Origin: Oscillatoriales cyanobacterium CG2_30_40_61
Lineage (GTDB): Bacteria; Cyanobacteriota; Cyanobacteriia; Cyanobacteriales; Microcoleaceae
Length of the DNA: 64,000 bases
Direction of reading: 5' to 3'
Assembly (NCBI GenBank): GCA_001873365.1
Contig: MNYZ01000012.1
Location: forward strand, 26,243 to 90,242
Positions within the stretch are counted from its first letter, which is position 1. Each line of letters starts with the position of its first letter. Shown here one piece after another: positions 1 through 64,000 of the stretch. The position numbers were made by a program, and so were the translations under genes. The notes below the pieces were generated by a model. It did not search any database and was not told the origin of the DNA. It saw only the letters and a list, made by a program, of their open reading frames with translations.

Positions 1-1511
1 GTGCCTCTATTATTGGAATTGATGCGGTTAAAGTCGGGGTGGAAGTTGATATTTCCGGGGGACTGCCTAAAATCATGGTTTTGGGACTTCCCGATGCGGC
101 GGTTCAAGAATCACGAGAACGGGTAAAAGCGACTTTAAAAAATGCCGGATACGCCTTCCCGATGCGAAATATTATAATTAACTTAACCCCGGCGGATTTA
201 CGCAAAGAAGGGCCGAGTTTTGACTTACCAATTAGTCTGGGAATTTTAGCCGCATCGGAACAAATTAAGGCTGATTTGTTGGGGGATTTTTTATTTTTAG
301 GAGAGGTGAGTTTAGACGGAGGATTAAGACCCGTTGCCGGGGTACTTCCGATCGCCGTAGCAGCCGAAAAAATGGGAATTACCGGGTTAGTTGTTCCTGA
401 AGATAATGTTCAAGAAGCGGCTGTTGTTCAGGGATTATCGGTTTATGGATTTAAAAATTTATTAGATGTTACAGATTTTTTAAATCATCCCAGTGCTTAT
501 CAACCCGTTAAATTAACCGCATCGGATTTATTATCTCAAAAAACAACAATTGGCTTAGATTTAAGTGAAGTTAAAGGACAAGCCCACGCTAGACGGGCGT
601 TAGAAATTGCGGCAACCGGAGGACATAATTTAATTTTTGTCGGGCCGCCTGGGAGTGGAAAAACTATGTTAGCCCGGCGTTTACCTGGGATTTTACCCCC
701 GTTAAGTTTTGAAGAATCCTTAGAAGTGACTCGGATTTATTCGGTGGCGGGACTATTAAAAAATCGGGGAACTTTGGTGAGCGATCGCCCCTTTAGAAGT
801 CCCCATCATTCCGCTTCTGGCCCGGCTTTAGTTGGGGGAGGAACCTATCCGAAACCAGGGGAGATTTCTTTAGCTCACCGAGGTATTTTGTTCGCCGATG
901 AATTAACAGAATTTAAACGGGATGTTTTAGAGTTTTTAAGACAACCTTTAGAGGATGGATTTGTTACGGTTTCTCGCACGAAACAATCGGTAATTTTTCC
1001 GGCTAAATTTACTTTAGTTGCGAGTACCAATCCCTGTCCCTGCGGTTATTATGGGGATACTATTCAACCTTGTACTTGTTCGCCTCGTCAACGAGAACAA
1101 TATTGGGCAAAATTATCGGGGCCTTTGATGGATCGGATTGATTTACAAGTAGCCGTTAATCGATTAAAACCGGAGGAAATTTTACAACAATCTCAAGGAG
1201 AAAATTCTGCTAATATTCGACAACGAGTAATCACAGCCCGCGAGCGAACTTTTCAACGCTTTCAGGATGAACCCCAGTTAAAATCAAATGCGGAAATGCA
1301 AAGTCGCCATATTCAAAAATGGTGTAAATTGGATACGGTCGGACAGAGTTTATTAGAAAATGCGATTAGGAAATTAGGGCTATCAGCAAGAGCCAGCGAT
1401 CGGATTTTAAAAGTTGCTCGCACCATTGCTGATTTATCGGGGGAAGATAATATTAAACCCGCCCATATTGCCGAGGCAATTCAATACCGAACTATTGACA
1501 GAATGCAGTAA
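1..1511 (+). CDS. comM: YifB/ComM-family Mg-chelatase-like AAA+ ATPase (5' end outside window)
   Basis: The reading frame is already open at base 3 and encodes ASIIGIDAVKVGVEVDISGG, the start of the ComM N-terminal domain, so only the first few codons lie outside the window; the in-frame GTG at 39 is not the true start. The order is an N-terminal ChlI-like domain (VQESRERVKATLKNAG), a Walker A (GPPGSGKTML), a Walker B region (GILFADELTEF), a Cys-rich insert (NPCPCGYYGD...CTCS) and a C-terminal Mg_chelatase_C lid (LSARASDRILKVARTIADL). ComM homologues are hexameric helicases that drive branch migration when single-stranded DNA is integrated during natural transformation. A role in competence here is inferred from the family only. 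The gene ends 34 bp before a convergent gene. Confidence 0.92.
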   Translation, partial: ASIIGIDAVKVGVEVDISGGLPKIMVLGLPDAAVQESRERVKATLKNAGYAFPMRNIIINLTPADLRKEGPSFDLPISLGILAASEQIKADLLGDFLFLGEVSLDGGLRPVAGVLPIAVAAEKMGITGLVVPEDNVQEAAVVQGLSVYGFKNLLDVTDFLNHPSAYQPVKLTASDLLSQKTTIGLDLSEVKGQAHARRALEIAATGGHNLIFVGPPGSGKTMLARRLPGILPPLSFEESLEVTRIYSVAGLLKNRGTLVSDRPFRSPHHSASGPALVGGGTYPKPGEISLAHRGILFADELTEFKRDVLEFLRQPLEDGFVTVSRTKQSVIFPAKFTLVASTNPCPCGYYGDTIQPCTCSPRQREQYWAKLSGPLMDRIDLQVAVNRLKPEEILQQSQGENSANIRQRVITARERTFQRFQDEPQLKSNAEMQSRHIQKWCKLDTVGQSLLENAIRKLGLSARASDRILKVARTIADLSGEDNIKPAHIAEAIQYRTIDRMQ

Positions 1512-1545
1512 ATTTTAATTTCGGTTTTGAGTCAGTTTGGATAGT

Positions 1546-2322
1546 TCACGCCTGTTTGACAAATCGAATAATTTCTCTAACATGATTGAGAAATTGTCCA
1601 TCGGTGGTTAATTGGGCGATCGCATTTTTAGCTTCTTTTTCTAATCGGTCATGTTCGGATAAATTAGTCGCTTTTAAAGTTTCTAAATCTGCTGTTAATC
1701 GGGTTAAATCTTGACGGGTTGCTTGCCATCTTTGTTCCTGTTCAGAAGCCCAAGAATCCGCATATTTGAGGTTTAATTGGCGTTGTAATTCTTTCAAAGT
1801 TAATTCTACAGTTTCAAAGCGATTTCGCAGTTCTACCACATCCTCACGGGGATAGGATATTTGACGGCGAACCATAGCTAATCGGATTGATAAATATTGG
1901 TAAGCCCGCACCGAGGGCCGGACAATTGTTAATAATAAAGCTGCCCCCGCACCCCAATAACCCACCAAACTAATTCCCGACCAAGCTAACCCATAAAGTC
2001 CTAAAGTTGATAATAGATGTAAACCTAAAGCCACCCCCAGGGAACGTCGGCTTAACCCTGTTACATATTCCACTTGTTTGGCTTCAACGGGAATACCTTT
2101 TTTTTTCGATTCTTCTGCTTCGGCTAAAACTTCTTTAGCTTCAAAATGAATAGTCCAAGGAACGGTTACAATTAATAATAACCACCAAAAAATCGCACAG
2201 CCAATTACCCAATCTAAAAAAGTTCCTGCCGAAATATGTAACCATTGTAGCACACTAAACAAAATTAACAAAATGATCGTTAATCCCAAACCAAAAAAAC
2301 CATAATTAAACTGTATTCTCAT
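1546..2322 (-). CDS. Membrane protein with C-terminal coiled coil, unknown function
   Basis: A 258-residue protein with two hydrophobic segments near the N terminus (about residues 8-26 and 34-55), a charged loop containing EAKEVLAEAEESKKKG, two more segments (about 97-118 and 122-141), and a charged helical tail (about 155-230) with heptad-like spacing (VELRNRFETVELTLKELQRQ). It is probably an inner- or thylakoid-membrane protein with a cytoplasmic coiled coil. I recognise no enzymatic motif. It converges on comM and diverges from the cobA-hemD fusion with about 200 bp between. It resembles uncharacterised conserved cyanobacterial proteins. Confidence 0.75.
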   Translation of the reverse strand: MRIQFNYGFFGLGLTIILLILFSVLQWLHISAGTFLDWVIGCAIFWWLLLIVTVPWTIHFEAKEVLAEAEESKKKGIPVEAKQVEYVTGLSRRSLGVALGLHLLSTLGLYGLAWSGISLVGYWGAGAALLLTIVRPSVRAYQYLSIRLAMVRRQISYPREDVVELRNRFETVELTLKELQRQLNLKYADSWASEQEQRWQATRQDLTRLTADLETLKATNLSEHDRLEKEAKNAIAQLTTDGQFLNHVREIIRFVKQA

Positions 2323-2521
2323 GGTAATTAACCCTAATTCATTATAGATGAAATTGAGCGATCGCTTTCTATTTAAAAGTAGGATTTTCCCGCTCTCTTT
2401 TAATCCCGATTATGGATAACAATATTCAGATGGCGATCGCCTCTGTGACACTTCTTAAAGTTTCACACCCTGAAATTAGGATAAAATTAGATTGTCACCT
2501 TAATTTTTATAAAATTTATCA

Positions 2522-4120
2522 ATGATTAACCCAACTGGAAAAGTTTATTTAATCGGGGCTGGACTAGGAGAAATTGCCTATCTTACCCTACAAGCAAAAC
2601 AATTACTTTCCCAAGCAGAAGTAATTATTTATGATGCTTTAGTTGATGATTCTATTCTGACTTTAGCCCCTCAAAATAGTTTAAAATTAGAAGTCGGAAA
2701 ACGAGGTGGAAAACCGAGTTCAACTCAGGCAGAAATTAATCAATTATTAGTTGAATATTGTCAATTAGGAAAACAAGTTATTCGTTTAAAAGGAGGTGAT
2801 CCTTTTATTTTTGGACGCACCACTTCCGAAATTCAAGCCTTAATTGAATCCCAATGTCAATTTGAAGTAATCCCCGGACTTTCTTCGGCTTTGGCGGCTC
2901 CAACTCTTGCCCATATTCCCCTAACTGACCCGGTAATGAGTCGGTGTTTTGCCGTCCTCACTGCCCATGATTTAGAGGCCTTAGATTGGCAAATTGTTTC
3001 CCAGATAGAAACCCTAGTTATTCTAATGGGAGGACGGAATTTAGCCGAAATTGTCCATCAACTTTTACGCCATGAACGACTCCCCCAAACCCCAATTGCT
3101 ATTATTCAATCGGGCGGTTGTCCGCAACAAAAAGTTTGGGTTGGCAGATTAAATGATATTGTAGAAATAACAGCCAATCAATCCCTCTCTCCCTGTGTAA
3201 TTGTGGTGGGTGAAGTCGTCCGGTTACGGGATTTTATTAACCCAGATCAATACCCTTGGCAACAGGAAAAACAGTCTAAAAATTCTATTTTAAATTCGGT
3301 TAATATGAAACTACCTCTATTCGGTAAAACTATATTAGTGACTCGTTCTATCGAACAATCGAGTCTCCAAAGTGACTTATTAAAAGCTCAAGGAGCAATT
3401 GTTATTGAAATGCCCGCTTTAGTAATTACACCTCCGTCGAGTTGGGAGAGTTTAGATCAAGCTATTGTACAATTAGAAAATAGTTTTGATTGGTTAATTT
3501 TAACTTCTTCTAATGGAGTAGAATACTTTTTTAATCGCTTAATTGCTCTGGGAAAAGATACCCGCAGTTTAAATCAAATTAAAATCGCCGTAGTCGGAAA
3601 AAAAACCGCCGCCAGTTTGCAAGAACTTTGTTTAAAACCTGATTTTATTCCGCCGGATTTTATAGCAGATTCCCTAGTTGAACATTTCCCAGAGTCATTA
3701 GCAGGAAAAAGAATTTTATTTCCCAGAGTTGAAACCGGAGGACGGGAAATTTTAGTACAGGAATTAACTGCAAAAGGAGCAATCATCACAGAAGTTTCTG
3801 CCTATGAATCCGGTTGTCCTGAGAGGATTTCGCCTGAAGTTTTAGAGGCGTTACAAACTAAAAAAATTGATGTGATTACTTTTGCTAGTTCTAAAACCGT
3901 TAAAAATTTCTGTCAACTGATTCAAACCCTACCGGAACAATCTTTAACCCCGGATTATTTAGATACAATTTGTATTGCTTCGATTGGCCCCCAAACCTCT
4001 AAAAGCTGTCAAAGTTTGTTGGGACGGGTAGACATTGAAGCGCGAGAATATACTTTAGAAGGATTAACTCAAGCAATTATTAATCACTCAGTCTGTGCAG
4101 CAGATGTTTCTGCCTACTAA
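2522..4120 (+). CDS. cobA-hemD: Uroporphyrinogen-III C-methyltransferase / uroporphyrinogen-III synthase fusion (CobA-HemD)
   Basis: Residues 1 to about 245 are a SUMT/CobA methyltransferase: GKVYLIGAGLGE (SAM-binding start), VGKRGGKPSSTQAEIN, and VIRLKGGDPFIFGR. It methylates uroporphyrinogen III to precorrin-2, the entry to siroheme and cobalamin. After a linker of about 30 residues, residues 265-525 are a HemD domain (GKTILVTRSIEQSSLQSDLL, TSSNGVEYFF, IASIGPQTSKSCQ), which closes hydroxymethylbilane to uroporphyrinogen III. The fusion joins consecutive steps at the branch point between heme/chlorophyll and siroheme/B12. Such fusions are known in some bacteria; in cyanobacteria the two are often separate genes. 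Both halves look intact. Confidence 0.92.
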   Translation: MINPTGKVYLIGAGLGEIAYLTLQAKQLLSQAEVIIYDALVDDSILTLAPQNSLKLEVGKRGGKPSSTQAEINQLLVEYCQLGKQVIRLKGGDPFIFGRTTSEIQALIESQCQFEVIPGLSSALAAPTLAHIPLTDPVMSRCFAVLTAHDLEALDWQIVSQIETLVILMGGRNLAEIVHQLLRHERLPQTPIAIIQSGGCPQQKVWVGRLNDIVEITANQSLSPCVIVVGEVVRLRDFINPDQYPWQQEKQSKNSILNSVNMKLPLFGKTILVTRSIEQSSLQSDLLKAQGAIVIEMPALVITPPSSWESLDQAIVQLENSFDWLILTSSNGVEYFFNRLIALGKDTRSLNQIKIAVVGKKTAASLQELCLKPDFIPPDFIADSLVEHFPESLAGKRILFPRVETGGREILVQELTAKGAIITEVSAYESGCPERISPEVLEALQTKKIDVITFASSKTVKNFCQLIQTLPEQSLTPDYLDTICIASIGPQTSKSCQSLLGRVDIEAREYTLEGLTQAIINHSVCAADVSAY

Positions 4121-4168
4121 TTCCTTTTACTCAAGATTCAATTAAGTAACCCGGTTTCTGAACCTCAT

Positions 4169-4582
4169 TTATTCAGAAAATCTATCAACAAACCTATCTG
4201 GAGTCAGAATTTCTATAGATTGAAAAGGATTTAACACCAATAAATCCAAATCGCCTGTAATAATTATATTAGCATTACCAGCCAACTCTAAAAACTTATT
4301 ATCTTTTTCATCTCGACAAACAGTGATTGTTTCTGTAATATTTACTAACTGGGATGTACTGATAAATTTAAGCAAAAACACTCGTCTTTCTTCCTGAGAA
4401 AGATACTTGTCAAACTTGGAACGATTTAGAACTCGCTCTAATTCCTTGAAAGTTGGTTCAGAATATAAAATTATTCCTGGCTTTTCCGCCAATTCTAACG
4501 CTTGAAAAGGGACTGAAGATTTAAAGAACAAAGCACTGATTAAAACATTCGTATCCATGACAAATCTATTCGTCATTGTCAT
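4169..4582 (-). CDS. PIN-domain toxin of a type II toxin-antitoxin pair (COG1569 type)
   Basis: A 137-residue PIN domain with the acidic residues expected of a Mg-dependent RNase: Asp in VMDTNVLISALFF, Glu in SEPTFKELERVL, and two Asp in CRDEKDNKFLELA and IITGDLDLLVL. It overlaps the 3' end of the upstream antitoxin gene by 17 nt (11 nt if the second ATG is used), the usual coupled arrangement. Toxins of this family cleave RNA when the antitoxin is degraded. The specific RNA target cannot be told from sequence. A palindromic fragment (ACCCGGTTTCTGAA) follows the stop. Confidence 0.85.
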   Translation of the reverse strand: MTMTNRFVMDTNVLISALFFKSSVPFQALELAEKPGIILYSEPTFKELERVLNRSKFDKYLSQEERRVFLLKFISTSQLVNITETITVCRDEKDNKFLELAGNANIIITGDLDLLVLNPFQSIEILTPDRFVDRFSE

Positions 4583-4793
4583 CTGCTAAAATATCTTGTA
4601 AAATTTCTGGTGTTAAGCCTCGCTGTTGTGCTTTGTCTGAAATTTTTGCCATCACCTCAGTCAAAGTCTTGCTGTATAATTTTTCTCTCAAAAATAATTG
4701 AATAATATCACTTAGCTGTTTCTGAATTTCCGGGTTAGCCTGTTCAAATACCGCTTTAATTTCTTCATCAACTTGCAGAATAATACTAGCCAT
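4566..4793 (-). CDS. Antitoxin partner of the PIN toxin
   Basis: A small acidic protein of 75 residues from the chosen ATG at 4793 (MASIILQVDEEIKAVFEQ); a start 7 codons upstream (MPIIKKT) is possible but unlike the family. The N terminus resembles a short beta strand followed by helices, as in cyanobacterial antitoxins whose C termini read like '..GLTPEILQDIL'. The toxin ORF starts before this one ends, so the antitoxin is translated first. It presumably binds and neutralises the PIN protein and represses its own promoter (known for such pairs, inferred here). Confidence 0.72.
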   Translation of the reverse strand: MASIILQVDEEIKAVFEQANPEIQKQLSDIIQLFLREKLYSKTLTEVMAKISDKAQQRGLTPEILQDILADDNDE

Positions 4794-4814
4794 AGTTTTC
4801 TTTATAATTGGCAA

Positions 4815-5297
4815 TTTTAATTGATTATCTCATAAGATTATAGCACAACATCACCCCCGAAAACAACTGAAACTCATCCACAACTTGCTCATCTGCACTG
4901 ATGGGGGAAGCTAAAGCCCAACTACAAACATTCTCCAGATAAAACTTTAGGTTCAGATTGCTCGTATTTTGGCTTCTCAAAGGTTTCCCCGGTTTTGACG
5001 CCTAATTGATTAGACAGATCATAAAAACGAGAAAATATCCCCTGAACATACCACGGCATCTTGCTTCTGGCGATGAGAAACTTTGAGAGCCAAACAGCTA
5101 TGACCAGAAAAATCTCTAGGAGGGAGTCAGAAATGTTATATTGTTTGTACAGAATTGATATTAGCTTAAGATAGAATTAAGAAAAATGATGAACAAAATT
5201 AAGTCAATTTACGTCCATAAATAATATTGTCCTCTTGCTGATTTTTTCGGAAATTTTTTCAGGGTAATGGATAATGGAAAATCAAGCCCATTCATAC
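4815..5297. other. Intergenic region, about 480 bp, with a possible degenerate small ORF
   Basis: Between the antitoxin and the serine protease gene. The minus strand carries a 45-codon ORF at 4922-5059 (starting MPWYVQGIFSRFYDL, ending VLSGECL) with codon use like its neighbours. An overlapping frame, about 5009-5080, also reads plausibly (VSHRQKQDAVVCSGD), which suggests a frameshifted gene remnant rather than a functional miniprotein. I recognise no family. The remainder is AT-rich and should hold the promoter of the downstream gene. Confidence 0.3.
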
Positions 5298-5304
5298 GGA
5301 GGAG
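5298..5304 (+). promoter_or_regulatory. Ribosome binding site deciding the protease start
   Basis: GGAGGAG, 7 nt before the ATG at 5312. The longer reading frame from 5267 lacks such a site, so 5312 is the preferred start. Confidence 0.7.
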
Positions 5305-5311
5305 TTGCATC

Positions 5312-6499
5312 ATGGGTTTAGGGTCGTTTTCATCTGATTCCCTGCTTTATCTACTAACGGGAACAGCAACGGTTGTCACCCTGGTGGTTAGTCAATCAAC
5401 AATTGTTATGGCAAAAACGGCCCAACAGGTGGCAGAAATTGCCGAACCCATTACCGTGCAAATTAATAGTCCGTTAGGAGATGGGTCGGGGGTAATTATT
5501 GCTAAAAATAACAGGGTTTATACGGTTTTAACAGTGAATCATGTTGTAGAAGATCCAAATGTTAAATATACTGTGCGAACTTCCGATGGCAATAGTCATC
5601 CCCAGATCAAAATTGTTCGGCTACAAAATGATGATCAAGAACCGGATTTAGCGATTATTCAATTTGAAAGTTCTCAAAACTATCCAATTGCCACATTAGG
5701 TAATTCTGAACAAGCGGTTATTGGCGCTCAGATTTATGTTTATGGATATCCCGCCACCGGGGGATTAACCGGAGTAGAAAGGGAACCCGAATTATCCCCA
5801 GGATTGGTGACAAGTCGCCCAAAAAGTCGTCCAGAAGGCTATAATTTACGCTATCAAGCGGTGACTTGGAGTGGGATGAGTGGGGGGCCGGTTTTTGATT
5901 CGGAAGCCCGGGTGGTGGGCTTACATGGACAGGGGGAATTTGGCTTTGCTCAAACCAGTTCCGGTGATGTGGCTCCGATTAAAACCGGATTTAATGCGGC
6001 AGTTCCGATTAATTTATTTATTGTAAAATTATTAGAAACGGGCTTAAAATCATCGGATTTAGTTATTGATGAAAAACTCCCAGAAGCTAACCCGGTTTCC
6101 TTGGATTTTCCAAAAACCTATCAGGCTTTTTATTTTCAAGGATTAACTTTATTAGATCAAGGAGAAACCTGGGATGCGATTGATGCTTTTAATCAAGCCA
6201 TTGCATTAAATCCGAACAATCCTGAAGCCTATTTTAATCGCGGAATTGCCCGGACTCTTTTAGCCGCTAATATTGGTGAACCCACTCGCGCCCCTAATCC
6301 AATTGAGGATTATACTGAAGCCATTCGTTTAAATCCTGGTTTTGCCGATGCCTATTATAATCGAGCTTTAGCCTATCTGAAATTGAGGAATAAAGTTAAC
6401 GCTAGATCGGATTTTCAAAAAGCGGCGGAACTCTATGATAAATTAGGTCGAAAAGCAGCCCATCAAGAGGTGTTAAATCGTCTCCAAGAACTTAAATAA
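5312..6499 (+). CDS. Secreted or membrane-anchored trypsin-like serine protease with TPR repeats
   Basis: 395 residues from the ATG with the strong RBS. The N terminus has a hydrophobic signal/anchor (LLYLLTGTATVVTLVVSQ) ending near VMAKTAQQ. The S1-type protease domain shows the triad: His in TVNHVVEDP, Asp in EPDLAIIQFE, Ser in SGMSGGPVFD. Residues from about 285 form two or three TPR units (YFQGLTLLDQGETWDAIDAF, AYFNRGIARTLL, AYYNRALAYLKLRNKVNARS). The architecture (trypsin domain plus TPR) is common in cyanobacteria and probably acts in the periplasm with TPRs choosing partners. No PDZ domain is present, unlike the HtrA protease at 38.2 kb. Confidence 0.88.
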   Translation: MGLGSFSSDSLLYLLTGTATVVTLVVSQSTIVMAKTAQQVAEIAEPITVQINSPLGDGSGVIIAKNNRVYTVLTVNHVVEDPNVKYTVRTSDGNSHPQIKIVRLQNDDQEPDLAIIQFESSQNYPIATLGNSEQAVIGAQIYVYGYPATGGLTGVEREPELSPGLVTSRPKSRPEGYNLRYQAVTWSGMSGGPVFDSEARVVGLHGQGEFGFAQTSSGDVAPIKTGFNAAVPINLFIVKLLETGLKSSDLVIDEKLPEANPVSLDFPKTYQAFYFQGLTLLDQGETWDAIDAFNQAIALNPNNPEAYFNRGIARTLLAANIGEPTRAPNPIEDYTEAIRLNPGFADAYYNRALAYLKLRNKVNARSDFQKAAELYDKLGRKAAHQEVLNRLQELK

Positions 6500-6544
6500 T
6501 TTACTGTTTTTTTGGGTGCTATATTCGATTTTATCATCTTTATA

Positions 6545-6603
6545 GGGTATAATAAGTTTATAACCCTGAGTAGGAGCAGTTCTCCTGCCAGACCAGGGTT
6601 TTT
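6545..6603 (+). ncRNA. Candidate small RNA or leader with intrinsic terminator
   Basis: A TATAAT box (6548-6553) lies 8-9 nt before a sequence that folds into a perfect 7-bp stem (AACCCTG 6562-6568 with CAGGGTT 6594-6600) enclosing a 5-bp stem (AGGAG 6572-6576 with CTCCT 6582-6586) with a 5-nt loop, ending in five T. The 5' half of the outer stem can also pair with AGGGT at 6544-6548, giving an alternative hairpin. No good -35 box is visible. It could be a ~45-nt sRNA, the terminator of the upstream gene, or an attenuator of the gene at 6693. I do not match it to Yfr1 or Yfr2 with confidence. Confidence 0.4.
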
Positions 6604-6692
6604 CTAACTTAAAATTCTCCGTTGTCTAATATTGGGACAGTTAACGGTAGGATGTTAAATTAATAACTGATTTATTGACAGAGGAAAAAAAC

Positions 6693-6872
6693 ATGGATGC
6701 CAATACTATTAGAGAAAGAGTTGCTTTAATTGAAGGTAAACGAGAATCCCTCGTTAAACTTTTGGATAAACCCAATTTAGGAACTCTTAGAATAGACGTT
6801 AATCAAGCCTTAGAAGAAATTGACGAATTAATTGAAGAATTTAAGCGGACTTTTCCGAATTCTGATCAATAA
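6693..6872 (+). CDS. Small acidic helical protein, unknown
   Basis: 59 residues from ATG 6693, which has an AGAGG Shine-Dalgarno 8 nt upstream; the longer TTG-initiated frame from 6675 is less likely because the RBS would lie inside it. The sequence (MDANTIRERVALIEGKRESL...DVNQALEEIDELIEEFKRTF) is predicted to be two amphipathic helices with many charged residues and no Cys. It sits 90 bp after the candidate small RNA. I do not recognise the family; a small cytoplasmic adaptor or regulator is possible. Confidence 0.6.
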   Translation: MDANTIRERVALIEGKRESLVKLLDKPNLGTLRIDVNQALEEIDELIEEFKRTFPNSDQ

Positions 6873-7042
6873 TTAACGGTCAATTATTTTCTATGACTAA
6901 TAGGGAATAGGCAATAAAATACTTTCCTATTGACCATTGCTCCTTCCCTATTTCCCTCAGATGGGTGTTTTTATCCTAGAGTAAATTACCCTAAATTTCT
7001 GCAAACTTGACCGACCGTTCCTTGTTAAAATCCTGAATATTC

Positions 7043-7441
7043 ATGACATTAGATCATACAAAAATAGAAGCAACTGTTTCTTTAGAATGGGCTGAACAAC
7101 TGCATCAATTATCCCTAGAAACCGGACATTCCTTAGAAGAATTAATTCAAGAAGCCCTTGGTCAGTATTTAGATAAAACTAGAGTGTCTTTGAGTAGTCA
7201 GTCCGTCGATGTAGAATATTTTAATCTGCAAAAAGAATTATTAGATTTACAGAAAAAAGTTAAATCCTTAGAAGCGTTATCAAATCAAGTAGCTAAACTA
7301 GAAGCTAAACTACTGGGTATTGAAAAAATCGTGATTCCTAAACCTTCTCTTTCCCCTATTTCTAATTTTTCCCAAGTTTTAACCGATAATAATGATCAGG
7401 ATGAGCCGGATGAAGTTCTGACGGATTTTTTAGTGGATTAG
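7043..7441 (+). CDS. RHH-like/coiled-coil small protein, unknown
   Basis: 132 residues. The N-terminal 45 residues (IEATVSLEWAEQLHQLSLETGHSLEELIQEALGQYL in the protein; key residues V, L and the G-H/S turn) resemble a ribbon-helix-helix or CopG-like domain: strand, helix, turn, helix. Residues 60-95 form a coiled coil (LQKELLDLQKKVKSLEAL), and the tail is acidic (DNNDQDEPDEVL). It could be a DNA-binding dimer, but nothing in the sequence shows a target. A palindrome AGCCCTaaAGGGCT follows the stop at 7444 and probably ends transcription towards the convergent ArgRS-like gene. Confidence 0.6.
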   Translation: MTLDHTKIEATVSLEWAEQLHQLSLETGHSLEELIQEALGQYLDKTRVSLSSQSVDVEYFNLQKELLDLQKKVKSLEALSNQVAKLEAKLLGIEKIVIPKPSLSPISNFSQVLTDNNDQDEPDEVLTDFLVD

Positions 7442-7443
7442 TT

Positions 7444-7457
7444 AGCCCTAAAGGGCT
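7444..7457. terminator. Short palindrome AGCCCTaaAGGGCT between convergent genes
   Basis: Perfect 6-bp stem with a 2-nt spacer, immediately after the stop of the RHH-like gene and before the 3' end of the opposite gene. The same type of element ends genes at 19449 (AGTCCTaaAGGACT), 50420 (AGCCCGgtCGGGCT) and 51185 (AGCCCTaaAGGGCT); the stems vary in compensatory fashion. It is probably a weak bidirectional terminator or a dispersed repeat. Confidence 0.45.
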
Positions 7458-7459
7458 GA

Positions 7460-8275
7460 CTACAGGTCTAGGGGAGCCATAATTCCTAATTTTTCTTCTA
7501 ATAAAATTTTGAGGAGAAATTGGGTAATAAAAACTAAACCTAGTCTAGCTTGAGCTAACTCAGGTTGGCTTTGTTTGACTTCTCCCCAAATTTGACAATA
7601 ACGATAAAATTGTTGAAAATGTTGGCTAAATTGTTCGGCAATTTTTTGCCAATTTTGAGGAATAGCGTCACAGAACAAAAGATCAACCAGATTCACCGAT
7701 TCGGTTAGTAGCTGATATTCATAACTTTGGGTAAATTGTAGTTTTTCTTGGGGATTTAACCAGGGAATCGGAGGAGAATTTGGCTTGATTTTTAGGGGTA
7801 ATGTAGAAATTAAATTAGATACTTCTAAAGTAATTAACTGATCGCGATCGCCTAAACGCAACAAGGAACAACAGCGAGCATGACTATATTGAATGAAAAA
7901 TTGATCGGGCAGAATTTGCCGATCCTGAATTGGAGTGGGCGTCCAGGGATGGCGGATTATTTGTTCTAACCAAGCGGCAATTCCCACATCCGTGAACTCA
8001 AACTGCAACAGTCCCGAGGGTAATACCTGAATTGTGACCTCCGGTGATTTACCTAAGTTGAGGGTTGGGAACTTCAGACCAATGGAGGTGGCCAGATCCA
8101 AAGGGGATTGATGCAAACCCGAGGCTAATTTTAGGGCGATCGCCGATCCATAGATTACCCCAGTTTGATTTTTAATCCAATTTACGGGAATTTCCTGAGA
8201 GTCAGCCGTATCAATTCCTAAACAATCCCAGGTTTGTCTCAGTTGTGCCCTTAACCTACCTGCTAGACTTAACAT
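7460..8275 (-). CDS. ArgRS-like protein lacking the catalytic domain (DALR anticodon-binding domain protein)
   Basis: 271 residues. Residues about 25-75 resemble the N-terminal (Add-1) domain of arginyl-tRNA synthetase (GVIYGSAIALKLASGLHQSP, matching the 'GDYxxNxAxxLAK..p..iA' pattern), and the C-terminal part, about 130-271, resembles the DALR anticodon-binding domain (YSHARCCSLLR at its start, LLEEKLGIMAPLDL at the end). The HIGH and KMSK signatures of class I synthetases are absent and there is no room for the Rossmann domain. Known cyanobacterial proteins are annotated as 'DALR anticodon-binding domain-containing'; their function is unknown to me. tRNA-Arg binding or a regulatory role is inference. 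Confidence 0.7.
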   Translation of the reverse strand: MLSLAGRLRAQLRQTWDCLGIDTADSQEIPVNWIKNQTGVIYGSAIALKLASGLHQSPLDLATSIGLKFPTLNLGKSPEVTIQVLPSGLLQFEFTDVGIAAWLEQIIRHPWTPTPIQDRQILPDQFFIQYSHARCCSLLRLGDRDQLITLEVSNLISTLPLKIKPNSPPIPWLNPQEKLQFTQSYEYQLLTESVNLVDLLFCDAIPQNWQKIAEQFSQHFQQFYRYCQIWGEVKQSQPELAQARLGLVFITQFLLKILLEEKLGIMAPLDL

Positions 8276-8533
8276 CAGTGATCAAACTCCTTGCCAAGTT
8301 GCTCAAATCTGATATTATCAGCAGATTAGGTTAAGGCATGACCAAAATTTTTTGAAATTTATTTTTGAAAATAATTGATTATTGATTCCCAAAGGGATGT
8401 GTTTTTTGCTACATTGGTTAAAATGTCTCAAACCCATCTACTTCTAGTATCAAATACACCGTTTAACTCCTAGGTGTCTTAACCGCCCTCGGTGCCTTTG
8501 ATTTTGATTGAAAATTTTTAATGAGCCGATCTA

Positions 8534-9295
8534 ATGATACAGTCTTCCCCGATTCCGACCGATTCTAACCGACCGTTTTTAACCTGGCAACGGATTACCG
8601 ACTGGGCCCAGGAACATTATCGTTGTCGTAGTTTCACTAAAGATGAACGGATTCCAGCCCGTCCTGGGTTACTGTATTTAGTGCAACGAGGGGCTGTCCG
8701 GTTAGTGGGTAGCGCTGAACTCCAATATGCCGAGAGCAGACCCAAATCCAGACCGCGTAATCGCAATTTAGACGAGGCTTTTCTGGGTTTTGTAGGTGCG
8801 GGTCAACCCTTTGAATTAATTGCCCAGTCGCCTTTTAGCTTGCAAGCCTATAGTCACGCCGATGATACAACGGTTTTATGGATGTATTGGCATGACTTGG
8901 ATAACTGGCCCCATTTTCGTCGGGAAGTCCTCGATGCCTTTCGGTATCAGCATCAACGGAAATTACTGTGGTTAAGTACATTGGGTCAACGACGTACCAT
9001 TGACCGACTGCTGGGATTTTTAACCTTACTGATTGAAGAATACGGCGAGTATTATACCAGTGGTGATGGGGAGGATGGCTTTAAGGGTTACCGTCTCCCT
9101 TGGTCATTAACTCATTCTCAAATTGGCAGTGCGATCGGGACTACACGGGTCACTGTCACCCGGTTGATGGGGAAACTCCGTCAACAGAACCTGATTTATA
9201 CTCAGGATGATAACTTCATCTGTATCCCCGTTGACCCGGAAACCGACGATCCAACCTCTGATTTAACAGCAGAATCAGGTTTTGAGGAAGAATAA
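8534..9295 (+). CDS. Crp/Fnr-family transcriptional regulator
   Basis: 253 residues. The N-terminal half is a cNMP-binding-like beta barrel (LLYLVQRGAVRLVGSAE, FLGFVGAGQPFELI) with an unusual insert of basic residues (ESRPKSRPRNRNLDE). The dimerisation helix follows (FRREVLDAFRYQHQRKLLWL), then a winged helix-turn-helix (LTHSQIGSAIGTTRVTVTRL, recognition helix TRVTVTRLMGKL). The canonical cAMP-binding phosphate cassette is not evident, so the effector is unknown. The C terminus is acidic. It is divergent from the ArgRS-like gene with a 258-bp intergenic region that probably holds both promoters. Not NtcA by sequence. Confidence 0.85.
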   Translation: MIQSSPIPTDSNRPFLTWQRITDWAQEHYRCRSFTKDERIPARPGLLYLVQRGAVRLVGSAELQYAESRPKSRPRNRNLDEAFLGFVGAGQPFELIAQSPFSLQAYSHADDTTVLWMYWHDLDNWPHFRREVLDAFRYQHQRKLLWLSTLGQRRTIDRLLGFLTLLIEEYGEYYTSGDGEDGFKGYRLPWSLTHSQIGSAIGTTRVTVTRLMGKLRQQNLIYTQDDNFICIPVDPETDDPTSDLTAESGFEEE

Positions 9296-9296
9296 T

Positions 9297-9412
9297 CATC
9301 AGTTATCAGTCATCAGTCATCAGTCATCAGTCATCAGTTAACAGTTAACAGTTAACAGTTAACAGTTAACAGTTAACAGTTAACAGTTAACAGTTAACAG
9401 TTAACAGTTATA
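9297..9412. repeat. Heptamer tandem repeats (STRR-like), about 16 units
   Basis: Units of 7 bp: first CAGTCAT copies and then about ten GTTAACA copies in an uninterrupted run. Arrays of the same heptamers, in both orientations, are at 9580-9650, 14019-14060, 14105-14150 and 58488-58540. Short tandemly repeated repetitive sequences of this type are known from filamentous cyanobacteria. No spacers, so not CRISPR. Confidence 0.85.
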
Positions 9413-9629
9413 GCGCTACGCGCTATGGTTAGGACATTTCTGAATCCTGAAACCCTTTCACTCCTTACTGTTCCCTGTTCCCTGTTCCCAGATCCGGTGT
9501 TCCCTGTTCCCGCTCATCGTAGCGCTATAGCAGTTAGTAGTTATCAGTTTTTAGCCCACGACTATTGACAATGAACTCTTTACTGATGACTCTTACACTG
9601 ATAACTCTTACACTGATAACTGATGACTG
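9413..9629. other. Repeat-rich intergenic DNA
   Basis: No gene seen. Contains the palindrome TAGCGCTACGCGCTA (9413-9427) echoed by CGTAGCGCTATAG near 9519, several CCCTGTT units (9475-9510), and from about 9580 a second heptamer array that runs into the 3' end of hmpF. Confidence 0.6.
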
Positions 9630-11369
9630 TTAACTGATAACTGATAAAACTTGCCGTAACTGTTCCGTTGTCTGGGTTTGGTTTTGGGAAATTTCGAGCA
9701 ACTGATTTAATTCAGTTGTGGTTTGTTCTAACTGTTGGCGAACTTGATTCCAAGAATCTTGAACCGGTTGTAACATTTCCTGATATAAACTGATCCGGCC
9801 CCAAAGTTCGGCTACCATTCGTTGCTGTTCGATCCAAGATTGTTCGGTCGTTTCTAACTGTTGGCGGGTTTGTTCGGTGGTGCTGGTGCGACTATTAAGA
9901 TCGGTTTGCCGTTGTTCAAAGCTAGAACTCAATTGTTGAAGTTCGGTTTCTAAGGTTTGGAGTTGTTGTTTTTGTTCCTGTTGTTGGGTTTCCAAAGTGG
10001 CAATCACCAATTTTAAATCAACAGCCCCTCCATGGTTTACGGGGGTTATCCCTTGGCGACGGAGTAAAACCGCCTGATATTGGGTTTTATGTTCCTCCCG
10101 TTCTTTGAGGGTACGCCGCTGACCAACTAAGGTTTCATTCAGCATTTGATAGGCGTCTTGTTCATCGGTTAATTCGGTTTGTAAATCTTCCCGTTCAGAA
10201 TCACTAACGGTTTTGAGTTTTTCCTGAATTTTCCCAATATCTTCGAGCTTGTATTTGAGTTCCTCCTCCTGTTCTCCCACCATCCGAAACCAGCGATCCC
10301 ACTCCTTTTCCAGTTGTTTGACTTCGGTTTGTAATTGTTCCAAGGACATCGCTTCTAAGGCTTGGACATCTACCTTGACACTAACAGCAACCGGATCACT
10401 TTCAGATTGACGGGAGGCTAAATCCTGTAACTGTTCTAATAGGGTTTGACGGTTTTGGATCAGGGTTTTTAAGGTTTGGGCATAGTCCTGTTTAGTTTGA
10501 AGTAACTGTTGTTCACAGGCTAACTCCGCCCGGTTTTGGATTAAGGTATCCTGGGCCTGTTGCCATTGCTGCCATTGCTGTTCAATCTCTGTGGTCTTAG
10601 TATCTACGGTTTGTTGAAGTTGTTCCGCTTCTAAACGTTGTGACCGTAACCGTTGGCGATGTTGTTCTAGCCCATTCAGAGCAATGGCTACCTGTTCCCG
10701 GGACTGATCAAGTTGTGTTTGTAGGGGTGAGATCGAAATCGGGTTAGATAGTTGATTCAGTAAATTACCGAGGAGTTCTGACTGTTCCTTATTTAAGGAA
10801 GGAGACGACTGCAAGGCGGCTTGTTGTTCTTCAAGCTGTTGTCGTTGCTGTTGTAATGCGGCCCTAGTGGTTTGAATATCTTGACGGGCTTGATCAATTT
10901 CAGAACGCAGACGGTTACTTTCATCCTTAGAGCGATCAATTTCTTGACGCTGCTGTTCTAGTCGCTCTAATTCTCCCTCCAGTTGTTCCATTTGTTCCCG
11001 TCGGGCTTCCATTTCCATTTCCCGACGATTTAATTCCTGACTTTGGTAAGTCAAGGACTCTTTCCACTGTTCAATTTCTTCCTGTTGGGTTTTGAATTTT
11101 TCTTGCAACCGAGAAAAATCTTGGAGAATTCCCACCAGTTGGCGTGCAGCTTCTTGAATGCGCTGTACCTGTTTACCCGTATTCAGATCGACTAAAACTA
11201 AAGTTCCATCCTTGAAATTATTTGCATCTTCAGCCAGGACGACCTCATCCCCGGATACAGCACTCCAATTGTTTTCACCTCGCTGACAAGCCAATAGCTT
11301 CAGTTCTGTCCTCCCGCCACCCAGACCAAATTTGTTACTCTGCTTTTGTACTTCCGCTAAATAGAGCAT
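9630..11369 (-). CDS. hmpF: HmpF-like pilus motility/taxis protein, long coiled coil
   Basis: 579 residues. The first about 65 are a compact domain (MLYLAEVQKQSNKFGLGGG, LVLVDLNTGKQVQRIQEAAR) typical of HmpF; the rest is almost entirely coiled coil rich in Q, E, L and R (REMEMEARREQMEQLEGELE). In Nostoc, HmpF localises dynamically to the leading cell pole and activates type IV pili for gliding of hormogonia (known). Gliding is expected of an oscillatorian filament. The gene is alone, without hmp chemotaxis genes beside it. The last residues (VLSVIS) and stop are encoded by the heptamer repeat array, so the C terminus has been reshaped by the repeat. Confidence 0.75.
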   Translation of the reverse strand: MLYLAEVQKQSNKFGLGGGRTELKLLACQRGENNWSAVSGDEVVLAEDANNFKDGTLVLVDLNTGKQVQRIQEAARQLVGILQDFSRLQEKFKTQQEEIEQWKESLTYQSQELNRREMEMEARREQMEQLEGELERLEQQRQEIDRSKDESNRLRSEIDQARQDIQTTRAALQQQRQQLEEQQAALQSSPSLNKEQSELLGNLLNQLSNPISISPLQTQLDQSREQVAIALNGLEQHRQRLRSQRLEAEQLQQTVDTKTTEIEQQWQQWQQAQDTLIQNRAELACEQQLLQTKQDYAQTLKTLIQNRQTLLEQLQDLASRQSESDPVAVSVKVDVQALEAMSLEQLQTEVKQLEKEWDRWFRMVGEQEEELKYKLEDIGKIQEKLKTVSDSEREDLQTELTDEQDAYQMLNETLVGQRRTLKEREEHKTQYQAVLLRRQGITPVNHGGAVDLKLVIATLETQQQEQKQQLQTLETELQQLSSSFEQRQTDLNSRTSTTEQTRQQLETTEQSWIEQQRMVAELWGRISLYQEMLQPVQDSWNQVRQQLEQTTTELNQLLEISQNQTQTTEQLRQVLSVIS

Positions 11370-11468
11370 CGGCCCTTTATCCTCTTGAGGTGTTCAAGCA
11401 TGATTTTGATTTACCTGTCCTAATCATAAAACCTTCTGGGAGTAGCAGTTAACAGTTTATATTTTGTC

Positions 11469-12224
11469 CTATTCTACAGGCTCAATTCCAGCAGCGCGCA
11501 GTTGGGCTACTAATCTCTCGGCCCGTTGATATTCCTGCTCGGCCCGTTGCCGTTCCTGCTCGGCCCGTTGCCGTTCCTGTTCAACCTTTTCTGTACCCCA
11601 CCATAGCAAATTACCCTGTTCATCCCACCAGCGCAACCAATGGCCCTGACGGTTTTCCCGAGTTCCTTGCCAGGCTCCTAGAAAAAGCTGCATTTCCGGT
11701 ATCCAAAACCAGCCCTGCTCATTGGCCGATTCCAGTTTATACCGTTGGGTATCACCAAAACGATATAATTCTAAGCTCCCTGAGTTGGGTTCAAAAATTC
11801 CGTAATTGGGAACTTGCAAAATCTGTTCATAGAAAAAGAATTTTCCGGGGGGATAGGTTTCTTTAACTGAATATTCTCCGCCATCGGTATCGGATAAAAA
11901 CTCTAATACCAAAGCCGGAATTTCCCCCTGGAGTTGCGGGGTATAACTGCGAACCACTTCCCCTCGACTCACGGAAATCTGGGGAATATAGGCCCAGTCG
12001 GGGGCTTTAACAGCCATTTTGCCATTGATAGTCGCACAAATACCGTAGTTCGTCGGTGTGAGGGCTGTTTCTGGTAGTTTTCCGGCCAGTTGCAAACTTT
12101 CGGTTAAGGCGGCGGCGAGGGCGGGTTGATTGATATTATCCACAGGGTCATCGGGTAGCACAAAATCATCTGGCAACTTTTCCCAAGTAATTGTGTAGGT
12201 GGGGGAGGTGGCTAACATGATCAT
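11469..12224 (-). CDS. Uma2-family (DUF820) putative endonuclease with coiled-coil tail
   Basis: 251 residues. PD-(D/E)XK-like Uma2 fold: the GICATINGKMAVKAPDWAYI segment (catalytic Asp of the family in APDWAYI) and LVLEFLSDTDGGEYSVKE carrying the conserved Glu. The usual SPG is replaced by SDT. The C terminus has near-identical QERQRAE units (about 3-4) forming a charged coiled coil. Uma2 proteins are very abundant in cyanobacteria; their targets are unknown. Tandem with another Uma2 gene upstream (45-bp gap). A start 2 codons downstream (MLATSP) is equally plausible. Confidence 0.82.
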   Translation of the reverse strand: MIMLATSPTYTITWEKLPDDFVLPDDPVDNINQPALAAALTESLQLAGKLPETALTPTNYGICATINGKMAVKAPDWAYIPQISVSRGEVVRSYTPQLQGEIPALVLEFLSDTDGGEYSVKETYPPGKFFFYEQILQVPNYGIFEPNSGSLELYRFGDTQRYKLESANEQGWFWIPEMQLFLGAWQGTRENRQGHWLRWWDEQGNLLWWGTEKVEQERQRAEQERQRAEQEYQRAERLVAQLRAAGIEPVE

Positions 12225-12268
12225 GCGGGTAAGACGAATTAATTTATATGATTATATCAATTATCTGC

Positions 12269-12889
12269 TTAACCTTCAACAGATGGCTCTGTATTGTCTT
12301 CAGGAAAAACAACATCTTCGTACAGCCAAGAAATAGGACAATGGAAATTAACGCTGGTTAAGTGAACTTCCAAATCTGTTTCGTTGGCAATAGTTTCTTC
12401 CAGGGAATAAGCAGTGAGTTCCCATTTTTCTTTCTCATTCAGTCGGTAACAATCCACACTCATTGTTTCTGCTTCAATCAGAACATATTCTTTTAAAGTA
12501 TCAATTCGACGATAATTCCTAAATTTTTTGCCCTGATCAATATGTTCTGTACCGGGTGACAATACTTCTACAATTAGACAAGGATGATAGACAAGCTGGC
12601 GAGCAGTTTGATCTCGACTATCACAAGTAACCATGACATCAGGATAGTGAAAGGGGCCATTTTCTGAAACTCCCACTTTAGCATCTGCCATGAAGACTTT
12701 ACATTTTTTCCCCCGTAGGTGATTTTTGAGCGCTGCGGCGAGGTTTAGGGCAATAGAGTTATGGGCAAGAGTTCCCCCGGTCATAGCCAAAACTTGCCCA
12801 TTAATATATTCATATTTCAGGGGTTGTTGTTGTTCCCATTTCAGGTACTCCTGGGGAGTCATCAATTGCCGCTGGGGATGAGCAATCAT
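12269..12889 (-). CDS. Uma2-family (DUF820) putative endonuclease
   Basis: 206 residues with the complete family pattern: MTPQEYLKWEQQQPLKYEYI near the N terminus, VFMADAKVGVSENGPFHYPD (conserved D of the PD motif), LIVEVLSPGTEHIDQGKKF (E plus SPGT), and EYVLIEAETMSVDCYR. Likely a restriction-endonuclease-fold protein; activity and substrate are not shown in this sequence. It may be cotranscribed with the following Uma2 gene. Confidence 0.87.
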   Translation of the reverse strand: MIAHPQRQLMTPQEYLKWEQQQPLKYEYINGQVLAMTGGTLAHNSIALNLAAALKNHLRGKKCKVFMADAKVGVSENGPFHYPDVMVTCDSRDQTARQLVYHPCLIVEVLSPGTEHIDQGKKFRNYRRIDTLKEYVLIEAETMSVDCYRLNEKEKWELTAYSLEETIANETDLEVHLTSVNFHCPISWLYEDVVFPEDNTEPSVEG

Positions 12890-13012
12890 TAGCTATTTAT
12901 CCTTTTAATGTAAAGTTTTATAGAAAAGATGCCCTTAAGCGCAACAACGGCGCAACAACGGTTTTAGGGGGATTAATTTATTATAATTTAGGTGGCTGAT
13001 GCCACCTGGGGT

Positions 13013-13885
13013 TTAGATATATTTTTTCAACAATAATTCTAACTGTTGTATGCGTTCTGAAGGAATTTGATTTAAGGGGGTTAAAACCGCATATTTTAAG
13101 GCAGAATGGGCTGCGGATTTCGGTAAATTATCTTTTAAACGACGCACGGTTTCTTGAATGACTTGTTGAGCATTGACCGCATTTTTATGGAGATTTTGAA
13201 TTACCATTTCAACGCTGACATGATCATGGTCTGGATGCCAACAATCATAATCGGTAACTAATGCTAAAGTTGTATAGGCAATTTCGGCTTCTCGGGCTAA
13301 TTTGGCTTCGGTTAAATTGGTCATCCCAATAATTGTTCCGCCCCAACTTCGATATAAATTAGATTCAGCTTTGGTAGAAAATGCTGGCCCTTCCATACAA
13401 ACATAAGTTCCCGATAAATGATAATCAATATCGGGTAAATTTAAACTAGCGATCGCTTCTCCTAATACTTTTGATAATTGCGGACAAAACGGATCACCAA
13501 AGGTAATATGAGCCACAGCACCATTACCAAAAAAAGTAGAAATTCGTTGATTAGTTCGATCAATAAATTGATCAGGAACCACTAAATCTAAGGGTTTAAA
13601 TTCTTCTTTCAGTGAACCCACCGCCGAAGCGGAAATAATATATTCTACTCCTAAACTTTTGAGAGCATAAATATTAGCTCGATAGGGTAATTCTGTCGGT
13701 AAAAATCTATGGTTTCGTCCATGTCGGGCCAGAAATGCCACGCGCATTCCTTCTAAAGTTCCTACTAAAATAGCATCGGAAGGTTGACCATAGGGAGTAT
13801 CAATATGAAGTTCCTCCACATCGGTAAATGCCTCCATCTTATACAACCCACTGCCCCCAATAATGCCAATTTTAACCTGAGTCAT
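13013..13885 (-). CDS. mtnP: S-methyl-5'-thioadenosine phosphorylase
   Basis: 290 residues, the length expected for the family. Cleaves methylthioadenosine with phosphate to adenine and methylthioribose-1-phosphate in methionine salvage. Motifs: [13 protein letters not shown] (phosphate-binding start), [20 protein letters not shown] (phosphate and purine contacts), [24 protein letters not shown], and [14 protein letters not shown]. The cytosolic trimer is typical. No other mtn gene lies in the window. The upstream region contains heptamer repeats. Confidence 0.95.
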
Positions 13886-14018
13886 TGTTTTTTCCTTGAT
13901 TAAGTTGTACTCAGATATTGTACCTAAAATTGTCCAGTATTGACTCAGGGAAGATATTAATTTTTTATTATTGGGATCATTCCCTTGTAAGATGTAACCT
14001 TGTTCGTTAAGCTATTAA

Positions 14019-14060
14019 TCAGTTATCAGTCATCAGTCATCAGTCATCAGTCATCAGTGA
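14019..14060. repeat. Heptamer repeats upstream of the GH10-like gene
   Basis: About six CAGTCAT/CAGTTAT units, with an inverted set (ACTGATAACTGAT) at about 14105-14150, in the 288-bp gap between the divergent mtnP and GH10-like genes. The array lies where the promoters should be. Confidence 0.75.
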
Positions 14061-14173
14061 AAGAAGTTAAATTAATACTTGACCTATCAATGATCACTGT
14101 TAACGATTTCATAACTGATAACTGATTACTATTTACTGATAACTGATACTGGTCATCTCCTTAAACAACAAAC

Positions 14174-15823
14174 ATGAATTGGAACTCTATTAAACCCCAG
14201 AATTATTTGGGGTATGGGCGAATTAAACGCTTGAAATCTTTAACCCGTTCACTTACAAGTCAAATTCAAAAAATTAGACTTGGAAAAATTACTAAATTTC
14301 AACGATATTTAGCCTTAAGTTTGTGTTGTATTTTCTTGGGAATAACCTTAATTCAATTTCCGGTTCTTTCTACTTCCGTTAATATCCCAACAGTCCGACA
14401 AGAACTATCGGAAAATTTATTATCCCAGGGGATAATTAATCCGACAAATTCCATTAGTCATCAACGAGAATTTAGGGGAGTTTGGGTAGCAACCGTTGCC
14501 AATATTGATTGGCCGTCTAAATCAAATTTATCAGTTGATCAACAAAAATTTGAACTAATTGCTATCCTAAATAAGATGCAAGAATTAAACTTAAATGCCT
14601 TAATTCTGCAAGTTCGTCCGAATGGAGATGCCTTATATAGTTCTAGTATAGAACCTTGGAGTGCTTGGTTAACTGGAACCCAAGGAACCCCTCCAAATCC
14701 CTATTATGATCCCCTACAATTTGCGATTGAAGAATCCCATAAACGCAATATTGAACTCCATGCTTGGTTTAATCCTTATCGGGCAAGATTAAGAGGAAAT
14801 GCGCCCTTTGCACCAAATCATATAGCGGCAAAATTCCCTCAATATGCCTATCAATATGGAGATTTAATGTGGATGGAACCGGGAGCAAAGGAAGTTCAAG
14901 ATCAAACCTATAATGTAATTATGGATGTGGTACAACGGTATGATCTTGATGGCGTTCATTTAGATGATTATTTCTATCCCTATCCTAAAGATGGCATTCC
15001 CTTTCCTGATAGTCAAACCTATAATTCCTATCGTGCCGCCGGAGGCAATTTAGGACTTGCCGATTGGCGGCGACAAAATGTTAATCTAATGATTAAACGC
15101 ATTCATGATGGCATTAAAGCGACTAAACCTTATGTTAAATTTGGGATTAGTCCCTTTGGCATTTATCGCCCTGGTGCTGCCCCTGGAACAGTTGGACTTG
15201 ATCAATATAATTCTCTCTACGCAGATGTTAAACTATGGGTAGAACAAGGGTGGATGGATTATTTATCACCTCAACTGTATTGGAAAATTGATCCCCCTCA
15301 ACAAAGTTATCCCGTCCTGTTAAATTGGTGGTTACAAAATAATCCTCAAAGACGTCATATTTATGCAGGAAATGCCCTATATCGAATTGAGAATGAATGG
15401 TCTATTTCTGAAATACAAAGACAAGTGGCAATTTCTCGACAAACCGCCCCTCAATTATCTTTAGGAAATATCTTTTTTAGTATGAAGATATTCCGAGATA
15501 ATCGTCAGGGGGTGAATGAAATTTTCAAAAGTGCAGTTTATCCCACTCCTGCGTTAGTTCCGATTATGCCTTGGTTGGATAATCAACCCCCGGAATCTCC
15601 TAGCCAAATTGAAACTAATTCTGGTCTAATTTCTTGGATGCCTGCTAATACTAATGATATCCGTTCTTGGGCAATTTATCAACAATTTTCCCCGGGTTGG
15701 CAGTTAGTTAAAGTAGTAAATAAAGATACTACTTCTGTTCGTGTTAACCCCGGAACTTATGCGGTTCGGGCGGTGGATAGAATGGGGAATGAAAGCGTTG
15801 AACAGGTGGTTTCTGTGTCTTAA
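14174..15823 (+). CDS. Glycoside hydrolase family 10-like (GHL10) protein, exported
   Basis: 549 residues. An N-terminal basic stretch and a membrane segment (LALSLCCIFLGITLIQFPVL) indicate a signal anchor. The GHL10 domain (about 100-430) begins FRGVWVATVANIDWPSK, contains NALILQVRPNGDALY, ELHAWFNPYRARL, and the acidic site LDGVHLDDYFYPYP. The tail (about 440-549) looks like an Ig/FNIII-like domain (TNDIRSWAIYQQ...GTYAVRAVDRMGN). Homologues (YngK, DUF187) are putative cell-envelope glycosidases, some of which deglycosylate denuded peptidoglycan. The substrate is inference. Confidence 0.9.
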   Translation: MNWNSIKPQNYLGYGRIKRLKSLTRSLTSQIQKIRLGKITKFQRYLALSLCCIFLGITLIQFPVLSTSVNIPTVRQELSENLLSQGIINPTNSISHQREFRGVWVATVANIDWPSKSNLSVDQQKFELIAILNKMQELNLNALILQVRPNGDALYSSSIEPWSAWLTGTQGTPPNPYYDPLQFAIEESHKRNIELHAWFNPYRARLRGNAPFAPNHIAAKFPQYAYQYGDLMWMEPGAKEVQDQTYNVIMDVVQRYDLDGVHLDDYFYPYPKDGIPFPDSQTYNSYRAAGGNLGLADWRRQNVNLMIKRIHDGIKATKPYVKFGISPFGIYRPGAAPGTVGLDQYNSLYADVKLWVEQGWMDYLSPQLYWKIDPPQQSYPVLLNWWLQNNPQRRHIYAGNALYRIENEWSISEIQRQVAISRQTAPQLSLGNIFFSMKIFRDNRQGVNEIFKSAVYPTPALVPIMPWLDNQPPESPSQIETNSGLISWMPANTNDIRSWAIYQQFSPGWQLVKVVNKDTTSVRVNPGTYAVRAVDRMGNESVEQVVSVS

Positions 15824-15833
15824 AATTAGATCC

Positions 15834-15945
15834 CCCCTAACCCCCCTTAACAAAGGGGGAAACGATCCCCCCTAACCCCCCTTAACAAGGAGGTAGGAGG
15901 GATCAAAGTCCCCCTTGGGAAGGGGGATTTAGGGGGATCGAGCAA
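15834..15945. repeat. C-rich direct and inverted repeat between convergent genes
   Basis: Two copies of GATCCCCCCTAACCCCCCTT followed by an inverted GGGGGATTTAGGGGGATC. Can form strong hairpins and probably stops transcription from both sides. A related sequence (AGTTAGGGGGGATCAC) is at about 60438. A common dispersed repeat in filamentous cyanobacteria. Confidence 0.65.
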
Positions 15946-15970
15946 ACGGATGTAATCACCAGTTTTCGAC

Positions 15971-18241
15971 TTATTTACTATTAATCCGACGCAAGGTTAA
16001 GACATCGCTGATGTTTTTGATTTGGGCGCAAGTGCGTTCAAATTGTTCGCGATCGCAAATTTCAATTCCCAACTCAATTAACGCCGGAGCATCGGGAAAA
16101 GTCTTCACTTGAGCACTACAAACGTTAATATTATTATCTTTCAAACGGGATAAAATATCATTCAAAACCCCGACTCGATCCAAGACTTCAATACAAATAT
16201 TCACCCCATAGGTTTGAGGACGTCCCCCAGGTTGATAATTCGGATTCCAACTCAAAGGAACGAATCTTTCTCCCTCCACCGTTATAGTATTAGAACATCC
16301 TTGTTGATGAATGGAAATGCCTTTTGTGCGGGTAACAATTCCAATAATCGGTTCCCCTGGAATCGGATTACAACACCCCGCAATATGATAGAGTAACCCT
16401 TCAACTCCCATAATCGGAGAATTACTTGGGGAAGAAGACGGAAGTTGAGAATAGGTAGGTAGGTTAGGAACTTGTAAAGAAGTGGTCGTGAATTCTTGAG
16501 AAACAGCTTGAATTTGACTCTGGGATTTCAACACATCCCGCAAACGATTCACCACTAAATTTAAAGTGATTTCCCCATAACCTAATGCCGCTAATAAATC
16601 ATCAACATTATGATAGTTACAGCGCTTAGACACCGAGAGCATACGTTCAGATTTAAGTAGGGATTCAAAGCCATTTTTTCCCATTTCTTTCTCTAATAAT
16701 TCCCGTCCCCGGGCAATATTTTCATCTCGGTGCGATCGCTTATACCACTGACGAATCCGGTTTTTAGCGGTATTAGTTTTAACAAAATTTAACCAATCTA
16801 AACTAGGGCGAATATTTTTCTGGGTTAATATTTCCACAATATCGCCATTTTTTAGAGGAGTATCTAAGGTAACAATTCGCTCATTGACTTTTGCTCCTTT
16901 ACAATGATTCCCAACTTCACTATGAATTCGATAGGCAAAATCAACCGGGGTCGCCCCGTGAGTTAAAGCAATTACATCTCCCTCTGGAGTAAACACATAA
17001 ACATCATCAAACTCTAAATTACTTTTAACACTTTCCAGATATTCTGTAGCATCTTTTAAATCACTTTGCCACTCTAATAATTGCCGTAACCAAGTAAACT
17101 TATCATCCATTCCCGTGACTTCACCCAGATTGGAATTACCTTTTTCTTTATACTTCCAATGGGCGGCAATCCCATATTCAGCAATATGGTGCATTTCTAC
17201 GGTGCGGATTTGGATTTCAACGGATCTTCCCGTATTCCCAATTACCCCGGTATGTAAGGACTGATAGCGGTTAGGTTTAGGTAATCCAATATAATCTTTA
17301 AAACGACCCGGAATTGGGCGGAAAGCATCATGAACAATCGCTAACGTCCGATAACATTCTTCATTGGTTTCAACAATCACCCGTAAAGCGGCAATATCAT
17401 AAATTTCATGGAACTGTTTCTGTCTTTGGTTCATTTTTTTATAAATGCCATACAGATGTTTAGGACGTCCACTGACTTCATAACATTTAATTCCCGCTTT
17501 CTCTAGTCTGTCTCGTAAAACCTGAGCAAGTTGGGCTAATTTTTCTTCTCGAAATGCTCGGCGATCGGAAACTAATTCCTTAATATTTTTGTATGCTTCC
17601 GGTTCTAAATATTTGAAGGATAGATCTTCTAATTCCCATTTTAGCCGACCGATCCCTAAACGGTTAGCCAGGGGGGCAAAAATTTCGCGAGTTTCTAAGG
17701 CAATGCTACGCTGTTTATGTTCGGGTAAAAAGTCCAAAGTTCGCATATTATGGAGTCGGTCAGCGAGTTTAACTACAATTACCCGAATATCTTTCGCCAT
17801 GGCTAAAAACATTCGCCGGAAGTTCTCCGCCTGACGTTCTGTGGTGTTAGAAAAATTAAATTTAGAGAGTTTGGTGACGCCTTCGACTAAATGGCGAACT
17901 TCCGCCCCAAAATGCTGTTCTATTTCTTCCGGGGTGACTTCGGTATCTTCAATAATGTCATGGAGAAAACCCGCCGCCACCATCGCCGAATCCCCCCCTA
18001 AATAGCGCAATAAACCCGCTACGGCAATGGGATGATTAATATAGGGTTCTCCTGATTTGCGATACTGTCCTTGGTGCAATTGATAGGCAAATTCAAACGC
18101 CCGGACAATTAAATCGCCGTTTGTAGCAGGAGATGTATCAGATTTGACTAGATTTCCAGATATCTCCATACATTGTTGCAACCAATCGGGGATGCTACAA
18201 TCATAGGAAAAGTCTTTTTTGGAAAGGGTTTGAATATTCAT
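15971..18241 (-). CDS. Bifunctional (p)ppGpp synthetase/hydrolase (Rel/SpoT)
   Basis: 756 residues with the full RSH order: HD hydrolase (GEPYINHPIAVAGLL, AAGFLHDIIEDTEV), synthetase (SGRPKHLYGIYKKM, and PGRFKDYIGLPKPNRYQSLH containing the RFKD motif typical of bifunctional Rel enzymes), TGS (VYVFTPEGDVIALTHGATPV), a zinc-finger/helical region (HIAGCCNPIPGEPIIG) and a C-terminal ACT domain (VCIEVLDRVGVLNDILSRL-like; read INVCSAQVKTF). It controls the stringent response to nutrient and light limitation. It is the only RSH seen here. The 335-bp upstream region is long for a single promoter. Confidence 0.95.
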   Translation of the reverse strand: MNIQTLSKKDFSYDCSIPDWLQQCMEISGNLVKSDTSPATNGDLIVRAFEFAYQLHQGQYRKSGEPYINHPIAVAGLLRYLGGDSAMVAAGFLHDIIEDTEVTPEEIEQHFGAEVRHLVEGVTKLSKFNFSNTTERQAENFRRMFLAMAKDIRVIVVKLADRLHNMRTLDFLPEHKQRSIALETREIFAPLANRLGIGRLKWELEDLSFKYLEPEAYKNIKELVSDRRAFREEKLAQLAQVLRDRLEKAGIKCYEVSGRPKHLYGIYKKMNQRQKQFHEIYDIAALRVIVETNEECYRTLAIVHDAFRPIPGRFKDYIGLPKPNRYQSLHTGVIGNTGRSVEIQIRTVEMHHIAEYGIAAHWKYKEKGNSNLGEVTGMDDKFTWLRQLLEWQSDLKDATEYLESVKSNLEFDDVYVFTPEGDVIALTHGATPVDFAYRIHSEVGNHCKGAKVNERIVTLDTPLKNGDIVEILTQKNIRPSLDWLNFVKTNTAKNRIRQWYKRSHRDENIARGRELLEKEMGKNGFESLLKSERMLSVSKRCNYHNVDDLLAALGYGEITLNLVVNRLRDVLKSQSQIQAVSQEFTTTSLQVPNLPTYSQLPSSSPSNSPIMGVEGLLYHIAGCCNPIPGEPIIGIVTRTKGISIHQQGCSNTITVEGERFVPLSWNPNYQPGGRPQTYGVNICIEVLDRVGVLNDILSRLKDNNINVCSAQVKTFPDAPALIELGIEICDREQFERTCAQIKNISDVLTLRRINSK

Positions 18242-18576
18242 GACAGTTACACCTAAAGGGTAATAATACTGATAAAATCATCAGATAACTAAAAATTATG
18301 TGCTTTTTTATATCCGTACAAGGAATAAAAAGCCCCAAGCAGTGAAATACTGAAGTTTCACGGAATTGAATCGCACTTTATAGAAGAATAACACCTCTTA
18401 AGGTAAGCTTAATCTACCTCTTAATCCATTTTTACCGCAGAGGCTCAACCGCCAATCTCCCTTAACATCAGGATTTGGTCTATGGGGTAGCGGATCGGAT
18501 TTAGCTAAAAAGGGGCAAAAACCGGATCACAATACTTATCTATTATTTAATAATTGTAGACAAGTTTCTTGATAAT
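18242..18576. other. Intergenic region between divergent rel and patD-like genes
   Basis: 335 bp with no convincing ORF. It holds a small inverted repeat (GTGAAATactgaagTTTCAC, 18341-18360) and AT-rich DNA in which both promoters must lie. On the minus strand GGGGCTTTTTATT near 18335 looks like the tail of a terminator or a rel leader. Nothing firmer can be supported. Confidence 0.4.
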
Positions 18577-18954
18577 ATGTTGTCAAAATCTGCCTGTGAT
18601 GCGATCGCGCAATTCCAAAATAGCTTAAAACAGCTTGATATCAAGGTAATTTTAGTTCCAGTTGATCCCATTGGTTTAAAACAAAGTTTTCAGCAGCTAA
18701 AAGCCACCTTTGAAACCGAAATTATGGGGATCAGCCATGGTGATTTTGATCCCCCTGTTGAGTCTTTAATTCAATCCTATTTAACTGAAACCCATAAACA
18801 GATGCGACTCTTGGAAATGGATATGAAATTTCTGCAAGCCTCCCGTCAAAGTGCCACCTTTAACAGTCGTCTGATCCCCCTTCAAAACCGCCTTAATACT
18901 TTATTAAGTTATTGTGAGGATATTTTGAAGTTAGGGGAAATCACGGGTCTGTAA
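18577..18954 (+). CDS. PatD-like protein (heterocyst frequency control family)
   Basis: 125 residues, all-helical. The middle and C-terminal pattern (SYLTETHKQMRLLEMDMKFLQASRQ... and LNTLLSYCEDIL) resembles PatD, which tunes heterocyst frequency in Anabaena but is also found in non-heterocystous filaments. Recognition is from memory of the family and is moderate. The organism shows no heterocyst genes in this window, so the role here is open. It is followed after 4 nt by a GNAT gene, suggesting cotranscription. Confidence 0.5.
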   Translation: MLSKSACDAIAQFQNSLKQLDIKVILVPVDPIGLKQSFQQLKATFETEIMGISHGDFDPPVESLIQSYLTETHKQMRLLEMDMKFLQASRQSATFNSRLIPLQNRLNTLLSYCEDILKLGEITGL

Positions 18955-18958
18955 TGCC

Positions 18959-19438
18959 ATGAACACTCAATATCACAATTTTTATATTCGAGATTGGCAA
19001 CCCCAGGATCGTCAGCAAGTGGTGGGTTTAATTACTACTATTTTAACCGAATATGGTTTAGGGTCAGAACCTAATGGCGCGGATATAGATGTTTATGCAG
19101 TCGAGGAATATTATCAACAGACTGGGGGAGAATTTTGGGTCATAGAACAGGATCAAAAGTTAGTCGGAACGGCGGGATTTTACCCAATTAAACGGGGAAA
19201 TCAGGCGGTGGAAATTAGAAAAATGTATTTATTACCAGAAGCAAGGGGAAAGGGATTAGGAAAGTTTCTGTTATTACAATTAGAACAAATTATTAAACAA
19301 AAGGGGTTTAAGGAAATTTGGATCGAAACCGCATCGGTTTTAAAAGAAGCGGTAAAACTCTATGAACATTCGGGCTATGAACCGACAACGGGAGTCGAAA
19401 CCCAACGTTGTGATTTAGTTTATAGAAAGATGGTTTGA
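18959..19438 (+). CDS. GNAT-family N-acetyltransferase
   Basis: 159 residues with the GNAT order: an N-terminal strand-helix (YIRDWQPQDRQQVVGLI), a beta4 (VGTAGFYPI), and the acetyl-CoA motif A (IRKMYLLPEARGKGLGKFLL, with R-G-K-G-L-G). The C-terminal part (LYEHSGYEPT) completes motif B. The substrate cannot be predicted. It begins 4 nt after the patD-like gene, so the two are probably one operon. The AGTCCTaaAGGACT palindrome at 19449 follows the stop. Confidence 0.9.
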   Translation: MNTQYHNFYIRDWQPQDRQQVVGLITTILTEYGLGSEPNGADIDVYAVEEYYQQTGGEFWVIEQDQKLVGTAGFYPIKRGNQAVEIRKMYLLPEARGKGLGKFLLLQLEQIIKQKGFKEIWIETASVLKEAVKLYEHSGYEPTTGVETQRCDLVYRKMV

Positions 19439-19448
19439 TAAAAGATTG

Positions 19449-19462
19449 AGTCCTAAAGGACT
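19449..19462. terminator. Palindrome AGTCCTaaAGGACT between convergent genes
   Basis: Perfect 6-bp stem, same element type as at 7444, 50420 and 51185 with a different but self-complementary stem. It sits between the GNAT gene and the opposite 19465-19890 gene. Confidence 0.4.
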
Positions 19463-19464
19463 TA

Positions 19465-19890
19465 CTACGGGTTAGGATTAAACAGTTGGAAAATTTGCCG
19501 ACAAAAGAGTTTTAATTTTTCCGCCGATTCGGGTTCGGGTTCAGTTTTACCCACAAAATTCCAATTTTCAATAGTGGAGACTTTCCACTGTTGTCCTTGA
19601 TGGTCATATCCGGCGGCTTCGACACCAATCACCCGACGGGTTTGATCAATCGGATCATGATAAAACCGAATTTCAATTAAAATACAACGACTTTGCAATA
19701 ACCGACTCCGACCGGGGAAGTGAAACCCAATATCAATAGAATCAGGATCAACCAGTTCCCGTGTCTGGGGGTCATTTGTCCAGGGTTTAAGATCGACTCG
19801 GGCGTCGGGAAATTGAGTTTTAAATAAAGTCACAACCGATGCAATTTTGCTGGCAACTACCACGTTATTCGCCTGTTCAGCAGCGTTCAC
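19465..19890 (-). CDS. Conserved hypothetical protein
   Basis: 141 residues, probably cytosolic alpha/beta. Features: VTLFKTQFPDARVDLKPW, DIGFHFPGRSRLLQSRCILI, EAAGYDHQGQQWKVST. No membrane segment, signal or catalytic motif recognised. It looks like a typical uncharacterised cyanobacterial protein. A 292-bp region separates it from the divergent kinase gene. Confidence 0.6.
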   Translation of the reverse strand: MNAAEQANNVVVASKIASVVTLFKTQFPDARVDLKPWTNDPQTRELVDPDSIDIGFHFPGRSRLLQSRCILIEIRFYHDPIDQTRRVIGVEAAGYDHQGQQWKVSTIENWNFVGKTEPEPESAEKLKLFCRQIFQLFNPNP

Positions 19891-20182
19891 GAACCTACTC
19901 TCCTTAAAAACAACAGTCTGAGCGTCTTTGATGAACTGATGTTCAGTATATCGGTTAACGATAGATTATGGATGACCGACTGTTTACCCTAAACACTCTA
20001 CTAATCTTTAGACAAGTTAGCCAAGAAAAAGATGACTACATTCAAAAACCGATTGTCGAATTGAGTATCAGTTGATCGAAAATTTGGGTTTACAATCCGA
20101 TAAAATTCGATATAATTAGTAAAATATAAAATAGATTATTCCACAAACCCCCATAAAATTTAATATTAATTTAATTTTTACT

Positions 20183-23100
20183 ATGACGACTTCAGAAATT
20201 TGTTCTGATTCTCCGAATGGGGGATACCAGGTGATCCAGTCCCCAACCTGGGATGCACGATGGCAGATTAATCAATTTTTGGGAATGATTCATGATCTGA
20301 TCCTGATCATTGACTGTGCACAGCAACAAATTTATATTTTACCCACGGAAGTAGCTCCTAATTTATCTTCGGAATCGAACCCATTTTCTCAGATATTGCA
20401 AGAGCTACAAAATCCCCAGGAATCCTCGGAATTTACCCCCCTAATTCAACAGGTACTCCAAAGTCAAGTAGCTCAACATATTATTTATAAATGCGATCAA
20501 AATCGCCAAGATTATCAAATTTTAGTTGGGATTTATCCCCTATCAAAAACAGAAGTTATAGCCGTAATTAAAGATCTAAGTCAATGTTCCACGGTACAAG
20601 CAGTTCGGCAAAAAGTATCGGAAAAAACCCCATCCCCAACCCTAAATCCTAACCCCGCACTCCAGGTAACTAAAGAACGCTTAAAAAAACAAATTGAAGA
20701 ACGCAAACTGATTGAAAACCAACTTAAAACTCGCAAAACCGAACTAGAAACATTAATGGATAATGCGGGGGATTGTATTGTTCGTCTGGATCGAAAATTA
20801 CGCTATCTTTTTGTTAACCGTCGTACGGCTTTTATCACTCAAATTGATCAAGAAAAATTTATTGGAAAAACTAATTGGGAATTAGGAATTGCTGATCCAG
20901 TTGCTAAAAAATGGGATCAAAATTGTCAACAGGCGTTAGGTACAGGACAGCCTCAACAATTTGAGTTTGACTTAGAAACCTCCGAAGGAATACGAGTCTT
21001 TCAAACTTTAATTGTGCCGGAAATTCAACAGGGGGGAGAAGTTAAAACCCTCTTAGCAACCAGCCGGGATATTACCCAACAAAAACGCGCCTTGGCGGAA
21101 ATTCAAAAACAAAATCAGTTTTTAAACCTATTAACCGAAATCACCTCAAAAATTAGGCAATCTTTAGAACTAAATTTGATTTTAAAAACCACCGTTGAGG
21201 AGGTGCAAAAAGTTTTAAATGTTGATCGAGTAATTATGTTAAAACTACATCCCCAGAAGGGGGGAACTGTGGTTCAAGAAGCGGTTATGCCCCAATGGTC
21301 ATCCCTATTATCCCAGACAATTTATACCCCGGAATTAACCCCATATCTGTCCGATGCTGCCGTACCGGATCGGGTGATTAGTTTTAGCGATCTGGGTCAA
21401 GAGAATTTAGAAGATTGTTATTTAAAATTGATGGAATTTTTCCAGGTTAAAGCGAGTTTAATTGTGCCAATTTGGTTAGAAAAAAAAGAAATTAATTCAA
21501 TTATTACCCAAATTGAAAATTCAGAATTAACCGATAATTTCCCCAAACCCAAACCGAAATTATGGGGGTTTATGATGGCGCATCAATGTGCCGAACCCCG
21601 TGAATGGACCACCCTAGAAATCAACTTTTTGAAACAACTGGCGGATCAAGTCGGAATTGCTTTAAAACAGGCTCAATTAATTGCTCAATTAAAACAGGCT
21701 CATCAATGTTTATCCTGTCATTTTGATAATTCTCCCTTAGCCGTGATTGAATGGGATCAGCAACTCAAAATTAAACGCTGGTCATCCCAAGCGGAAAGGA
21801 TCTTTGGCTGGACATCGGCGGAAGTTTTGGGTCAACAATGGTCTACGTTTAAAGGAGTTTTTGGAACTAATATCTTGCAAATGAATCAACAAATGATTCA
21901 TCTAATTGATGGCACCGATAATCACCAAATTTTTGAAGCCGAAAATCGCACTAAAGACGGCAGAGTGATTGATTGTGAGTGGTACAATTCCATTGTTCGA
22001 GATGAAGATGGGAATTTAGTTTCCTTATTGTCCCTGGCTCAAAATGTCAGCGATCGCAAACAATCCGAACAGGAATTAGTCAAAAGTGAAGAACGATTCC
22101 GCAGTATTTTTGAACAAGCCGCTGTTGGCTTTGCCTTAGTGAATCAATCGGGAAAACTGCTGCGAGTAAATCAGCGCTATTGTCGGATTACCGGATATTC
22201 TGAGGAACAATTAATCGGTAGTCAGATTAATGATTTTATTCATCACCCCAATGCAGACGAAAAGAATTGGCTAGAAGAAATTCAAGACCAAGGTTTAATC
22301 GAAACCTTTTCCGTACAAAAACAGTGTATTCTCCCCGATGGTCAACTCAATTGGGTGCAAATTTTTGTTTCTCCGGTGAATGAATTATGGAAAGGAAAAA
22401 ACTATATTTTATTAGCATTAGAAGATATTGAAGAACGCAAACAAACAGAAGAAGCTCTAAGAAAAAGTGAAGAACGATGGCAACTGGCTTTAAGAGGAAA
22501 TAACGACGGAATTTGGGATTGGAATATCCAAACTCGGGAGGTCTTTTTCTCCCCTCGATGGAAAGAAATGTTAGGTTATCATGAACAGGAAATCTGTGAT
22601 CATTTAACCCAATGGAATCAACGAGTCCATCCCGATGATTTACCCGGGGTAATGAAAGCCATTCGAGAACATTTAGATCAAAAAACGCCCTTTTATATTA
22701 CGGAGCATCGAGTTTTATGCAAAGATGGCAGTTACAAATGGATTTTAGATCGGGGTCAAGCCCTCTGGGATCGGGGGGGGAACCTAGTGCGGATGGTGGG
22801 ATCTTATACCGATATTAGCGATCGCAAACGAGCCGAACAAGAATTACATCAAGTCAACCGAGCCTTAAGAACTATTAGCGACTGTAATCAAGCCCTAGTC
22901 AGAGCTACCACAGAAAGTGAATTACTCAATGATATTTGTGAAACTCTAATTAATGTTGGGGGCTACCATTTTGCTTGGGTCGGCTATACCCAATATACCT
23001 CGGATAAACAAATTATTCCGGTGGCTAAAGCCGGATTTGAAGCGGGTTATTTAGACGATTTAAGCGTAACTTGGGATGACAGTCAATGGGGTCAGGGGCC

Positions 23101-25744
23101 GTCGGGAACGGCCGTTAGAACCGGGAAAACTGCTGTCTTTCAAAACTTTGATCACAATGGCAATTATGCCCCCTGGAAACAACAAGCTCAAAAACGGGGT
23201 TATACCTCCTCAATTGCCCTGCCTTTAATCATGACAACCGAGGCTCACAACCAACATTTACAACCGGAATTGAACGCAGAGATATCATCAATTCCCTTTG
23301 GGGTACTGAATTTATATTCCACTCAAACTAATGCCTTTGATCCAGCCGAAGTTAAATTACTAAAGGAATTAGTAGATGATATTGTCTATGGAATTATGGC
23401 ATTAAGAATTCGAGCTTCCCATGCTGAAACCGAGAAAAAATTCCGCCAACTTGCTGAAAATATTGATGATGTTTTTTGGATTACCAATGCTCTAGGTAAT
23501 CAGTTTATCTATTTGAGTCCTGCCTATCAACAAATTTGGCATCGAAACCCTGACACCATCTATCAGAATTTCCAAGTCTTTATTAATACCATTCATCCCC
23601 AGGATCAAAATCGGGTTTTACTCGCCCGGCAAAATCCCGAAGGTCAGGCATTTGATTTAGAATATCGGATTTTGCGTCCCGATGGTTCCTATCGTTGGAT
23701 TTGGGATCGGGGATTTCCCATTTTAAATGAAACCGGACAATTAGATCGTCGGGGGGGAATTGCCAAAGATATTACCCATCGCAAAGAAACCGAACAATTA
23801 TTGCAACAAAATAATCAAGAATTAGAATTACGAGTGACTCAACGCACAGCCGAATTAGAAACCGCCAATGAGCGCTTACAATTTGAACTAATGCAGCGGC
23901 ATCGGACTGAATTTAAACTGCGAAAAAGCGAGGAACAATATCGCACCTTAGTTAAGAATTTTCCCGATGGAGCCGTATTTTTATTTGATCTGGATTTGCG
24001 TTATACCATTGCCGATGGTATGGGCTTAGTTTTCAAGGGATTATCTCGAAAAATGTTAGAAGGAAAAACCATTTGGCAAGTTTTACCAACCGCCCTATTA
24101 GAGATTGTAGAACCCCTATATCGGTCGGCTTTAGCTGGAGAAATCTCAATTTCTGAAGTAGAATATGAGGGACGAATTTATTATCATCAAGCCTTACCCG
24201 TGCGCAACGAACAGCAAGAAATTTTTGCCGGAATGGTGGTGATGCAAGATATTACCCAACGCAAACAAGCCGAAGCCGAACGAGATAAACTGATTGCTAT
24301 TATTGAAGCCACGCCCGACTTTATTTTCTCGTCAAAACCTGGGGGAGAAATTGTTTATTATAACCAGTCGGCTCGACGAATTTTAGGATTAGATCCAGAG
24401 GAAAAAATCAGCGATCAATATATTCCTCAAAATCATCCCCAATGGGCGATTGAAATTATTGAAAATCAAGGATTTCCTACGGCAATTCGAGACGGATCTT
24501 GGATTGGTGAAACCGCAATGACCAGCTATGATGGCCGAGAAATTCCCCTATCTCAATTGATTATTGCCCATAAAAATCATGAAGGACAGGTGTATCTTTT
24601 CTCTACGATGGCTCGGGATATTACCGAACAAAAACAAAGTCAAGCGAATTTGCTCGAAGCCGAAAGACGGTGGCGAAGTTTATTAGAAAATGTCCGGTTA
24701 TTAGTGGTTGGGTTAGATCGGAATGGGAAAGTTGAATATGTTAATCCGTTTTTATTGGAAGTGATGGGCTACACCCAAACGGAAGTTTTAGGAAAAAATT
24801 GGTTATCAGATTTTCAAGAAAATTCGGCTCAAAGGCTGAGTGCCTCAGACTTTGCAGAACTATTAGACTATCATTTTAAACCCTATAGTCAACAGTTAAT
24901 TATGACAAAATTGGCAGAGGAAAAAATTATTAGTTGGAATCATACGCTGTTAAAAGATTTACAAGGAAATGCGATCGGGATGATGAGTATTGGGGAAGAT
25001 ATTACCGAAAGATATGCCATTGAACGCATGAAAGATGAGTTTATTTCCGTGGTTAGCCATGAATTGAGAACCCCCTTAACTTCGATTCATGGCGGGTTAA
25101 ATTTATTATCAACCGGGTTAATTGCTCCCCAGTCCGAACGGGGAGTCCACGTGATGAAAATTGCCGCCGAAAGTGCCGAACGTTTAGTTAGATTAGTTAA
25201 TGATATTTTAGAATTAGAACGCTTAGAATCGGGAAAAATTTGTCTGAATAAACAAGTTTTGAATTCGACGGATTTACTATTTCAGGCTACGGAACAAATG
25301 CAGGTTATGGCTAGTCGTAGCGGGATTAATTTAGAGTTTAGTAGTCAAGATTTAGAATTCTATGCCGATCCTGATCGGATATTACAAGTGCTAACTAATT
25401 TATTAAGTAACGCGATCAAATTTTCCGAGTCCGGGGATAATATTAAATTGAGTGTAGAGATGGAATCTCCAGAAAATCTTCAAGAAAAAGCCAAGATTTT
25501 ATTTAAAATTCAAGATCAAGGTCGAGGCATTCCTCCTGATAAAATTGAAAAAATCTTCGAGCGTTTTCATCAAGTCGATGCCTCAGACTCTCGTAAAAAA
25601 GGTGGAACCGGGTTAGGTTTGGCCATTTGTCGTTCCATTGTCGAACAACATGGTGGGCAGATCTGGGTACGGAGTAAAGTAGATCAGGGCAGTTGTTTTT
25701 ACTTCACCCTACCGATGGCAATACCAACAAAAGTGGAATCATGA
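20183..25744 (+). CDS. Giant multi-PAS/GAF sensor histidine kinase
   Basis: 1853 residues and no membrane segment, so a cytosolic sensor. Approximate order: an N-terminal region (1-150), PAS1 (188-300), GAF1 (312-500), PAS2 (510-630), PAS3 (637-755), PAS4 (765-885), GAF2 (900-1075), PAS5 (1090-1210), coiled coil, PAS6 (1250-1365), PAS7 (1370-1490), PAS8 (1495-1612), HisKA with the phospho-acceptor His1626 (VVSHELRTPLTSIHGG), and HATPase_c (NLLSNAIKFSESGD, GRGIPPDKIEKIFERF, GGTGLGLAICRSIV). The linkers between PAS domains carry 'D.ITQRKQ.E' style PAC ends. I see no Cys positioned clearly for bilin binding in the GAFs. The ATG of the response regulator overlaps the stop (ATGA). Confidence 0.93.
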   Translation: MTTSEICSDSPNGGYQVIQSPTWDARWQINQFLGMIHDLILIIDCAQQQIYILPTEVAPNLSSESNPFSQILQELQNPQESSEFTPLIQQVLQSQVAQHIIYKCDQNRQDYQILVGIYPLSKTEVIAVIKDLSQCSTVQAVRQKVSEKTPSPTLNPNPALQVTKERLKKQIEERKLIENQLKTRKTELETLMDNAGDCIVRLDRKLRYLFVNRRTAFITQIDQEKFIGKTNWELGIADPVAKKWDQNCQQALGTGQPQQFEFDLETSEGIRVFQTLIVPEIQQGGEVKTLLATSRDITQQKRALAEIQKQNQFLNLLTEITSKIRQSLELNLILKTTVEEVQKVLNVDRVIMLKLHPQKGGTVVQEAVMPQWSSLLSQTIYTPELTPYLSDAAVPDRVISFSDLGQENLEDCYLKLMEFFQVKASLIVPIWLEKKEINSIITQIENSELTDNFPKPKPKLWGFMMAHQCAEPREWTTLEINFLKQLADQVGIALKQAQLIAQLKQAHQCLSCHFDNSPLAVIEWDQQLKIKRWSSQAERIFGWTSAEVLGQQWSTFKGVFGTNILQMNQQMIHLIDGTDNHQIFEAENRTKDGRVIDCEWYNSIVRDEDGNLVSLLSLAQNVSDRKQSEQELVKSEERFRSIFEQAAVGFALVNQSGKLLRVNQRYCRITGYSEEQLIGSQINDFIHHPNADEKNWLEEIQDQGLIETFSVQKQCILPDGQLNWVQIFVSPVNELWKGKNYILLALEDIEERKQTEEALRKSEERWQLALRGNNDGIWDWNIQTREVFFSPRWKEMLGYHEQEICDHLTQWNQRVHPDDLPGVMKAIREHLDQKTPFYITEHRVLCKDGSYKWILDRGQALWDRGGNLVRMVGSYTDISDRKRAEQELHQVNRALRTISDCNQALVRATTESELLNDICETLINVGGYHFAWVGYTQYTSDKQIIPVAKAGFEAGYLDDLSVTWDDSQWGQGPSGTAVRTGKTAVFQNFDHNGNYAPWKQQAQKRGYTSSIALPLIMTTEAHNQHLQPELNAEISSIPFGVLNLYSTQTNAFDPAEVKLLKELVDDIVYGIMALRIRASHAETEKKFRQLAENIDDVFWITNALGNQFIYLSPAYQQIWHRNPDTIYQNFQVFINTIHPQDQNRVLLARQNPEGQAFDLEYRILRPDGSYRWIWDRGFPILNETGQLDRRGGIAKDITHRKETEQLLQQNNQELELRVTQRTAELETANERLQFELMQRHRTEFKLRKSEEQYRTLVKNFPDGAVFLFDLDLRYTIADGMGLVFKGLSRKMLEGKTIWQVLPTALLEIVEPLYRSALAGEISISEVEYEGRIYYHQALPVRNEQQEIFAGMVVMQDITQRKQAEAERDKLIAIIEATPDFIFSSKPGGEIVYYNQSARRILGLDPEEKISDQYIPQNHPQWAIEIIENQGFPTAIRDGSWIGETAMTSYDGREIPLSQLIIAHKNHEGQVYLFSTMARDITEQKQSQANLLEAERRWRSLLENVRLLVVGLDRNGKVEYVNPFLLEVMGYTQTEVLGKNWLSDFQENSAQRLSASDFAELLDYHFKPYSQQLIMTKLAEEKIISWNHTLLKDLQGNAIGMMSIGEDITERYAIERMKDEFISVVSHELRTPLTSIHGGLNLLSTGLIAPQSERGVHVMKIAAESAERLVRLVNDILELERLESGKICLNKQVLNSTDLLFQATEQMQVMASRSGINLEFSSQDLEFYADPDRILQVLTNLLSNAIKFSESGDNIKLSVEMESPENLQEKAKILFKIQDQGRGIPPDKIEKIFERFHQVDASDSRKKGGTGLGLAICRSIVEQHGGQIWVRSKVDQGSCFYFTLPMAIPTKVES

Positions 25745-26121
25745 CAACAAAACGAATTCTGATTATTGATGACGATGATGGGGTGCGGGAAATTATCCAA
25801 ATTTGCCTGGAAGTTGCCGGGGGTTGGGAAGTGATCACCGCTTGCTGTGGGAGTGAGGGATTGGTTTTAGCCCAGAAAGTCCAACCCGATGCCATTCTTT
25901 TAGATGTGATGATGCCCGATATGGATGGGGCTACCACTTTTAAGCATTTACAAGCCAATCCCGAAACCCAGCATATTCCTACGATTTTGTTAACTGCTAA
26001 GGCAAAAATGAGCGAGAAACAACAATTTATTCAGTTAGGAGTAACAGGGGTGATTACTAAACCCTTTGAAGCCATGGATTTAGTGGATCAAATTCGTGCT
26101 CTCTTGCAATGGACGGATTGA
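25741..26121 (+). CDS. Response regulator (receiver domain only)
   Basis: 126 residues. The start is the ATG of the ATGA overlap with the kinase stop, not the longer frame from 25693, so translation is coupled and the two form a two-component pair. Receiver features: acidic pocket (IIDDDDGVRE), phospho-acceptor Asp in AILLDVMMPDMDG, Thr in TILLTAKAK and Lys in GVTGVITKPFEAMDL. There is no output domain, so it is a CheY/Spo0F-like single-domain regulator that passes the signal on to another protein. The cognate kinase is almost certainly upstream. Confidence 0.95.
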   Translation: MTTKRILIIDDDDGVREIIQICLEVAGGWEVITACCGSEGLVLAQKVQPDAILLDVMMPDMDGATTFKHLQANPETQHIPTILLTAKAKMSEKQQFIQLGVTGVITKPFEAMDLVDQIRALLQWTD

Positions 26122-26239
26122 TCCTTAACAATTTATGACATAATCAGGATGAGGATTTTTTCCTCACAAAATCCTCACATTTATTCGGTAGAGTTATTTA
26201 TATAGGCAATAGCCATTGTTTTAGGTTGAACTGTTTCCC

Positions 26240-26848
26240 ATGTATTTAACTCCTAAAAGTCTAACTTCGTTGGACAACATCCCAACTTCGATTGATCCCT
26301 TTTCTGAATTCTTCCATAGCAAGTGTCCCATTGTCACGTTTTCAACCTGTTCATCGTTAAATCAGCCTTTTTACAACCTTAGTAGTTTGGGACAGGAAAA
26401 TGTGATTCACTCATCAAATCAAGGAAGGGAAAATCAAGGTGAGATTGATCAGTCCTATGTGGAATTAGCCGTTGATGTGCTCCGAGCTCAAAACCCAGAA
26501 TATATCCAAGCATTGAAGGATTTTTTAACAGTTTTGCCCAATCCCCGTTGGATTGAGTGGGTTTTAATCCAGGGGATTTATCGACTTGCAGAAATAGATA
26601 GGGAAGCGTGCTTCTGGGTGTTGGATCATTCTGATTATTTAATGCCGGAGTTAGATGTCAATAATTATGCCGTGCAATGGGTTGGTTTTAAACTCAAATC
26701 CCAGGGGTTTATTTTTAATCAGGATTTTTGGTTTACAGCCCCTTTACAGCTTGAACTCACGAAAAATGCTAGACTGGAATTATGGCAGAATCTTTCGATC
26801 GGCGATCGGTTAATTCTCGAAGCAATTTTTAAGATTCATAATTCCTAA
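26240..26848 (+). CDS. Hypothetical protein
   Basis: 202 residues. A low-complexity N-terminal 65 residues rich in S, F and N is followed by a helical domain (SYVELAVDVLRAQNPEYIQALKD and NPRWIEWVLIQGIYRLAEID, about 75-200). No family recognised. The start could also be one of the later codons because the N-terminal part is compositionally odd. It lies between the response regulator and a zinc-ribbon protein, all in the same direction. Confidence 0.55.
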   Translation: MYLTPKSLTSLDNIPTSIDPFSEFFHSKCPIVTFSTCSSLNQPFYNLSSLGQENVIHSSNQGRENQGEIDQSYVELAVDVLRAQNPEYIQALKDFLTVLPNPRWIEWVLIQGIYRLAEIDREACFWVLDHSDYLMPELDVNNYAVQWVGFKLKSQGFIFNQDFWFTAPLQLELTKNARLELWQNLSIGDRLILEAIFKIHNS

Positions 26849-26935
26849 GTCGCGGTTTTTATTAGGGTTTAAATGTAGTTATAAGCTTGATGTTTTTTAG
26901 CGTTTTTACTTGTTATTATTTCAGATCTTGATTTT

Positions 26936-26942
26936 GAGGAGG
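26936..26942 (+). promoter_or_regulatory. Ribosome binding site deciding the zinc-ribbon start
   Basis: GAGGAGG, 6 nt before the ATG at 26949; the in-frame upstream start at 26910 would place this site inside the coding region. Confidence 0.7.
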
Positions 26943-26948
26943 TTAATT

Positions 26949-27194
26949 ATGTCTAATCTGATTTGTCCATGCTGTTCATCTACACTCCTGCGCCATATTC
27001 GCCACGGGGGAGTTTATTGGTATTGTAGTCATTGCCACGAAGAAATGCCTGATTTGTCCCTAAACCCTACGGAAAAAGAGAAACAAAAAGAGACAGCCCC
27101 ATTATCTTCGGTGAAAGAATCGCCAAATTTTAAGTTTAATTCCATTAGTTGGTTCAAGCAAAAGAATTTGTTAAAAGTTCCTAATTCCGCTTAA
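26949..27194 (+). CDS. Small zinc-ribbon protein
   Basis: 81 residues from the ATG with the GAGGAGG site. A four-Cys zinc ribbon is visible: CPCC near residue 6 and CSHC near residue 30 (ICPCCSSTLL, WYCSHCHEEMPDLS). The remaining part is basic and disordered (EKEKQKETAPL). Such small ribbon proteins are frequent in cyanobacteria and of unknown role. The frame ends 11-29 nt before the GGDEF-EAL gene and may be cotranscribed with it. Confidence 0.65.
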   Translation: MSNLICPCCSSTLLRHIRHGGVYWYCSHCHEEMPDLSLNPTEKEKQKETAPLSSVKESPNFKFNSISWFKQKNLLKVPNSA

Positions 27195-27205
27195 ATGATA
27201 TTATT

Positions 27206-29104
27206 GTGATTGTGGTAAGTGCCATGAAATTAATTAGTAAACTGCCAATACTTGATGATTCTAACCTTAATTTAATGGTGGATTCCGGAAGACAGTTTTT
27301 CCAGTGGCTTCGGGTTCTAATTTTTAGGACTCTGAACCAAACTCAAGCTGAAATCAAGATATTTTTGGCTCCCTTGTTTGTAAATCGAGATCTACAGGAA
27401 GCTCTGCAACGCTCCTATAAAGAATTATCGGATTTTAAGTTTGCCCTTGATCAATCTTCAATTGTCGCGATTACCGACGCCCAAGGGAAAATTACCTATG
27501 CTAACCGCAAGTTCTGTGATATTTCTCAATATTATCGAGAAGAATTAATCGGTCAAGATCATAGGATTGTTAATTCAGGATATCACTCCAAACACTTTTT
27601 TACGGTTTTATGGTCAACGGTTCAATCTGGGAAAATTTGGCGCGGAGAAGTTAGGAATAAGGCAAAAGATGGAACCTACTATTGGGTTGATACCACGATT
27701 GTTCCTTTTTTAGATGAAAATAATCAACCCTATCAATATATTGTAATTCGTAATGATATTACGGAGCGTAAAAAAGCTGAATTTCAACTATTATATGATG
27801 TTTTCCATGATCGATTAACCGGATTAGCCAATCGTAGCTTTTTGATTAGTGAAATCGATAAATCTATTGAACGGGTGCAAAAATATGATCAGGATTTATT
27901 TGCCGTATTATGTTTAGATTTGGATCGGTTTAAGGTGGTAAATGATAGTTTAGGACGTCATGTAGGAGACCAATTATTAATAGCCTTTTCCCATCTGATT
28001 CAATCCTTAGTTTCCCATCCTAATCTTGTCGCCCGTTTAGGCGGGGATGAATTTGCAATTTTACTCAAATCCATTCAATCTCCCCTAGAAGCAATTGATC
28101 TGGCAAAACAGATTAATCATATCCTATCCAATCCTTTTGAAATTGACGGACATCAAGTATTTAAAACCAGTAGTATTGGGATTGTTTTAGGCACAAACCA
28201 TTATCATCAAGCGGAAAACATCCTCAGAGATGCCGATATTGCCATGCACGAAGCCAAGGAAAAAGGCAGGGGATGTTTAGAAATTTTTGATCAGAAAATT
28301 CATGATCAAACCTTAGTCAAAATGCAGTTGGAAATTGAACTACGCCAGGCAATTATTAAACAGGAATTTGCCGTTTTTTACCAACCTATTGTTAACTTAA
28401 CAACCGGAAAAATCAAAGGATTTGAAGCCCTGGTGCGTTGGCTACACCCCGAACAGGGAATGATTTCCCCGGCGGATTTTATTCCCCTAGCCGAAGCCAC
28501 CGGATTAATTGTTCCCATCGGAAATTGGGTATTAAAACAAGCCTGTCAACAATTACAAGAATGGCAAACCCTAAGATCCCTAAAAAATTCAGTTAACCCC
28601 CTAACCCTAAATGTGAACTTTTCAGCCAAACAATTTGATTTATCTAATGTAATTGAAATTGTAGAAAATATTTTAAATACCACCCAAATTTCCCCTGGTG
28701 ATCTCAAAATTGAGTTAACTGAAAGTGTTTTAATTGATAATAGTAAAACCCTGGAGATTATCGCTCAACTCAAATCCTATCATATTGGCTTGAGTATAGA
28801 TGATTTCGGGACGGGATATTCCTCCCTTAGCTATTTACATCGCTTTCCCTTAGATACCCTAAAAATCGATCAATCTTTTATTAGAAATATGGGCAAAAAT
28901 GGTCGGGAAACTGAAATTGTTTTGGCAATTATTAGTTTAGCCCATAACTTGGGGATGGATGTGGTAGCCGAAGGGGTGGAAACCCAAGAACAGTTAGAGC
29001 AACTGCGACAATTTAATTGTGAATATGGACAGGGTTATTTGTTTTCTAAACCCCTGAGTGCCGAAGCCACTGAAGCCCTATTACAGTCTAATCCCCAATG
29101 GTAA
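27206..29104 (+). CDS. PAS-GGDEF-EAL cyclic di-GMP protein
   Basis: 632 residues from GTG 27206; ATG 27224 (MKLISKLPILDD) is equally possible. Order: about 60 N-terminal residues, PAS (about 75-190, DGTYYWVDTTIVPFLDE), GGDEF (about 200-365) with the intact GGDEF at 279-283 (ARLGGDEFAILL), and EAL (about 380-632) with FEALVRWLHPEQG, Glu407, ELTESVLIDN, and DDFGTGYSSLSYL. Both catalytic motifs look intact, so the protein could make and break c-di-GMP. In cyanobacteria this second messenger controls motility and biofilm. No membrane segment is seen. The terminator at 29123 follows. Confidence 0.94.
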   Translation: MIVVSAMKLISKLPILDDSNLNLMVDSGRQFFQWLRVLIFRTLNQTQAEIKIFLAPLFVNRDLQEALQRSYKELSDFKFALDQSSIVAITDAQGKITYANRKFCDISQYYREELIGQDHRIVNSGYHSKHFFTVLWSTVQSGKIWRGEVRNKAKDGTYYWVDTTIVPFLDENNQPYQYIVIRNDITERKKAEFQLLYDVFHDRLTGLANRSFLISEIDKSIERVQKYDQDLFAVLCLDLDRFKVVNDSLGRHVGDQLLIAFSHLIQSLVSHPNLVARLGGDEFAILLKSIQSPLEAIDLAKQINHILSNPFEIDGHQVFKTSSIGIVLGTNHYHQAENILRDADIAMHEAKEKGRGCLEIFDQKIHDQTLVKMQLEIELRQAIIKQEFAVFYQPIVNLTTGKIKGFEALVRWLHPEQGMISPADFIPLAEATGLIVPIGNWVLKQACQQLQEWQTLRSLKNSVNPLTLNVNFSAKQFDLSNVIEIVENILNTTQISPGDLKIELTESVLIDNSKTLEIIAQLKSYHIGLSIDDFGTGYSSLSYLHRFPLDTLKIDQSFIRNMGKNGRETEIVLAIISLAHNLGMDVVAEGVETQEQLEQLRQFNCEYGQGYLFSKPLSAEATEALLQSNPQW

Positions 29105-29122
29105 TCTAATTTTAAACCGATG

Positions 29123-29161
29123 TTCTCCCTCTCTGTCAAAAGTTCAATGACAGAGGGAGAA
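29123..29161 (+). terminator. Rho-independent-type terminator after the GGDEF-EAL gene
   Basis: TTCTCCCTCT..GTCA (29123-29138, with a 2-nt bulge) pairs with TGACAGAGGGAGAA (29148-29161), followed by AAATTTGTT. Confidence 0.7.
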
Positions 29162-29238
29162 AAATTTGTTAAAATTTCCCTGTTAATGGAGTCAATTCCC
29201 AAACACAAAACTCAATTAAATTTTAATTAGGAGAAAAA

Positions 29239-29754
29239 ATGGCCGATAACAGACTTCGTAACTTTTTAATTGGCGCCGGAATTGCCACGGCGGGCGCTAT
29301 TGGAACTAAAGTCGCCGTAGATTATTTCAAAAATCGAGGTAAAGAAGATGTTGTGGATGAAAGTAAAGGTGATGCGATCGCCGCTTCTCCAGAACAAGTC
29401 AGTTATGCTGTAGTTCAACCCAGTGAAGTTCAGACCTTTTTAGATACCAGTTTTGGCGAAGTCGGTCGTTATGTTCCCATCCGAGAACCCAAGGTTTTTG
29501 ATTATCAAGATCAACAATATATGGTGATTTGGGCCGAAGATAATAAAAACAAGAAAAATCAAATGATGGCCTTCCAATATACGGACTCCGGCCGGAAAAT
29601 GATTGCCAGTGTCGGCTATACCCCCGCAAAAACCGATTATAACCTTCCGGGCTTGGGTAGTACCCCCTTTGCCGTAGAGGTCAACGGTCAAAAATTAACC
29701 TCCGGTCAAGGAGAAACAGGCGGAAGCAACGACGTCGATTTTGTTCTAGCCTAA
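29239..29754 (+). CDS. Conserved cyanobacterial hypothetical protein with N-terminal membrane segment
   Basis: 171 residues with the SD sequence AGGAG 8-10 nt upstream. The N terminus (LRNFLIGAGIATAGAIGTKVA) is a short Gly/Ala-rich hydrophobic helix, followed by a polar linker (NRGKEDVVDESKGDAIAAS) and a soluble beta-rich domain (VGRYVPIREPKVFDYQDQQY). Two HIP1-like sites are present. A membrane-anchored protein of unknown role is the best call. Confidence 0.7.
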   Translation: MADNRLRNFLIGAGIATAGAIGTKVAVDYFKNRGKEDVVDESKGDAIAASPEQVSYAVVQPSEVQTFLDTSFGEVGRYVPIREPKVFDYQDQQYMVIWAEDNKNKKNQMMAFQYTDSGRKMIASVGYTPAKTDYNLPGLGSTPFAVEVNGQKLTSGQGETGGSNDVDFVLA

Positions 29755-29760
29755 CCCCCC

Positions 29761-29798
29761 CCGTAGAGACGTGCCACGGCGCGTCTCTCTCTTTACGG
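29761..29798. repeat. Dispersed palindrome with AGAGACG arms at a gene 3' end
   Basis: CCGTAGAGACG (29761) and CGTCTCTCTCTTTACGG (to 29798) form a long stem around GTGCCACGGCG. The reverse-oriented relative is at 52173-52202, also next to the stop codon of a minus-strand gene (ribF). Probably acts as a 3'-end terminator element. Confidence 0.55.
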
Positions 29799-30239
29799 TA
29801 AGCTACCCGGCTCAGTTGACCAATTTTCTGTTGACAATTCTATAATTTGTCCAAAGTCTGACTGATTACAGGTAAGTAAAATAGCTTGATGTGTCAAACT
29901 AATAGCAGCAATTTTCAGATCCATAGTCCCTAAACGAGGGTAAGATTTTCGGAGTTGTTGATATGCGATCGCTGCGGTTTCATTAAAGGGGAGAATAGGA
30001 ATTGAACAGTAGTCTGTTGCCAATTGCTGTAGTCCTTGATAGGCTAAAACTTGTTCATCTATATTTTTAGCTCGTCCTAGAAAACTAAGTCGCCCTCTGG
30101 TTTGTTCTTCATAAGTAATAATCGTGACAGCAACTTCAACTTTTTTTAGGGTTTCTAGTCTTTTTAAAATGCCTTTTCCCGGTTGTCCGTTGCGCTGAAT
30201 TAAGCTCAGATGGTCGGTGTCTAGGATGTACATAAACAA
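29793..30239 (-). CDS. VapC/PIN-domain toxin
   Basis: 148 residues. All four PIN acidic positions are visible: Asp in YILDTDHLSLIQ, Glu in TIITYEEQTRG, Asp in LGTMDLKIAAISL and Asp in TCNQSDFGQII. This is a VapC/FitB-type Mg-dependent RNase. It follows a 70-residue putative antitoxin by 11 nt, in the same operon. The stop overlaps a dispersed palindrome. A start 2 codons downstream (MYILD) fits better to the family. Confidence 0.85.
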   Translation of the reverse strand: MFMYILDTDHLSLIQRNGQPGKGILKRLETLKKVEVAVTIITYEEQTRGRLSFLGRAKNIDEQVLAYQGLQQLATDYCSIPILPFNETAAIAYQQLRKSYPRLGTMDLKIAAISLTHQAILLTCNQSDFGQIIELSTENWSTEPGSLP

Positions 30240-30250
30240 ATCTGATTAAT

Positions 30251-30463
30251 CTACTCCGCAGAGTTACGCCACTCTTTCCCTAATTCTAGGACAGCATCAA
30301 AGGTAGGGTCATTTTCGCAACTACCTGCGACTTTTTGCCACCAAGGATTTTTCTGCTCAATCAAGCTAGATAAAATCTGTTTCATCTCTGCAAGTTCCGT
30401 TTCTAAAATGGCAACTCGTGCTTCAATTTTTTGGGGCTTTTCTTCAGTCTGTTGAGATATCAT
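30251..30463 (-). CDS. Putative antitoxin of the VapC pair
   Basis: 70 residues. A coiled coil (KIEARVAILETELAEMKQIL) precedes the cyanobacterial antitoxin C-terminal pattern (NPWWQKVAGSCENDPTFDAV and LELGKEWRNS), in which WW.KV.G...DP.FD...LG.E.R is conserved in such antitoxins as I know them. No DNA-binding fold is obvious. The gene lies immediately upstream of the toxin. Confidence 0.68.
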   Translation of the reverse strand: MISQQTEEKPQKIEARVAILETELAEMKQILSSLIEQKNPWWQKVAGSCENDPTFDAVLELGKEWRNSAE

Positions 30464-30772
30464 GATGGGGGAGAAGTTTATTTAAGATTTTGTGTTGATT
30501 TAAAGTATAGCTTCGAGGGAAGCATCGCGTCACGGAAGCGGTTAAGGTTGAGAATCCGTCCGACTTCAGCAAACGGAGAAATCCTACCTGACTGGACTCG
30601 AACCCGCAGGACATTTTAACCCTTCTTCGGGCACAGGAGCTGGGGATAAAGTCGGGGGTTCGGTGGAGGGTTGACCGCAATTGTCCCTATCATTATACCA
30701 AAAGGTGTGGCACGGGAAATTACCGATGCCGATTCGTGATCCATGTACAAACAATAGTTAAAGGTTTTGTCC
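30464..30772. other. Intergenic region between the TA module and the 122-residue protein
   Basis: 309 bp. Contains the partial pilin-lipoprotein copy at 30584-30682 and otherwise no supported gene. A minus-strand reading with good codons exists before it (PFAEVGRILNLNRFRDAM, at about 30510-30580) but is short and has no partner; I treat it as debris. Confidence 0.45.
30584..30682 (-). pseudogene. Partial copy of the 3' end of the pilin-like lipoprotein gene
   Basis: The minus strand reads ..QPSTEPPTLSPAPVPEEGLK then CPAGSSPVR and a stop, about 32 codons, nearly identical to the last codons of the intact gene 31216-31689 (differences include A/T in PAL vs PTL, T/A in SPTP vs SPAP, G/E in VPGEG). 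The copy has no start and lacks the domain, so it is a remnant of a duplicated or recombined gene. The DNA is about 93 per cent identical over 100 bp (by eye). Confidence 0.8.
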
Positions 30773-31135
30773 ATGAAAAAGTTAGTTATATTGGCACTAT
30801 CTACGGTCGTTATTAATTGTAGTTTTGCTGCTAAGGCTCAAGTTCCGATCAACAGTCTTCAACAGAGAGAACGAACAGTTACCATTAGTGGTACAGTTCA
30901 GAGTGTCGTCGGCAATCAATTTACTCTTAACGATGATACTGGCGAAGTTATTGTAGATGCCGGGCCGCGTTGGTATCATACAATCAATGTATCTCCGGGA
31001 GAAAAATTAACTGTAACTGGTGAGTATGATGATGACAATTTTGATGCTTTTCAAATTACCCGTGCCAATGGCGAAACGATTATAATCCGCAATAGCCCCG
31101 GTCGTCCACCTTGGGCTGGGGGCAGAAAGAACTAG
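30773..31135 (+). CDS. Exported small OB-fold-like protein
   Basis: 120 residues from ATG 30773 (MKKLVILALSTVVINCSFAA). A Sec signal peptide ends near AKAQ. The mature part has GTVQSVVGNQFTLNDDTGEV and KLTVTGEYDDDNFDAFQITR, the strand-loop pattern of the BOF/YgiW OB-fold family. A periplasmic stress or ligand-binding function is inference. It lies between the pilin-lipoprotein fragment and the intact lipoprotein gene, convergent with the latter. Confidence 0.7.
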   Translation: MKKLVILALSTVVINCSFAAKAQVPINSLQQRERTVTISGTVQSVVGNQFTLNDDTGEVIVDAGPRWYHTINVSPGEKLTVTGEYDDDNFDAFQITRANGETIIIRNSPGRPPWAGGRKN

Positions 31136-31215
31136 AGTTATATCAGAAAAAAAATAATCTGGCTATTTAATACCCCAAAACTATCATAAAAACCCGCTCT
31201 TAAAACAAAGAAATT

Positions 31216-31689
31216 TTATCTGACTGGACTCGAACCCGCCGGACATTTTAACCCTTCTCCGGGTACAGGAGTTGGGGATAAAGCCGGGGGTTCGGTGGAG
31301 GGTTGATCAGTTTGGCAAATATTAGCGATCGCCATTACACCGCCTGCTGTGTGACTAACGGTCACGACTCCAGCATAACTAGGGAGTCCGTCTTGTTTGG
31401 CCGCCGCCGTCATCAACACGGTTTCCGCATATTGACCTTGGGTATTCACGCTATAGCGATATTCTCCCGTGTCTAAATTCGCATTCAAAGATAACCCTTG
31501 AATAGAGTTGGCAAACTTACCATTAGCTTGATAATAAGCCTGTTGTCCCGTGGTCATAGTTTGCATGACAAATTCGGCTTTATCGCTTTCATTTAATTGG
31601 GGTAAGGACAAATTTAGAGAACAACTCGTTAATAGGACAGGAGCAACGAGGAGAACTCCCGAAAGCCATTTTCTTAAAGACTTATCCAT
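31216..31689 (-). CDS. Type IV pilin-like G/H-family lipoprotein
   Basis: 157 residues. Lipoprotein signal peptide with lipobox LLTSCS (Cys about residue 23). The mature domain has the cyanobacterial pilin GspG/H-like pattern (MTTGQQAYYQANGKFANSIQ and LDTGEYRYSVNTQGQYAET) and a Pro-rich C-terminal tail (STEPPALSPTPVPGEG). The N-terminal methylation motif of a real pilin is absent, so it is an envelope lipoprotein rather than a pilin. A partial copy of its tail is at 30584. Confidence 0.8.
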   Translation of the reverse strand: MDKSLRKWLSGVLLVAPVLLTSCSLNLSLPQLNESDKAEFVMQTMTTGQQAYYQANGKFANSIQGLSLNANLDTGEYRYSVNTQGQYAETVLMTAAAKQDGLPSYAGVVTVSHTAGGVMAIANICQTDQPSTEPPALSPTPVPGEGLKCPAGSSPVR

Positions 31690-31775
31690 ATTTCCCTTAA
31701 CCTGTAATCACCGGGTATAACGTTTGTTATCCCCATCTACAGGGTAAAAGTAGAACATTCCTGAATTCTTTATCT

Positions 31776-32231
31776 TTAGGGTTTATAAACTTCTAAGGTG
31801 GTAACTCGGTTGGGCGTTTCCGATACACTCACCCGCATAATTTGGATATGATTATCAATGGGAATTCGAGAAAAATATAAACACATTTCCTCCGTAGTTC
31901 CATGGGGACATAGGGGATGATCATTAACAATTTCGGGTAACTGTTTTGCCCAAACTTGTAATTGATTTTCCATTTCTACCATATCCAACCCATACAAATC
32001 TTCAGGATGTCTCACAGCTTGCAATTCTAAGCTGATTTCAAAATTATGAAAATGGCAATCTTTCCAAATTGGCGGATTAAAATGTTGACGGTGTAAAGTG
32101 GTTTTAATGGTATAATTAAAGGTTAATGATTCTCGATAAACTTGTTCATTCACCTCCACAATATTGCGATAGGGAATAGTTTGTTTTTCTAGCCATTCTG
32201 GAGGATAGTGGGAACGGAATTCTGGTTTCAT
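31776..32231 (-). CDS. QueD-like 6-carboxytetrahydropterin synthase family protein
   Basis: 151 residues. The metal-site pattern CHFHNFEISLELQAV matches the HGHNY region of the QueD/PTPS family, and MVEMENQLQVWAKQLPEIVNDH and MRVSVSETPNRV match the later helix and active-site strand (DH, ETP). The usual upstream catalytic Cys is not where it should be; a Cys sits next to the first His. Its neighbour upstream is queE, which supports a role in 7-deazaguanine (queuosine) synthesis. It could be a PTPS paralogue. Confidence 0.6.
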   Translation of the reverse strand: MKPEFRSHYPPEWLEKQTIPYRNIVEVNEQVYRESLTFNYTIKTTLHRQHFNPPIWKDCHFHNFEISLELQAVRHPEDLYGLDMVEMENQLQVWAKQLPEIVNDHPLCPHGTTEEMCLYFSRIPIDNHIQIMRVSVSETPNRVTTLEVYKP

Positions 32232-32263
32232 AGTTAAATAGGATCAAAATTAAATTGATTAAA

Positions 32264-32366
32264 TAGGACTTAAGCAGAAACCGGGTTTCTGAACGAGAAA
32301 TCACCGATTTCATCCGCAAAATCAGTGCCAGAAACGCGGTTTCTTTGGTCTTTTGCGTAAGTCCTG
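32264..32366. mobile_element. MITE, 103 bp, copy A (between queD-like and queE)
   Basis: Ends are TAGGACTTAAGCAGAAAC and TTTTGCGTAAGTCCTG, inverted repeats, with AAACCGGGTTTCTG inside. It is flanked by 5-bp target duplications TTAAA (32259-32263 and 32367-32371). Its internal sequence is a diverged reverse complement of copy B at 63756. It lacks a transposase and is non-autonomous. Small reading frames in this region derive from the element. Confidence 0.85.
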
Positions 32367-32372
32367 TTAAAA

Positions 32373-32990
32373 TTAAGGAACTTGTAACCATTTATGAATT
32401 TGCACCGATAACCGATAGTGGGGAAATTTTTTTAATAATTCTAAAACTAAAGGTAAAGTGCGATCGCGTTGGTTCCATTCCGGTTGTAGAAACACGGGAA
32501 TTTGATCATTAAGCTCTAAATATTCAGCATAAAACTCTAATTCCGATCCGGTTTCAATCACCAATTTAATCTCGTTTGCGCGTTTCCATATTAACGGAAC
32601 TACAGGATAATTGGGACTAACATGATGTTTCGGACTTAACGTGACCCAAACAGAATTAGGGATATCTTGCCAAAAAGAACCCGATGTTTCAATAGCAACG
32701 GTTCTTCGGGTCGCTTCAATAGTTTGAATTAACCGGGGAAGTTGAGCATATATCAACGGTTCTCCCCCTGATATTACCACCCTGGGCGATCGCAATTCTG
32801 CCATTAACGAATCAAAAGATCGGAGTTGACGGGGTAAATCCATCCCCCCATCCCCATAACCCGTATCACACCAAGGACAACGAACCGGACAACCTGCTAA
32901 CCGAATAAAATCTACCAGAGTTCCGACCCAATATCCTTCTCCTTGAATCGTAGATTGAAAAGTTTCATGAACGGGAATTTCAAACATCAA
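32373..32990 (-). CDS. queE: 7-carboxy-7-deazaguanine synthase
   Basis: 205 residues. Radical-SAM iron-sulfur motif C-x3-C-x2-C in [17 protein letters not shown], and the QueE signatures [18 protein letters not shown] at the N terminus, [15 protein letters not shown], and AIETSGSF. It converts 6-carboxytetrahydropterin to CDG in the queuosine pathway. The upstream gene (yciH) is 12 nt away and could be cotranscribed. The MITE lies after it. Confidence 0.93.
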
Positions 32991-33002
32991 AACGTTAACG
33001 AT

Positions 33003-33380
33003 TTATCCCCCACTAATTTTAGCTTTATATCCTAATTTTATCAAAGTTTCCATCACTTTAGGACGATGATCACCTTGAATTTCAATAGTATTTTCTTTAA
33101 CCGTTCCCCCCGCCCCACATTGGGATTTTAACTGTTTAACTAATAATTCCAAAGTTTCCGGTTTAACTTGAAATCCACTAATAACCGTGACAGTTTTTCC
33201 CTTGCGTCCTGAACGAGTGGCTTGGATTTTCAAATTGTGTTGATTTGGGGGAATCTCAGGAACAGAACCAGGAGAACGTTCTAAAGCCGCTGAATTTGTA
33301 CCCGTCCCAAACTCAGAATAAACCACACGGTTTCCCCCGGAGTTAACTTTATGCTCAGAATCCCGTTTTGATGTAGTCAT
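33003..33380 (-). CDS. yciH: SUI1/YciH translation factor (eIF1-like)
   Basis: 125 residues. Basic disordered N terminus (MTTSKRDSEHKVNSGGNR) followed by the SUI1 domain with TRSGRKGKTVTVISGFQV, LKSQCGAGGTVKENTIEIQG and a C-terminal GYKAKISGG. YciH-type proteins influence start-codon fidelity; the bacterial role is not well settled. Neighbour of queE. Confidence 0.93.
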   Translation of the reverse strand: MTTSKRDSEHKVNSGGNRVVYSEFGTGTNSAALERSPGSVPEIPPNQHNLKIQATRSGRKGKTVTVISGFQVKPETLELLVKQLKSQCGAGGTVKENTIEIQGDHRPKVMETLIKLGYKAKISGG

Positions 33381-33502
33381 AAACCGAAATAAGAATTATA
33401 TTTGATACCAAAAAACCATCCTTACAAAGATCAAAAATCCCCAGTCATAGTAGTATTTACAAATGGTTTTTTTCTCCGTGTCCTTGTGTCTTTGTGGTTA
33501 AA

Positions 33503-34204
33503 TTAGGCTAAACAAGCCGCCACCAAAAATAAACTATCCACCAAAATTGTACTTAATACCGCTCCCCCAAAAGCCCACCAGTGTTGTTCCTTCGATTGTA
33601 ACGGAAAAACACCAACTCCAAATAAAAATAGGGCAAATCCCACGGCCCAACTAATTCCCCAGGGGGTAGTAACCATTTGTAGGGCGTTTTGAAATATTGG
33701 TAAGGCTAAGGCGGGTTCAACGTGCATGAGTTGACGCCAACTGGGAATTAATCCGGCGATATAAAAATATCCGTCCGTAACCGCCGTACCAAATAGGGAA
33801 CCCAAATAGAACCAGTTTCCCACCTTTCCCCAACCCCGATATAAACACCACACCGCAAAGGGGACACCTACAGCTTCTATGGGTAAATGTAATAGGGGTT
33901 CCCAGCGTAACCAACCCCAATAGATTGCACCCGTAAACCAACTCCAACTAAAACCGAATAATAGGTCTCCCCAAACCCAAGTGGCGGGTTGTCTGATTAA
34001 TCTCCAACTGATTCCTAGCCATCCCAAGGTGAGAATCACGCTAAATTCTGGCCATTGTCGGACTAGCGGGGCTTGGAAAAACACCGGGACACTCACGAGA
34101 AATACCGAGGCGAAAAATACCAGCCAAGTCTGGGAGATCCTAACTTTGGCCAGAACTCTCTGAAGAAATCCAGAGGTGGGTTGAATCGGTTGAATGGTAG
34201 TCAA
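33503..34204 (-). CDS. DUF3120-type integral membrane protein
   Basis: 233 residues with about six membrane segments (WLVFFASVFLVSVPVFFQAP; WGDLLFGFSWSWFTGAIYWG; FAVWCLYRGW; WFYLGSLFGTAVTDGYFYIA; WGISWAVGFALFLFGVGVF; LSTILVDSLFLVAACLA). It matches the cyanobacteria/plastid DUF3120 pattern as I know it; the function is unknown. Located between yciH and cpcG; nothing links it to either. Confidence 0.75.
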   Translation of the reverse strand: MTTIQPIQPTSGFLQRVLAKVRISQTWLVFFASVFLVSVPVFFQAPLVRQWPEFSVILTLGWLGISWRLIRQPATWVWGDLLFGFSWSWFTGAIYWGWLRWEPLLHLPIEAVGVPFAVWCLYRGWGKVGNWFYLGSLFGTAVTDGYFYIAGLIPSWRQLMHVEPALALPIFQNALQMVTTPWGISWAVGFALFLFGVGVFPLQSKEQHWWAFGGAVLSTILVDSLFLVAACLA

Positions 34205-34516
34205 AATAAAACCTAGTAGGATGTTGAGTAAGATCTTTAAGATTTATTAAGTAGATTATCATAAATTAATATATCTTGACAATTATCCCCCCCTAGGGGA
34301 TTTAATCTTTAATTTAGCATAATCGGTCTAGGGTGTGTGATGTCAAAAAATGTTACATATTGTTGCATCGGTTCAGAAAAATGCCAGATGGGTTGCCGAA
34401 ATCCCCTAATCTGTACTATAGCCAACCCTGTCGCTCCCAAGCCCTGAGTGATCATGGCTTCGTAGACCGCAAGATAAAAAATAAAGTTGACCTTCAAAAT
34501 TAAGGAGATATTTAAG
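34205..34516. other. Leader/promoter region of cpcG
   Basis: 312 bp between DUF3120 and cpcG, divergent. No gene seen; the minus-strand reading frame at 34309-34497 has no RBS. AT-rich stretch AAATTAATATATC at 34260 and a GC-poor run to 34490 should contain the cpcG promoter. The last 15 bases hold the SD site of cpcG. Confidence 0.45.
34502..34507 (+). promoter_or_regulatory. Shine-Dalgarno deciding the cpcG start
   Basis: AAGGAG, 9 nt before GTG 34517; an upstream in-frame start at 34487 precedes the site and is not used. Confidence 0.75.
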
Positions 34517-35269
34517 GTGGCGCTTCCTTTATTAAGCTATGGCCCGACCAGCCGCAACGTTCGCGTGGCTGGCTTTGAAGTAGCGGGTGATGAACAACCC
34601 AGAGTGTTTACGGCTGAAAATATGCCTTCGGCTTCTGAGTGGGATGACATTATCTGGGCTGCTTATCGCCAGATTTACAGTGAGCATCAAATGCTCAAAA
34701 GCAACCGTCAAACTCTTTTAGAGTCTCAGCTTAAGTTTGGTCAAATTAACGTCCGGGATTTTATTCGGGGTTTAGTGATCTCCGATCCTTTCGTGCGTCG
34801 CAACTACCAAACCAATAGTAACTACCGTTTCGTTGAGTTGGTTGTCCAGCGCGTCTTAGGACGGGATGTTTATAGTGAACGCGAGAAAATCGCATGGTCG
34901 ATTGTGGTTGCTAACAAAGGCCCTAAAGGGTTTATTGATCAGTTACTCGATAGCGATGAATACCTGGATAACTTCGGGTATGATACGGTTCCCTACCAAC
35001 GTCGTCGGGTACTACTTCAACGCAACCAAGGGGAAGTTCCCTTTAACCTGAAAACCCCTCGTTACAACGAGTACCACCGTAACCAACTTGGGTTCCCGCA
35101 ACTGGTTTGGCAAAATGCAGTTCGTCGTTTTGTTCCCCAAGAAAAACAACTCAAAGCCGGCGATCCCGCACAATTCCTGGGTTTAGTTACTCCTAAGGTT
35201 AGCCCAGTAACTCGCGTTGCTTTAGGTGATATCAATATTGAAACCATGGTTCCCTATCGCAAACGCTAA
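34517..35269 (+). CDS. cpcG: Phycobilisome rod-core linker polypeptide CpcG
   Basis: 250 residues from GTG 34517 ([20 protein letters not shown]), the usual CpcG start. The PBS linker domain (about 20-190) shows [56 protein letters not shown], and [18 protein letters not shown]. The C-terminal tail is short ([15 protein letters not shown]). It attaches phycocyanin rods to the allophycocyanin core. Codon use is more GC-rich and conserved than neighbours, as in highly expressed genes. A terminator follows at 35280. Confidence 0.95.
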
Positions 35270-35279
35270 ATTAAACCGA

Positions 35280-35305
35280 TTTTCAACATAAAATAGTGTT
35301 GAAAA
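35280..35305 (+). terminator. AT-rich hairpin after cpcG
   Basis: TTTTCAACA (35280-35288) pairs with TGTTGAAAA (35297-35305), followed by TTTAT; a 9-bp stem with an 8-nt loop. Confidence 0.65.
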
Positions 35306-35317
35306 TTTATCGGTTCT

Positions 35318-35384
35318 GGGGGCGGAGAATTTGGATAGAAAGTGATGAGAATATCATCATTTAATATCTGAGTCCTCCGCCCCT
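35318..35384. repeat. Imperfect hairpin GGGGCGGAG ... CTCCGCCCC
   Basis: GGGGCGGAG at about 35320 and CTCCGCCCC at about 35374 are inverted across a ~45-nt loop, downstream of the cpcG terminator. Purpose unknown; may be a second structured 3' element. Confidence 0.4.
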
Positions 35385-35502
35385 AATTATTGAGAATATA
35401 GCAGTTTTTGTGGCTATCTTGACCAAGGTAAAGTCTAATTTAACCACAAAGACACAAAGACACAAAGAATTTGTCAACACGCTCCGGGCTCATTGCTATA
35501 AG

Positions 35503-36099
35503 TTAAACAAAGGAACGAATAACCTCGTTTAAATTGCTTTTTAAGGGTGTTCCTAGGGCTTTAAATTTCCATTGTCGGTTTTCTTGAGAGAGTTCTCCTA
35601 GTAACATAGAAGTTTGTCCAGAGTACGCGGGTTCACCGGAAAGACTATAACGGGCAATTTCCTTACCCTTAGCATCTATGGCTCGGACAAAGGCATTTTT
35701 AACCATCTCGAAGTTTTGTTGGCGGTCTTCGGCGTGGTATATATTCACTCCTAAAATAATTTGTTGATAGGTTTGGGGAAGGGTTTTAAAATCAATAATA
35801 ATTTGTTCATCATCCCCCGCACCTTCTCCGGTGAGGTTATCTCCTGTATGAACTACGGTATTATTTTTGGTGGCTAAATGTCCGAAATAAATCACATCTT
35901 CTTGCAGATTTTTTAATTTTCCTCGCTCATCTAATAATAGGGCAAATCCATCTAAATCAAAATCGGCAGATCCGCTAAATATCCCGCCAAATATTCCTTT
36001 TTTAGACACATCCCACCCTAAGCCCATGACCATTTTTGACAGGTCATATTCGCTTTTATCGAGAATAATGCTTTGACCTTTTTTTAAGTTAATCGCCAT
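35503..36099 (-). CDS. TerD-family stress protein, third of the cluster
   Basis: 198 residues from ATG 36099 (MAINLKKGQSIILDKSEYDL); the longer start at 36114 lacks an RBS. TerD fold: GLGWDVSKKGIFGGIFSGSA, FDLDGFALLLDERGKL, VVHTGDNLTGEGAGDDEQI, and AEDRQQNFEMVKNAFVRAID. It is more diverged than the other two (extra glycines, KKG...FSGSADFDLD) and likely has a different metal or partner preference. The acidic loops FDLDGF and GAGDDEQ match the Ca-binding positions of the family. Confidence 0.9.
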   Translation of the reverse strand: MAINLKKGQSIILDKSEYDLSKMVMGLGWDVSKKGIFGGIFSGSADFDLDGFALLLDERGKLKNLQEDVIYFGHLATKNNTVVHTGDNLTGEGAGDDEQIIIDFKTLPQTYQQIILGVNIYHAEDRQQNFEMVKNAFVRAIDAKGKEIARYSLSGEPAYSGQTSMLLGELSQENRQWKFKALGTPLKSNLNEVIRSFV

Positions 36100-36121
36100 T
36101 GTTATAATCCTCAAAAATAAA

Positions 36122-36691
36122 TTAAACGTATTTGTCTACAAAACTTTGTAAACCCGCATTATAACCCTGTCCGACGGCTTGAAATCTCCACTCGCCATTT
36201 TTGAGATATAATCTACCAAATTCCACGGCGGTTTCCCTGGAAAAGTCTTCTTCTAAATCATATTTTGTGACTTCGGTTTGAGTGTCGCCATCATAAATTC
36301 TAATATAGGAATTTTTCACCTGTCCGAAGTTTTGCCGCCTTTGGTCAGCATCATGAATGGTAACGACAAAAATTAATTCTTGAATGTCAGGATTGATTTT
36401 TGCTAAATCGACAACGAGGGTTTCATCATCCCCGCTTCCTTCTCCAGTGCGACTATCTCCTAAATGTTTAACAGATTGATCTGGAGAAATTAAGTTATTA
36501 TAAAATACGAAATATTCATCAATGGGAATTTTACCGTCTTCTGCTAACATAAATACAGAAGCATCTAAATCAAAGGCTGTTCCGGTATCACTGGTATTGA
36601 CATCCCAGCCTAAACCAATGGAGGCTCGTTTTAACCCTGGGGCTTCTTTCGATAAACTGATCCTTTCGCCTTTTTTGATATTAATTGACAT
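36122..36691 (-). CDS. TerD-family calcium-binding stress protein
   Basis: 189 residues. MSINIKKGERISLSKEAPGL, GLGWDVNTSDTGTAFDLDAS, HLGDSRTGEGSGDDETLV, DADQRRQNFGQVKNSYIRIY and DLEEDFSRETAVEFG are typical. Acidic clusters (DLD, GSGDDE, DDE) are the Ca-binding sites known in TerD. Third-party substrates are unknown; the family is linked to tellurite and membrane stress. It is cotranscribed with the terD neighbours (62-bp and 22-bp gaps). Confidence 0.92.
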   Translation of the reverse strand: MSINIKKGERISLSKEAPGLKRASIGLGWDVNTSDTGTAFDLDASVFMLAEDGKIPIDEYFVFYNNLISPDQSVKHLGDSRTGEGSGDDETLVVDLAKINPDIQELIFVVTIHDADQRRQNFGQVKNSYIRIYDGDTQTEVTKYDLEEDFSRETAVEFGRLYLKNGEWRFQAVGQGYNAGLQSFVDKYV

Positions 36692-36752
36692 GGTTAATCA
36701 ATTCCTGAAAATGTGAACAAAAAACCGGGTTAACGGTTAACCCTAAAACTAA

Positions 36753-37322
36753 TTAAGTATACTTTTGAACAAAGGCTTCTAAACCAGAATTATAACCCTG
36801 TCCAACGGCTTGAAATCTCCATTCACCGTCTTTGCGATAGAGGCGACCGATTTCGATGGCCGTTTCTCTGGAAAAATCCTCCTCTAAATCATAGCGCGTG
36901 ATCTCGACGTCGGTTTCATTATTATAAATTCGGATATAGGAATTGCGAACTTGTCCGAAATTTTGTCTTCTGTTTTCGGCTTCGTGAATAGTGACAACAA
37001 AGACAATTTCTTGAATAGTCGGATCAACGGTATTTAACTCAACCAAAACCGTTTCATCATCCCCGCCGCCTTCTCCGGTGCGATCGTCTCCTAAAGATTC
37101 TACTGAACCATCGGGAGATTTTAAGTTATTATAAAATACGAAATATTGTTCATTGGGAGTTTTACCATTACTCCCGACCATAAATACTGATACATCTAAG
37201 TCGAAAGCTGCACCCGTATCCGAGGTATTGGTATCCCATCCTAGTCCCACTCCGGCTTTTTTAAGACCGGGTGCTTCTTTAGATAGACTAACTCGTTCAC
37301 CTTTACTTAAATTAATGGTCAT
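36753..37322 (-). CDS. terD: TerD-family calcium-binding stress protein
   Basis: 189 residues, first gene of the cluster. MTINLSKGERVSLSKEAPGL, GLGWDTNTSDTGAAFDLDVS, RTGEGGGDDETVLVEL, and NFGQVRNSYIRIYNNETDVE. About 70 per cent identical to the second gene by eye, so the pair arose by duplication. Terminal residue KYT or KYV. The start region has a fossil duplicate at 37484-37522, in which the ATG is lost. Confidence 0.93.
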   Translation of the reverse strand: MTINLSKGERVSLSKEAPGLKKAGVGLGWDTNTSDTGAAFDLDVSVFMVGSNGKTPNEQYFVFYNNLKSPDGSVESLGDDRTGEGGGDDETVLVELNTVDPTIQEIVFVVTIHEAENRRQNFGQVRNSYIRIYNNETDVEITRYDLEEDFSRETAIEIGRLYRKDGEWRFQAVGQGYNSGLEAFVQKYT

Positions 37323-37577
37323 GGCGTTAATTGATTTTCCTAAAATTGACTTATAAATATTCTACAATAATCAATGGAACTATTCCGCAAAATCAAAATT
37401 GCTAATTTAGACTGATTGCAAGGATTTCAAGGATTAGAACAAATCTAATCTGTGAAATCAGCGAAATCCGTGAAAATCAGTGACTTAAATTAATGGTCAG
37501 GGCGTTAATTAATTTTCCTAAAAAGGATTAGAACAAATCTAATCTGTGAAATCAGCGAAATCCGTGAAAATCAGTGA
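37306..37577. repeat. Tandem duplication reaching from the terD start into the def 3' end
   Basis: Segment B (37484-37577) repeats segment A (37306-37483) with about 83 bp deleted. The shared parts are the terD start region (CTTAAATTAATGGTCA..) and an identical 55-bp block (37429-37483 and 37523-37577, beginning AAGGATTAGAAC). The terD start codon is changed CAT to CAG in B. The def stop lies within copy B. Confidence 0.85.
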
Positions 37578-38094
37578 TCCGTTTTTGATATTCAACCTCA
37601 GTAACTAAATCTTGGGTACTTTCAACCCGATCTACAAATATAATTCCATTCAAATGATCGTATTCATGTTGAAAAATTCTAGCGACAAAATCTGTTAATT
37701 GTTGATAGCATAATTCTCCTTCTCGGTTAGTATATTCAATTTCTATGGCTTGATACCTAGGAACTAATCCCCTAATTCCAGGGACGCTTAAACAGCCTTC
37801 CCAGTCTTTAATTGTTTCGTGAGAATGGTTAATAATTTTAGGGTTAATCATGGCTGTGGGTTCCATCAAGGGTGCGTTAGGATAGCGTAATGTGGGACGG
37901 GAGGCAATAATAAATAAGCGATCGCTGACTCCCACTTGAGGCGCCGCAATGCCCACACCATTAGCTTGAGATGCGGTAATAATTAAGTTATCAATTAAGT
38001 TTTGAATTCGCTCCTGTCTAACATTATTAACCGGAGCAGCACAACACCGTAAAACCGGATTTCCCAACTCACAAATCTCTAAAACTCCACTCAT
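37552..38094 (-). CDS. def: Peptide deformylase
   Basis: 180 residues from ATG 38094 (MSGVLEICELGNPVLRCCAA) preceded by GGAGGAGG only 3-4 nt upstream; the start at 38115 has no RBS. All three motifs are intact: GVGIAAPQVG, EGCLSVPG and QHEYDHLNG (metal-binding Cys, His, His). It removes formyl groups from new proteins. The last eight residues (ITDFHGFR) and the stop are encoded by the duplicated segment B, so the natural C terminus may have been longer. Confidence 0.93.
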   Translation of the reverse strand: MSGVLEICELGNPVLRCCAAPVNNVRQERIQNLIDNLIITASQANGVGIAAPQVGVSDRLFIIASRPTLRYPNAPLMEPTAMINPKIINHSHETIKDWEGCLSVPGIRGLVPRYQAIEIEYTNREGELCYQQLTDFVARIFQHEYDHLNGIIFVDRVESTQDLVTEVEYQKRITDFHGFR

Positions 38095-38156
38095 AAACCT
38101 CCTCCCATTCAACAATAAATAACTTACCTACTCCCCTACCTCCCCAACTCCCCTAC

Positions 38157-38202
38157 CTCCCGGTGCTCCCGGTGCCTCCCGGTGCTCCCGGTGCTCCCCT
38201 CC
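38157..38202. repeat. 9-bp GC-rich repeats (CTCCCGGTG)
   Basis: Four to five CTCCCGGTG units between def and htrA. The same 9-mer in reverse, GGGAGCACC-like, forms a larger array at 56155-56244; a degenerate version is at 57605-57665. Confidence 0.7.
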
Positions 38203-38203
38203 T

Positions 38204-39472
38204 CTACCCCTGGGGCATATTGCCTGTTTTCACTTCTAATATTAGGGGTTGTCCTTGACGGTTTAGCTCTACTTTCATGGGTATTCCGACATTCTTATTT
38301 TGAACTAATTCCTGAACATTATCAGATTTTGTAATAGGTTTTTCATCAATTTTTACAATAATATCTCCTGGTTTTAATCCAGATTTCATCGCCGGGGAAC
38401 CGGAAATTACCTTCATAATTAACACACCATTATCTTGAGTAATGGGAAACTCTAAATCAGGGATTTCTTTTAATTCTTGATATAATTCCGGGCTGAGTGT
38501 GACCATTTCAATTCCTAAATAGGCGTGTTCAGCCCGTCCAGTTGTGGCTAATTGTTGGGCAATTTGTTGAGCTTTATTAATTGGAATGGCAAAGCCCAAA
38601 CCTTGAGCACCACTAATAATTGCGGTATTCATCCCGATCACTTCTCCTTTAGCATTGAGCAGTGGCCCCCCGGAGTTTCCGGGGTTAATGGCGGCATCGG
38701 TTTGAATAAAACCAATCCGTTTATCAGGAACACCAATATCACTACTCGACCGTCCGGTGGCGCTAATAATTCCCACCGTCACCGAATTATCTAATCCTAA
38801 CGGGTTGCCAATCGCGATCGCCCATTCCCCCGGGGATAGGGCTTCGGAATCCCCAATTTTAACACTCGGCAAATTATCAGCATTAATTTTGATTACGGCC
38901 ACATCGGTGACCGCATCCGATCCTAATACCTGGCCATCGAAGCGACGACCATCTCTTAAAACCACTTGCACCCGATCAGTTCCCTCCACAACATGGGAGT
39001 TGGTCATAATTACCCCATCGGCCGATAGGATAAAACCGGAACCTGTCCCCTGTTCAACCGGGCGATCAGAACGGCGTCTGGGGGGTTCAGCCCCAAAAAA
39101 ATTCTCGGGAAAGCCATTTTCAAACTGCTCCAATCCTCGGCGGGGGGCTTGACGAGAGGCATTGATCCGAACTACGGCTGGCCCGACCTGATTGACCGCA
39201 TCGACAATAAAGTTAGAATCTACGGGCTTTGCAGCCACTTTTTGAGCTAACCAGCTAGTGGGATTGGGGTTGGAATTGACTTGACTATTTATATTAGTGG
39301 CGGGGGAAGGAGCGGTTTTTGCAGGGGTTTGAGCAATTGATGGCGAAACGGTTGAAGCGGTGCGGGTTGCTAACCAGCGATCGCCCATCAAAGCTAATCC
39401 ACCTCCAATTATCAACAGAAACAGGCTCCAGAGAGGACTTTTGCGATTTTCTTTGTCAGATGTAATTTTCAT
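38204..39472 (-). CDS. HtrA/Deg-type serine protease with PDZ domain
   Basis: 422 residues. N-terminal signal anchor (SLFLLIIGGGLALMG) and a Pro/Ser linker. Protease triad: His in TNSHVVEGTDR, Asp in DAVTDVAVIKI, Ser in NPGNSGGPLLNAKG. One PDZ domain (KSGLKPGDIIVKIDEKPITK, about 325-420). This is the HhoA/HhoB/HtrA group of cyanobacterial Deg proteases, periplasmic or thylakoid-lumenal, acting in protein quality control under light and heat stress. Which paralogue cannot be told. Confidence 0.94.
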   Translation of the reverse strand: MKITSDKENRKSPLWSLFLLIIGGGLALMGDRWLATRTASTVSPSIAQTPAKTAPSPATNINSQVNSNPNPTSWLAQKVAAKPVDSNFIVDAVNQVGPAVVRINASRQAPRRGLEQFENGFPENFFGAEPPRRRSDRPVEQGTGSGFILSADGVIMTNSHVVEGTDRVQVVLRDGRRFDGQVLGSDAVTDVAVIKINADNLPSVKIGDSEALSPGEWAIAIGNPLGLDNSVTVGIISATGRSSSDIGVPDKRIGFIQTDAAINPGNSGGPLLNAKGEVIGMNTAIISGAQGLGFAIPINKAQQIAQQLATTGRAEHAYLGIEMVTLSPELYQELKEIPDLEFPITQDNGVLIMKVISGSPAMKSGLKPGDIIVKIDEKPITKSDNVQELVQNKNVGIPMKVELNRQGQPLILEVKTGNMPQG

Positions 39473-39669
39473 GTATTGATAACATCAGTAGTTGGGAAGT
39501 ATTTTCTCGGCTGGCTGGGTTTTTCCTAGCCTCCGGTTTATTGAGATTAACTGTAATCAAAAAAGATATCGAGAGGTTTGTCTGTTATAATTAGGGGTTT
39601 GGTTCTCTCGTGAACGTCAGAAATTGTCGGCATTATGATTATGCTAACACATACTAATGGAGGTTAACT

Positions 39670-40845
39670 ATGAAATTTATTGTTGAGCAGGACAAATTAA
39701 GTTCTAATTTATCTTGGGTGTCTAGGGCGATTCCATCCCGTCCAAATCATCCCATTTTATCTAATATTTTAATTGATGCGGATCAAGAAAATCAACGGTT
39801 AAATTTAACCGCATTTGATTTAAGTTTGGGAATTCGGGCGAGTATGTCGGCGACGGTAGCCGAAGGCGGAACCCTAACTGTCCCAGCTAAATTATTTAAT
39901 GATATTGTCTCCCGTTTACCCGGGGGAGAAATTACCATTGATGATGAAGCGGGGGAAGCAATTGTTAATTTAACTTCGAGTTCAGGAAAGTATCAAGTTC
40001 GAGGGATGGCGTCGGAAGAATATCCCGAATTACCTTCTATTGAAACGGGAGATTCTATTCATTTAGCGGCGGAATCTTTGATTTCTGGATTGAAGGGAAC
40101 TTTATTTGCGACGAGTTCCGATGAAACTAAACAGGTGTTAACGGGAGTTCATTTAAAAGTTCAAAATAATACAATTGAATTTGCTTCAACCGACGGTCAC
40201 AGATTAGCAGTTGTGCAAACGGAAAATTTAAGCGAAACCGATCCCGATGAAGAATTAGAAGAATTTGAGGTAACAGTTCCTGCGAGGGCTTTAAGGGAAG
40301 TAGAACGGATGGTGGCGATGCGAACTGTTGACACCCATGGCGGGTCTAAAGATGATTCTCCGGTGGTGATTACCTTGCGATTTGATGAGAGTCAAGTAAT
40401 TTTTGAACTGGGGGAACAACGGTTAAATACCCGTAAATTAGAAGGGGCTTATCCGGCTTATCAACAGTTAATTCCCCATCAATTTGTCAACCAAATTAAT
40501 TTAGATCGGCGGGGATTTATCGGGGCATTAGAACGAATTGCGGTTTTAGCTTCCCAAAAAAATGATATTGTTAAATGCAGTATTGATCATGTTAATCAAC
40601 TAATTGCTTTATCCGTAGAAGCCGCCGATGTGGGCAAGGCTTTGGAGTCTCTCCCGGCTCAAATTTCTGGGGATGAACCCAAGGAGTTGGCATTTAATGT
40701 TAAATATTTATTGGAGGGTTTGAAAGTATTTAATACCTCGGAAGTTTCCCTGCAATTGAATGCTGCCACGACTCCAGTTATTGTTAATCCTTTAGGTGGG
40801 ATTAAAATGACTTATTTAGTCATGCCTGTACAATTAAGAAATTAA
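39670..40845 (+). CDS. dnaN: DNA polymerase III beta subunit (sliding clamp)
   Basis: 391 residues with a strong GGAGG 5-9 nt before the ATG. MKFIVEQDKLSSNLSWVSRA, NHPILSNILIDADQENQRL, ASTDGHRLAVVQTENL (clamp pattern), and the C-terminal VNPLGGIKMTYLVMPVQLR. It confers processivity on the replicase. dnaA is not in the window, so no origin is claimed. The 15-bp inverted repeat at 40851 terminates it. Confidence 0.96.
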   Translation: MKFIVEQDKLSSNLSWVSRAIPSRPNHPILSNILIDADQENQRLNLTAFDLSLGIRASMSATVAEGGTLTVPAKLFNDIVSRLPGGEITIDDEAGEAIVNLTSSSGKYQVRGMASEEYPELPSIETGDSIHLAAESLISGLKGTLFATSSDETKQVLTGVHLKVQNNTIEFASTDGHRLAVVQTENLSETDPDEELEEFEVTVPARALREVERMVAMRTVDTHGGSKDDSPVVITLRFDESQVIFELGEQRLNTRKLEGAYPAYQQLIPHQFVNQINLDRRGFIGALERIAVLASQKNDIVKCSIDHVNQLIALSVEAADVGKALESLPAQISGDEPKELAFNVKYLLEGLKVFNTSEVSLQLNAATTPVIVNPLGGIKMTYLVMPVQLRN

Positions 40846-40850
40846 TCCCC

Positions 40851-40883
40851 ATAAACCCGGTTTCTCCGAGAAACCGGGTTTAT
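40851..40883. terminator. Perfect 15-bp hairpin between convergent dnaN and HEAT gene
   Basis: ATAAACCCGGTTTCT (40851-40865), loop CCG, AGAAACCGGGTTTAT (40869-40883). A near twin is at 59562. Likely a bidirectional terminator and a dispersed repeat (shares AACCCGGTTTCT with the MITE). Confidence 0.8.
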
Positions 40884-40893
40884 GTCTTTTGCA

Positions 40894-41694
40894 TTAATCT
40901 TCTAAAATTTGTTTTGTATGATTAACTAAAAGCGGTATTTTTTGACTAATATTGATCAATTTACTCTCCATCTCCGGGGCATCTTGTAAGAGTTTATCTA
41001 AATTTGTACGCTCCTTTAAATCCGTTAAAATATTAAGAATAGGGATTGCTAAATCTTCATCTGCATGATCTAATAATCCTACAAGCTGTTGTAGAGATTC
41101 TTGGGCTCCTAAATGATATATTGCTCCTAATAGTTCTGCTTTTATTTGGAGAAAACCATCAAAATATTGAATATAGCTTTTGAGTTTTGGCAAAATTTCA
41201 TGGGTTCCTAAAAGACCAATAGAATTTGCTGCATAGGCGCGAACTGCCTGATCTTCTTCTATTGTTAACAGTGATTTTTCTAGTGTTTCTATCGCATTGG
41301 GTTCTCCAAGTTCTCCCAATGCTTCTGCGGCTGATGCACGAACTAAAGCAGAAGGATCATTAATTAATTTATCTTTAATTTGATCAATAGCCTCAATATA
41401 TTGCAATTCTCCCAGGGCTTCAATTGCATCAGATCTGACAATTTCTTCGGGATCATTTAGTATATTAATTAGAGCATAACCCACTTTTTTAATTTCATCA
41501 ATTCCCAGATAACCTAATGCGTAAGCCGCACTAGAACGAATTGCTGTTTCTGGAGAGTTTAATAAGGGCAGAATATCCGGTACAGCTTCATAAACTTGAT
41601 CATCAACTAACCTTAGTAATGCTTCAGCTTGTCTAGTTGCATTACCAGCTCTCAAATCTTCTAAACTATTTATACAGATTGATTGATCAAACAT
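40894..41694 (-). CDS. HEAT-repeat protein (PBS-lyase-like)
   Basis: 266 residues made of about seven HEAT repeats of 30-32 residues: ALLRLVDDQVYEAVPDILPL, AIRSSAAYALGYLGIDEIKK, IVRSDAIEALGELQYIEAID, ALVRASAAEALGELGEPNAI and AVRAYAANSIGLLGTHEIL. It resembles CpcE/NblB-type phycobilisome lyase or degradation proteins, but HEAT repeats alone do not assign a function. No enzyme motif. It is not next to a phycobilisome gene. Confidence 0.88.
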   Translation of the reverse strand: MFDQSICINSLEDLRAGNATRQAEALLRLVDDQVYEAVPDILPLLNSPETAIRSSAAYALGYLGIDEIKKVGYALINILNDPEEIVRSDAIEALGELQYIEAIDQIKDKLINDPSALVRASAAEALGELGEPNAIETLEKSLLTIEEDQAVRAYAANSIGLLGTHEILPKLKSYIQYFDGFLQIKAELLGAIYHLGAQESLQQLVGLLDHADEDLAIPILNILTDLKERTNLDKLLQDAPEMESKLINISQKIPLLVNHTKQILED

Positions 41695-41837
41695 TTATAT
41701 CGACCTCAATATATATAGATAATACCACCTCTAGCAATCTAGGTTTAGAGTCAGCACATCCAGTAAAATTGGGCTTGCTTAAACGCTATATTGCTATTAT
41801 GTCTATAAGGAGATTATAGCAAAAATTGTAATATGGT

Positions 41838-42074
41838 TCAACTTACGTTTTGCTGGGATCGTTTTTTTATGGTTTTTTTCTGGTTTCTACATTTTCTACA
41901 ATTTTCTGCTTTTTGAGTTGGTTTAATTCTTTGAATTTTATTGGTATCATTTTGTTTTCTAGCGTTTTTGATCATAGATTCTAACGCTTCACACATAGTT
42001 ATTCCTTCTTGATTCATAAGTTGTCTAGCTTCTTCTAAAATTCCCGTATCAGCAACGTTACCTTCCGATGTCAT
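41838..42074 (-). CDS. Small CxxC protein, unknown
   Basis: 78 residues. N-terminal helix (ILEEARQLMNQEGITMCEAL), a basic middle, and a C-terminal CRKCRNQKK with a CxxC and many Lys. It could bind zinc or nucleic acid. It lies 150 bp downstream of the AAA_35 gene on the same strand, so it may belong with it, but no repeat of that arrangement is known to me. Confidence 0.45.
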   Translation of the reverse strand: MTSEGNVADTGILEEARQLMNQEGITMCEALESMIKNARKQNDTNKIQRIKPTQKAENCRKCRNQKKTIKKRSQQNVS

Positions 42075-42224
42075 TTTATTATTTATATTAGAGTTTACTC
42101 TATAATCGTAACATATCCCCTACAATAAAATGGATTTTAATACTGATGTAAAACAGATTTAAACTCGCTATAGAGAGTAAAAAAAAAATTAAAATTTTAG
42201 ATTAAATATAAAACTAAAATTCTA

Positions 42225-43568
42225 TCAAATTCCCCTAAAACACTCTTGAAAATATCGACGATATAACTCACAACTGACAATAACTGAATTTCCATCAATA
42301 TGAACCAGTCCCATACTTTTTAATTTAAAGGCTTTCACTTGTTCAATTTTCATAGGTTGATTTGTACTAATAATTTGTTGATAAGCACTAACTAAATCAG
42401 GATCTTGTTGAAGTAACCATAACTGTTCGTGGAGATGATCTGCATAAATTCCTGTATCACTTGTGGCTTTTTCTAGTAACTCTTGAATGGAACAATTATG
42501 ACGAACACTATGATCAAGGGCTAATCTAACTAAATAAGGAAATCCTCCAATAAATTCTGTGAATTGTGTTAACTCTCTATCCGTTAGGTTTAATCCATAT
42601 CGTTGAGCTAAAGTTTGAATTTGACTAATATTAAAAGGAAGTAAATCAACTCCTAAACCTACATTAAATGGAGATTTATTAGTATCTAAAGGAATATAAA
42701 TATCCGTTGAATAGACAATTACAAACCTTAATTTTTTCCAATTACTAATATCCCTGGTTTCTTCATGCCAAGATCGTAATAAAGCTAGGAAATCCCGGGC
42801 TAAGGACGGATACTCAAATAATTGATTAACTTCATCAATAGCTAAAATAATCGGTTCTTGAATTAATTCTAATAAATATCCTTGAAAATAGAGGGAACTA
42901 CTAACTAATGTTCCCACATCTTCATCCCAAAAATCATCGATTTTAGATTCTAATTCTAACTGTTGAGTCACATTTGCACACAACCAACGGAGGAATTTTT
43001 CCGTCGAGCTAAAGACTAAACTACTGGCCAGATGGAGACTTAAACGAACCGGATGATAACCTTGTTGTTGAGCATGATCTAAAATGCGAGTCATTAGGGA
43101 GGTTTTACCCATCTTGCGAGGGGCTTTAATGCGCAGTAATGTGCCTTGATTTTTAATTTCTTGATAACAAATTGATTCAATGGGCGATCGCTCAATATAA
43201 AATATAGAATTAAGCGGAACTTGACCTTTTGGAGATTCTAAAATTTTCTGTTCGGTAACAACGTTTTTGGGGGAAATTTGAGGGATATTTTTCTCGGATA
43301 ATTTCTTTTCTAATAAACAACGGCAATTGATTTTAGTGACTTTTTCCCCCACCATATCCGATAAAAGTTGCCAAAGGTGCGGGGCGACTCCATTTTTTAA
43401 GTAATTGGGAGAATAGCCATTTTCTTCGGCAATTTGATCATAGGTTTTTTTTGTTTCTAATAACGCTTCTTTTAAAATAACTTTTTGAATATAACTGAGA
43501 GGGTTTTTATCTTTAACAATAATCAACGCTTCAGTTAATCCAAAAAGTTCCTCAACACTTTTTACCAT
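42225..43568 (-). CDS. AAA_35-type ATPase with N-terminal helical (vMAP-like) domain
   Basis: 447 residues. The N-terminal ~90 (LTEALIIVKDKNPLSYIQK, TYDQIAEENGYSPNYLKNGV) is an HTH-like domain as seen in 'vWA-MoxR associated' conflict proteins. Next, SPIESICYQEIKNQGTLLRI then the Walker A variant APRKMGKTSLMTRI, Walker B PIILAIDEVNQLFEYP, and the AAA-like C-terminal domain (IGGFPYLVRLALDHSV). These proteins are thought to be STAND-like switches in conflict or signalling systems (family knowledge). No partner effector with vWA is adjacent. Confidence 0.83.
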   Translation of the reverse strand: MVKSVEELFGLTEALIIVKDKNPLSYIQKVILKEALLETKKTYDQIAEENGYSPNYLKNGVAPHLWQLLSDMVGEKVTKINCRCLLEKKLSEKNIPQISPKNVVTEQKILESPKGQVPLNSIFYIERSPIESICYQEIKNQGTLLRIKAPRKMGKTSLMTRILDHAQQQGYHPVRLSLHLASSLVFSSTEKFLRWLCANVTQQLELESKIDDFWDEDVGTLVSSSLYFQGYLLELIQEPIILAIDEVNQLFEYPSLARDFLALLRSWHEETRDISNWKKLRFVIVYSTDIYIPLDTNKSPFNVGLGVDLLPFNISQIQTLAQRYGLNLTDRELTQFTEFIGGFPYLVRLALDHSVRHNCSIQELLEKATSDTGIYADHLHEQLWLLQQDPDLVSAYQQIISTNQPMKIEQVKAFKLKSMGLVHIDGNSVIVSCELYRRYFQECFRGI

Positions 43569-43901
43569 ATTAGCCTCAATATTTTTATTATAGATAAATT
43601 AGATTACTCAATCTGAGTATTTTAGTAATATAAAAATACAGGATCGCTTTAACTAATATAATTATATTTTAAACGAAAATTCTATATTTGTATAGAGTTA
43701 TGTTTATACAAATCTCTAACCCATAAATTTACTACTATATCAGGTCGTTAACTAAATTTTGGGGTCAATTTACGGGGATTTATTCAAATTTGATATATGG
43801 GGTTATGGGGAGGATAAAAGCCCTCATTCCTGGCTTCTATCCTCTGCCCCGGGGTCTGAGTCACTGAGGTCTTATTAACAGATATAAACAGTCTAAATAG
43901 A
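43569..43901. other. Intergenic region with a long hairpin
   Basis: 333 bp, AT-rich, between two minus-strand genes. The only structured part is an inverted repeat at 43807-43850 (see the separate entry). Nothing else supportable. Confidence 0.5.
43807..43850. terminator. Long hairpin after the P450 gene
   Basis: GGGGAGGATA (43807-43816) pairs with TATCCTCtgCCCC (to 43850), with AGCC/GGCT continuing the stem around CTCATTCCT. It lies 52 bp past the P450 stop on the minus strand, suitable for a terminator although the U-run is weak; or a structured RNA. Confidence 0.5.
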
Positions 43902-45290
43902 CTAAATTTTACCAACTAATTCTACAGGTTTTTGCGGTTGTGAAAGTTGTTTTAGCAGTTGCATTTTAATCCCACCTTTGGGGGCTAAAGTTACCCCTCG
44001 GCGCACCGCTTTTACCGATTGTTTTTCCAATAAATTTAACTGATAATTTAACAAAATTGTGGCTAAAACTAACTTCATTTCATATTGAGCTAAAGCCATT
44101 CCTATACATAAACGACTACCTCCACCAAAAGGAAGAAATTCATAGGGAGAAAACTTCCTTTCTAAAAAGCGTTCGGGTTTAAATTGCTCCGCTTGCGGAT
44201 ATAAGTCTTCCCGTCGATGGGTTAAATAAATACAGCCGACTACTGGAGTTTTTGGCGGTAATTGATAACCCATTAAATCGACAGATTCTTTATTGCTGCG
44301 AGCAAATGTTAACATTCCCACTGGATAAATACGCAGGGTTTCTTGACAAACTGCGGTTAAATAGGGCAAGCGAAAAATATCCATACTCTCAGCATTTGCT
44401 GGTAAACTTTTTAACTCTTGGATGAGTTTTTTATGGACTTCTGGCTGACGATAAATCCAATATAAAGCCCAGGACATTGCTGTAGCCGTGGTTTCATGTC
44501 CAGCAAATAATAAGGTTAATAATTCATCCCTTAATTCTTGATCGGTCATCGGGTTGCCTGCTTCGTCCCGGGCAGCTATCATTAAACTCAGCATATCCTG
44601 GCGAGATTTATCTGGATTTTCACGACGTTCTCGAATTTCCATATATAATAAATCGTCAATTTGTTGGCGTTGTTTTAAGAAATATCCCCAGGGACTCCAA
44701 GAGCCTAAATTTTGTTGTAAAATAGGAAAAAACAAGAAACTAGAAGTTAAGGGCGATTTCCCAATATCTAGCATCGCTGCTAACAGTCGTTTTAACTGAC
44801 TATATCGTTCTCCTGTGTATACCCCAAAAACAACTTTTAAAATCACATCTAAGGAAATTTCTTGCATAATTTCTCTGGCAATAAAATCCTGTTTTTCGGA
44901 TAATTTACCCATGACTTTTTGGGTAATATCCGTAATTAATTCTCCATACTCTCGCATTCTTTCCCCATGAAAGGATGGCATTAATAATTTCCGTTCTCGT
45001 TTATGGCGATCGCCATCTAACATTAAGATAGAATTATCTCCAGTTAAAGGCTCTAAAATTTTGTTAAAAGACCCCGGAGCTTCAAAGACATCATCGGTTA
45101 AAATTTGTTGAATGGCTTGGGGATGACTCACGAAAACCCAAGGAGTTTTTGCCCCCAGAATATAATTAGTAAAGATATCCCCATATTCTTGAGCATGGGT
45201 ATCCATATAATTAAGGGGATCGGCAATCCAATATACTTTTTCTTGAAAAGCTGGACGTGGGGATGCGGGGGGAAGTTGTGTATTCATCAT
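43902..45290 (-). CDS. Cytochrome P450 (CYP110-like)
   Basis: 462 residues, no membrane anchor. I-helix oxygen-binding LFAGHETTATAMSWAL, ExxR in ETLRIYPVG, PERF (FKPERFLERKF), heme-binding FGGGSRLCIG. Acts as a soluble monooxygenase with electron donors from ferredoxin. Substrates of CYP110 family members are fatty acids, terpenes or alkanes; the substrate here is unknown. Closest to CYP110 by N-terminal pattern (QEKVYWIADPLNYM). Isolated gene, no terpene cyclase alongside. Confidence 0.93.
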   Translation of the reverse strand: MMNTQLPPASPRPAFQEKVYWIADPLNYMDTHAQEYGDIFTNYILGAKTPWVFVSHPQAIQQILTDDVFEAPGSFNKILEPLTGDNSILMLDGDRHKRERKLLMPSFHGERMREYGELITDITQKVMGKLSEKQDFIAREIMQEISLDVILKVVFGVYTGERYSQLKRLLAAMLDIGKSPLTSSFLFFPILQQNLGSWSPWGYFLKQRQQIDDLLYMEIRERRENPDKSRQDMLSLMIAARDEAGNPMTDQELRDELLTLLFAGHETTATAMSWALYWIYRQPEVHKKLIQELKSLPANAESMDIFRLPYLTAVCQETLRIYPVGMLTFARSNKESVDLMGYQLPPKTPVVGCIYLTHRREDLYPQAEQFKPERFLERKFSPYEFLPFGGGSRLCIGMALAQYEMKLVLATILLNYQLNLLEKQSVKAVRRGVTLAPKGGIKMQLLKQLSQPQKPVELVGKI

Positions 45291-45519
45291 TCAATCCAAT
45301 TCGGTTAGGGTTTATTCTATGGTAACGATATAGAAAAAAATTACAATAGGGTTTGAATATTCCCCAGACCCCGAATGACAGATGGGTTTTATATCTATTT
45401 ATTTCAATCAATGATTAGAATTTTTTTCCCTAGTTCAAAAATACTATCATTTTTAGGGGCAAGTAATTGTAAAATAAATATTAACTCAAAAAATCAGAAT
45501 TACCGATAAGGGATTAAAC

Positions 45520-47712
45520 ATGACAACAACAATACCCGAATTTTGTCAAGGAATTCAGTATTTTAAAGACAGTTTCCCCGAATATGACCGCTATGGGAAT
45601 AGCCCAATTATTGCTGAAAATAGTGTATCTATTTCCGATGCAAATGATCCTACTGCCGCCTATCAAACCTTACTTTACGCCGATGCCCTGCGATATCTAA
45701 CCTTACAAATCACCGCTAGTAAAGCATCAGGACACCCGGGGGGATTTGCTTCTAGTGTGGAAGCCTACGCTGCCTTGGTGATGCTGGGTCATAAAAATAT
45801 TATGACGGAAGTGGGACACCACGCCCCAGGCTTTTACAGTGCGGTGTTTTTGGATCGCTCCCTAGAAGATATGGGCATTGTCACTGTCCAACAATTGCGC
45901 GATCGCTTCCGCGAAAAACATGGACTGCTTGGCCACCTTTCCGGCTTTATTCCTGGCCTGCTCAACCCCGCCGGGCCCTTGGGACAGGGACAACATTTTG
46001 CCATGGCCGCCGCCCTGCTACACCGAAACGTCCTATTTCCGTTCACTCTCGGCGATGGAGGCATGGGCGAACCCTACCCCATGAGTAGCATGATGCACTT
46101 CCATACCGCCTATCCTGAAGTGACTAATTTCTTGCCCGTGTTGGTATGGAACGGTTACAGTCAAGAGCATCATAGCATGGTTTCCACGAAAACTAATGCA
46201 GAAATGATTGCCTACTGGAAAGGAAATGGATTTTCAGAAGTAATTTTAGTCGATGCTAAGGATTTTGACGATCAAAATCAACCAGGTGATTATGTTGATA
46301 GTACGGCCTTTTCTATTAATAAACGGATTGAATTTACCCAAGCCATTTTAGTCGCTATGGATAAAGCTGCAAAATCTGCTTTAGGTGGTCAATTAACCGT
46401 GTTTATTATTAAACAATTGAAAGGAGCAGGGGTTCACGCCCGGGGTGCAAAATCCCATAATCTTTATCCAGGGGATACCTTAGATAGTCCCCATATTATT
46501 AGCGCTTTAAAAGAACGGGCCTTACCTGTGGCGGCTTGGGAATTAGTGCGGACAAATTTAGAACGTTCCAGTGGTGGGCCAGCAGCTAAAACCGTTGTCA
46601 CGGAGTTTGATTACTCTTTAGCTGATCTCGGTCAACTCCCCTTAGAAGAATATCCCGTGGGCGGTGATCCCAAGGTTTCTACAACAGCAATGGGGGCATT
46701 AGTTGTTCATGTCGGGCAAAAAGATCCCCATTTTATTGTTACCAATGCTGATGGGAATGCGGCTTCTGGAATTAACAATATTAACCAGGGATTAAAGATT
46801 ATTCACCCGACAACGGATAATACTTATTTTCAACAACCCCAAGGTCAAGTTTATGAACCCTTAAGTGAGGATGCTTGTGCCGGGTTAGCCGTGGGATTAT
46901 CCCTATTAGGAGCCAGAACTTTATGGTGTTCTTATGAGTCTTTTGCGATTAACGGGGTTCCAATTTTGCAAACCGTCGCCCAAGCCATGGCCGAGTTACG
47001 GCGGGCTACCCCCTCAACGGTCTGTTTATTCACCGCCGGAGCCTTAGAACAGGGTCGCAATGGTTGGACACACCAACGGCCGGAAATTGAGGCCTATTTC
47101 GCCGCTATGATGCGCAGTGGTAACGTTTTCCCGGTGTTCCCCCCCGATGCTAATAGCATTCAAGTGTGCTATGATTGGGCTTTAACTACCAAAAACAAGA
47201 GCATTATTATTACCGCCAGTAAGTCCCCCCTACCCATCCGCACGACGTTTGAGCAAACTCGCCAAGGGTTAAAAGATGGGGCGGTGGTGTTACAGGAAGT
47301 CCCCGGGGATAAAACCGTGGTGTTTGCGGTAATTGGGGATATGACCTTAATTCCGGTGTTTGAAGCGGCGGCATTTTTGGAAACCGAAGGAATTGGGGTG
47401 CGAATTGTTTCTATGATTAACCCTCGGCGTTTATATCGTTCTCACGATGTTTTATCCGAGACTTGTTCCGAACCCGATAACGATTTTGCCAGTGATGAAA
47501 CCTTTGATAAATTGTTTGCTGGAGATGCCTTAATTGGGGTGACAGGAGGTTCTAGTTTGATGTTGGAACCGATTATGTTACGCAGCAATTCTAAGCGGGA
47601 TACCTTTGCTTGGAAACGGGGGGAAACCACCGCCAGTGCTGGGGAGTTAATGGCATTTAATGGGATTACTTCGGAGGCGTTGACGAAACGAGCGATTGAG
47701 TTAATTCACTAA
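45520..47712 (+). CDS. Phosphoketolase/transketolase-like thiamine diphosphate enzyme
   Basis: 730 residues, between a transketolase (about 665) and a classical phosphoketolase (about 800). N-terminal SKASGHPGGFASSVEA is transketolase-like; VGHHAPGFYSAVFL and NGWTHQRPEIEAYF plus VFPPDANSIQVCYDWAL are phosphoketolase-like. The ThDP motif is GDGGMGEPY...N. It resembles cyanobacterial proteins annotated as a second phosphoketolase, whose activity is debated. It would split xylulose-5-P to acetyl-P and glyceraldehyde-3-P if active. Likely metabolic; regulation unknown. Confidence 0.8.
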   Translation: MTTTIPEFCQGIQYFKDSFPEYDRYGNSPIIAENSVSISDANDPTAAYQTLLYADALRYLTLQITASKASGHPGGFASSVEAYAALVMLGHKNIMTEVGHHAPGFYSAVFLDRSLEDMGIVTVQQLRDRFREKHGLLGHLSGFIPGLLNPAGPLGQGQHFAMAAALLHRNVLFPFTLGDGGMGEPYPMSSMMHFHTAYPEVTNFLPVLVWNGYSQEHHSMVSTKTNAEMIAYWKGNGFSEVILVDAKDFDDQNQPGDYVDSTAFSINKRIEFTQAILVAMDKAAKSALGGQLTVFIIKQLKGAGVHARGAKSHNLYPGDTLDSPHIISALKERALPVAAWELVRTNLERSSGGPAAKTVVTEFDYSLADLGQLPLEEYPVGGDPKVSTTAMGALVVHVGQKDPHFIVTNADGNAASGINNINQGLKIIHPTTDNTYFQQPQGQVYEPLSEDACAGLAVGLSLLGARTLWCSYESFAINGVPILQTVAQAMAELRRATPSTVCLFTAGALEQGRNGWTHQRPEIEAYFAAMMRSGNVFPVFPPDANSIQVCYDWALTTKNKSIIITASKSPLPIRTTFEQTRQGLKDGAVVLQEVPGDKTVVFAVIGDMTLIPVFEAAAFLETEGIGVRIVSMINPRRLYRSHDVLSETCSEPDNDFASDETFDKLFAGDALIGVTGGSSLMLEPIMLRSNSKRDTFAWKRGETTASAGELMAFNGITSEALTKRAIELIH

Positions 47713-47795
47713 TATTTTCTGAGATTAATTCCCAGAATTAACCCGATTCCCTGGTTATTTTATGGAATCGGGTATCTACTAATATTAATCTCCTG

Positions 47796-48800
47796 CTAGG
47801 ATTCAGTCACCTTACCTCTAAACACCACATAGTTATAGATATTGTAAAACAACATAATGGGAATTAGAAAACCAATAAAAGTGATCATGAACACTAACGC
47901 GCTAGGGGAAGCAGCAGCTTGATAAATGGTGATAGAAGGAGGAATAATATAGGGAAAAACTATTAATCCTAAACCGATAAATGTGATCAAAAAGATTAAA
48001 ATTGTCCAGATAAAGGGTGTTGTTTCCTCCCGTCGCTTCAGACTTCTTAATAGTAAACCAACAAAAAGAAGACCTAAAATTGGAATCACCGCAAACACAT
48101 AGATTTCTGGCTCATGAAACAACTTATTTCGGATATTTTCAGAAACAAAAGGCGTTGTAATCGTGATTAAAATTGCACCGACTAATGTTGTTAAAGCAGC
48201 CAGTTTAGCAGTGCGATAATGGATTACTTGTAACTCTCCCTGAGTCTTCATAATTAAATAGGTAGAGCCAATTAAAACATAACCCTGAATTAAAGTTAGC
48301 GCCACCAATAGCGATCGCCAATCTAACCAATCCCACATTCCTCCGGTAAAATGTCCAAGCTCGTCTACTGAAATCCCCTGTAACACTCCTCCTAATGCAA
48401 ACCCTTGAGAAAGTGCAGCTAAAAAACTCCCCGCTCCAAAGGCAAAATTCCAGAGTAATTTGTTATTAGCGTGTTCTCGAAACTCAAAAGCCACCGCCCG
48501 AAAAATCAATCCAAAAATCATCCCAAAAATGGGAATATAAAGAGCATTTAGGATAGTAGCATAAGCTAAAGGAAACGCCCCAAATAAAGCACCCCCCATT
48601 AACACTAACCAAGTTTCATTAGCATCCCAAACATTGCCCAAACTGGTCATCAAAATACTACGGCGTTGTTCATCAGAACTGGTGAGAGATAAAATTCCTA
48701 CCCCTAAATCAAACCCATCCAACATCACATATAAAAGCAGGAAAAGGGCTAGAATTACAAACCAAACCTGATCCAAAAAATGCGTCAAACTATCCATCAT
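47796..48800 (-). CDS. cydB: Cytochrome bd quinol oxidase subunit II
   Basis: 334 residues with eight or nine membrane segments. Starts DSLTHFLDQVWFVILALFLL, followed by MLDGFDLGVGILSL and LGNVWDANETWLVLMGGALF, the conserved signatures of CydB. The cydA gene is 4 nt upstream, so the two are one operon (cydAB). The enzyme reduces O2 with plastoquinol. Which membrane it sits in (thylakoid or plasma) is unknown. Confidence 0.95.
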   Translation of the reverse strand: MMDSLTHFLDQVWFVILALFLLLYVMLDGFDLGVGILSLTSSDEQRRSILMTSLGNVWDANETWLVLMGGALFGAFPLAYATILNALYIPIFGMIFGLIFRAVAFEFREHANNKLLWNFAFGAGSFLAALSQGFALGGVLQGISVDELGHFTGGMWDWLDWRSLLVALTLIQGYVLIGSTYLIMKTQGELQVIHYRTAKLAALTTLVGAILITITTPFVSENIRNKLFHEPEIYVFAVIPILGLLFVGLLLRSLKRREETTPFIWTILIFLITFIGLGLIVFPYIIPPSITIYQAAASPSALVFMITFIGFLIPIMLFYNIYNYVVFRGKVTES

Positions 48801-48804
48801 TCTC

Positions 48805-50244
48805 CTATTGTTGAGTTTCTAAAGGGCGACTATCAGGTATATGCGTAGCTGGAGTTGTCTCTAATACCAGTTTTTCTTCCCCAGGAATTGGTAGTTCTAA
48901 ATTCGGCCCATGGCGAATAATTCGACTGCCAAAATAGAGGGCAGAAATTAATAAAATTGTGTAAATTGTTGTAAATACTAATAACGAGCCTAAAACCTCT
49001 CCTGGCGGTAAATGAGACGCTGCATCAACGGTGCGAATTTGCCCATAAACCGTCCAGGGTTGTCGTCCCACACAACGCACAATCCAACCCGATTCAACTG
49101 CAATATATCCCAAAGGAGCGGCAAACAACCAAGCGCGTAATAACCAACGTTGTTGAGGAATTTCTGAAGCTGATAATTTTCCTCGCCACCATTGCAATAC
49201 AGTAACTAGCATTAAACCCGCCAAAAAGAAACCAATCCCACTCATAATCCGAAAGGCATAATAAATCAATCCCACCATCCGAGGACGGTCTTCAGGTTTC
49301 CAATATTTCAGACCTAAAACTGGTTCAGAGAGTTCTTTTTTAAACTCTAATACATATCCTAAACCGTTGGGGATTGACAATTCCCAATCATTTTTTTGGG
49401 CTTTTTCATTAGGGAATGCTAACAGCGTCCAATCAGCAGTTTCTCCGGCGGGAGTCGTTTCCCATTTTGCTTCTATTGCTGCTAATTTAGTCGGTTGATA
49501 ATGATAGACTTGTTCAGCACTTAAATGACCAATATAAATTTGTAGGGGAGTGACCGCAATTGTCGCCGCTAAGACAATTTTGAAAGACTTAGCAAAAAAA
49601 GCTGGATGGCGTTGATTCAAAATATACCAAGCACTAATTCCACCAATTACAAATAGGGAGGTTTCTAGGGTGGCGAAAAACATATGGAGAAAACTTTTCG
49701 CCATAAATGGATTTAGAATGGCTTGAAAGTAGTCATTAACGATAAATTTTCCGTTAACTAATTCTGTCCCCGATGGAGTTTGTAACCAGGAATTAGCGGT
49801 TAAAATCCAGAAGGTAGAAAGATTCGCCCCAAATGCGACCATGATAGTTGCTAGGTAATGAATCCCTGGATTAACTCGCTCCCAGCCAAATAGCATAATT
49901 CCTAAAAATCCGGCTTCTAACATAAAAGCCATGGAGCCTTCAAAGCCTAAAATACTCCCAAAAAAATCTCCGACTGCTTCTGAAAAGGGCGCCCAGTTTG
50001 TACCAAATTGAAATTCCATTGGTAAACCGGATGCTACACCAATTCCAAAGTTAAGAACATAGAGTTTTGACCAAAATCGGGCATGATAATAGTAATCTCG
50101 ATTGCGAGTTTTTAACCATAAGCCTTCGACAATCACTAAATAAATTGCCATTCCGGTTGTTAGCACTGGCCACAACATATGAAAAATTGCAGTCAAGGCA
50201 AATTGAATTCGTGACAAAACCACGGTATCAGACAAAAATTCCAT
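48805..50244 (-). CDS. cydA: Cytochrome bd quinol oxidase subunit I
   Basis: 479 residues, short Q-loop form. Signatures: SRIQFALTAIFHMLWPVLTT (His axial ligand region), WSKLYVLNFGIGVASGLPME, EFQFGTNWAPFSEAVGDFFG and ESGWIVRCVGRQPWTVYGQI (GRQPW). The bd-type oxidase is a high-affinity, cyanide-tolerant terminal oxidase; in cyanobacteria it relieves over-reduction. It starts about 90 bp after a palindrome (50332) that may be its operator. Confidence 0.95.
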   Translation of the reverse strand: MEFLSDTVVLSRIQFALTAIFHMLWPVLTTGMAIYLVIVEGLWLKTRNRDYYYHARFWSKLYVLNFGIGVASGLPMEFQFGTNWAPFSEAVGDFFGSILGFEGSMAFMLEAGFLGIMLFGWERVNPGIHYLATIMVAFGANLSTFWILTANSWLQTPSGTELVNGKFIVNDYFQAILNPFMAKSFLHMFFATLETSLFVIGGISAWYILNQRHPAFFAKSFKIVLAATIAVTPLQIYIGHLSAEQVYHYQPTKLAAIEAKWETTPAGETADWTLLAFPNEKAQKNDWELSIPNGLGYVLEFKKELSEPVLGLKYWKPEDRPRMVGLIYYAFRIMSGIGFFLAGLMLVTVLQWWRGKLSASEIPQQRWLLRAWLFAAPLGYIAVESGWIVRCVGRQPWTVYGQIRTVDAASHLPPGEVLGSLLVFTTIYTILLISALYFGSRIIRHGPNLELPIPGEEKLVLETTPATHIPDSRPLETQQ

Positions 50245-50331
50245 GTTTATCTCTATCAGTTCATCGATGGTTATAGTAACATGATTCGACTTTAAAAGTT
50301 AATTCTTCCGGAATTTCTTAAGGTTTTATTG

Positions 50332-50348
50332 TTTGACATTTTGTCAAA
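50332..50348. promoter_or_regulatory. Palindrome TTTGACAttTTGTCAAA upstream of cydAB
   Basis: A 17-bp inverted repeat (TTTGACA TTT TGTCAAA) followed by a third TTGACAAAAT half-site, about 88 bp upstream of the cydA start on the minus strand. Position and symmetry suit a regulator site overlapping a -35 element. Regulator unknown. Confidence 0.4.
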
Positions 50349-50419
50349 TAATGTTGACAAAATTTATTTCCATTTCAACATATTTAGCAACGATTTTGCT
50401 CTACTTAGGCAAACAATAG

Positions 50420-50621
50420 AGCCCGGTCGGGCTCACTACTAGGGTATGGCAATTGTCCTTAATAACTGTTCAATAATTGTTTTTGCCCGCCTTCCTCCGG
50501 CTGGAATTAAACGATGGGATAAGACATGGGGCGCTAGGTATTTCACATCATCCGGTGTGCCATAATCCCTACCTAATAAAAAGGCTAAGGCTTGAGTGGC
50601 TCGATGTAAAGAAATTGCACC
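50420..50621 (-). pseudogene. Duplicate of the moxR 3' end and its terminator
   Basis: Positions 50429-50621 match 51194-51386 (the last ~60 codons of moxR and the start of its 3' UTR) with 5 differences in 193 bp, all synonymous in the moxR frame. The fragment has no start codon and is cut off at 50621 just before the RelE gene. The terminator palindrome in this copy is AGCCCGgtCGGGCT (50420-50433). Confidence 0.9.
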
Positions 50622-50629
50622 TTGTGTTT

Positions 50630-50899
50630 CTACAATTGATCAAGCAGCATATCGTATTCTGCGTGAGAACCAACCCAGAACCAGATTACAGTGTCTTCAT
50701 CTAATTGACCGACTGCTCGATATTCTCTGTTAATTCGTGCAGAATAAATTGGCAATTTGGGATGGACTTTTTTGAATCGCAAGCTGGGATAACTTGGATC
50801 TTGCTTGAATTGCCGATAGGCCTTACGGGTTTGTTCCTGAACCTGTTCTGGTAGATCGGCAAACATTTTACGAAATTGAGTGGTTGTACGAGATTTCAC
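50630..50899 (-). CDS. RelE/ParE-family toxin
   Basis: 89 residues. RelE fold pattern: KSRTTTQFRKMFADLPEQVQ, then SLRFKKVHPKLPIYSARINR, EYRAVGQLDEDTVIWFWVG and HAEYDMLL at the C terminus. Its start overlaps the antitoxin stop by 4 nt (ATGA-type). Likely a ribosome-dependent or free mRNA endonuclease or a gyrase toxin. It sits between the two moxR copies. Confidence 0.85.
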   Translation of the reverse strand: MKSRTTTQFRKMFADLPEQVQEQTRKAYRQFKQDPSYPSLRFKKVHPKLPIYSARINREYRAVGQLDEDTVIWFWVGSHAEYDMLLDQL

Positions 50900-51114
50900 A
50901 ATGTTTCTGGATCTAACTCTTGCGTTTTACCTGCACGGTATTCAGCCATCGCCTCGGCTGCAAGCTTAGATAACAGATCTGGGGAACGAGTAAATGACTC
51001 ATCCCAGCGACGCTCATCTTCAAGTTCTTCTAGGATCATTGTTGCGATCGCATCCTGCTGACTAGAAGGTAAGGTTTTTAATCGGGCAATTACACATTCA
51101 AGTAGCTCAGTCAT
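50896..51114 (-). CDS. Antitoxin of the RelE-type pair
   Basis: 72 residues, acidic, helical: ECVIARLKTLPSSQQDAIAT, MILEELEDERRWDESFTRSP and AEAMAEYRAGKTQELDPETL. The C-terminal AGKTQELDP pattern is common in cyanobacterial antitoxins. It is the first gene of the pair, with a 4-nt overlap with the toxin. Codon use is like the neighbours. Confidence 0.8.
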   Translation of the reverse strand: MTELLECVIARLKTLPSSQQDAIATMILEELEDERRWDESFTRSPDLLSKLAAEAMAEYRAGKTQELDPETL

Positions 51115-51184
51115 ATTTGATATCTAAATATTGATGTTGATAATCCTATGGCGATATGTTGTTGCGCTTCAGCCCATCCTAGAG

Positions 51185-51198
51185 AGCCCTAAAGGGCT
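51185..51198 (-). terminator. Palindrome AGCCCTaaAGGGCT after moxR
   Basis: A 6-bp perfect stem immediately 3' to the moxR stop. In the duplicated copy it is AGCCCGgtCGGGCT: one base pair is exchanged T-A to G-C and the loop changed, a compensatory change that supports pairing in vivo. Confidence 0.6.
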
Positions 51199-51203
51199 CA
51201 CTA

Positions 51204-52112
51204 CTAGGGTATGGCAATTGTCCTTAATAACTGTTCAATAATTGTTTTTGCCCGTCTTCCTCCCGCCGGAATTAAACGATGGGATAAGACATGGGGCGCT
51301 AGGTATTTCACATCATCCGGTGTGCCATAATCTCTACCTAATAAAAAGGCTAAGGCTTGGGTGGCTCGATGTAAAGAAATTGCACCGCGAGGACTCACCC
51401 CCAATGTGATTTCATCCGATTCTCTGGTGGCTCTAACTAAATTCAGAATATACTGTTGTAATGAGGTTTCAATCTTAATTTGACGACACCAATTTTGAAT
51501 TTCTAATACCTGCTCCTGAGAAATACAAGGTTCTAAATCATCTACCGTTATGCCATTAGATAATCCTTGCAACATTTGCAATTCTTCCGCTTCCGTGGGA
51601 TATCCTAATGTTAGGGATAATAAAAATCTATCCATTTGGGCTTCGGGTAAAGGAAATGTTCCTTGATATTCAATCGGGTTTTGAGTTGCTATCACAAAAA
51701 ACGGTTTAGGAACTAACCGAGAAATTCCATCAACGGTAACTTGTCTTTCTTCCATTACTTCTAATAATGCCGACTGGGTTCGAGGCGTCGCCCGGTTAAT
51801 TTCATCCGTTAATAAAATATTAGTAAAAATCGGCCCGGGTAAAAATTCAAATTCCCCGGTGCGCGGGTTCCAAATATTAGTTCCGGTGATATCTGTAGGT
51901 AGTAAATCCGGTGTACATTGTATTCGATGAAACTGTCCTGCTATGGAACGAGCTAGGGATTTTGCCAGTAAGGTTTTACCCACACCCGGAACATCTTCTA
52001 GTAGGGCATGACCCCCGGCTAATAAAGCTACTAATGTCAGCCGAATGGCGTCTTCTTTGCCTACAATTGTCCGGCTTAAATTCTGTTTTAGATGTTCAAT
52101 TTGTTGTTTCAT
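51204..52112 (-). CDS. MoxR-family AAA+ ATPase
   Basis: 302 residues. Walker A EDVPGVGKTLLAKSLA, Walker B NILLTDEINRATPRTQSA, sensor 1 FFVIATQNPIEYQGTFPLPE (ATQNP, the MoxR signature), arginine finger region MDRFLLSLTLGYP, and the C-terminal lid (LGVSPRGAISLHRATQALA). MoxR proteins act as chaperones for metal-cofactor or secretion assemblies, often with a vWA partner; no vWA or DUF58 neighbour is visible here. The gene's 3' end is duplicated at 50420. Confidence 0.93.
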   Translation of the reverse strand: MKQQIEHLKQNLSRTIVGKEDAIRLTLVALLAGGHALLEDVPGVGKTLLAKSLARSIAGQFHRIQCTPDLLPTDITGTNIWNPRTGEFEFLPGPIFTNILLTDEINRATPRTQSALLEVMEERQVTVDGISRLVPKPFFVIATQNPIEYQGTFPLPEAQMDRFLLSLTLGYPTEAEELQMLQGLSNGITVDDLEPCISQEQVLEIQNWCRQIKIETSLQQYILNLVRATRESDEITLGVSPRGAISLHRATQALAFLLGRDYGTPDDVKYLAPHVLSHRLIPAGGRRAKTIIEQLLRTIAIP

Positions 52113-52172
52113 GGGATATTTTTATTGAGGGTAAGACAAAATGCACTTGTGTCAATTATAATCCTTGGTGAA

Positions 52173-52202
52173 AGAGAGACGCGCCGTGGCTCGTCTCTAC
52201 GT
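52173..52202. repeat. Dispersed AGAGACG palindrome beside the ribF stop
   Basis: GAGAGACGCGCC / GGCTCGTCTCTAC, the inverted counterpart of the element at 29761. It ends at the stop of ribF. Confidence 0.5.
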
Positions 52203-53263
52203 TACGTTGGGTGTAGTATTTCCTTGGCTTGTAAACAATCAGCCTTAATTTGAGTTTTGAGGGCCTCTAAAGAAGTGAATTTCTGTTCTGGTCGCAGGAA
52301 TTCTTCTAGGCTAACATTTAAGGTTTTACCATATAAATCCCCCGACCAATTTAACAGATGAACTTCTACGGTGACGTTTTCACCTGCTACCGTTGGACGA
52401 CAGCCAATATTCATCACCCCCGGATGATTTACTAACTCAAAATTAGCATCACTTCCGGTTTTGGTGAGTGATTTTATCCCCATTTCCGATACTTTTACCG
52501 CATAAACCCCATAGCGAGGTAAGAATTTTTCCGGGGGTAATTGTAAATTAGCTGTGGGAAATCCGATAGTTCGTCCTAACTGTTGACCCTGAACCACTGA
52601 CCCGACTACATGATAGGATCTTCCTAATAATTGATTGGCTCGACTAATCGCACCTTGTTCTAAGGATATCCGAATTTCTGAACTACTAATCCGTTCGCCA
52701 TTTTCACATAAATATAAAGGAACCGTCTGTACCTCAATTCCGTAATTCTCGGCAACTTTTTCTAAATCCTTAACAGTTCCAGCCCGGTTTTTTCCAAAAT
52801 GAAAATCAATTCCCACACTAATATAATGGGGTTGCAATTTTTGAATTAAAATCTTTTCTACAAATTCTACTGGAGATAAATCCGCCATTTGTTGATCAAA
52901 AGGCAACAAAACCAACTGTTTTACTCCCATTGTTTTTAACCATTCAGCTTTTTCATCTAGGGGAGTTAGTAACTTTTTGGGTTGACCTGTAAACAGTTCT
53001 TGAGGATGGGGATGAAACGTCACTACGGTACTATAACCGAGTTCCGATTCTCCTAAATTACTATCCAATGGAAATCTATCCCGCGTCAACTGGGCGACGG
53101 GGTTAGCTAAAAGCATCTCTGTCCGTTGTCGGGAATCAATTGGCGGTCTTACATTTAAAATCGGCTGAATCACCTGTTGGTGGCCACGATGTAAGCCATC
53201 AAAGTTCCCTAAAGCAACGGCAGTAGGCGTTAATATACTATCGAGCGATGATGTTATCCACAC
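52202..53263 (-). CDS. ribF: Bifunctional riboflavin kinase / FAD synthetase
   Basis: 353 residues, longer than typical (about 310) because of a charged insert (IDSRQRTEMLLANPVAQLTR, about residues 45-75). FAD synthetase domain: AVALGNFDGLHRGHQQVI (HxGH site), STVVTFHPHPQEL and DFHFGKNRAGTV. Riboflavin kinase domain (about 220-353): GRTIGFPTANLQLPPEKFLP, YGVYAVKV, IGCRPTV. It makes FMN and FAD from riboflavin. Confidence 0.95.
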   Translation of the reverse strand: MWITSSLDSILTPTAVALGNFDGLHRGHQQVIQPILNVRPPIDSRQRTEMLLANPVAQLTRDRFPLDSNLGESELGYSTVVTFHPHPQELFTGQPKKLLTPLDEKAEWLKTMGVKQLVLLPFDQQMADLSPVEFVEKILIQKLQPHYISVGIDFHFGKNRAGTVKDLEKVAENYGIEVQTVPLYLCENGERISSSEIRISLEQGAISRANQLLGRSYHVVGSVVQGQQLGRTIGFPTANLQLPPEKFLPRYGVYAVKVSEMGIKSLTKTGSDANFELVNHPGVMNIGCRPTVAGENVTVEVHLLNWSGDLYGKTLNVSLEEFLRPEQKFTSLEALKTQIKADCLQAKEILHPT

Positions 53264-53336
53264 GCTTTACATTTTTACATAATTTGGAAATTTGCGATCG
53301 CTATTGTCAGAAAATCTGGTTAAATTAACCATAGAG

Positions 53337-54227
53337 TTAGGCTGGTTGTGATACAGGAGGACTGGAAATCGAAGGGGAACTTAACTGAATCGATAATCCT
53401 TCCCGGGCGATTAAACTATTAGGAAATCTTTCCGCTACTTGTTCCCCGACCTTATCCATAAAATCATCATTATGTAGGGGGTCATGGTGGAAAATAACTA
53501 ACCGTTTAACATTGGCCGCTTTTGCTACCTTGACCGCTTCTTGCCAAGTAGAATGTCCCCAACCTACTTTACTGGTTTTTTCAGAATGATATTGTTCATC
53601 ACTGTAGGTAGCATCGTAAATTAAAACATCAGCATCCCGAGCTAAAAATAACACATTTTCATCTAAGCGATCGGGAAAATGTTCTGTATCACTGACATAA
53701 GCCGCGGCATAATTATGCCAATTGACTCGATATCCTACCGCTTCCCCCGGATGATTTAATAAAGCTGTTTCCACAACAATATCATCGCTAATTTTAATCG
53801 ACTTACCCACATTAATATCAACAAACTTTAAATCTGCTCCCATAATTTGTAACGGAACCGGAAAATTAGGATGGAGCATTTGATCATTCAAACGATGCTG
53901 CACCGTTGAACCGTCGGGGGCAATAGTACCATAGATATAAAAAGTATTAATTTTAATAAAAGCAGGAACAAAAAACGGAAATCCCTGAATATGATCCCAA
54001 TGATAATGACTAAAAAATAAATGCCCGGTTACAGGCATTTGAGATAGTAAAGATTGTCCGAGGACTCGTAAACCCGTACCTCCATCAAAAATTAATCGTT
54101 CCGAACCCACTCGCATTTCAACACAGGGAGTATTTCCCCCGTAGCGGACTGTTTCCGAGCCCGGACACGCGATGCTCCCTCTGACTCCCCAAAAGTGAAC
54201 CGTGAACTGGCTTTGTAAATTAGACAT
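53337..54227 (-). CDS. MBL-fold metallohydrolase
   Basis: 296 residues. Metal-binding pattern FSHYHWDHIQGFPFF (HxHxDH), then DTEHFP, and a late HHDPLHNDDFMDKV with the last His ligand. YDATYSDEQYHSEKTSKVGW is typical of the cyanobacterial MBL family with unknown substrates; close relatives of RNase Z-like or cAMP phosphodiesterase families are possible. Cytosolic. Confidence 0.85.
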   Translation of the reverse strand: MSNLQSQFTVHFWGVRGSIACPGSETVRYGGNTPCVEMRVGSERLIFDGGTGLRVLGQSLLSQMPVTGHLFFSHYHWDHIQGFPFFVPAFIKINTFYIYGTIAPDGSTVQHRLNDQMLHPNFPVPLQIMGADLKFVDINVGKSIKISDDIVVETALLNHPGEAVGYRVNWHNYAAAYVSDTEHFPDRLDENVLFLARDADVLIYDATYSDEQYHSEKTSKVGWGHSTWQEAVKVAKAANVKRLVIFHHDPLHNDDFMDKVGEQVAERFPNSLIAREGLSIQLSSPSISSPPVSQPA

Positions 54228-54449
54228 AGGTGTTAATTGCTAGTTGGAGTTAGGTGGTTGAGTGGGTTAGGTTAATTATAATTAAGTTTTGGCTAGAAAA
54301 CTTAATCGGAATCGACTAAAGATGCCAGTTGATCTTGTATCAATATTAGCTAATGCAACAAAATGCCATAAACTGTCAATAATACCATTTTAATTTTAGA
54401 TCAAATTATTAAGATCACCAAACACAAGACTTAACTTGGGATTGCCAGA

Positions 54450-55328
54450 ATGGATAAAGTCAGTAAAACCCTTGATCATCTTGAGCTAATTCGGATTAGC
54501 CTCTCAACCAACGGTCAGCAACTCCTGCATCAAGTTCAAACCCTATTATATTCTAGGGATAGACTGGTTAAGGGTTCTCAACCTTTTCTGTCTTTACCAC
54601 TCAGACTTAATCTGACCCGGACTCAACCCGGTCAACGATTCCGCCACCGTCGATCTCAACGCTTGAGAAGTTGGTTATTCCTCCTAATTGTATGCGGAAT
54701 TTGGGGTTGGTGGAATAGCAAACTTTTATTTTCAACCGCTTTGGCGATGGTGGTCATGGGTTGGGTATACCGTCTGCGGGAACTTCCGATTAACTTCAGT
54801 AAATGGGACTGGTATCAACACCTAGAAAAATCTCAACGTCAATTTTTATTGGCGGTGGGGAGTGGGGTAAGTTCCGGGATATTTCTCTATATTTGTTTAT
54901 CGATTTGGACAAGTTCCGAGAGTCCAGAAATGGCATTAACTATAATTGGACAAAATTTAGGGATTTTAGGAATTTTGGGCTTAATTATAGGGCAATGGTA
55001 TCAACAGAAATCCGATTTAGGTAAATCTAAACTAGACCAATGGTTGGCAGATTTAACCCAAGATAATAGTCTGAAACGCTTGATTGCTGTCCGTCAAATT
55101 ACCCAGTCTTTTAAAAAATTTCCCCAAGGTTCAGGAAATCAGCAGTTATTATTAGAAGCCCAACGTTGGCAACCGTTACCAACTATCCAGTCTTTTCAAG
55201 GAATTGATCAAACTCATATTATTGAGTATTTTCAGTTAATGTTATATCAGGAAAATGAACCCCTCGTCCGTGAAGCGTTATGGGAAGGGTTACAAATCCT
55301 CGAACATAATTATGAACATTATTCTTAG
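54450..55328 (+). CDS. Membrane protein, unknown
   Basis: 292 residues. Basic N-terminal part (TRTQPGQRFRHRRSQRLRSW) leads to four membrane segments (LFLLIVCGIWGWW; LLFSTALAMVVMGWVY; FLLAVGSGVSSGIFLYICLS; IIGQNLGILGILGLIIGQW) and a C-terminal cytosolic HEAT/ARM-like helical stretch (DLTQDNSLKRLIAVRQITQS, NEPLVREALWEGLQILEHNY). I do not recognise the family. It overlaps nothing and is convergent with the next gene. Confidence 0.7.
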   Translation: MDKVSKTLDHLELIRISLSTNGQQLLHQVQTLLYSRDRLVKGSQPFLSLPLRLNLTRTQPGQRFRHRRSQRLRSWLFLLIVCGIWGWWNSKLLFSTALAMVVMGWVYRLRELPINFSKWDWYQHLEKSQRQFLLAVGSGVSSGIFLYICLSIWTSSESPEMALTIIGQNLGILGILGLIIGQWYQQKSDLGKSKLDQWLADLTQDNSLKRLIAVRQITQSFKKFPQGSGNQQLLLEAQRWQPLPTIQSFQGIDQTHIIEYFQLMLYQENEPLVREALWEGLQILEHNYEHYS

Positions 55329-55338
55329 CAATTAAAAT

Positions 55339-55929
55339 TTAAAATTCAACTTGAAAATGATGTAAAATTAATTGACCATCAAAGGTTTCAAAGATCACTT
55401 TTTGAATATTAAAACCGCTAACTTTTAATTGAGCATGGGGAAAATTCAGGGCATCGGAACTAATATGATGGGAAACGCTCATTCTGGTTTCTGCTACTTT
55501 TTTTCCCTCGACATCATAGGCTAATAAAGCTGTACCACTGGAACTCGTAATCATTCCACAGACTTTGTGAACCGGATATTTAAAGTTAATTTCTAGGCGT
55601 CCTCCTTTGGGTGCACCCATAATCACAGTCGTTGTCGGTTTAATCACAAAGGCCGGATTAGACGGTTGGAGAGCGATCGCATTATTAAAGGTAATTCCCC
55701 AATGTTGAAACTGATTTTCAATTACTTCAAAACAATATAATTCTTCTAAGGCTAACCTAATTTTTGTTGAGGTTTTAACGGCAAACTTTCGCTCTAAAGT
55801 AAGTTCTTCCCGTTCAGGATAAACCGTAATTTCAGCAGAATTGAACTCAGAATTAATAGGAATTTCCACTTCTGAGTGCCTGATCACATCAACCGCCGGA
55901 AGGTCTTCGTCTATCATAAGGTTTTTCAT
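55339..55929 (-). CDS. Hypothetical beta-rich protein
   Basis: 196 residues, no signal peptide or membrane segment. The second half looks like a beta sandwich (TTTVIMGAPKGGRLEINFKY, VCGMITSSSGTALLAYDVEG, KVIFETFDGQLILHHFQVEF). No enzymatic motif; could be carbohydrate binding. The start MKNLMIDEDLPAVDV is chosen because MIDED at 55914 has no better site. Confidence 0.55.
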   Translation of the reverse strand: MKNLMIDEDLPAVDVIRHSEVEIPINSEFNSAEITVYPEREELTLERKFAVKTSTKIRLALEELYCFEVIENQFQHWGITFNNAIALQPSNPAFVIKPTTTVIMGAPKGGRLEINFKYPVHKVCGMITSSSGTALLAYDVEGKKVAETRMSVSHHISSDALNFPHAQLKVSGFNIQKVIFETFDGQLILHHFQVEF

Positions 55930-56475
55930 AATTACCCAAAGCCAAATTATTGATACGACAGGGTTGATTCGACCTTTCTGGTGTCAAACTGCTATCTTTT
56001 GGGAGGTTATCCAAAAAAGATGGGCTTAACCCATGAGGGGTATCACCCCCTATTATAAACAAGTGGAGAAAATTTGCCAACACTGGTCTAGGATTAACAA
56101 GATCCTACAAAGGATTTGAGGGGGAATCGGGAAGATTGGGCACCAGGAGGCACCGGGAGCGCCGGGAGCACCGGGAGCACCGGGAGCACCGGGAGCACCG
56201 GGAGCACCGGGAGCACCGGGAGCACCGGGAGCACCGGGAGCACCGGGAGGCAGGCAAGGTAAACTGTTTCTATTACCCATTACTCATTACCTATTACCTA
56301 TTACCCATTCCCAATTACCCACGGATTTAAGAAAATTACGCAGATTCACCCGGCCATCAACTTGATTGGGGGCCAGCCCTCGACTTGATTCGGGGACAGA
56401 TTAAAATCCGTGAAATCCGTGAAATCCTCTTAAATCCGTGATCCCTATTTCTTATTATTTTTTAAGAGGTTAAAA
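55930..56475. other. Intergenic region, 546 bp, with GC minisatellite
   Basis: Contains the 9-bp minisatellite (56155-56244), then TTACCCATT-type short repeats (56270-56330), a GGGGGCCAGCCC palindrome (56371-56382), and ATCCGTGAAATCCGTGAAATC repeats (56404-56440) related to the block at 37460. No gene supported; ORFs here (Gly-Ala-Pro and Arg-Glu-His) are translations of the array. Confidence 0.6.
56155..56244. repeat. Minisatellite of ten 9-bp units (GGGAGCACC)
   Basis: One GGGAGCGCC unit followed by nine exact GGGAGCACC units, period 9 bp. The same unit occurs near 38160 in reverse orientation and degenerate near 57610. Copy number is expected to vary among isolates. Confidence 0.9.
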
Positions 56476-57369
56476 ATGTTTGAACCCAATGGATTTGGTC
56501 AGCGTTCAATTGTGACATCTTTAGGCAGAATGGTATATTACACGGCAGAGAGTTCCCCCTGGAATATTAATAATGAAAGTTCTGCCAAATTACCCCCATT
56601 AGTGTTTTTACATGGATTCGGTGGGGGATCTTCTGCTTATGAATGGTCAAAGGTTTATCCAGCTTTTGTAGATGAATACCAAATTTTAGCCCCCGATTTA
56701 ATTGGTTGGGGACGTTCAGAACATCCGGCAAAAAATTATAAAATTGACGATTATCTAACCACAATCACCGAGTTTTTAGAGCAAACTTGTTCCACTCCGG
56801 CCATAGTCATTGCCTCATCCCTAACCGCAGCATTTACAATTAGAATAGCGATTCAACGTCCTGATTTGTTTAAATCGCTAATTTTAGTTACACCCTCTGG
56901 TTTATCGGATTTTGGTCAAGATTATCGACAAAGTTTATTCAGCCAAATTGTGAAAACACCCTTTCTGGATCGGGTTTTGTATTTTACCGCAATTGCTAAT
57001 AGTGTTGGAATTCAAGGTTTTTTACAAAATCGTCAATTTGCCCAACCTGATCGAATTTATCCTGAAATTGTAGAAGCCTATTTAAAATCAGCTCAACAAC
57101 CGAATGCAGAATACGCAGCTTTGTCTTTTGTTGGGGGAGATTTGTGTTTTGATTTATCCTTATATATTAGTCAATTGATCACACCAACGGCTATTATTTG
57201 GGGTGAAAAATCATCTTTTACCAGTCCCGAAATAGGTCAACGGTTAGCTAACTTAAATCCCACAGCCATTAAGGTTTTTCAAAAAATAGATAATGTGGGA
57301 TTAACGCCCCATTTAGAACTTCCCGCCGTTACCATTGGCATAATTCGTCAATTCCTGAAAATGTTTTAA
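56476..57369 (+). CDS. Alpha/beta hydrolase with atypical nucleophile elbow
   Basis: 297 residues. Oxyanion loop FLHGFGGGSSAYEW, DLIGWGRSEHP (typical of the fold), and a late His in LTPHLELPAV. The elbow is A-S-S-L-T (S115) instead of G-x-S-x-G, so the catalytic Ser is in place but the flanking glycines are missing. Cyanobacterial relatives are thought to include hydrolases acting on chlorophyll or lipids; substrate unknown here. No signal peptide. Confidence 0.85.
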   Translation: MFEPNGFGQRSIVTSLGRMVYYTAESSPWNINNESSAKLPPLVFLHGFGGGSSAYEWSKVYPAFVDEYQILAPDLIGWGRSEHPAKNYKIDDYLTTITEFLEQTCSTPAIVIASSLTAAFTIRIAIQRPDLFKSLILVTPSGLSDFGQDYRQSLFSQIVKTPFLDRVLYFTAIANSVGIQGFLQNRQFAQPDRIYPEIVEAYLKSAQQPNAEYAALSFVGGDLCFDLSLYISQLITPTAIIWGEKSSFTSPEIGQRLANLNPTAIKVFQKIDNVGLTPHLELPAVTIGIIRQFLKMF

Positions 57370-57424
57370 GGTTATTAAACTCTGGTTAAAATAACAATAT
57401 GATCCCAAAGTAACAGTTAAGTTT

Positions 57425-57610
57425 ATGTCTAATACCGATTATTTCGATGAACTTGAGTGGCTTCCTGAAGCTAAGGTCAAACTCAAAAATATCCCCTATT
57501 TTGTTAGAACTCAGGCTAGACAACGTATTGAACAACTGGCCAGAGAAGCAGAACAAGGAATTGTGACCGCCGAAATGGTGGAACAAGCTCGATTAGAATT
57601 TGGCCAATAA
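57425..57610 (+). CDS. PCP-reductase-domain miniprotein
   Basis: 61 residues: [20 protein letters not shown], then [15 protein letters not shown] and [10 protein letters not shown]. This matches the C-terminal domain of ChlB (light-independent protochlorophyllide reductase), which occurs in cyanobacteria as a free-standing small protein. The role is unknown; perhaps chlorophyll or photosystem assembly. Located 55 bp after the alpha/beta hydrolase in the same direction. Confidence 0.8.
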
Positions 57611-57755
57611 CCCCTCCCGGTGCCCCCTGCTCCCCCTACCTCCGGTGCTCCCCTACTCCCCTCCCCCTCCTGGCTCTGTGACTATTAAAATGTCTCCTAA
57701 CGCTTTAAACTGAAGGGTGGCATTTTATTGTTTTTTAAGGTTAATTGCATTAACG

Positions 57756-58481
57756 GTGAGAAAAGTAATTATTGCGGGTAATTGGAAAATGTTTAAAACC
57801 CAATCAGAAGCTCAAGAGTTTCTGCAAGGGTTTATTAATCATTTAGATGATACTCCAGAAGACCGGGAAGTGGTGCTCTGTGTGCCGTTTACCACCTTGG
57901 GGATCATGTCGAAAAGTTTACATGGGAGTCGTATTCTCCCCGGCGCTCAAAACATACATTGGGAAGATTCTGGAGCCTACACGGGAGAGATTTCTGGCCC
58001 GATGTTACTAGAATTCGGCATCCGTTATGTTGTTGTGGGTCATAGTGAACGACGTCAATATTTTGGGGAAACCGATGAAACGGTGAATTTGCGACTTAGA
58101 GCGGCTCAACGTCATGGTTTAACCCCGATTTTATGTGTGGGAGAAACCAAACAACAACGGGATGCTGGAGACACCGAGCGGGTGATTTTCTGTCAATTGG
58201 AAAAGGATTTAATTGGGGTTGATCAAAATAATTTAGTCATTGCTTATGAGCCAATTTGGGCAATAGGAACTGGGGATACTTGTGAAACCACTGAAGCGAA
58301 TCGGGTAATTGGTTTAATTCGCAGTAAATTAGTCAATTCTAATGTCACTATTCAATATGGTGGCTCTGTCAAACCTGATAATATTGATGAAATTATGGCA
58401 CAGCCAGAAATTGATGGTGCTTTAGTTGGAGGAGCAAGTTTACAGCCAGAAGGTTTTGCCCGCATTGTTAATTATCAATAA
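57756..58481 (+). CDS. tpiA: Triosephosphate isomerase
   Basis: 241 residues from GTG 57756 ([20 protein letters not shown]); the longer start at 57717 gives a non-homologous 13-residue extension ([12 protein letters not shown]). Motifs: AGNWKM (Lys substrate), [14 protein letters not shown] (catalytic His), [13 protein letters not shown] (catalytic Glu and loop 6), [10 protein letters not shown] and [11 protein letters not shown]. It interconverts DHAP and GAP in glycolysis and the Calvin cycle. Confidence 0.96.
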
Positions 58482-58487
58482 TCAATA

Positions 58488-58540
58488 ATCAGTTATCAGT
58501 TATCAGTCATCAGTTAAAGAGTTTACAGTTAAAGAGTTTA
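58488..58540. repeat. Heptamer repeats between tpiA and folP
   Basis: CAGTTAT, CAGTCAT and two AGAGTTTACAGTTAA-like units in the 113-bp gap. Same family as the array at 9297. Confidence 0.65.
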
Positions 58541-58594
58541 CAGATAAAACTTATATTTCTCCCATTACCCATTAGTTATTACCTATAAAAATTT

Positions 58595-59473
58595 ATGACT
58601 GTTTTTAACCCTTTAAATATTAGAGAAAAAAGTTTTCAATGGGGAAACCGAACTTATATTATGGGGGTTTTGAATGTGACTCCTGATAGTTTTAGTGATG
58701 GGGGAGATTTTAATAGTTTAGAAAGGGCTTTGCATCAAGCACAATACATGGTGGAAGCGGGAGTTGATATTATTGATATTGGCGGACAATCGACCCGTCC
58801 TGGGGCGGAAATTGTCAGTTTAGAAATAGAATTAAATCGAGTTATTCCTCTAATTGAAATAATGAGAAATAGCTCTAATCAATTGTTGGCAAATATTCCG
58901 ATTTCTATTGACACAAATCGTTCTCAAGTTGCGGAAGTTGCGGTTCAGTCTGGAGCCGATATAATTAATGATATTTCCGGGGGTACTTTTGATGTTGAAA
59001 TGTTATCTATGGGAGCTAAATTAAATGTTCCTATTATTTTAATGCACCTGCGAGGAACGCCAAAAACTATGCAAACTTTAACCGATTATCAGAATTTAAT
59101 CGGGGAGTTAGAAGGGTTTTTACAGGATAGAATTAAAGCAGCGATCGCCCAAGGAATTTCACCCCAAAATATTATTATTGATCCGGGGATTGGTTTTGCA
59201 AAAACCTTTGAACAAAATTTAGAAATATTGAGGAATTTAACAAAATTGCGATCGCTTAATTGTCCGATTTTAGTCGGAACATCTCGAAAAAGTTTTATCG
59301 GTCATATTTTAAACCAACCTGACCCAAAACAAAGGGTTTGGGGGACAGCGGCGACCTGTGTGGCGGCTATTGCTAATGGTGCGGATATTTTACGGGTTCA
59401 TGATGTTAAAGAAATGGTAGATGTGAGTCGAGTTGCGGATGCTATTTATCGGGTAATTCTTGAAAAAGATTAG
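58595..59473 (+). CDS. folP: Dihydropteroate synthase
   Basis: 292 residues. MGVLNVTPDSFSDGGDFNSL, VDIIDIGGQSTRPGAEIVSL, ISIDTNRSQVAEVAVQSGAD, INDISGGTFD, ILMHLRGTPKTMQ and ILVGTSRKSFIGHIL. Joins p-aminobenzoate and hydroxymethyldihydropterin pyrophosphate to dihydropteroate for folate. The start is ATG 58595; the upstream gap holds heptamer repeats and no obvious SD. Confidence 0.96.
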   Translation: MTVFNPLNIREKSFQWGNRTYIMGVLNVTPDSFSDGGDFNSLERALHQAQYMVEAGVDIIDIGGQSTRPGAEIVSLEIELNRVIPLIEIMRNSSNQLLANIPISIDTNRSQVAEVAVQSGADIINDISGGTFDVEMLSMGAKLNVPIILMHLRGTPKTMQTLTDYQNLIGELEGFLQDRIKAAIAQGISPQNIIIDPGIGFAKTFEQNLEILRNLTKLRSLNCPILVGTSRKSFIGHILNQPDPKQRVWGTAATCVAAIANGADILRVHDVKEMVDVSRVADAIYRVILEKD

Positions 59474-59561
59474 GAATTATTATTGCAACAGAAGCGACAA
59501 TAGCTGTTAAAATAAATATAGATATGATTGATCTCGGTATGCGTTGGAATCAGGTACACCT

Positions 59562-59594
59562 AAAAACCCGGTTTCTCAAAGAAACCGGGTTTTT
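59562..59594. terminator. Perfect 15-bp hairpin between folP and purC
   Basis: AAAAACCCGGTTTCT (59562-59576), loop CAA, AGAAACCGGGTTTTT (59580-59594), followed by ATCC. It is the twin of the hairpin at 40851, and both share AACCCGGTTTCT with the MITE. Lies 89 bp after folP and 63 bp before purC. Confidence 0.75.
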
Positions 59595-59656
59595 ATCCTG
59601 GGTAAACTGAAAATAGCTATATAATTAATTGTCTAACCTTTAAATAGTCTATTTCT

Positions 59657-60397
59657 ATGTCTACTCCCGAAAAACTCTACGAAGGAAAAGCTAAAATCAT
59701 CTATCCCACGGATGATCCTGAAATATTACTCGCCTATTTCAAGGATGATGCGACGGCGTTTAATGCTCAAAAACGCGGGACAATTCAAGGTAAAGGAGAA
59801 ATCAATAATGCTATTTCTAGCCATCTGTTTCAAGAGTTAGAAGCTAAAGGAATCCCGACCCATTATATTGATTCTCCTACCCCTAATGAAATGCGGGTAA
59901 AACGGGTTAAAATTGTGCCGATAGAAGTGATTGTTCGCAATATTGCGGCGGGAAGTTTATCTAAACAAACTGGGATTCCTGTCGGGACAATTATTGAACC
60001 GACTTTAGTGGAATTTTGCTATAAAAATGATGAATTAGGCGATCCTTTGTTAACCCGTGAACGTCTATTTTTAATGAAATTAGCCACGCCGGAACAGTTG
60101 GAACAAATCACCCAGTTATCCTTACAAATTAATCAAATTCTCTCAGAATTTTTTAATGAGTGTGGGATTACTTTAGTCGATTTTAAATTAGAATTTGGGA
60201 TAACTTCTGAGGGAAAACTGGTACTCGCTGACGAAATTAGTCCTGATACCTGTCGGTTATGGGATCAATCCGAAACAGACCCCAACCGTCGAGTTTTGGA
60301 TAAAGACCGCTTCCGTCGAGATTTAGGAAATATTGAATCTGCGTATCAACAGGTGCTTAAACGGGTTTTAGAACATACATCCAACCCATCGGAATAA
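59657..60397 (+). CDS. purC: Phosphoribosylaminoimidazole-succinocarboxamide synthase
   Basis: 246 residues. KLYEGKAKIIYPTDDPEILL, FKDDATAFNAQKRGTIQGKG, VKIVPIEVIVRNIAAGSLSK, and LADEISPDTCRLWDQSETDP. Purine biosynthesis step forming SAICAR. No other pur genes in the window. Confidence 0.96.
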   Translation: MSTPEKLYEGKAKIIYPTDDPEILLAYFKDDATAFNAQKRGTIQGKGEINNAISSHLFQELEAKGIPTHYIDSPTPNEMRVKRVKIVPIEVIVRNIAAGSLSKQTGIPVGTIIEPTLVEFCYKNDELGDPLLTRERLFLMKLATPEQLEQITQLSLQINQILSEFFNECGITLVDFKLEFGITSEGKLVLADEISPDTCRLWDQSETDPNRRVLDKDRFRRDLGNIESAYQQVLKRVLEHTSNPSE

Positions 60398-60607
60398 ATC
60401 CATCAGTCTTGATCCCTCTAAATCCTTTTGTAATCGGAGTTAGGGGGGATCACAACTCATGATTTTAAAAGGTTTTAGCTGTATAAGTGTCAAAGCTTGT
60501 TAAGATGTCAGATGTCGCAGCGATGGTAACGAGTGTAATCATCACTCCAACCCTTCGCTGAGGATTGACAAATTTTAGGTGTGGGATTTTCTAAAAGAGT
60601 GAGTATC

Positions 60608-63600
60608 ATGCGTTTATCTCCTGTATTAGTTGCGGTTTTTACTGCTTCAGCTACGTTTGGATTATCAAACTCTGCAAATGGTCAAACCGCCTATCCTGAC
60701 TCCGAAAGTTCGCCCAGTTCTCAAGAAACTTTCGATCAGCTAGATCCGAGTTTACACCCCTCGGAAATTCATGAACCGTCTTTTGCTGTTAATCAGATTA
60801 TTCCCGCTACACCTATTGATTCCGTTGAAAAAATAGTTTTAAATAAGACGAAATCGCCGTATTCTAATCTGGGTTTTTCCCTGGGTCAAGCGATGGGAAA
60901 TCAGATTGATCTTTCGGGAGTTAATACGTCGGAAAATTTACCTGAATTTAATCCCTCTCAACCTCTGATTCATAATGCTTTAGAGCTGGCGTTGAATCCT
61001 TCGGAATCAGAGGTTTTACAAGAACATTCTATTGTTAATCTTCCTACAAAAATAGTTACTCTTAATAAAGGTAAATCTAGGGAAGATTTAGAAAAATTAG
61101 CACAATTTCCGATTCAGGTTGCTCCTGAAACTAATTATTCTTCAAATTCAGCTATTATAATCAATAAATCGGAAACCGAAAAAATTGGTAATTTCAGCTT
61201 TCCAGTAATTCCAGAAAATGCGATCGCCTTTAAGCAAAATTTACCGGTTTCTCAGACATTTCAACCGAGTTTAAATAAAGATTCTGAGAAATTAGCCCAA
61301 GTATCTACGGAAGTTCCCGAATCTGTTTCGAGTATAGAAATTACGAATTTCTCAAATTTAGGAATAATCCTGAATAAATCGGAAACTGAAAAAATTGGTA
61401 ATTTCAGCTTTCCTGTAAGTGGGGAAAATGCGATCGCCCTTAACTCCAGCTTACCCGAATCGAATGTATTTCAACCCAGTTTAAATAAAGATTCTGAGAA
61501 ATTAGCCCAAGTATCTACAGAAGTTCCCGAATCTGTTCCGAGTATAGCGATTAATAATTTCTCGAATTTAGGAATAATTCTGAATAAATCGGAAACTGAA
61601 AAAATTGGTAATTTTAGCTTTCCTGTAAGTGGTGAAAATGCGATCGCCCTTAACTCCAGCTTACCGGAATCTAATCTATTTCAACCCAGTTTAAATAAAG
61701 ATTCTGAAAAATTAGCCCAATTTACTCCTATCATTCCATTAAGTATTGCTCAAGCAACACCCGAAACTTTACCCTCCAATTCTGAAGTTCCAATACAACC
61801 CGAAACTCCCGCCACCATCCCGATTCCTACCACACCCGCACAATCTGAAACTGAAGTATTAGTCGCTGAAATTACTGTAACAGGAACCCAAGATCCAGAA
61901 TTAATTGAAAAAGTCTATAGCGTTATTTCTACCCAACCCGGACGAACAACAACCCGGACTCAATTACAACGAGATATTAACGCAATTTTCGCTACAGGTC
62001 TATTCCGAAATGTTAAAGCTCTTCCAGAAGATACCCCTTTAGGAGTACGAGTTACGTTTGATGTAGAACAAAACCCCCTGTTAAAAAAAGTTGTAATTGA
62101 AGGAGATACGGTTTTACCGGAAGAAATTATTAACGAAAGTTTCGGCGATCAATTTGATCAAACGATTAACTTGAATCAAATAGAAGCGGGAGTTAAAAAA
62201 GTCAATCAATGGTATCAAGATAATGGCTACATTTTAGCACAAGTTGTTGCTGCTCCTCAAGTCACACAAGAAGGTGTAGTTACCCTAGAAGTCGCAGAAG
62301 GGGTAATTGAAAATATTGGGGTGCGTTTTCTTAATAGCGATGGAGAAGCAACAGACGAAGAAGGAAAACCGATTTCAGGAAGAACCCGAGACTTTATTAT
62401 CACCCGGGAAATTGAGTTAAAACCTGGGAATGTATTTAACCAAAAAACCGCACAACGGGATTTAGCGCGGGTATTTGGTTTAGGAATTTTTGAAGATGTG
62501 CGCTTAGAATTGGAACCCGGAAAAGATAATCCTCGGGAAGCGGTAGTTATTGTTAATGTGATCGAAAAAACCACCGGATCACTCGCCTTTGGAGGAGGAA
62601 TTAGTTCCGCCGCCGGATTATTTGGAACCTTGAGTTATCAGGAAATTAACTTAGGAGGTAATAACCAACGCTTAGGTCTTGACTTAGAAGCGGGAAATCG
62701 AATATTTCAAATGGATTTAAGTTTTACTGATCCTTGGATTGCTGGTGATCCCTATCGCACATCTTATACCGTTAATGCCTTTAGACGTCGGACAATTTCC
62801 GTTGTTTTTGATAATGGCCCCCGAGAGGTCAACCTGGAAAATGGCGATCGCCCCCGGGTGGTGAGAACTGGAGGGGGGATTAGTTTTACCCGTCCCTTTG
62901 CGGATAATGTTTTCGCCGATCCCAATTGGGTCGCCTCCCTCGGATTCCAATATCAACGGGTGGAAATCACCGACTCCAATGGTCGAATTAACCGCAATGA
63001 TGAATTTGGCAATCAACTGAGTTATAGCGGGAGTGGACAAGATGATTTATTCACCGTTCAATTCGGATTTGTTCAAGATCGTCGCAACAATAAACAACAA
63101 CCCACCTCCGGCTATTTACTGCGTTTTGGTTCGGAACAATCCATACCCGTCGGTTCAGGAAGTATTTTAATGAATCGTTTGCGGGCTGGATATACCTTTT
63201 ATGTTCCGGTCAAATTCCTCTCCGGTTTCATTCCCGAAGGCACTCAATCCCTGGCATTTAACTTCCAAGGGGGTACAGTCATCGGCAATTTACCCCCCTA
63301 CGAAGCCTTTCCTTTAGGGGGAACAACCTCGGTGCGGGGTTGGGAAGAAGGAGCGATCGCCTCAACTCGCAGTTTTGTCCAAGCCTCCATTGAGTATCGT
63401 TTCCCTCTGTTCTCTAAGTTTATTGGCGGCGCGTTATTTGTTGATGCGGCAACGGATTTAGGTTCCCAAGGGACAGTTCCCGGTTCTCCTGGGGGGGTAC
63501 GGGATAAACCAGGAAGCGGTTTAGGTTATGGGGTTGGCGTCCGTCTACAAACTCCTTTAGGGCCAGTTAGAATTGATTATGGGATTAATAATGACGGAGA

Positions 63601-63637
63601 TAGTCGGATTCATTTTGGTTTGGGAGAACGTTTCTAA
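60608..63637 (+). CDS. Omp85/BamA-family outer-membrane protein with 70-residue N-terminal repeats
   Basis: About 1009 residues from ATG 60608 (MRLSPVLVAVFTASATFGLS, signal peptide); GTG 60581 is an alternative with a 9-residue extension. A low-complexity N-terminal region contains a 70-residue tandem repeat (210 bp at 61163, 61373 and a partial unit at 61583; NKSETEKIGNFSFPV.., DSEKLAQVSTEVPES), then a Pro/Thr linker. POTRA-like domains follow (LVAEITVTGTQDPELIEKVY, KKVVIEGDTVLPEEIINESF), then the D15 barrel (GGGISSAAGLFGTLSYQEIN, FPLGGTTSVRGWEEGAI) ending in the outer-membrane-type GERF. It assembles outer-membrane proteins. The N-terminal repeats are unusual in this family. Confidence 0.9.
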   Translation: MRLSPVLVAVFTASATFGLSNSANGQTAYPDSESSPSSQETFDQLDPSLHPSEIHEPSFAVNQIIPATPIDSVEKIVLNKTKSPYSNLGFSLGQAMGNQIDLSGVNTSENLPEFNPSQPLIHNALELALNPSESEVLQEHSIVNLPTKIVTLNKGKSREDLEKLAQFPIQVAPETNYSSNSAIIINKSETEKIGNFSFPVIPENAIAFKQNLPVSQTFQPSLNKDSEKLAQVSTEVPESVSSIEITNFSNLGIILNKSETEKIGNFSFPVSGENAIALNSSLPESNVFQPSLNKDSEKLAQVSTEVPESVPSIAINNFSNLGIILNKSETEKIGNFSFPVSGENAIALNSSLPESNLFQPSLNKDSEKLAQFTPIIPLSIAQATPETLPSNSEVPIQPETPATIPIPTTPAQSETEVLVAEITVTGTQDPELIEKVYSVISTQPGRTTTRTQLQRDINAIFATGLFRNVKALPEDTPLGVRVTFDVEQNPLLKKVVIEGDTVLPEEIINESFGDQFDQTINLNQIEAGVKKVNQWYQDNGYILAQVVAAPQVTQEGVVTLEVAEGVIENIGVRFLNSDGEATDEEGKPISGRTRDFIITREIELKPGNVFNQKTAQRDLARVFGLGIFEDVRLELEPGKDNPREAVVIVNVIEKTTGSLAFGGGISSAAGLFGTLSYQEINLGGNNQRLGLDLEAGNRIFQMDLSFTDPWIAGDPYRTSYTVNAFRRRTISVVFDNGPREVNLENGDRPRVVRTGGGISFTRPFADNVFADPNWVASLGFQYQRVEITDSNGRINRNDEFGNQLSYSGSGQDDLFTVQFGFVQDRRNNKQQPTSGYLLRFGSEQSIPVGSGSILMNRLRAGYTFYVPVKFLSGFIPEGTQSLAFNFQGGTVIGNLPPYEAFPLGGTTSVRGWEEGAIASTRSFVQASIEYRFPLFSKFIGGALFVDAATDLGSQGTVPGSPGGVRDKPGSGLGYGVGVRLQTPLGPVRIDYGINNDGDSRIHFGLGERF
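61060..61716 (+). repeat. 210-bp in-frame tandem repeat inside the Omp85 gene
   Basis: Units begin with AATAAATCGGAAAC at 61163, 61373 and 61583; the third is cut short at about 61716 by AATTTACTCC. A diverged earlier unit starts at about 61060. Each unit contains GCGATCGCC. The frame is preserved, so copy number changes keep translation intact. Confidence 0.85.
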
Positions 63638-63755
63638 TTAGGTTGAGAGATTTTTTTAAAAATATCCTGATTAGAAGCAATAGCCCAGGAATAAGTAAGA
63701 GTAGATGCACCCTGATGGTTTTCCTTCAACTTCGGTTGGGGGAATTTTTTTTTGA
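63634..63755 (-). pseudogene. C-terminal remnant of the 32-residue-repeat gene, cut off by the MITE
   Basis: The minus strand reads KKFPQPKLKENHQGAST then LTYSWAIASNQDIFKKIS and QPN with stop at 63634-63636, in the same repeat phase as the ORF on the other side of the MITE. It is the missing C terminus of the neighbouring gene. Its stop overlaps the Omp85 stop by 2 nt. Confidence 0.8.
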
Positions 63756-63859
63756 CAGGACTTACGCACAAGACAAAAGAAACCGGGTTTCTGACCCTAA
63801 TTTTGCGGATGAAATCTAAATTTCTCGTTCACCAAACCCGGTTTGGTGCGTAAGTCCTA
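63756..63859. mobile_element. MITE, 104 bp, copy B
   Basis: Inverted ends AGGACTTACGCAC and GTGCGTAAGTCCT, AAACCGGGTTTCTG and its complement inside. Flanking target duplications TTTGA (63751-63755 and 63860-63864). Same element as at 32264. Inserted in a coding repeat; it supplies a TAG to the interrupted gene. Confidence 0.85.
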
Positions 63860-64000
63860 TTTGAAAATATCCTGAACGGAATCAATATTCAAGGAATAAA
63901 CAAAAGTAGATGCACCCTGATGGTTTTCCTTCAACTTCGGTTGAGGGAATTTTTTTTTGAGAATATCCTGAATAGAATTAATCTTTATGGAAGAAACAAA
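63857..64000 (-). CDS. Repeat-protein gene 3' end entering from the right edge, stopped by the MITE
   Basis: 47 in-frame codons to the window edge, minus strand. One 32-residue unit (FVSSIKINSIQDILK then KKFPQPKLKENHQGAST) and the first 15 residues of a second (FVYSLNIDSVQDIFK) before a TAG made by the MITE end. No known family recognised. The protein is truncated compared with the ancestral frame, whose remainder is at 63634-63755. The beginning of the gene is outside the window. Confidence 0.65.
   Translation of the reverse strand, partial: FVSSIKINSIQDILKKKFPQPKLKENHQGASTFVYSLNIDSVQDIFK

Follow-up and report, generated by a model that had tools for sequence, protein, structure and literature searches.

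A predicted toxin-antitoxin pair between intact moxR and a silent-variant moxR end in an Oscillatoriales cyanobacterium: a candidate case of moxR-anchored integration

Background

When Escherichia coli received by conjugation a molecule homologous to its target at one end, part of the target end was duplicated in 56 of 60 clones, over 109-950 bp in the 14 that were sequenced; in the accessible part of their account, the authors interpret this as a shortened circular molecule integrating by single crossover (PMC3240628). The same part describes homology-facilitated illegitimate recombination (HFIR) as generally deleting recipient DNA of similar size, mostly with 3-10 bp of microhomology. Two further kinds of element bear on the locus described here. 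GTAG-type REPs are known from cyanobacteria, and their termini often give the flanking ORFs their TAG stop, according to the accessible text of PMC3733652; short repeats of 41-46 bp in Planktothrix are said to resemble REPs in that of PMC9366434. Type II toxin-antitoxin (TA) pairs of the ParE/RelE superfamily are the third point of comparison. TA pairs move often, and in our judgement the chromosomal entry of pairs without a mobile element of their own is seldom caught; scars of a neighbouring gene's end that differ at the level of alleles record both the anchor and the junction of such an entry event.

Here we describe a predicted TA pair in a 64,000-nucleotide stretch of DNA (the window) from Oscillatoriales cyanobacterium CG2_30_40_61 (contig MNYZ01000012.1). 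Like the E. coli single-crossover products, as far as PMC3240628 describes them, it has a partial gene end duplicated on the far side of an insert, and the 183 bp involved fall within the range of 109-950 bp; unlike that case, which concerned an engineered plasmid and conjugation, it is a natural TA segment in a cyanobacterium, has a REP at one junction and would involve a circle that is hypothetical. As in HFIR, homology on one side would be combined with a short or non-homologous join on the other, whereas the accompanying loss of recipient DNA is not visible in the window; a deletion in the recipient moxR would be hidden here, because the donor moxR would replace the lost part. As in the GTAG REP/RAYT systems of PMC3733652, a GTAG lies by a short palindrome, a REP ends at a gene's TAG stop and a RAYT gene is present in the same genome, but the gene-end scar beside a TA pair has no counterpart in the accessible part of those descriptions. 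Finally, the two overlapping small genes and the ParE-like toxin domain are those of ParE/RelE-superfamily type II pairs, whereas no model of Pfam, NCBIfam or PADLOC recognises the antitoxin at the thresholds applied.

Layout of the locus and the toxin-antitoxin pair

Read along the minus strand, the locus has the order moxR, REP, antitoxin, toxin, 183-bp moxR end, REP and cydA (Table 1); an Rfam search of 47600-54500 returned no matches. The ParE-like domain of the predicted toxin belongs to a known TA family and points to a type II pair. PADLOC gave no match to either of the two proteins, and a sequence search of the PDB with the toxin returned just weak matches to YoeB (E 0.04). Loci were given for 20 of the toxin matches listed, the window's own among them; beginning at the antitoxin start, 16 of these 20 can be aligned with the pair, a further three only in part and one not at all.

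Table 1. Features of the cydA-moxR interval, in window coordinates
Feature	Position	Strand	Evidence or remark
cydA, cytochrome bd oxidase subunit I	48805..50244	-	PF01654, 516 bits
cydA-side REP (GTAG type), AGAGCCCGGTCGGGCTCACTAC; putative left exchange point	50418..50439		119-place family; REP at same position in G001, G004, G006, G008
moxR 3'-end scar: final 60 codons and stop, without start	50439..50621	-	five synonymous differences from 51204-51386
possible microhomology GCACC (coding strand GGTGC) at scar/TA junction	50617..50621		moxR GCACC against GCGCC in TA flank of G001, as proxy
predicted toxin, ParE-like, 89 aa, GTG start	50630..50899	-	PF24732, 52.6 bits (cut-off 24.4)
predicted antitoxin, 72 aa, 4-bp overlap with toxin	50896..51114	-	16/20 toxin loci align with pair from antitoxin start
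end of longer repeat containing the moxR-side REP	51130..51204		75-78 bp matches in relatives beside moxR, cydB and other modules
moxR-side REP, AGAGCCCTAAAGGGCTCACTAC, abutting moxR stop	51183..51204		member of dispersed REP family
moxR, intact AAA+ ATPase, 302 aa	51204..52112	-	PF07726 and PF17863

Two observations concern copies of the pair elsewhere. A toxin 86.5% identical to that of the window is encoded by plasmid pB of Kovacikia minuta (Leptolyngbyales; locus L151), and thus relatives of the pair occur on plasmids. In the relative G001, a second, truncated copy of the TA region (L035, 3593-3894; antitoxin and start of the toxin, 94%) lies on the cydB side of cydAB and has the upstream flank of the window type.

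The REP family and the extent of the scar

A repeat search of the window gave one outstanding direct repeat, 50418-50621 against 51183-51386, of 204 nt and 96% identity. Of its nine mismatches, four lie in a palindrome core (50425-50428: G,G,T,C against T,A,A,A) and the remaining five in the moxR frame. The first-pass annotation had counted the palindromes as part of the duplication, extending it to 202 bp, and had taken their difference for a compensatory stem pair. The palindrome, which has a 6-bp stem and a GTAG tag, occurs at 119 places in the same genome at up to two mismatches, against none for the reversed control; it is thus short, dispersed, GTAG-tagged and present in many copies, as are GTAG-type REPs. 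The genome also encodes a predicted RAYT (L223:322-918, minus strand, contig C61; NF047646, 94.5 bits against a cut-off of 80), and a REP ends 4 bp before its start, which is consistent with assignment to the GTAG type.

Furthermore, four relatives (G001, G004, G006 and G008) carry a REP upstream of cydA at the same spot as the window; in a fifth with the same cydA (G005) that position runs into N and is unreadable. Given the dispersed family and the REP at the same spot in four relatives, the left palindrome is cydA's own, and the supposed compensatory pair is a difference between two members of the REP family. Since the left palindrome belongs to cydA, a 202-bp duplication that includes it is ruled out, and the moxR-derived scar is the 183 bp at 50439-50621, plus some part of GGGCTCACTAC, which the cydA-side and moxR-side REPs have in common.

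Silent differences and allele states in the two moxR ends

Between 50429-50621 and 51194-51386 (193 bp) there are five mismatches, exactly as claimed at first pass, with the codon pairs AGG/AGA, GCC/GCG, CCA/CCG, AGG/AGA and ACT/ACC. They fall at 51255, 51264, 51267, 51333 and 51360 in the right copy, sites at which the left copy has C,G,T,C,A. All five are synonymous, and both copies translate to the same 60 residues and stop. A 22-nt probe from the inner end of the scar finds two sites in the window at up to three mismatches, with none expected. The TA pair is thus flanked on either side by the 183-bp moxR end, an arrangement of the kind left by Campbell-type integration.

If every change had fallen in the left, unselected copy, the probability of all five being synonymous would be 0.001-0.003, and if both copies had diverged in place it would be 0.011-0.025; the earlier argument that decay in place is improbable therefore holds. 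A moxR fragment that is decaying and has collected synonymous changes by chance, or else an artefact of assembly, is accordingly a very remote prospect. There are just five differences and the source is a draft of 119 contigs, which leave such readings some room, but the former has to accept the lower of these two probabilities, and the overlaps at the junctions (~5 and 11 nt) are, judging from the assembly, too short for invention by k-mer overlap.

The intact moxR genes of the eight relatives that have the region give a further view of these sites. The state of the left copy is found among them at four of the five differing sites and that of the right copy at all five; at four sites both states segregate. 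Such sharing has a chance of 1e-4 to 5e-4 for the left states under random mutation, or 0.016-0.025 if only synonymous changes are allowed, and of 3e-6 to 1e-5 and 0.001-0.002, respectively, for the right states. As each species is represented by a single genome, the comparison offers no measure of within-species variation for these five differences. Together, the restriction to synonymous differences and the occurrence of the same states in the relatives' intact moxR favour the bringing together of two functional alleles rather than decay in place.

Import of one copy, as suggested at first pass, would place the two in different moxR clades; the trees give no confident separation. In the tree the right copy groups with G001, G002, G003 and G007 to the exclusion of the left (UFBoot 78), but a sister placement of the two copies is not rejected (AU p = 0.0795). 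Both are mostly of the type found in those four genomes, with exceptions at 51264 and 51267 in the left copy and at 51255 in the right, where they have the other type. As each copy mixes allele types, a pure two-parent reading has to assume an additional crossover or alleles outside the sample. At 51255, 51264 and 51267 all eight relatives have either C,C,C or T,G,T, while the two copies in the window have C,G,T and T,C,C. This resembles the signature of a reciprocal crossover, albeit a weak one: independent changes are as likely, because the two copies agree in type at 51251, a site that divides the relatives into the same two groups.

Distribution among relatives

The comparison set consists of ten genomes of the genus, one per species: that of the window and nine relatives, of which G005 is 73% complete. 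The 183-bp scar was found in none of the nine relatives searched, the incomplete G005 among them. Its occurrence in one genome of ten suggests that it is probably recent, and it rules out an ancient arrangement fixed in the genus, the case of relatives all carrying both copies that had been named at first pass as contrary to import.

In four relatives (G001, G004, G006 and G008) cydAB lies beside moxR, although in none of the four, which have both on one stretch, does cydA directly adjoin it. The cydA REP and the moxR stop are separated by 0.8 kb in G001, 3.7 kb in G004, 5.6 kb in G006 and 5.1 kb in G008, and the longer intervals of the last three contain TA-like genes and more REPs. G005 has cydA and a 25-nt fragment of the moxR end on one contig and its moxR match on another; this match starts at the contig end, and the moxR 3' end was not found. 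The stretches fetched from G002, G003, G007 and G009 have no cydAB. The idea of import had predicted strains in which cydA adjoins a lone moxR end and the TA pair is missing; none was found among the nine relatives, a small sample in that four of them lack cydAB there and G005 is broken at this point. In a scan of genome contigs whose output may omit records near the window's genome, the named moxR matches among the best 80 loci come from other cyanobacteria and more distant bacteria, the best being ~81% identical; the moxR end had no exact match in a search of viral contigs.

In G001 the same TA pair lies between cydA and moxR, 96.7% identical and without the scar. The TA region differs from that of the window at 16 of 485 bp and moxR at 56 of 909 (Fisher P 0.02). 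Where the window has the scar, G001 has ~190 bp of unrelated sequence, and the flank upstream of the antitoxin is different.

This arrangement is exactly the starting order that our main rival explanation calls for. In it, everything would have happened in place: starting from cydA-REP-spacer-TA-REP-moxR, the segment of TA, REP and moxR end would be duplicated in tandem, driven by microhomology, a subsequent deletion from one flanking REP (cydA side) to the other (moxR side) would leave the scar, and the differences would arise later by replacement of the moxR allele or by silent changes. Such a course is possible, if somewhat unlikely. It requires no outside DNA for the structure, the REPs on both sides share the sequence named above, and recombination between REPs is seen elsewhere, in the chimeric REP of G007 described below; yet it takes two rearrangements and a later change of allele, simple divergence would yield five synonymous differences of five only at the both-copies probability given above, and the sharing of states with relatives would be unexpected.

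The unrelated ~190 bp in G001 also lend themselves to a near like-for-like replacement, in which repair synthesis would pass from the cydA REP to the moxR REP, copy 183 bp of moxR and return at GCACC, replacing a spacer of the G001 type. We consider this template switch, or patch of gene conversion, improbable: two switches at short homologies would be needed, the differences between the alleles are not explained, and the other two TA-linked moxR scars, to which we now turn, are explained no better by it.

Other moxR-end scars at REPs

In G003, G004, G005 and G006 the last 25 nt of moxR adjoin the toxin end of a different pair, whose toxin is a ParE (PF05016) in G004, with DNA 95-99% identical in G003, G005 and G006; the four genomes have this junction in common, and it is counted once. 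In G004 and G006 the full-length moxR, the ParE pair and the scar of 25 nt have no further listed ORF of 60 aa between them, while in G003 an extra gene pair separates the scar and the ParE pair from moxR. A third pair, with a toxin of the PF24732 family (30.5 bits), lies in G007 beside the last 29 nt of moxR, ~72 kb from moxR itself and behind a gene that we take to encode a protein kinase. The 25-nt and 29-nt scars are each at a REP, and all three TA pairs have the same orientation relative to the moxR fragment.

The REP at the G007 scar (L043, 3193-3242, numbered on the reverse complement of the stretch fetched) is a chimera, with a left half of the GCG type that lies behind the same kinase-like gene in G001 and G002 and a right half of the CCC type that lies behind the G007 moxR. 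As the halves match two different REP types, the G007 junction lies inside the REP. Integration at a fixed att core was considered and is ruled out by the differing lengths of the moxR fragments (183, 29 and 25 nt).

As a control, we compared 90 REP-adjacent flanks of the window's genome, namely 88 REPs in 60 fetched regions, a part of the 119 places, and the two of the window. Only two of 4005 flank pairs reach 18 identical bases of 25, one being the moxR pair and the other a tandem pair resembling the end of a tRNA. Ten genomes were searched for a cydB end beside its REP; four have this pattern, and in all four the end is single. Duplicated gene ends at REPs are thus rare and not unique to moxR.

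Proposed integration anchored in moxR

In light of the above comparisons, we propose that the moxR end, REP, antitoxin and toxin of a related strain were integrated by way of moxR, the 183-bp fragment beside cydA probably being the recipient's own gene end left as a scar; we put the probability of this reading at about one half. In the recipient, cydA, REP and moxR would have followed one another directly, perhaps because recombination between REPs had deleted an interval that measures 3.7 to 5.6 kb in three relatives. Donor DNA would then have recombined homologously within moxR, and the donor flank past the toxin would have been joined to the recipient moxR 183 bp before the gene end, possibly at GGTGC. 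The candidate microhomology at this junction is at most 5 bp, with the G001 flank standing in for the donor. The joining might have taken place within a circular molecule, whose integration would then need one crossover, or linear DNA might have been attached illegitimately at one side; by analogy with the described systems, circle integration fits the 183-bp scar, and so does linear one-sided joining.

Counting for integration is the recurrence of the same formal architecture twice more, in the 25-nt and 29-nt moxR ends at TA pairs. Counting against it are the unrejected sister placement of the two copies, which keeps them from being confidently assigned to different clades, the shortness of the microhomology and its assessment on a proxy flank, the sampling of a single genome per species, the one or two sites of the other allele type within each copy, the separation of cydA from moxR in all four relatives with both on one stretch, and the gene pair that cuts off the 25-nt scar and ParE pair of G003 from moxR. 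The origin of one copy in a related strain's functional allele, as first suggested, agrees with the states found in relatives, the synonymous pattern and the presence of the TA pair without a scar in G001, while the clade placement and the search for a TA-free strain lend it no support.

More speculatively, and in our view rather doubtfully, the moxR 3' end and its REP might in this genus be a point at which small addiction modules enter repeatedly, every arrival being anchored in moxR and leaving its scar (183, 29 or 25 nt). Exchange between REPs would then move modules that bear such a scar to other genes, the place behind the G007 kinase-like gene being an example. The REPs, perhaps aided by RAYT, would serve as joints for the shuffling of cassettes in a system distinct from both integrons and insertion sequences. 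Three TA pairs in one genus with scars of the same gene would make both moxR-anchored entry and REP exchange directly testable.

Further modules at moxR and at REPs

The surroundings of moxR and of the REPs offer several additional observations. Close downstream of moxR in G007 lie genes for a HindIII-type restriction endonuclease (PF09518) and a DNA methylase (PF01555; L042:5531-7316, plus strand), so the spot downstream of moxR also hosts restriction-modification genes. Several relatives have a DUF433-like/DUF5615 pair, the DUF433 match being just below the cut-off, beside a REP downstream of moxR (L038:5465-6348, plus strand, and its equivalents); the N-terminus of the DUF433-like protein of G004 resembles the window's antitoxin. 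In a stretch fetched from G003 that has no cydAB, a flank like that upstream of cydA, together with its REP (L037, 5272-5341; 79% over 71 nt), is joined to a different gene end. Finally, the window's own genome has two REPs 178 bp apart at C92:45310-45800 (L174), and behind both lies one and the same flank, at least 36 nt long; this flank looks like a tRNA 3' end, and the arrangement is a tandem duplication ending at a REP.
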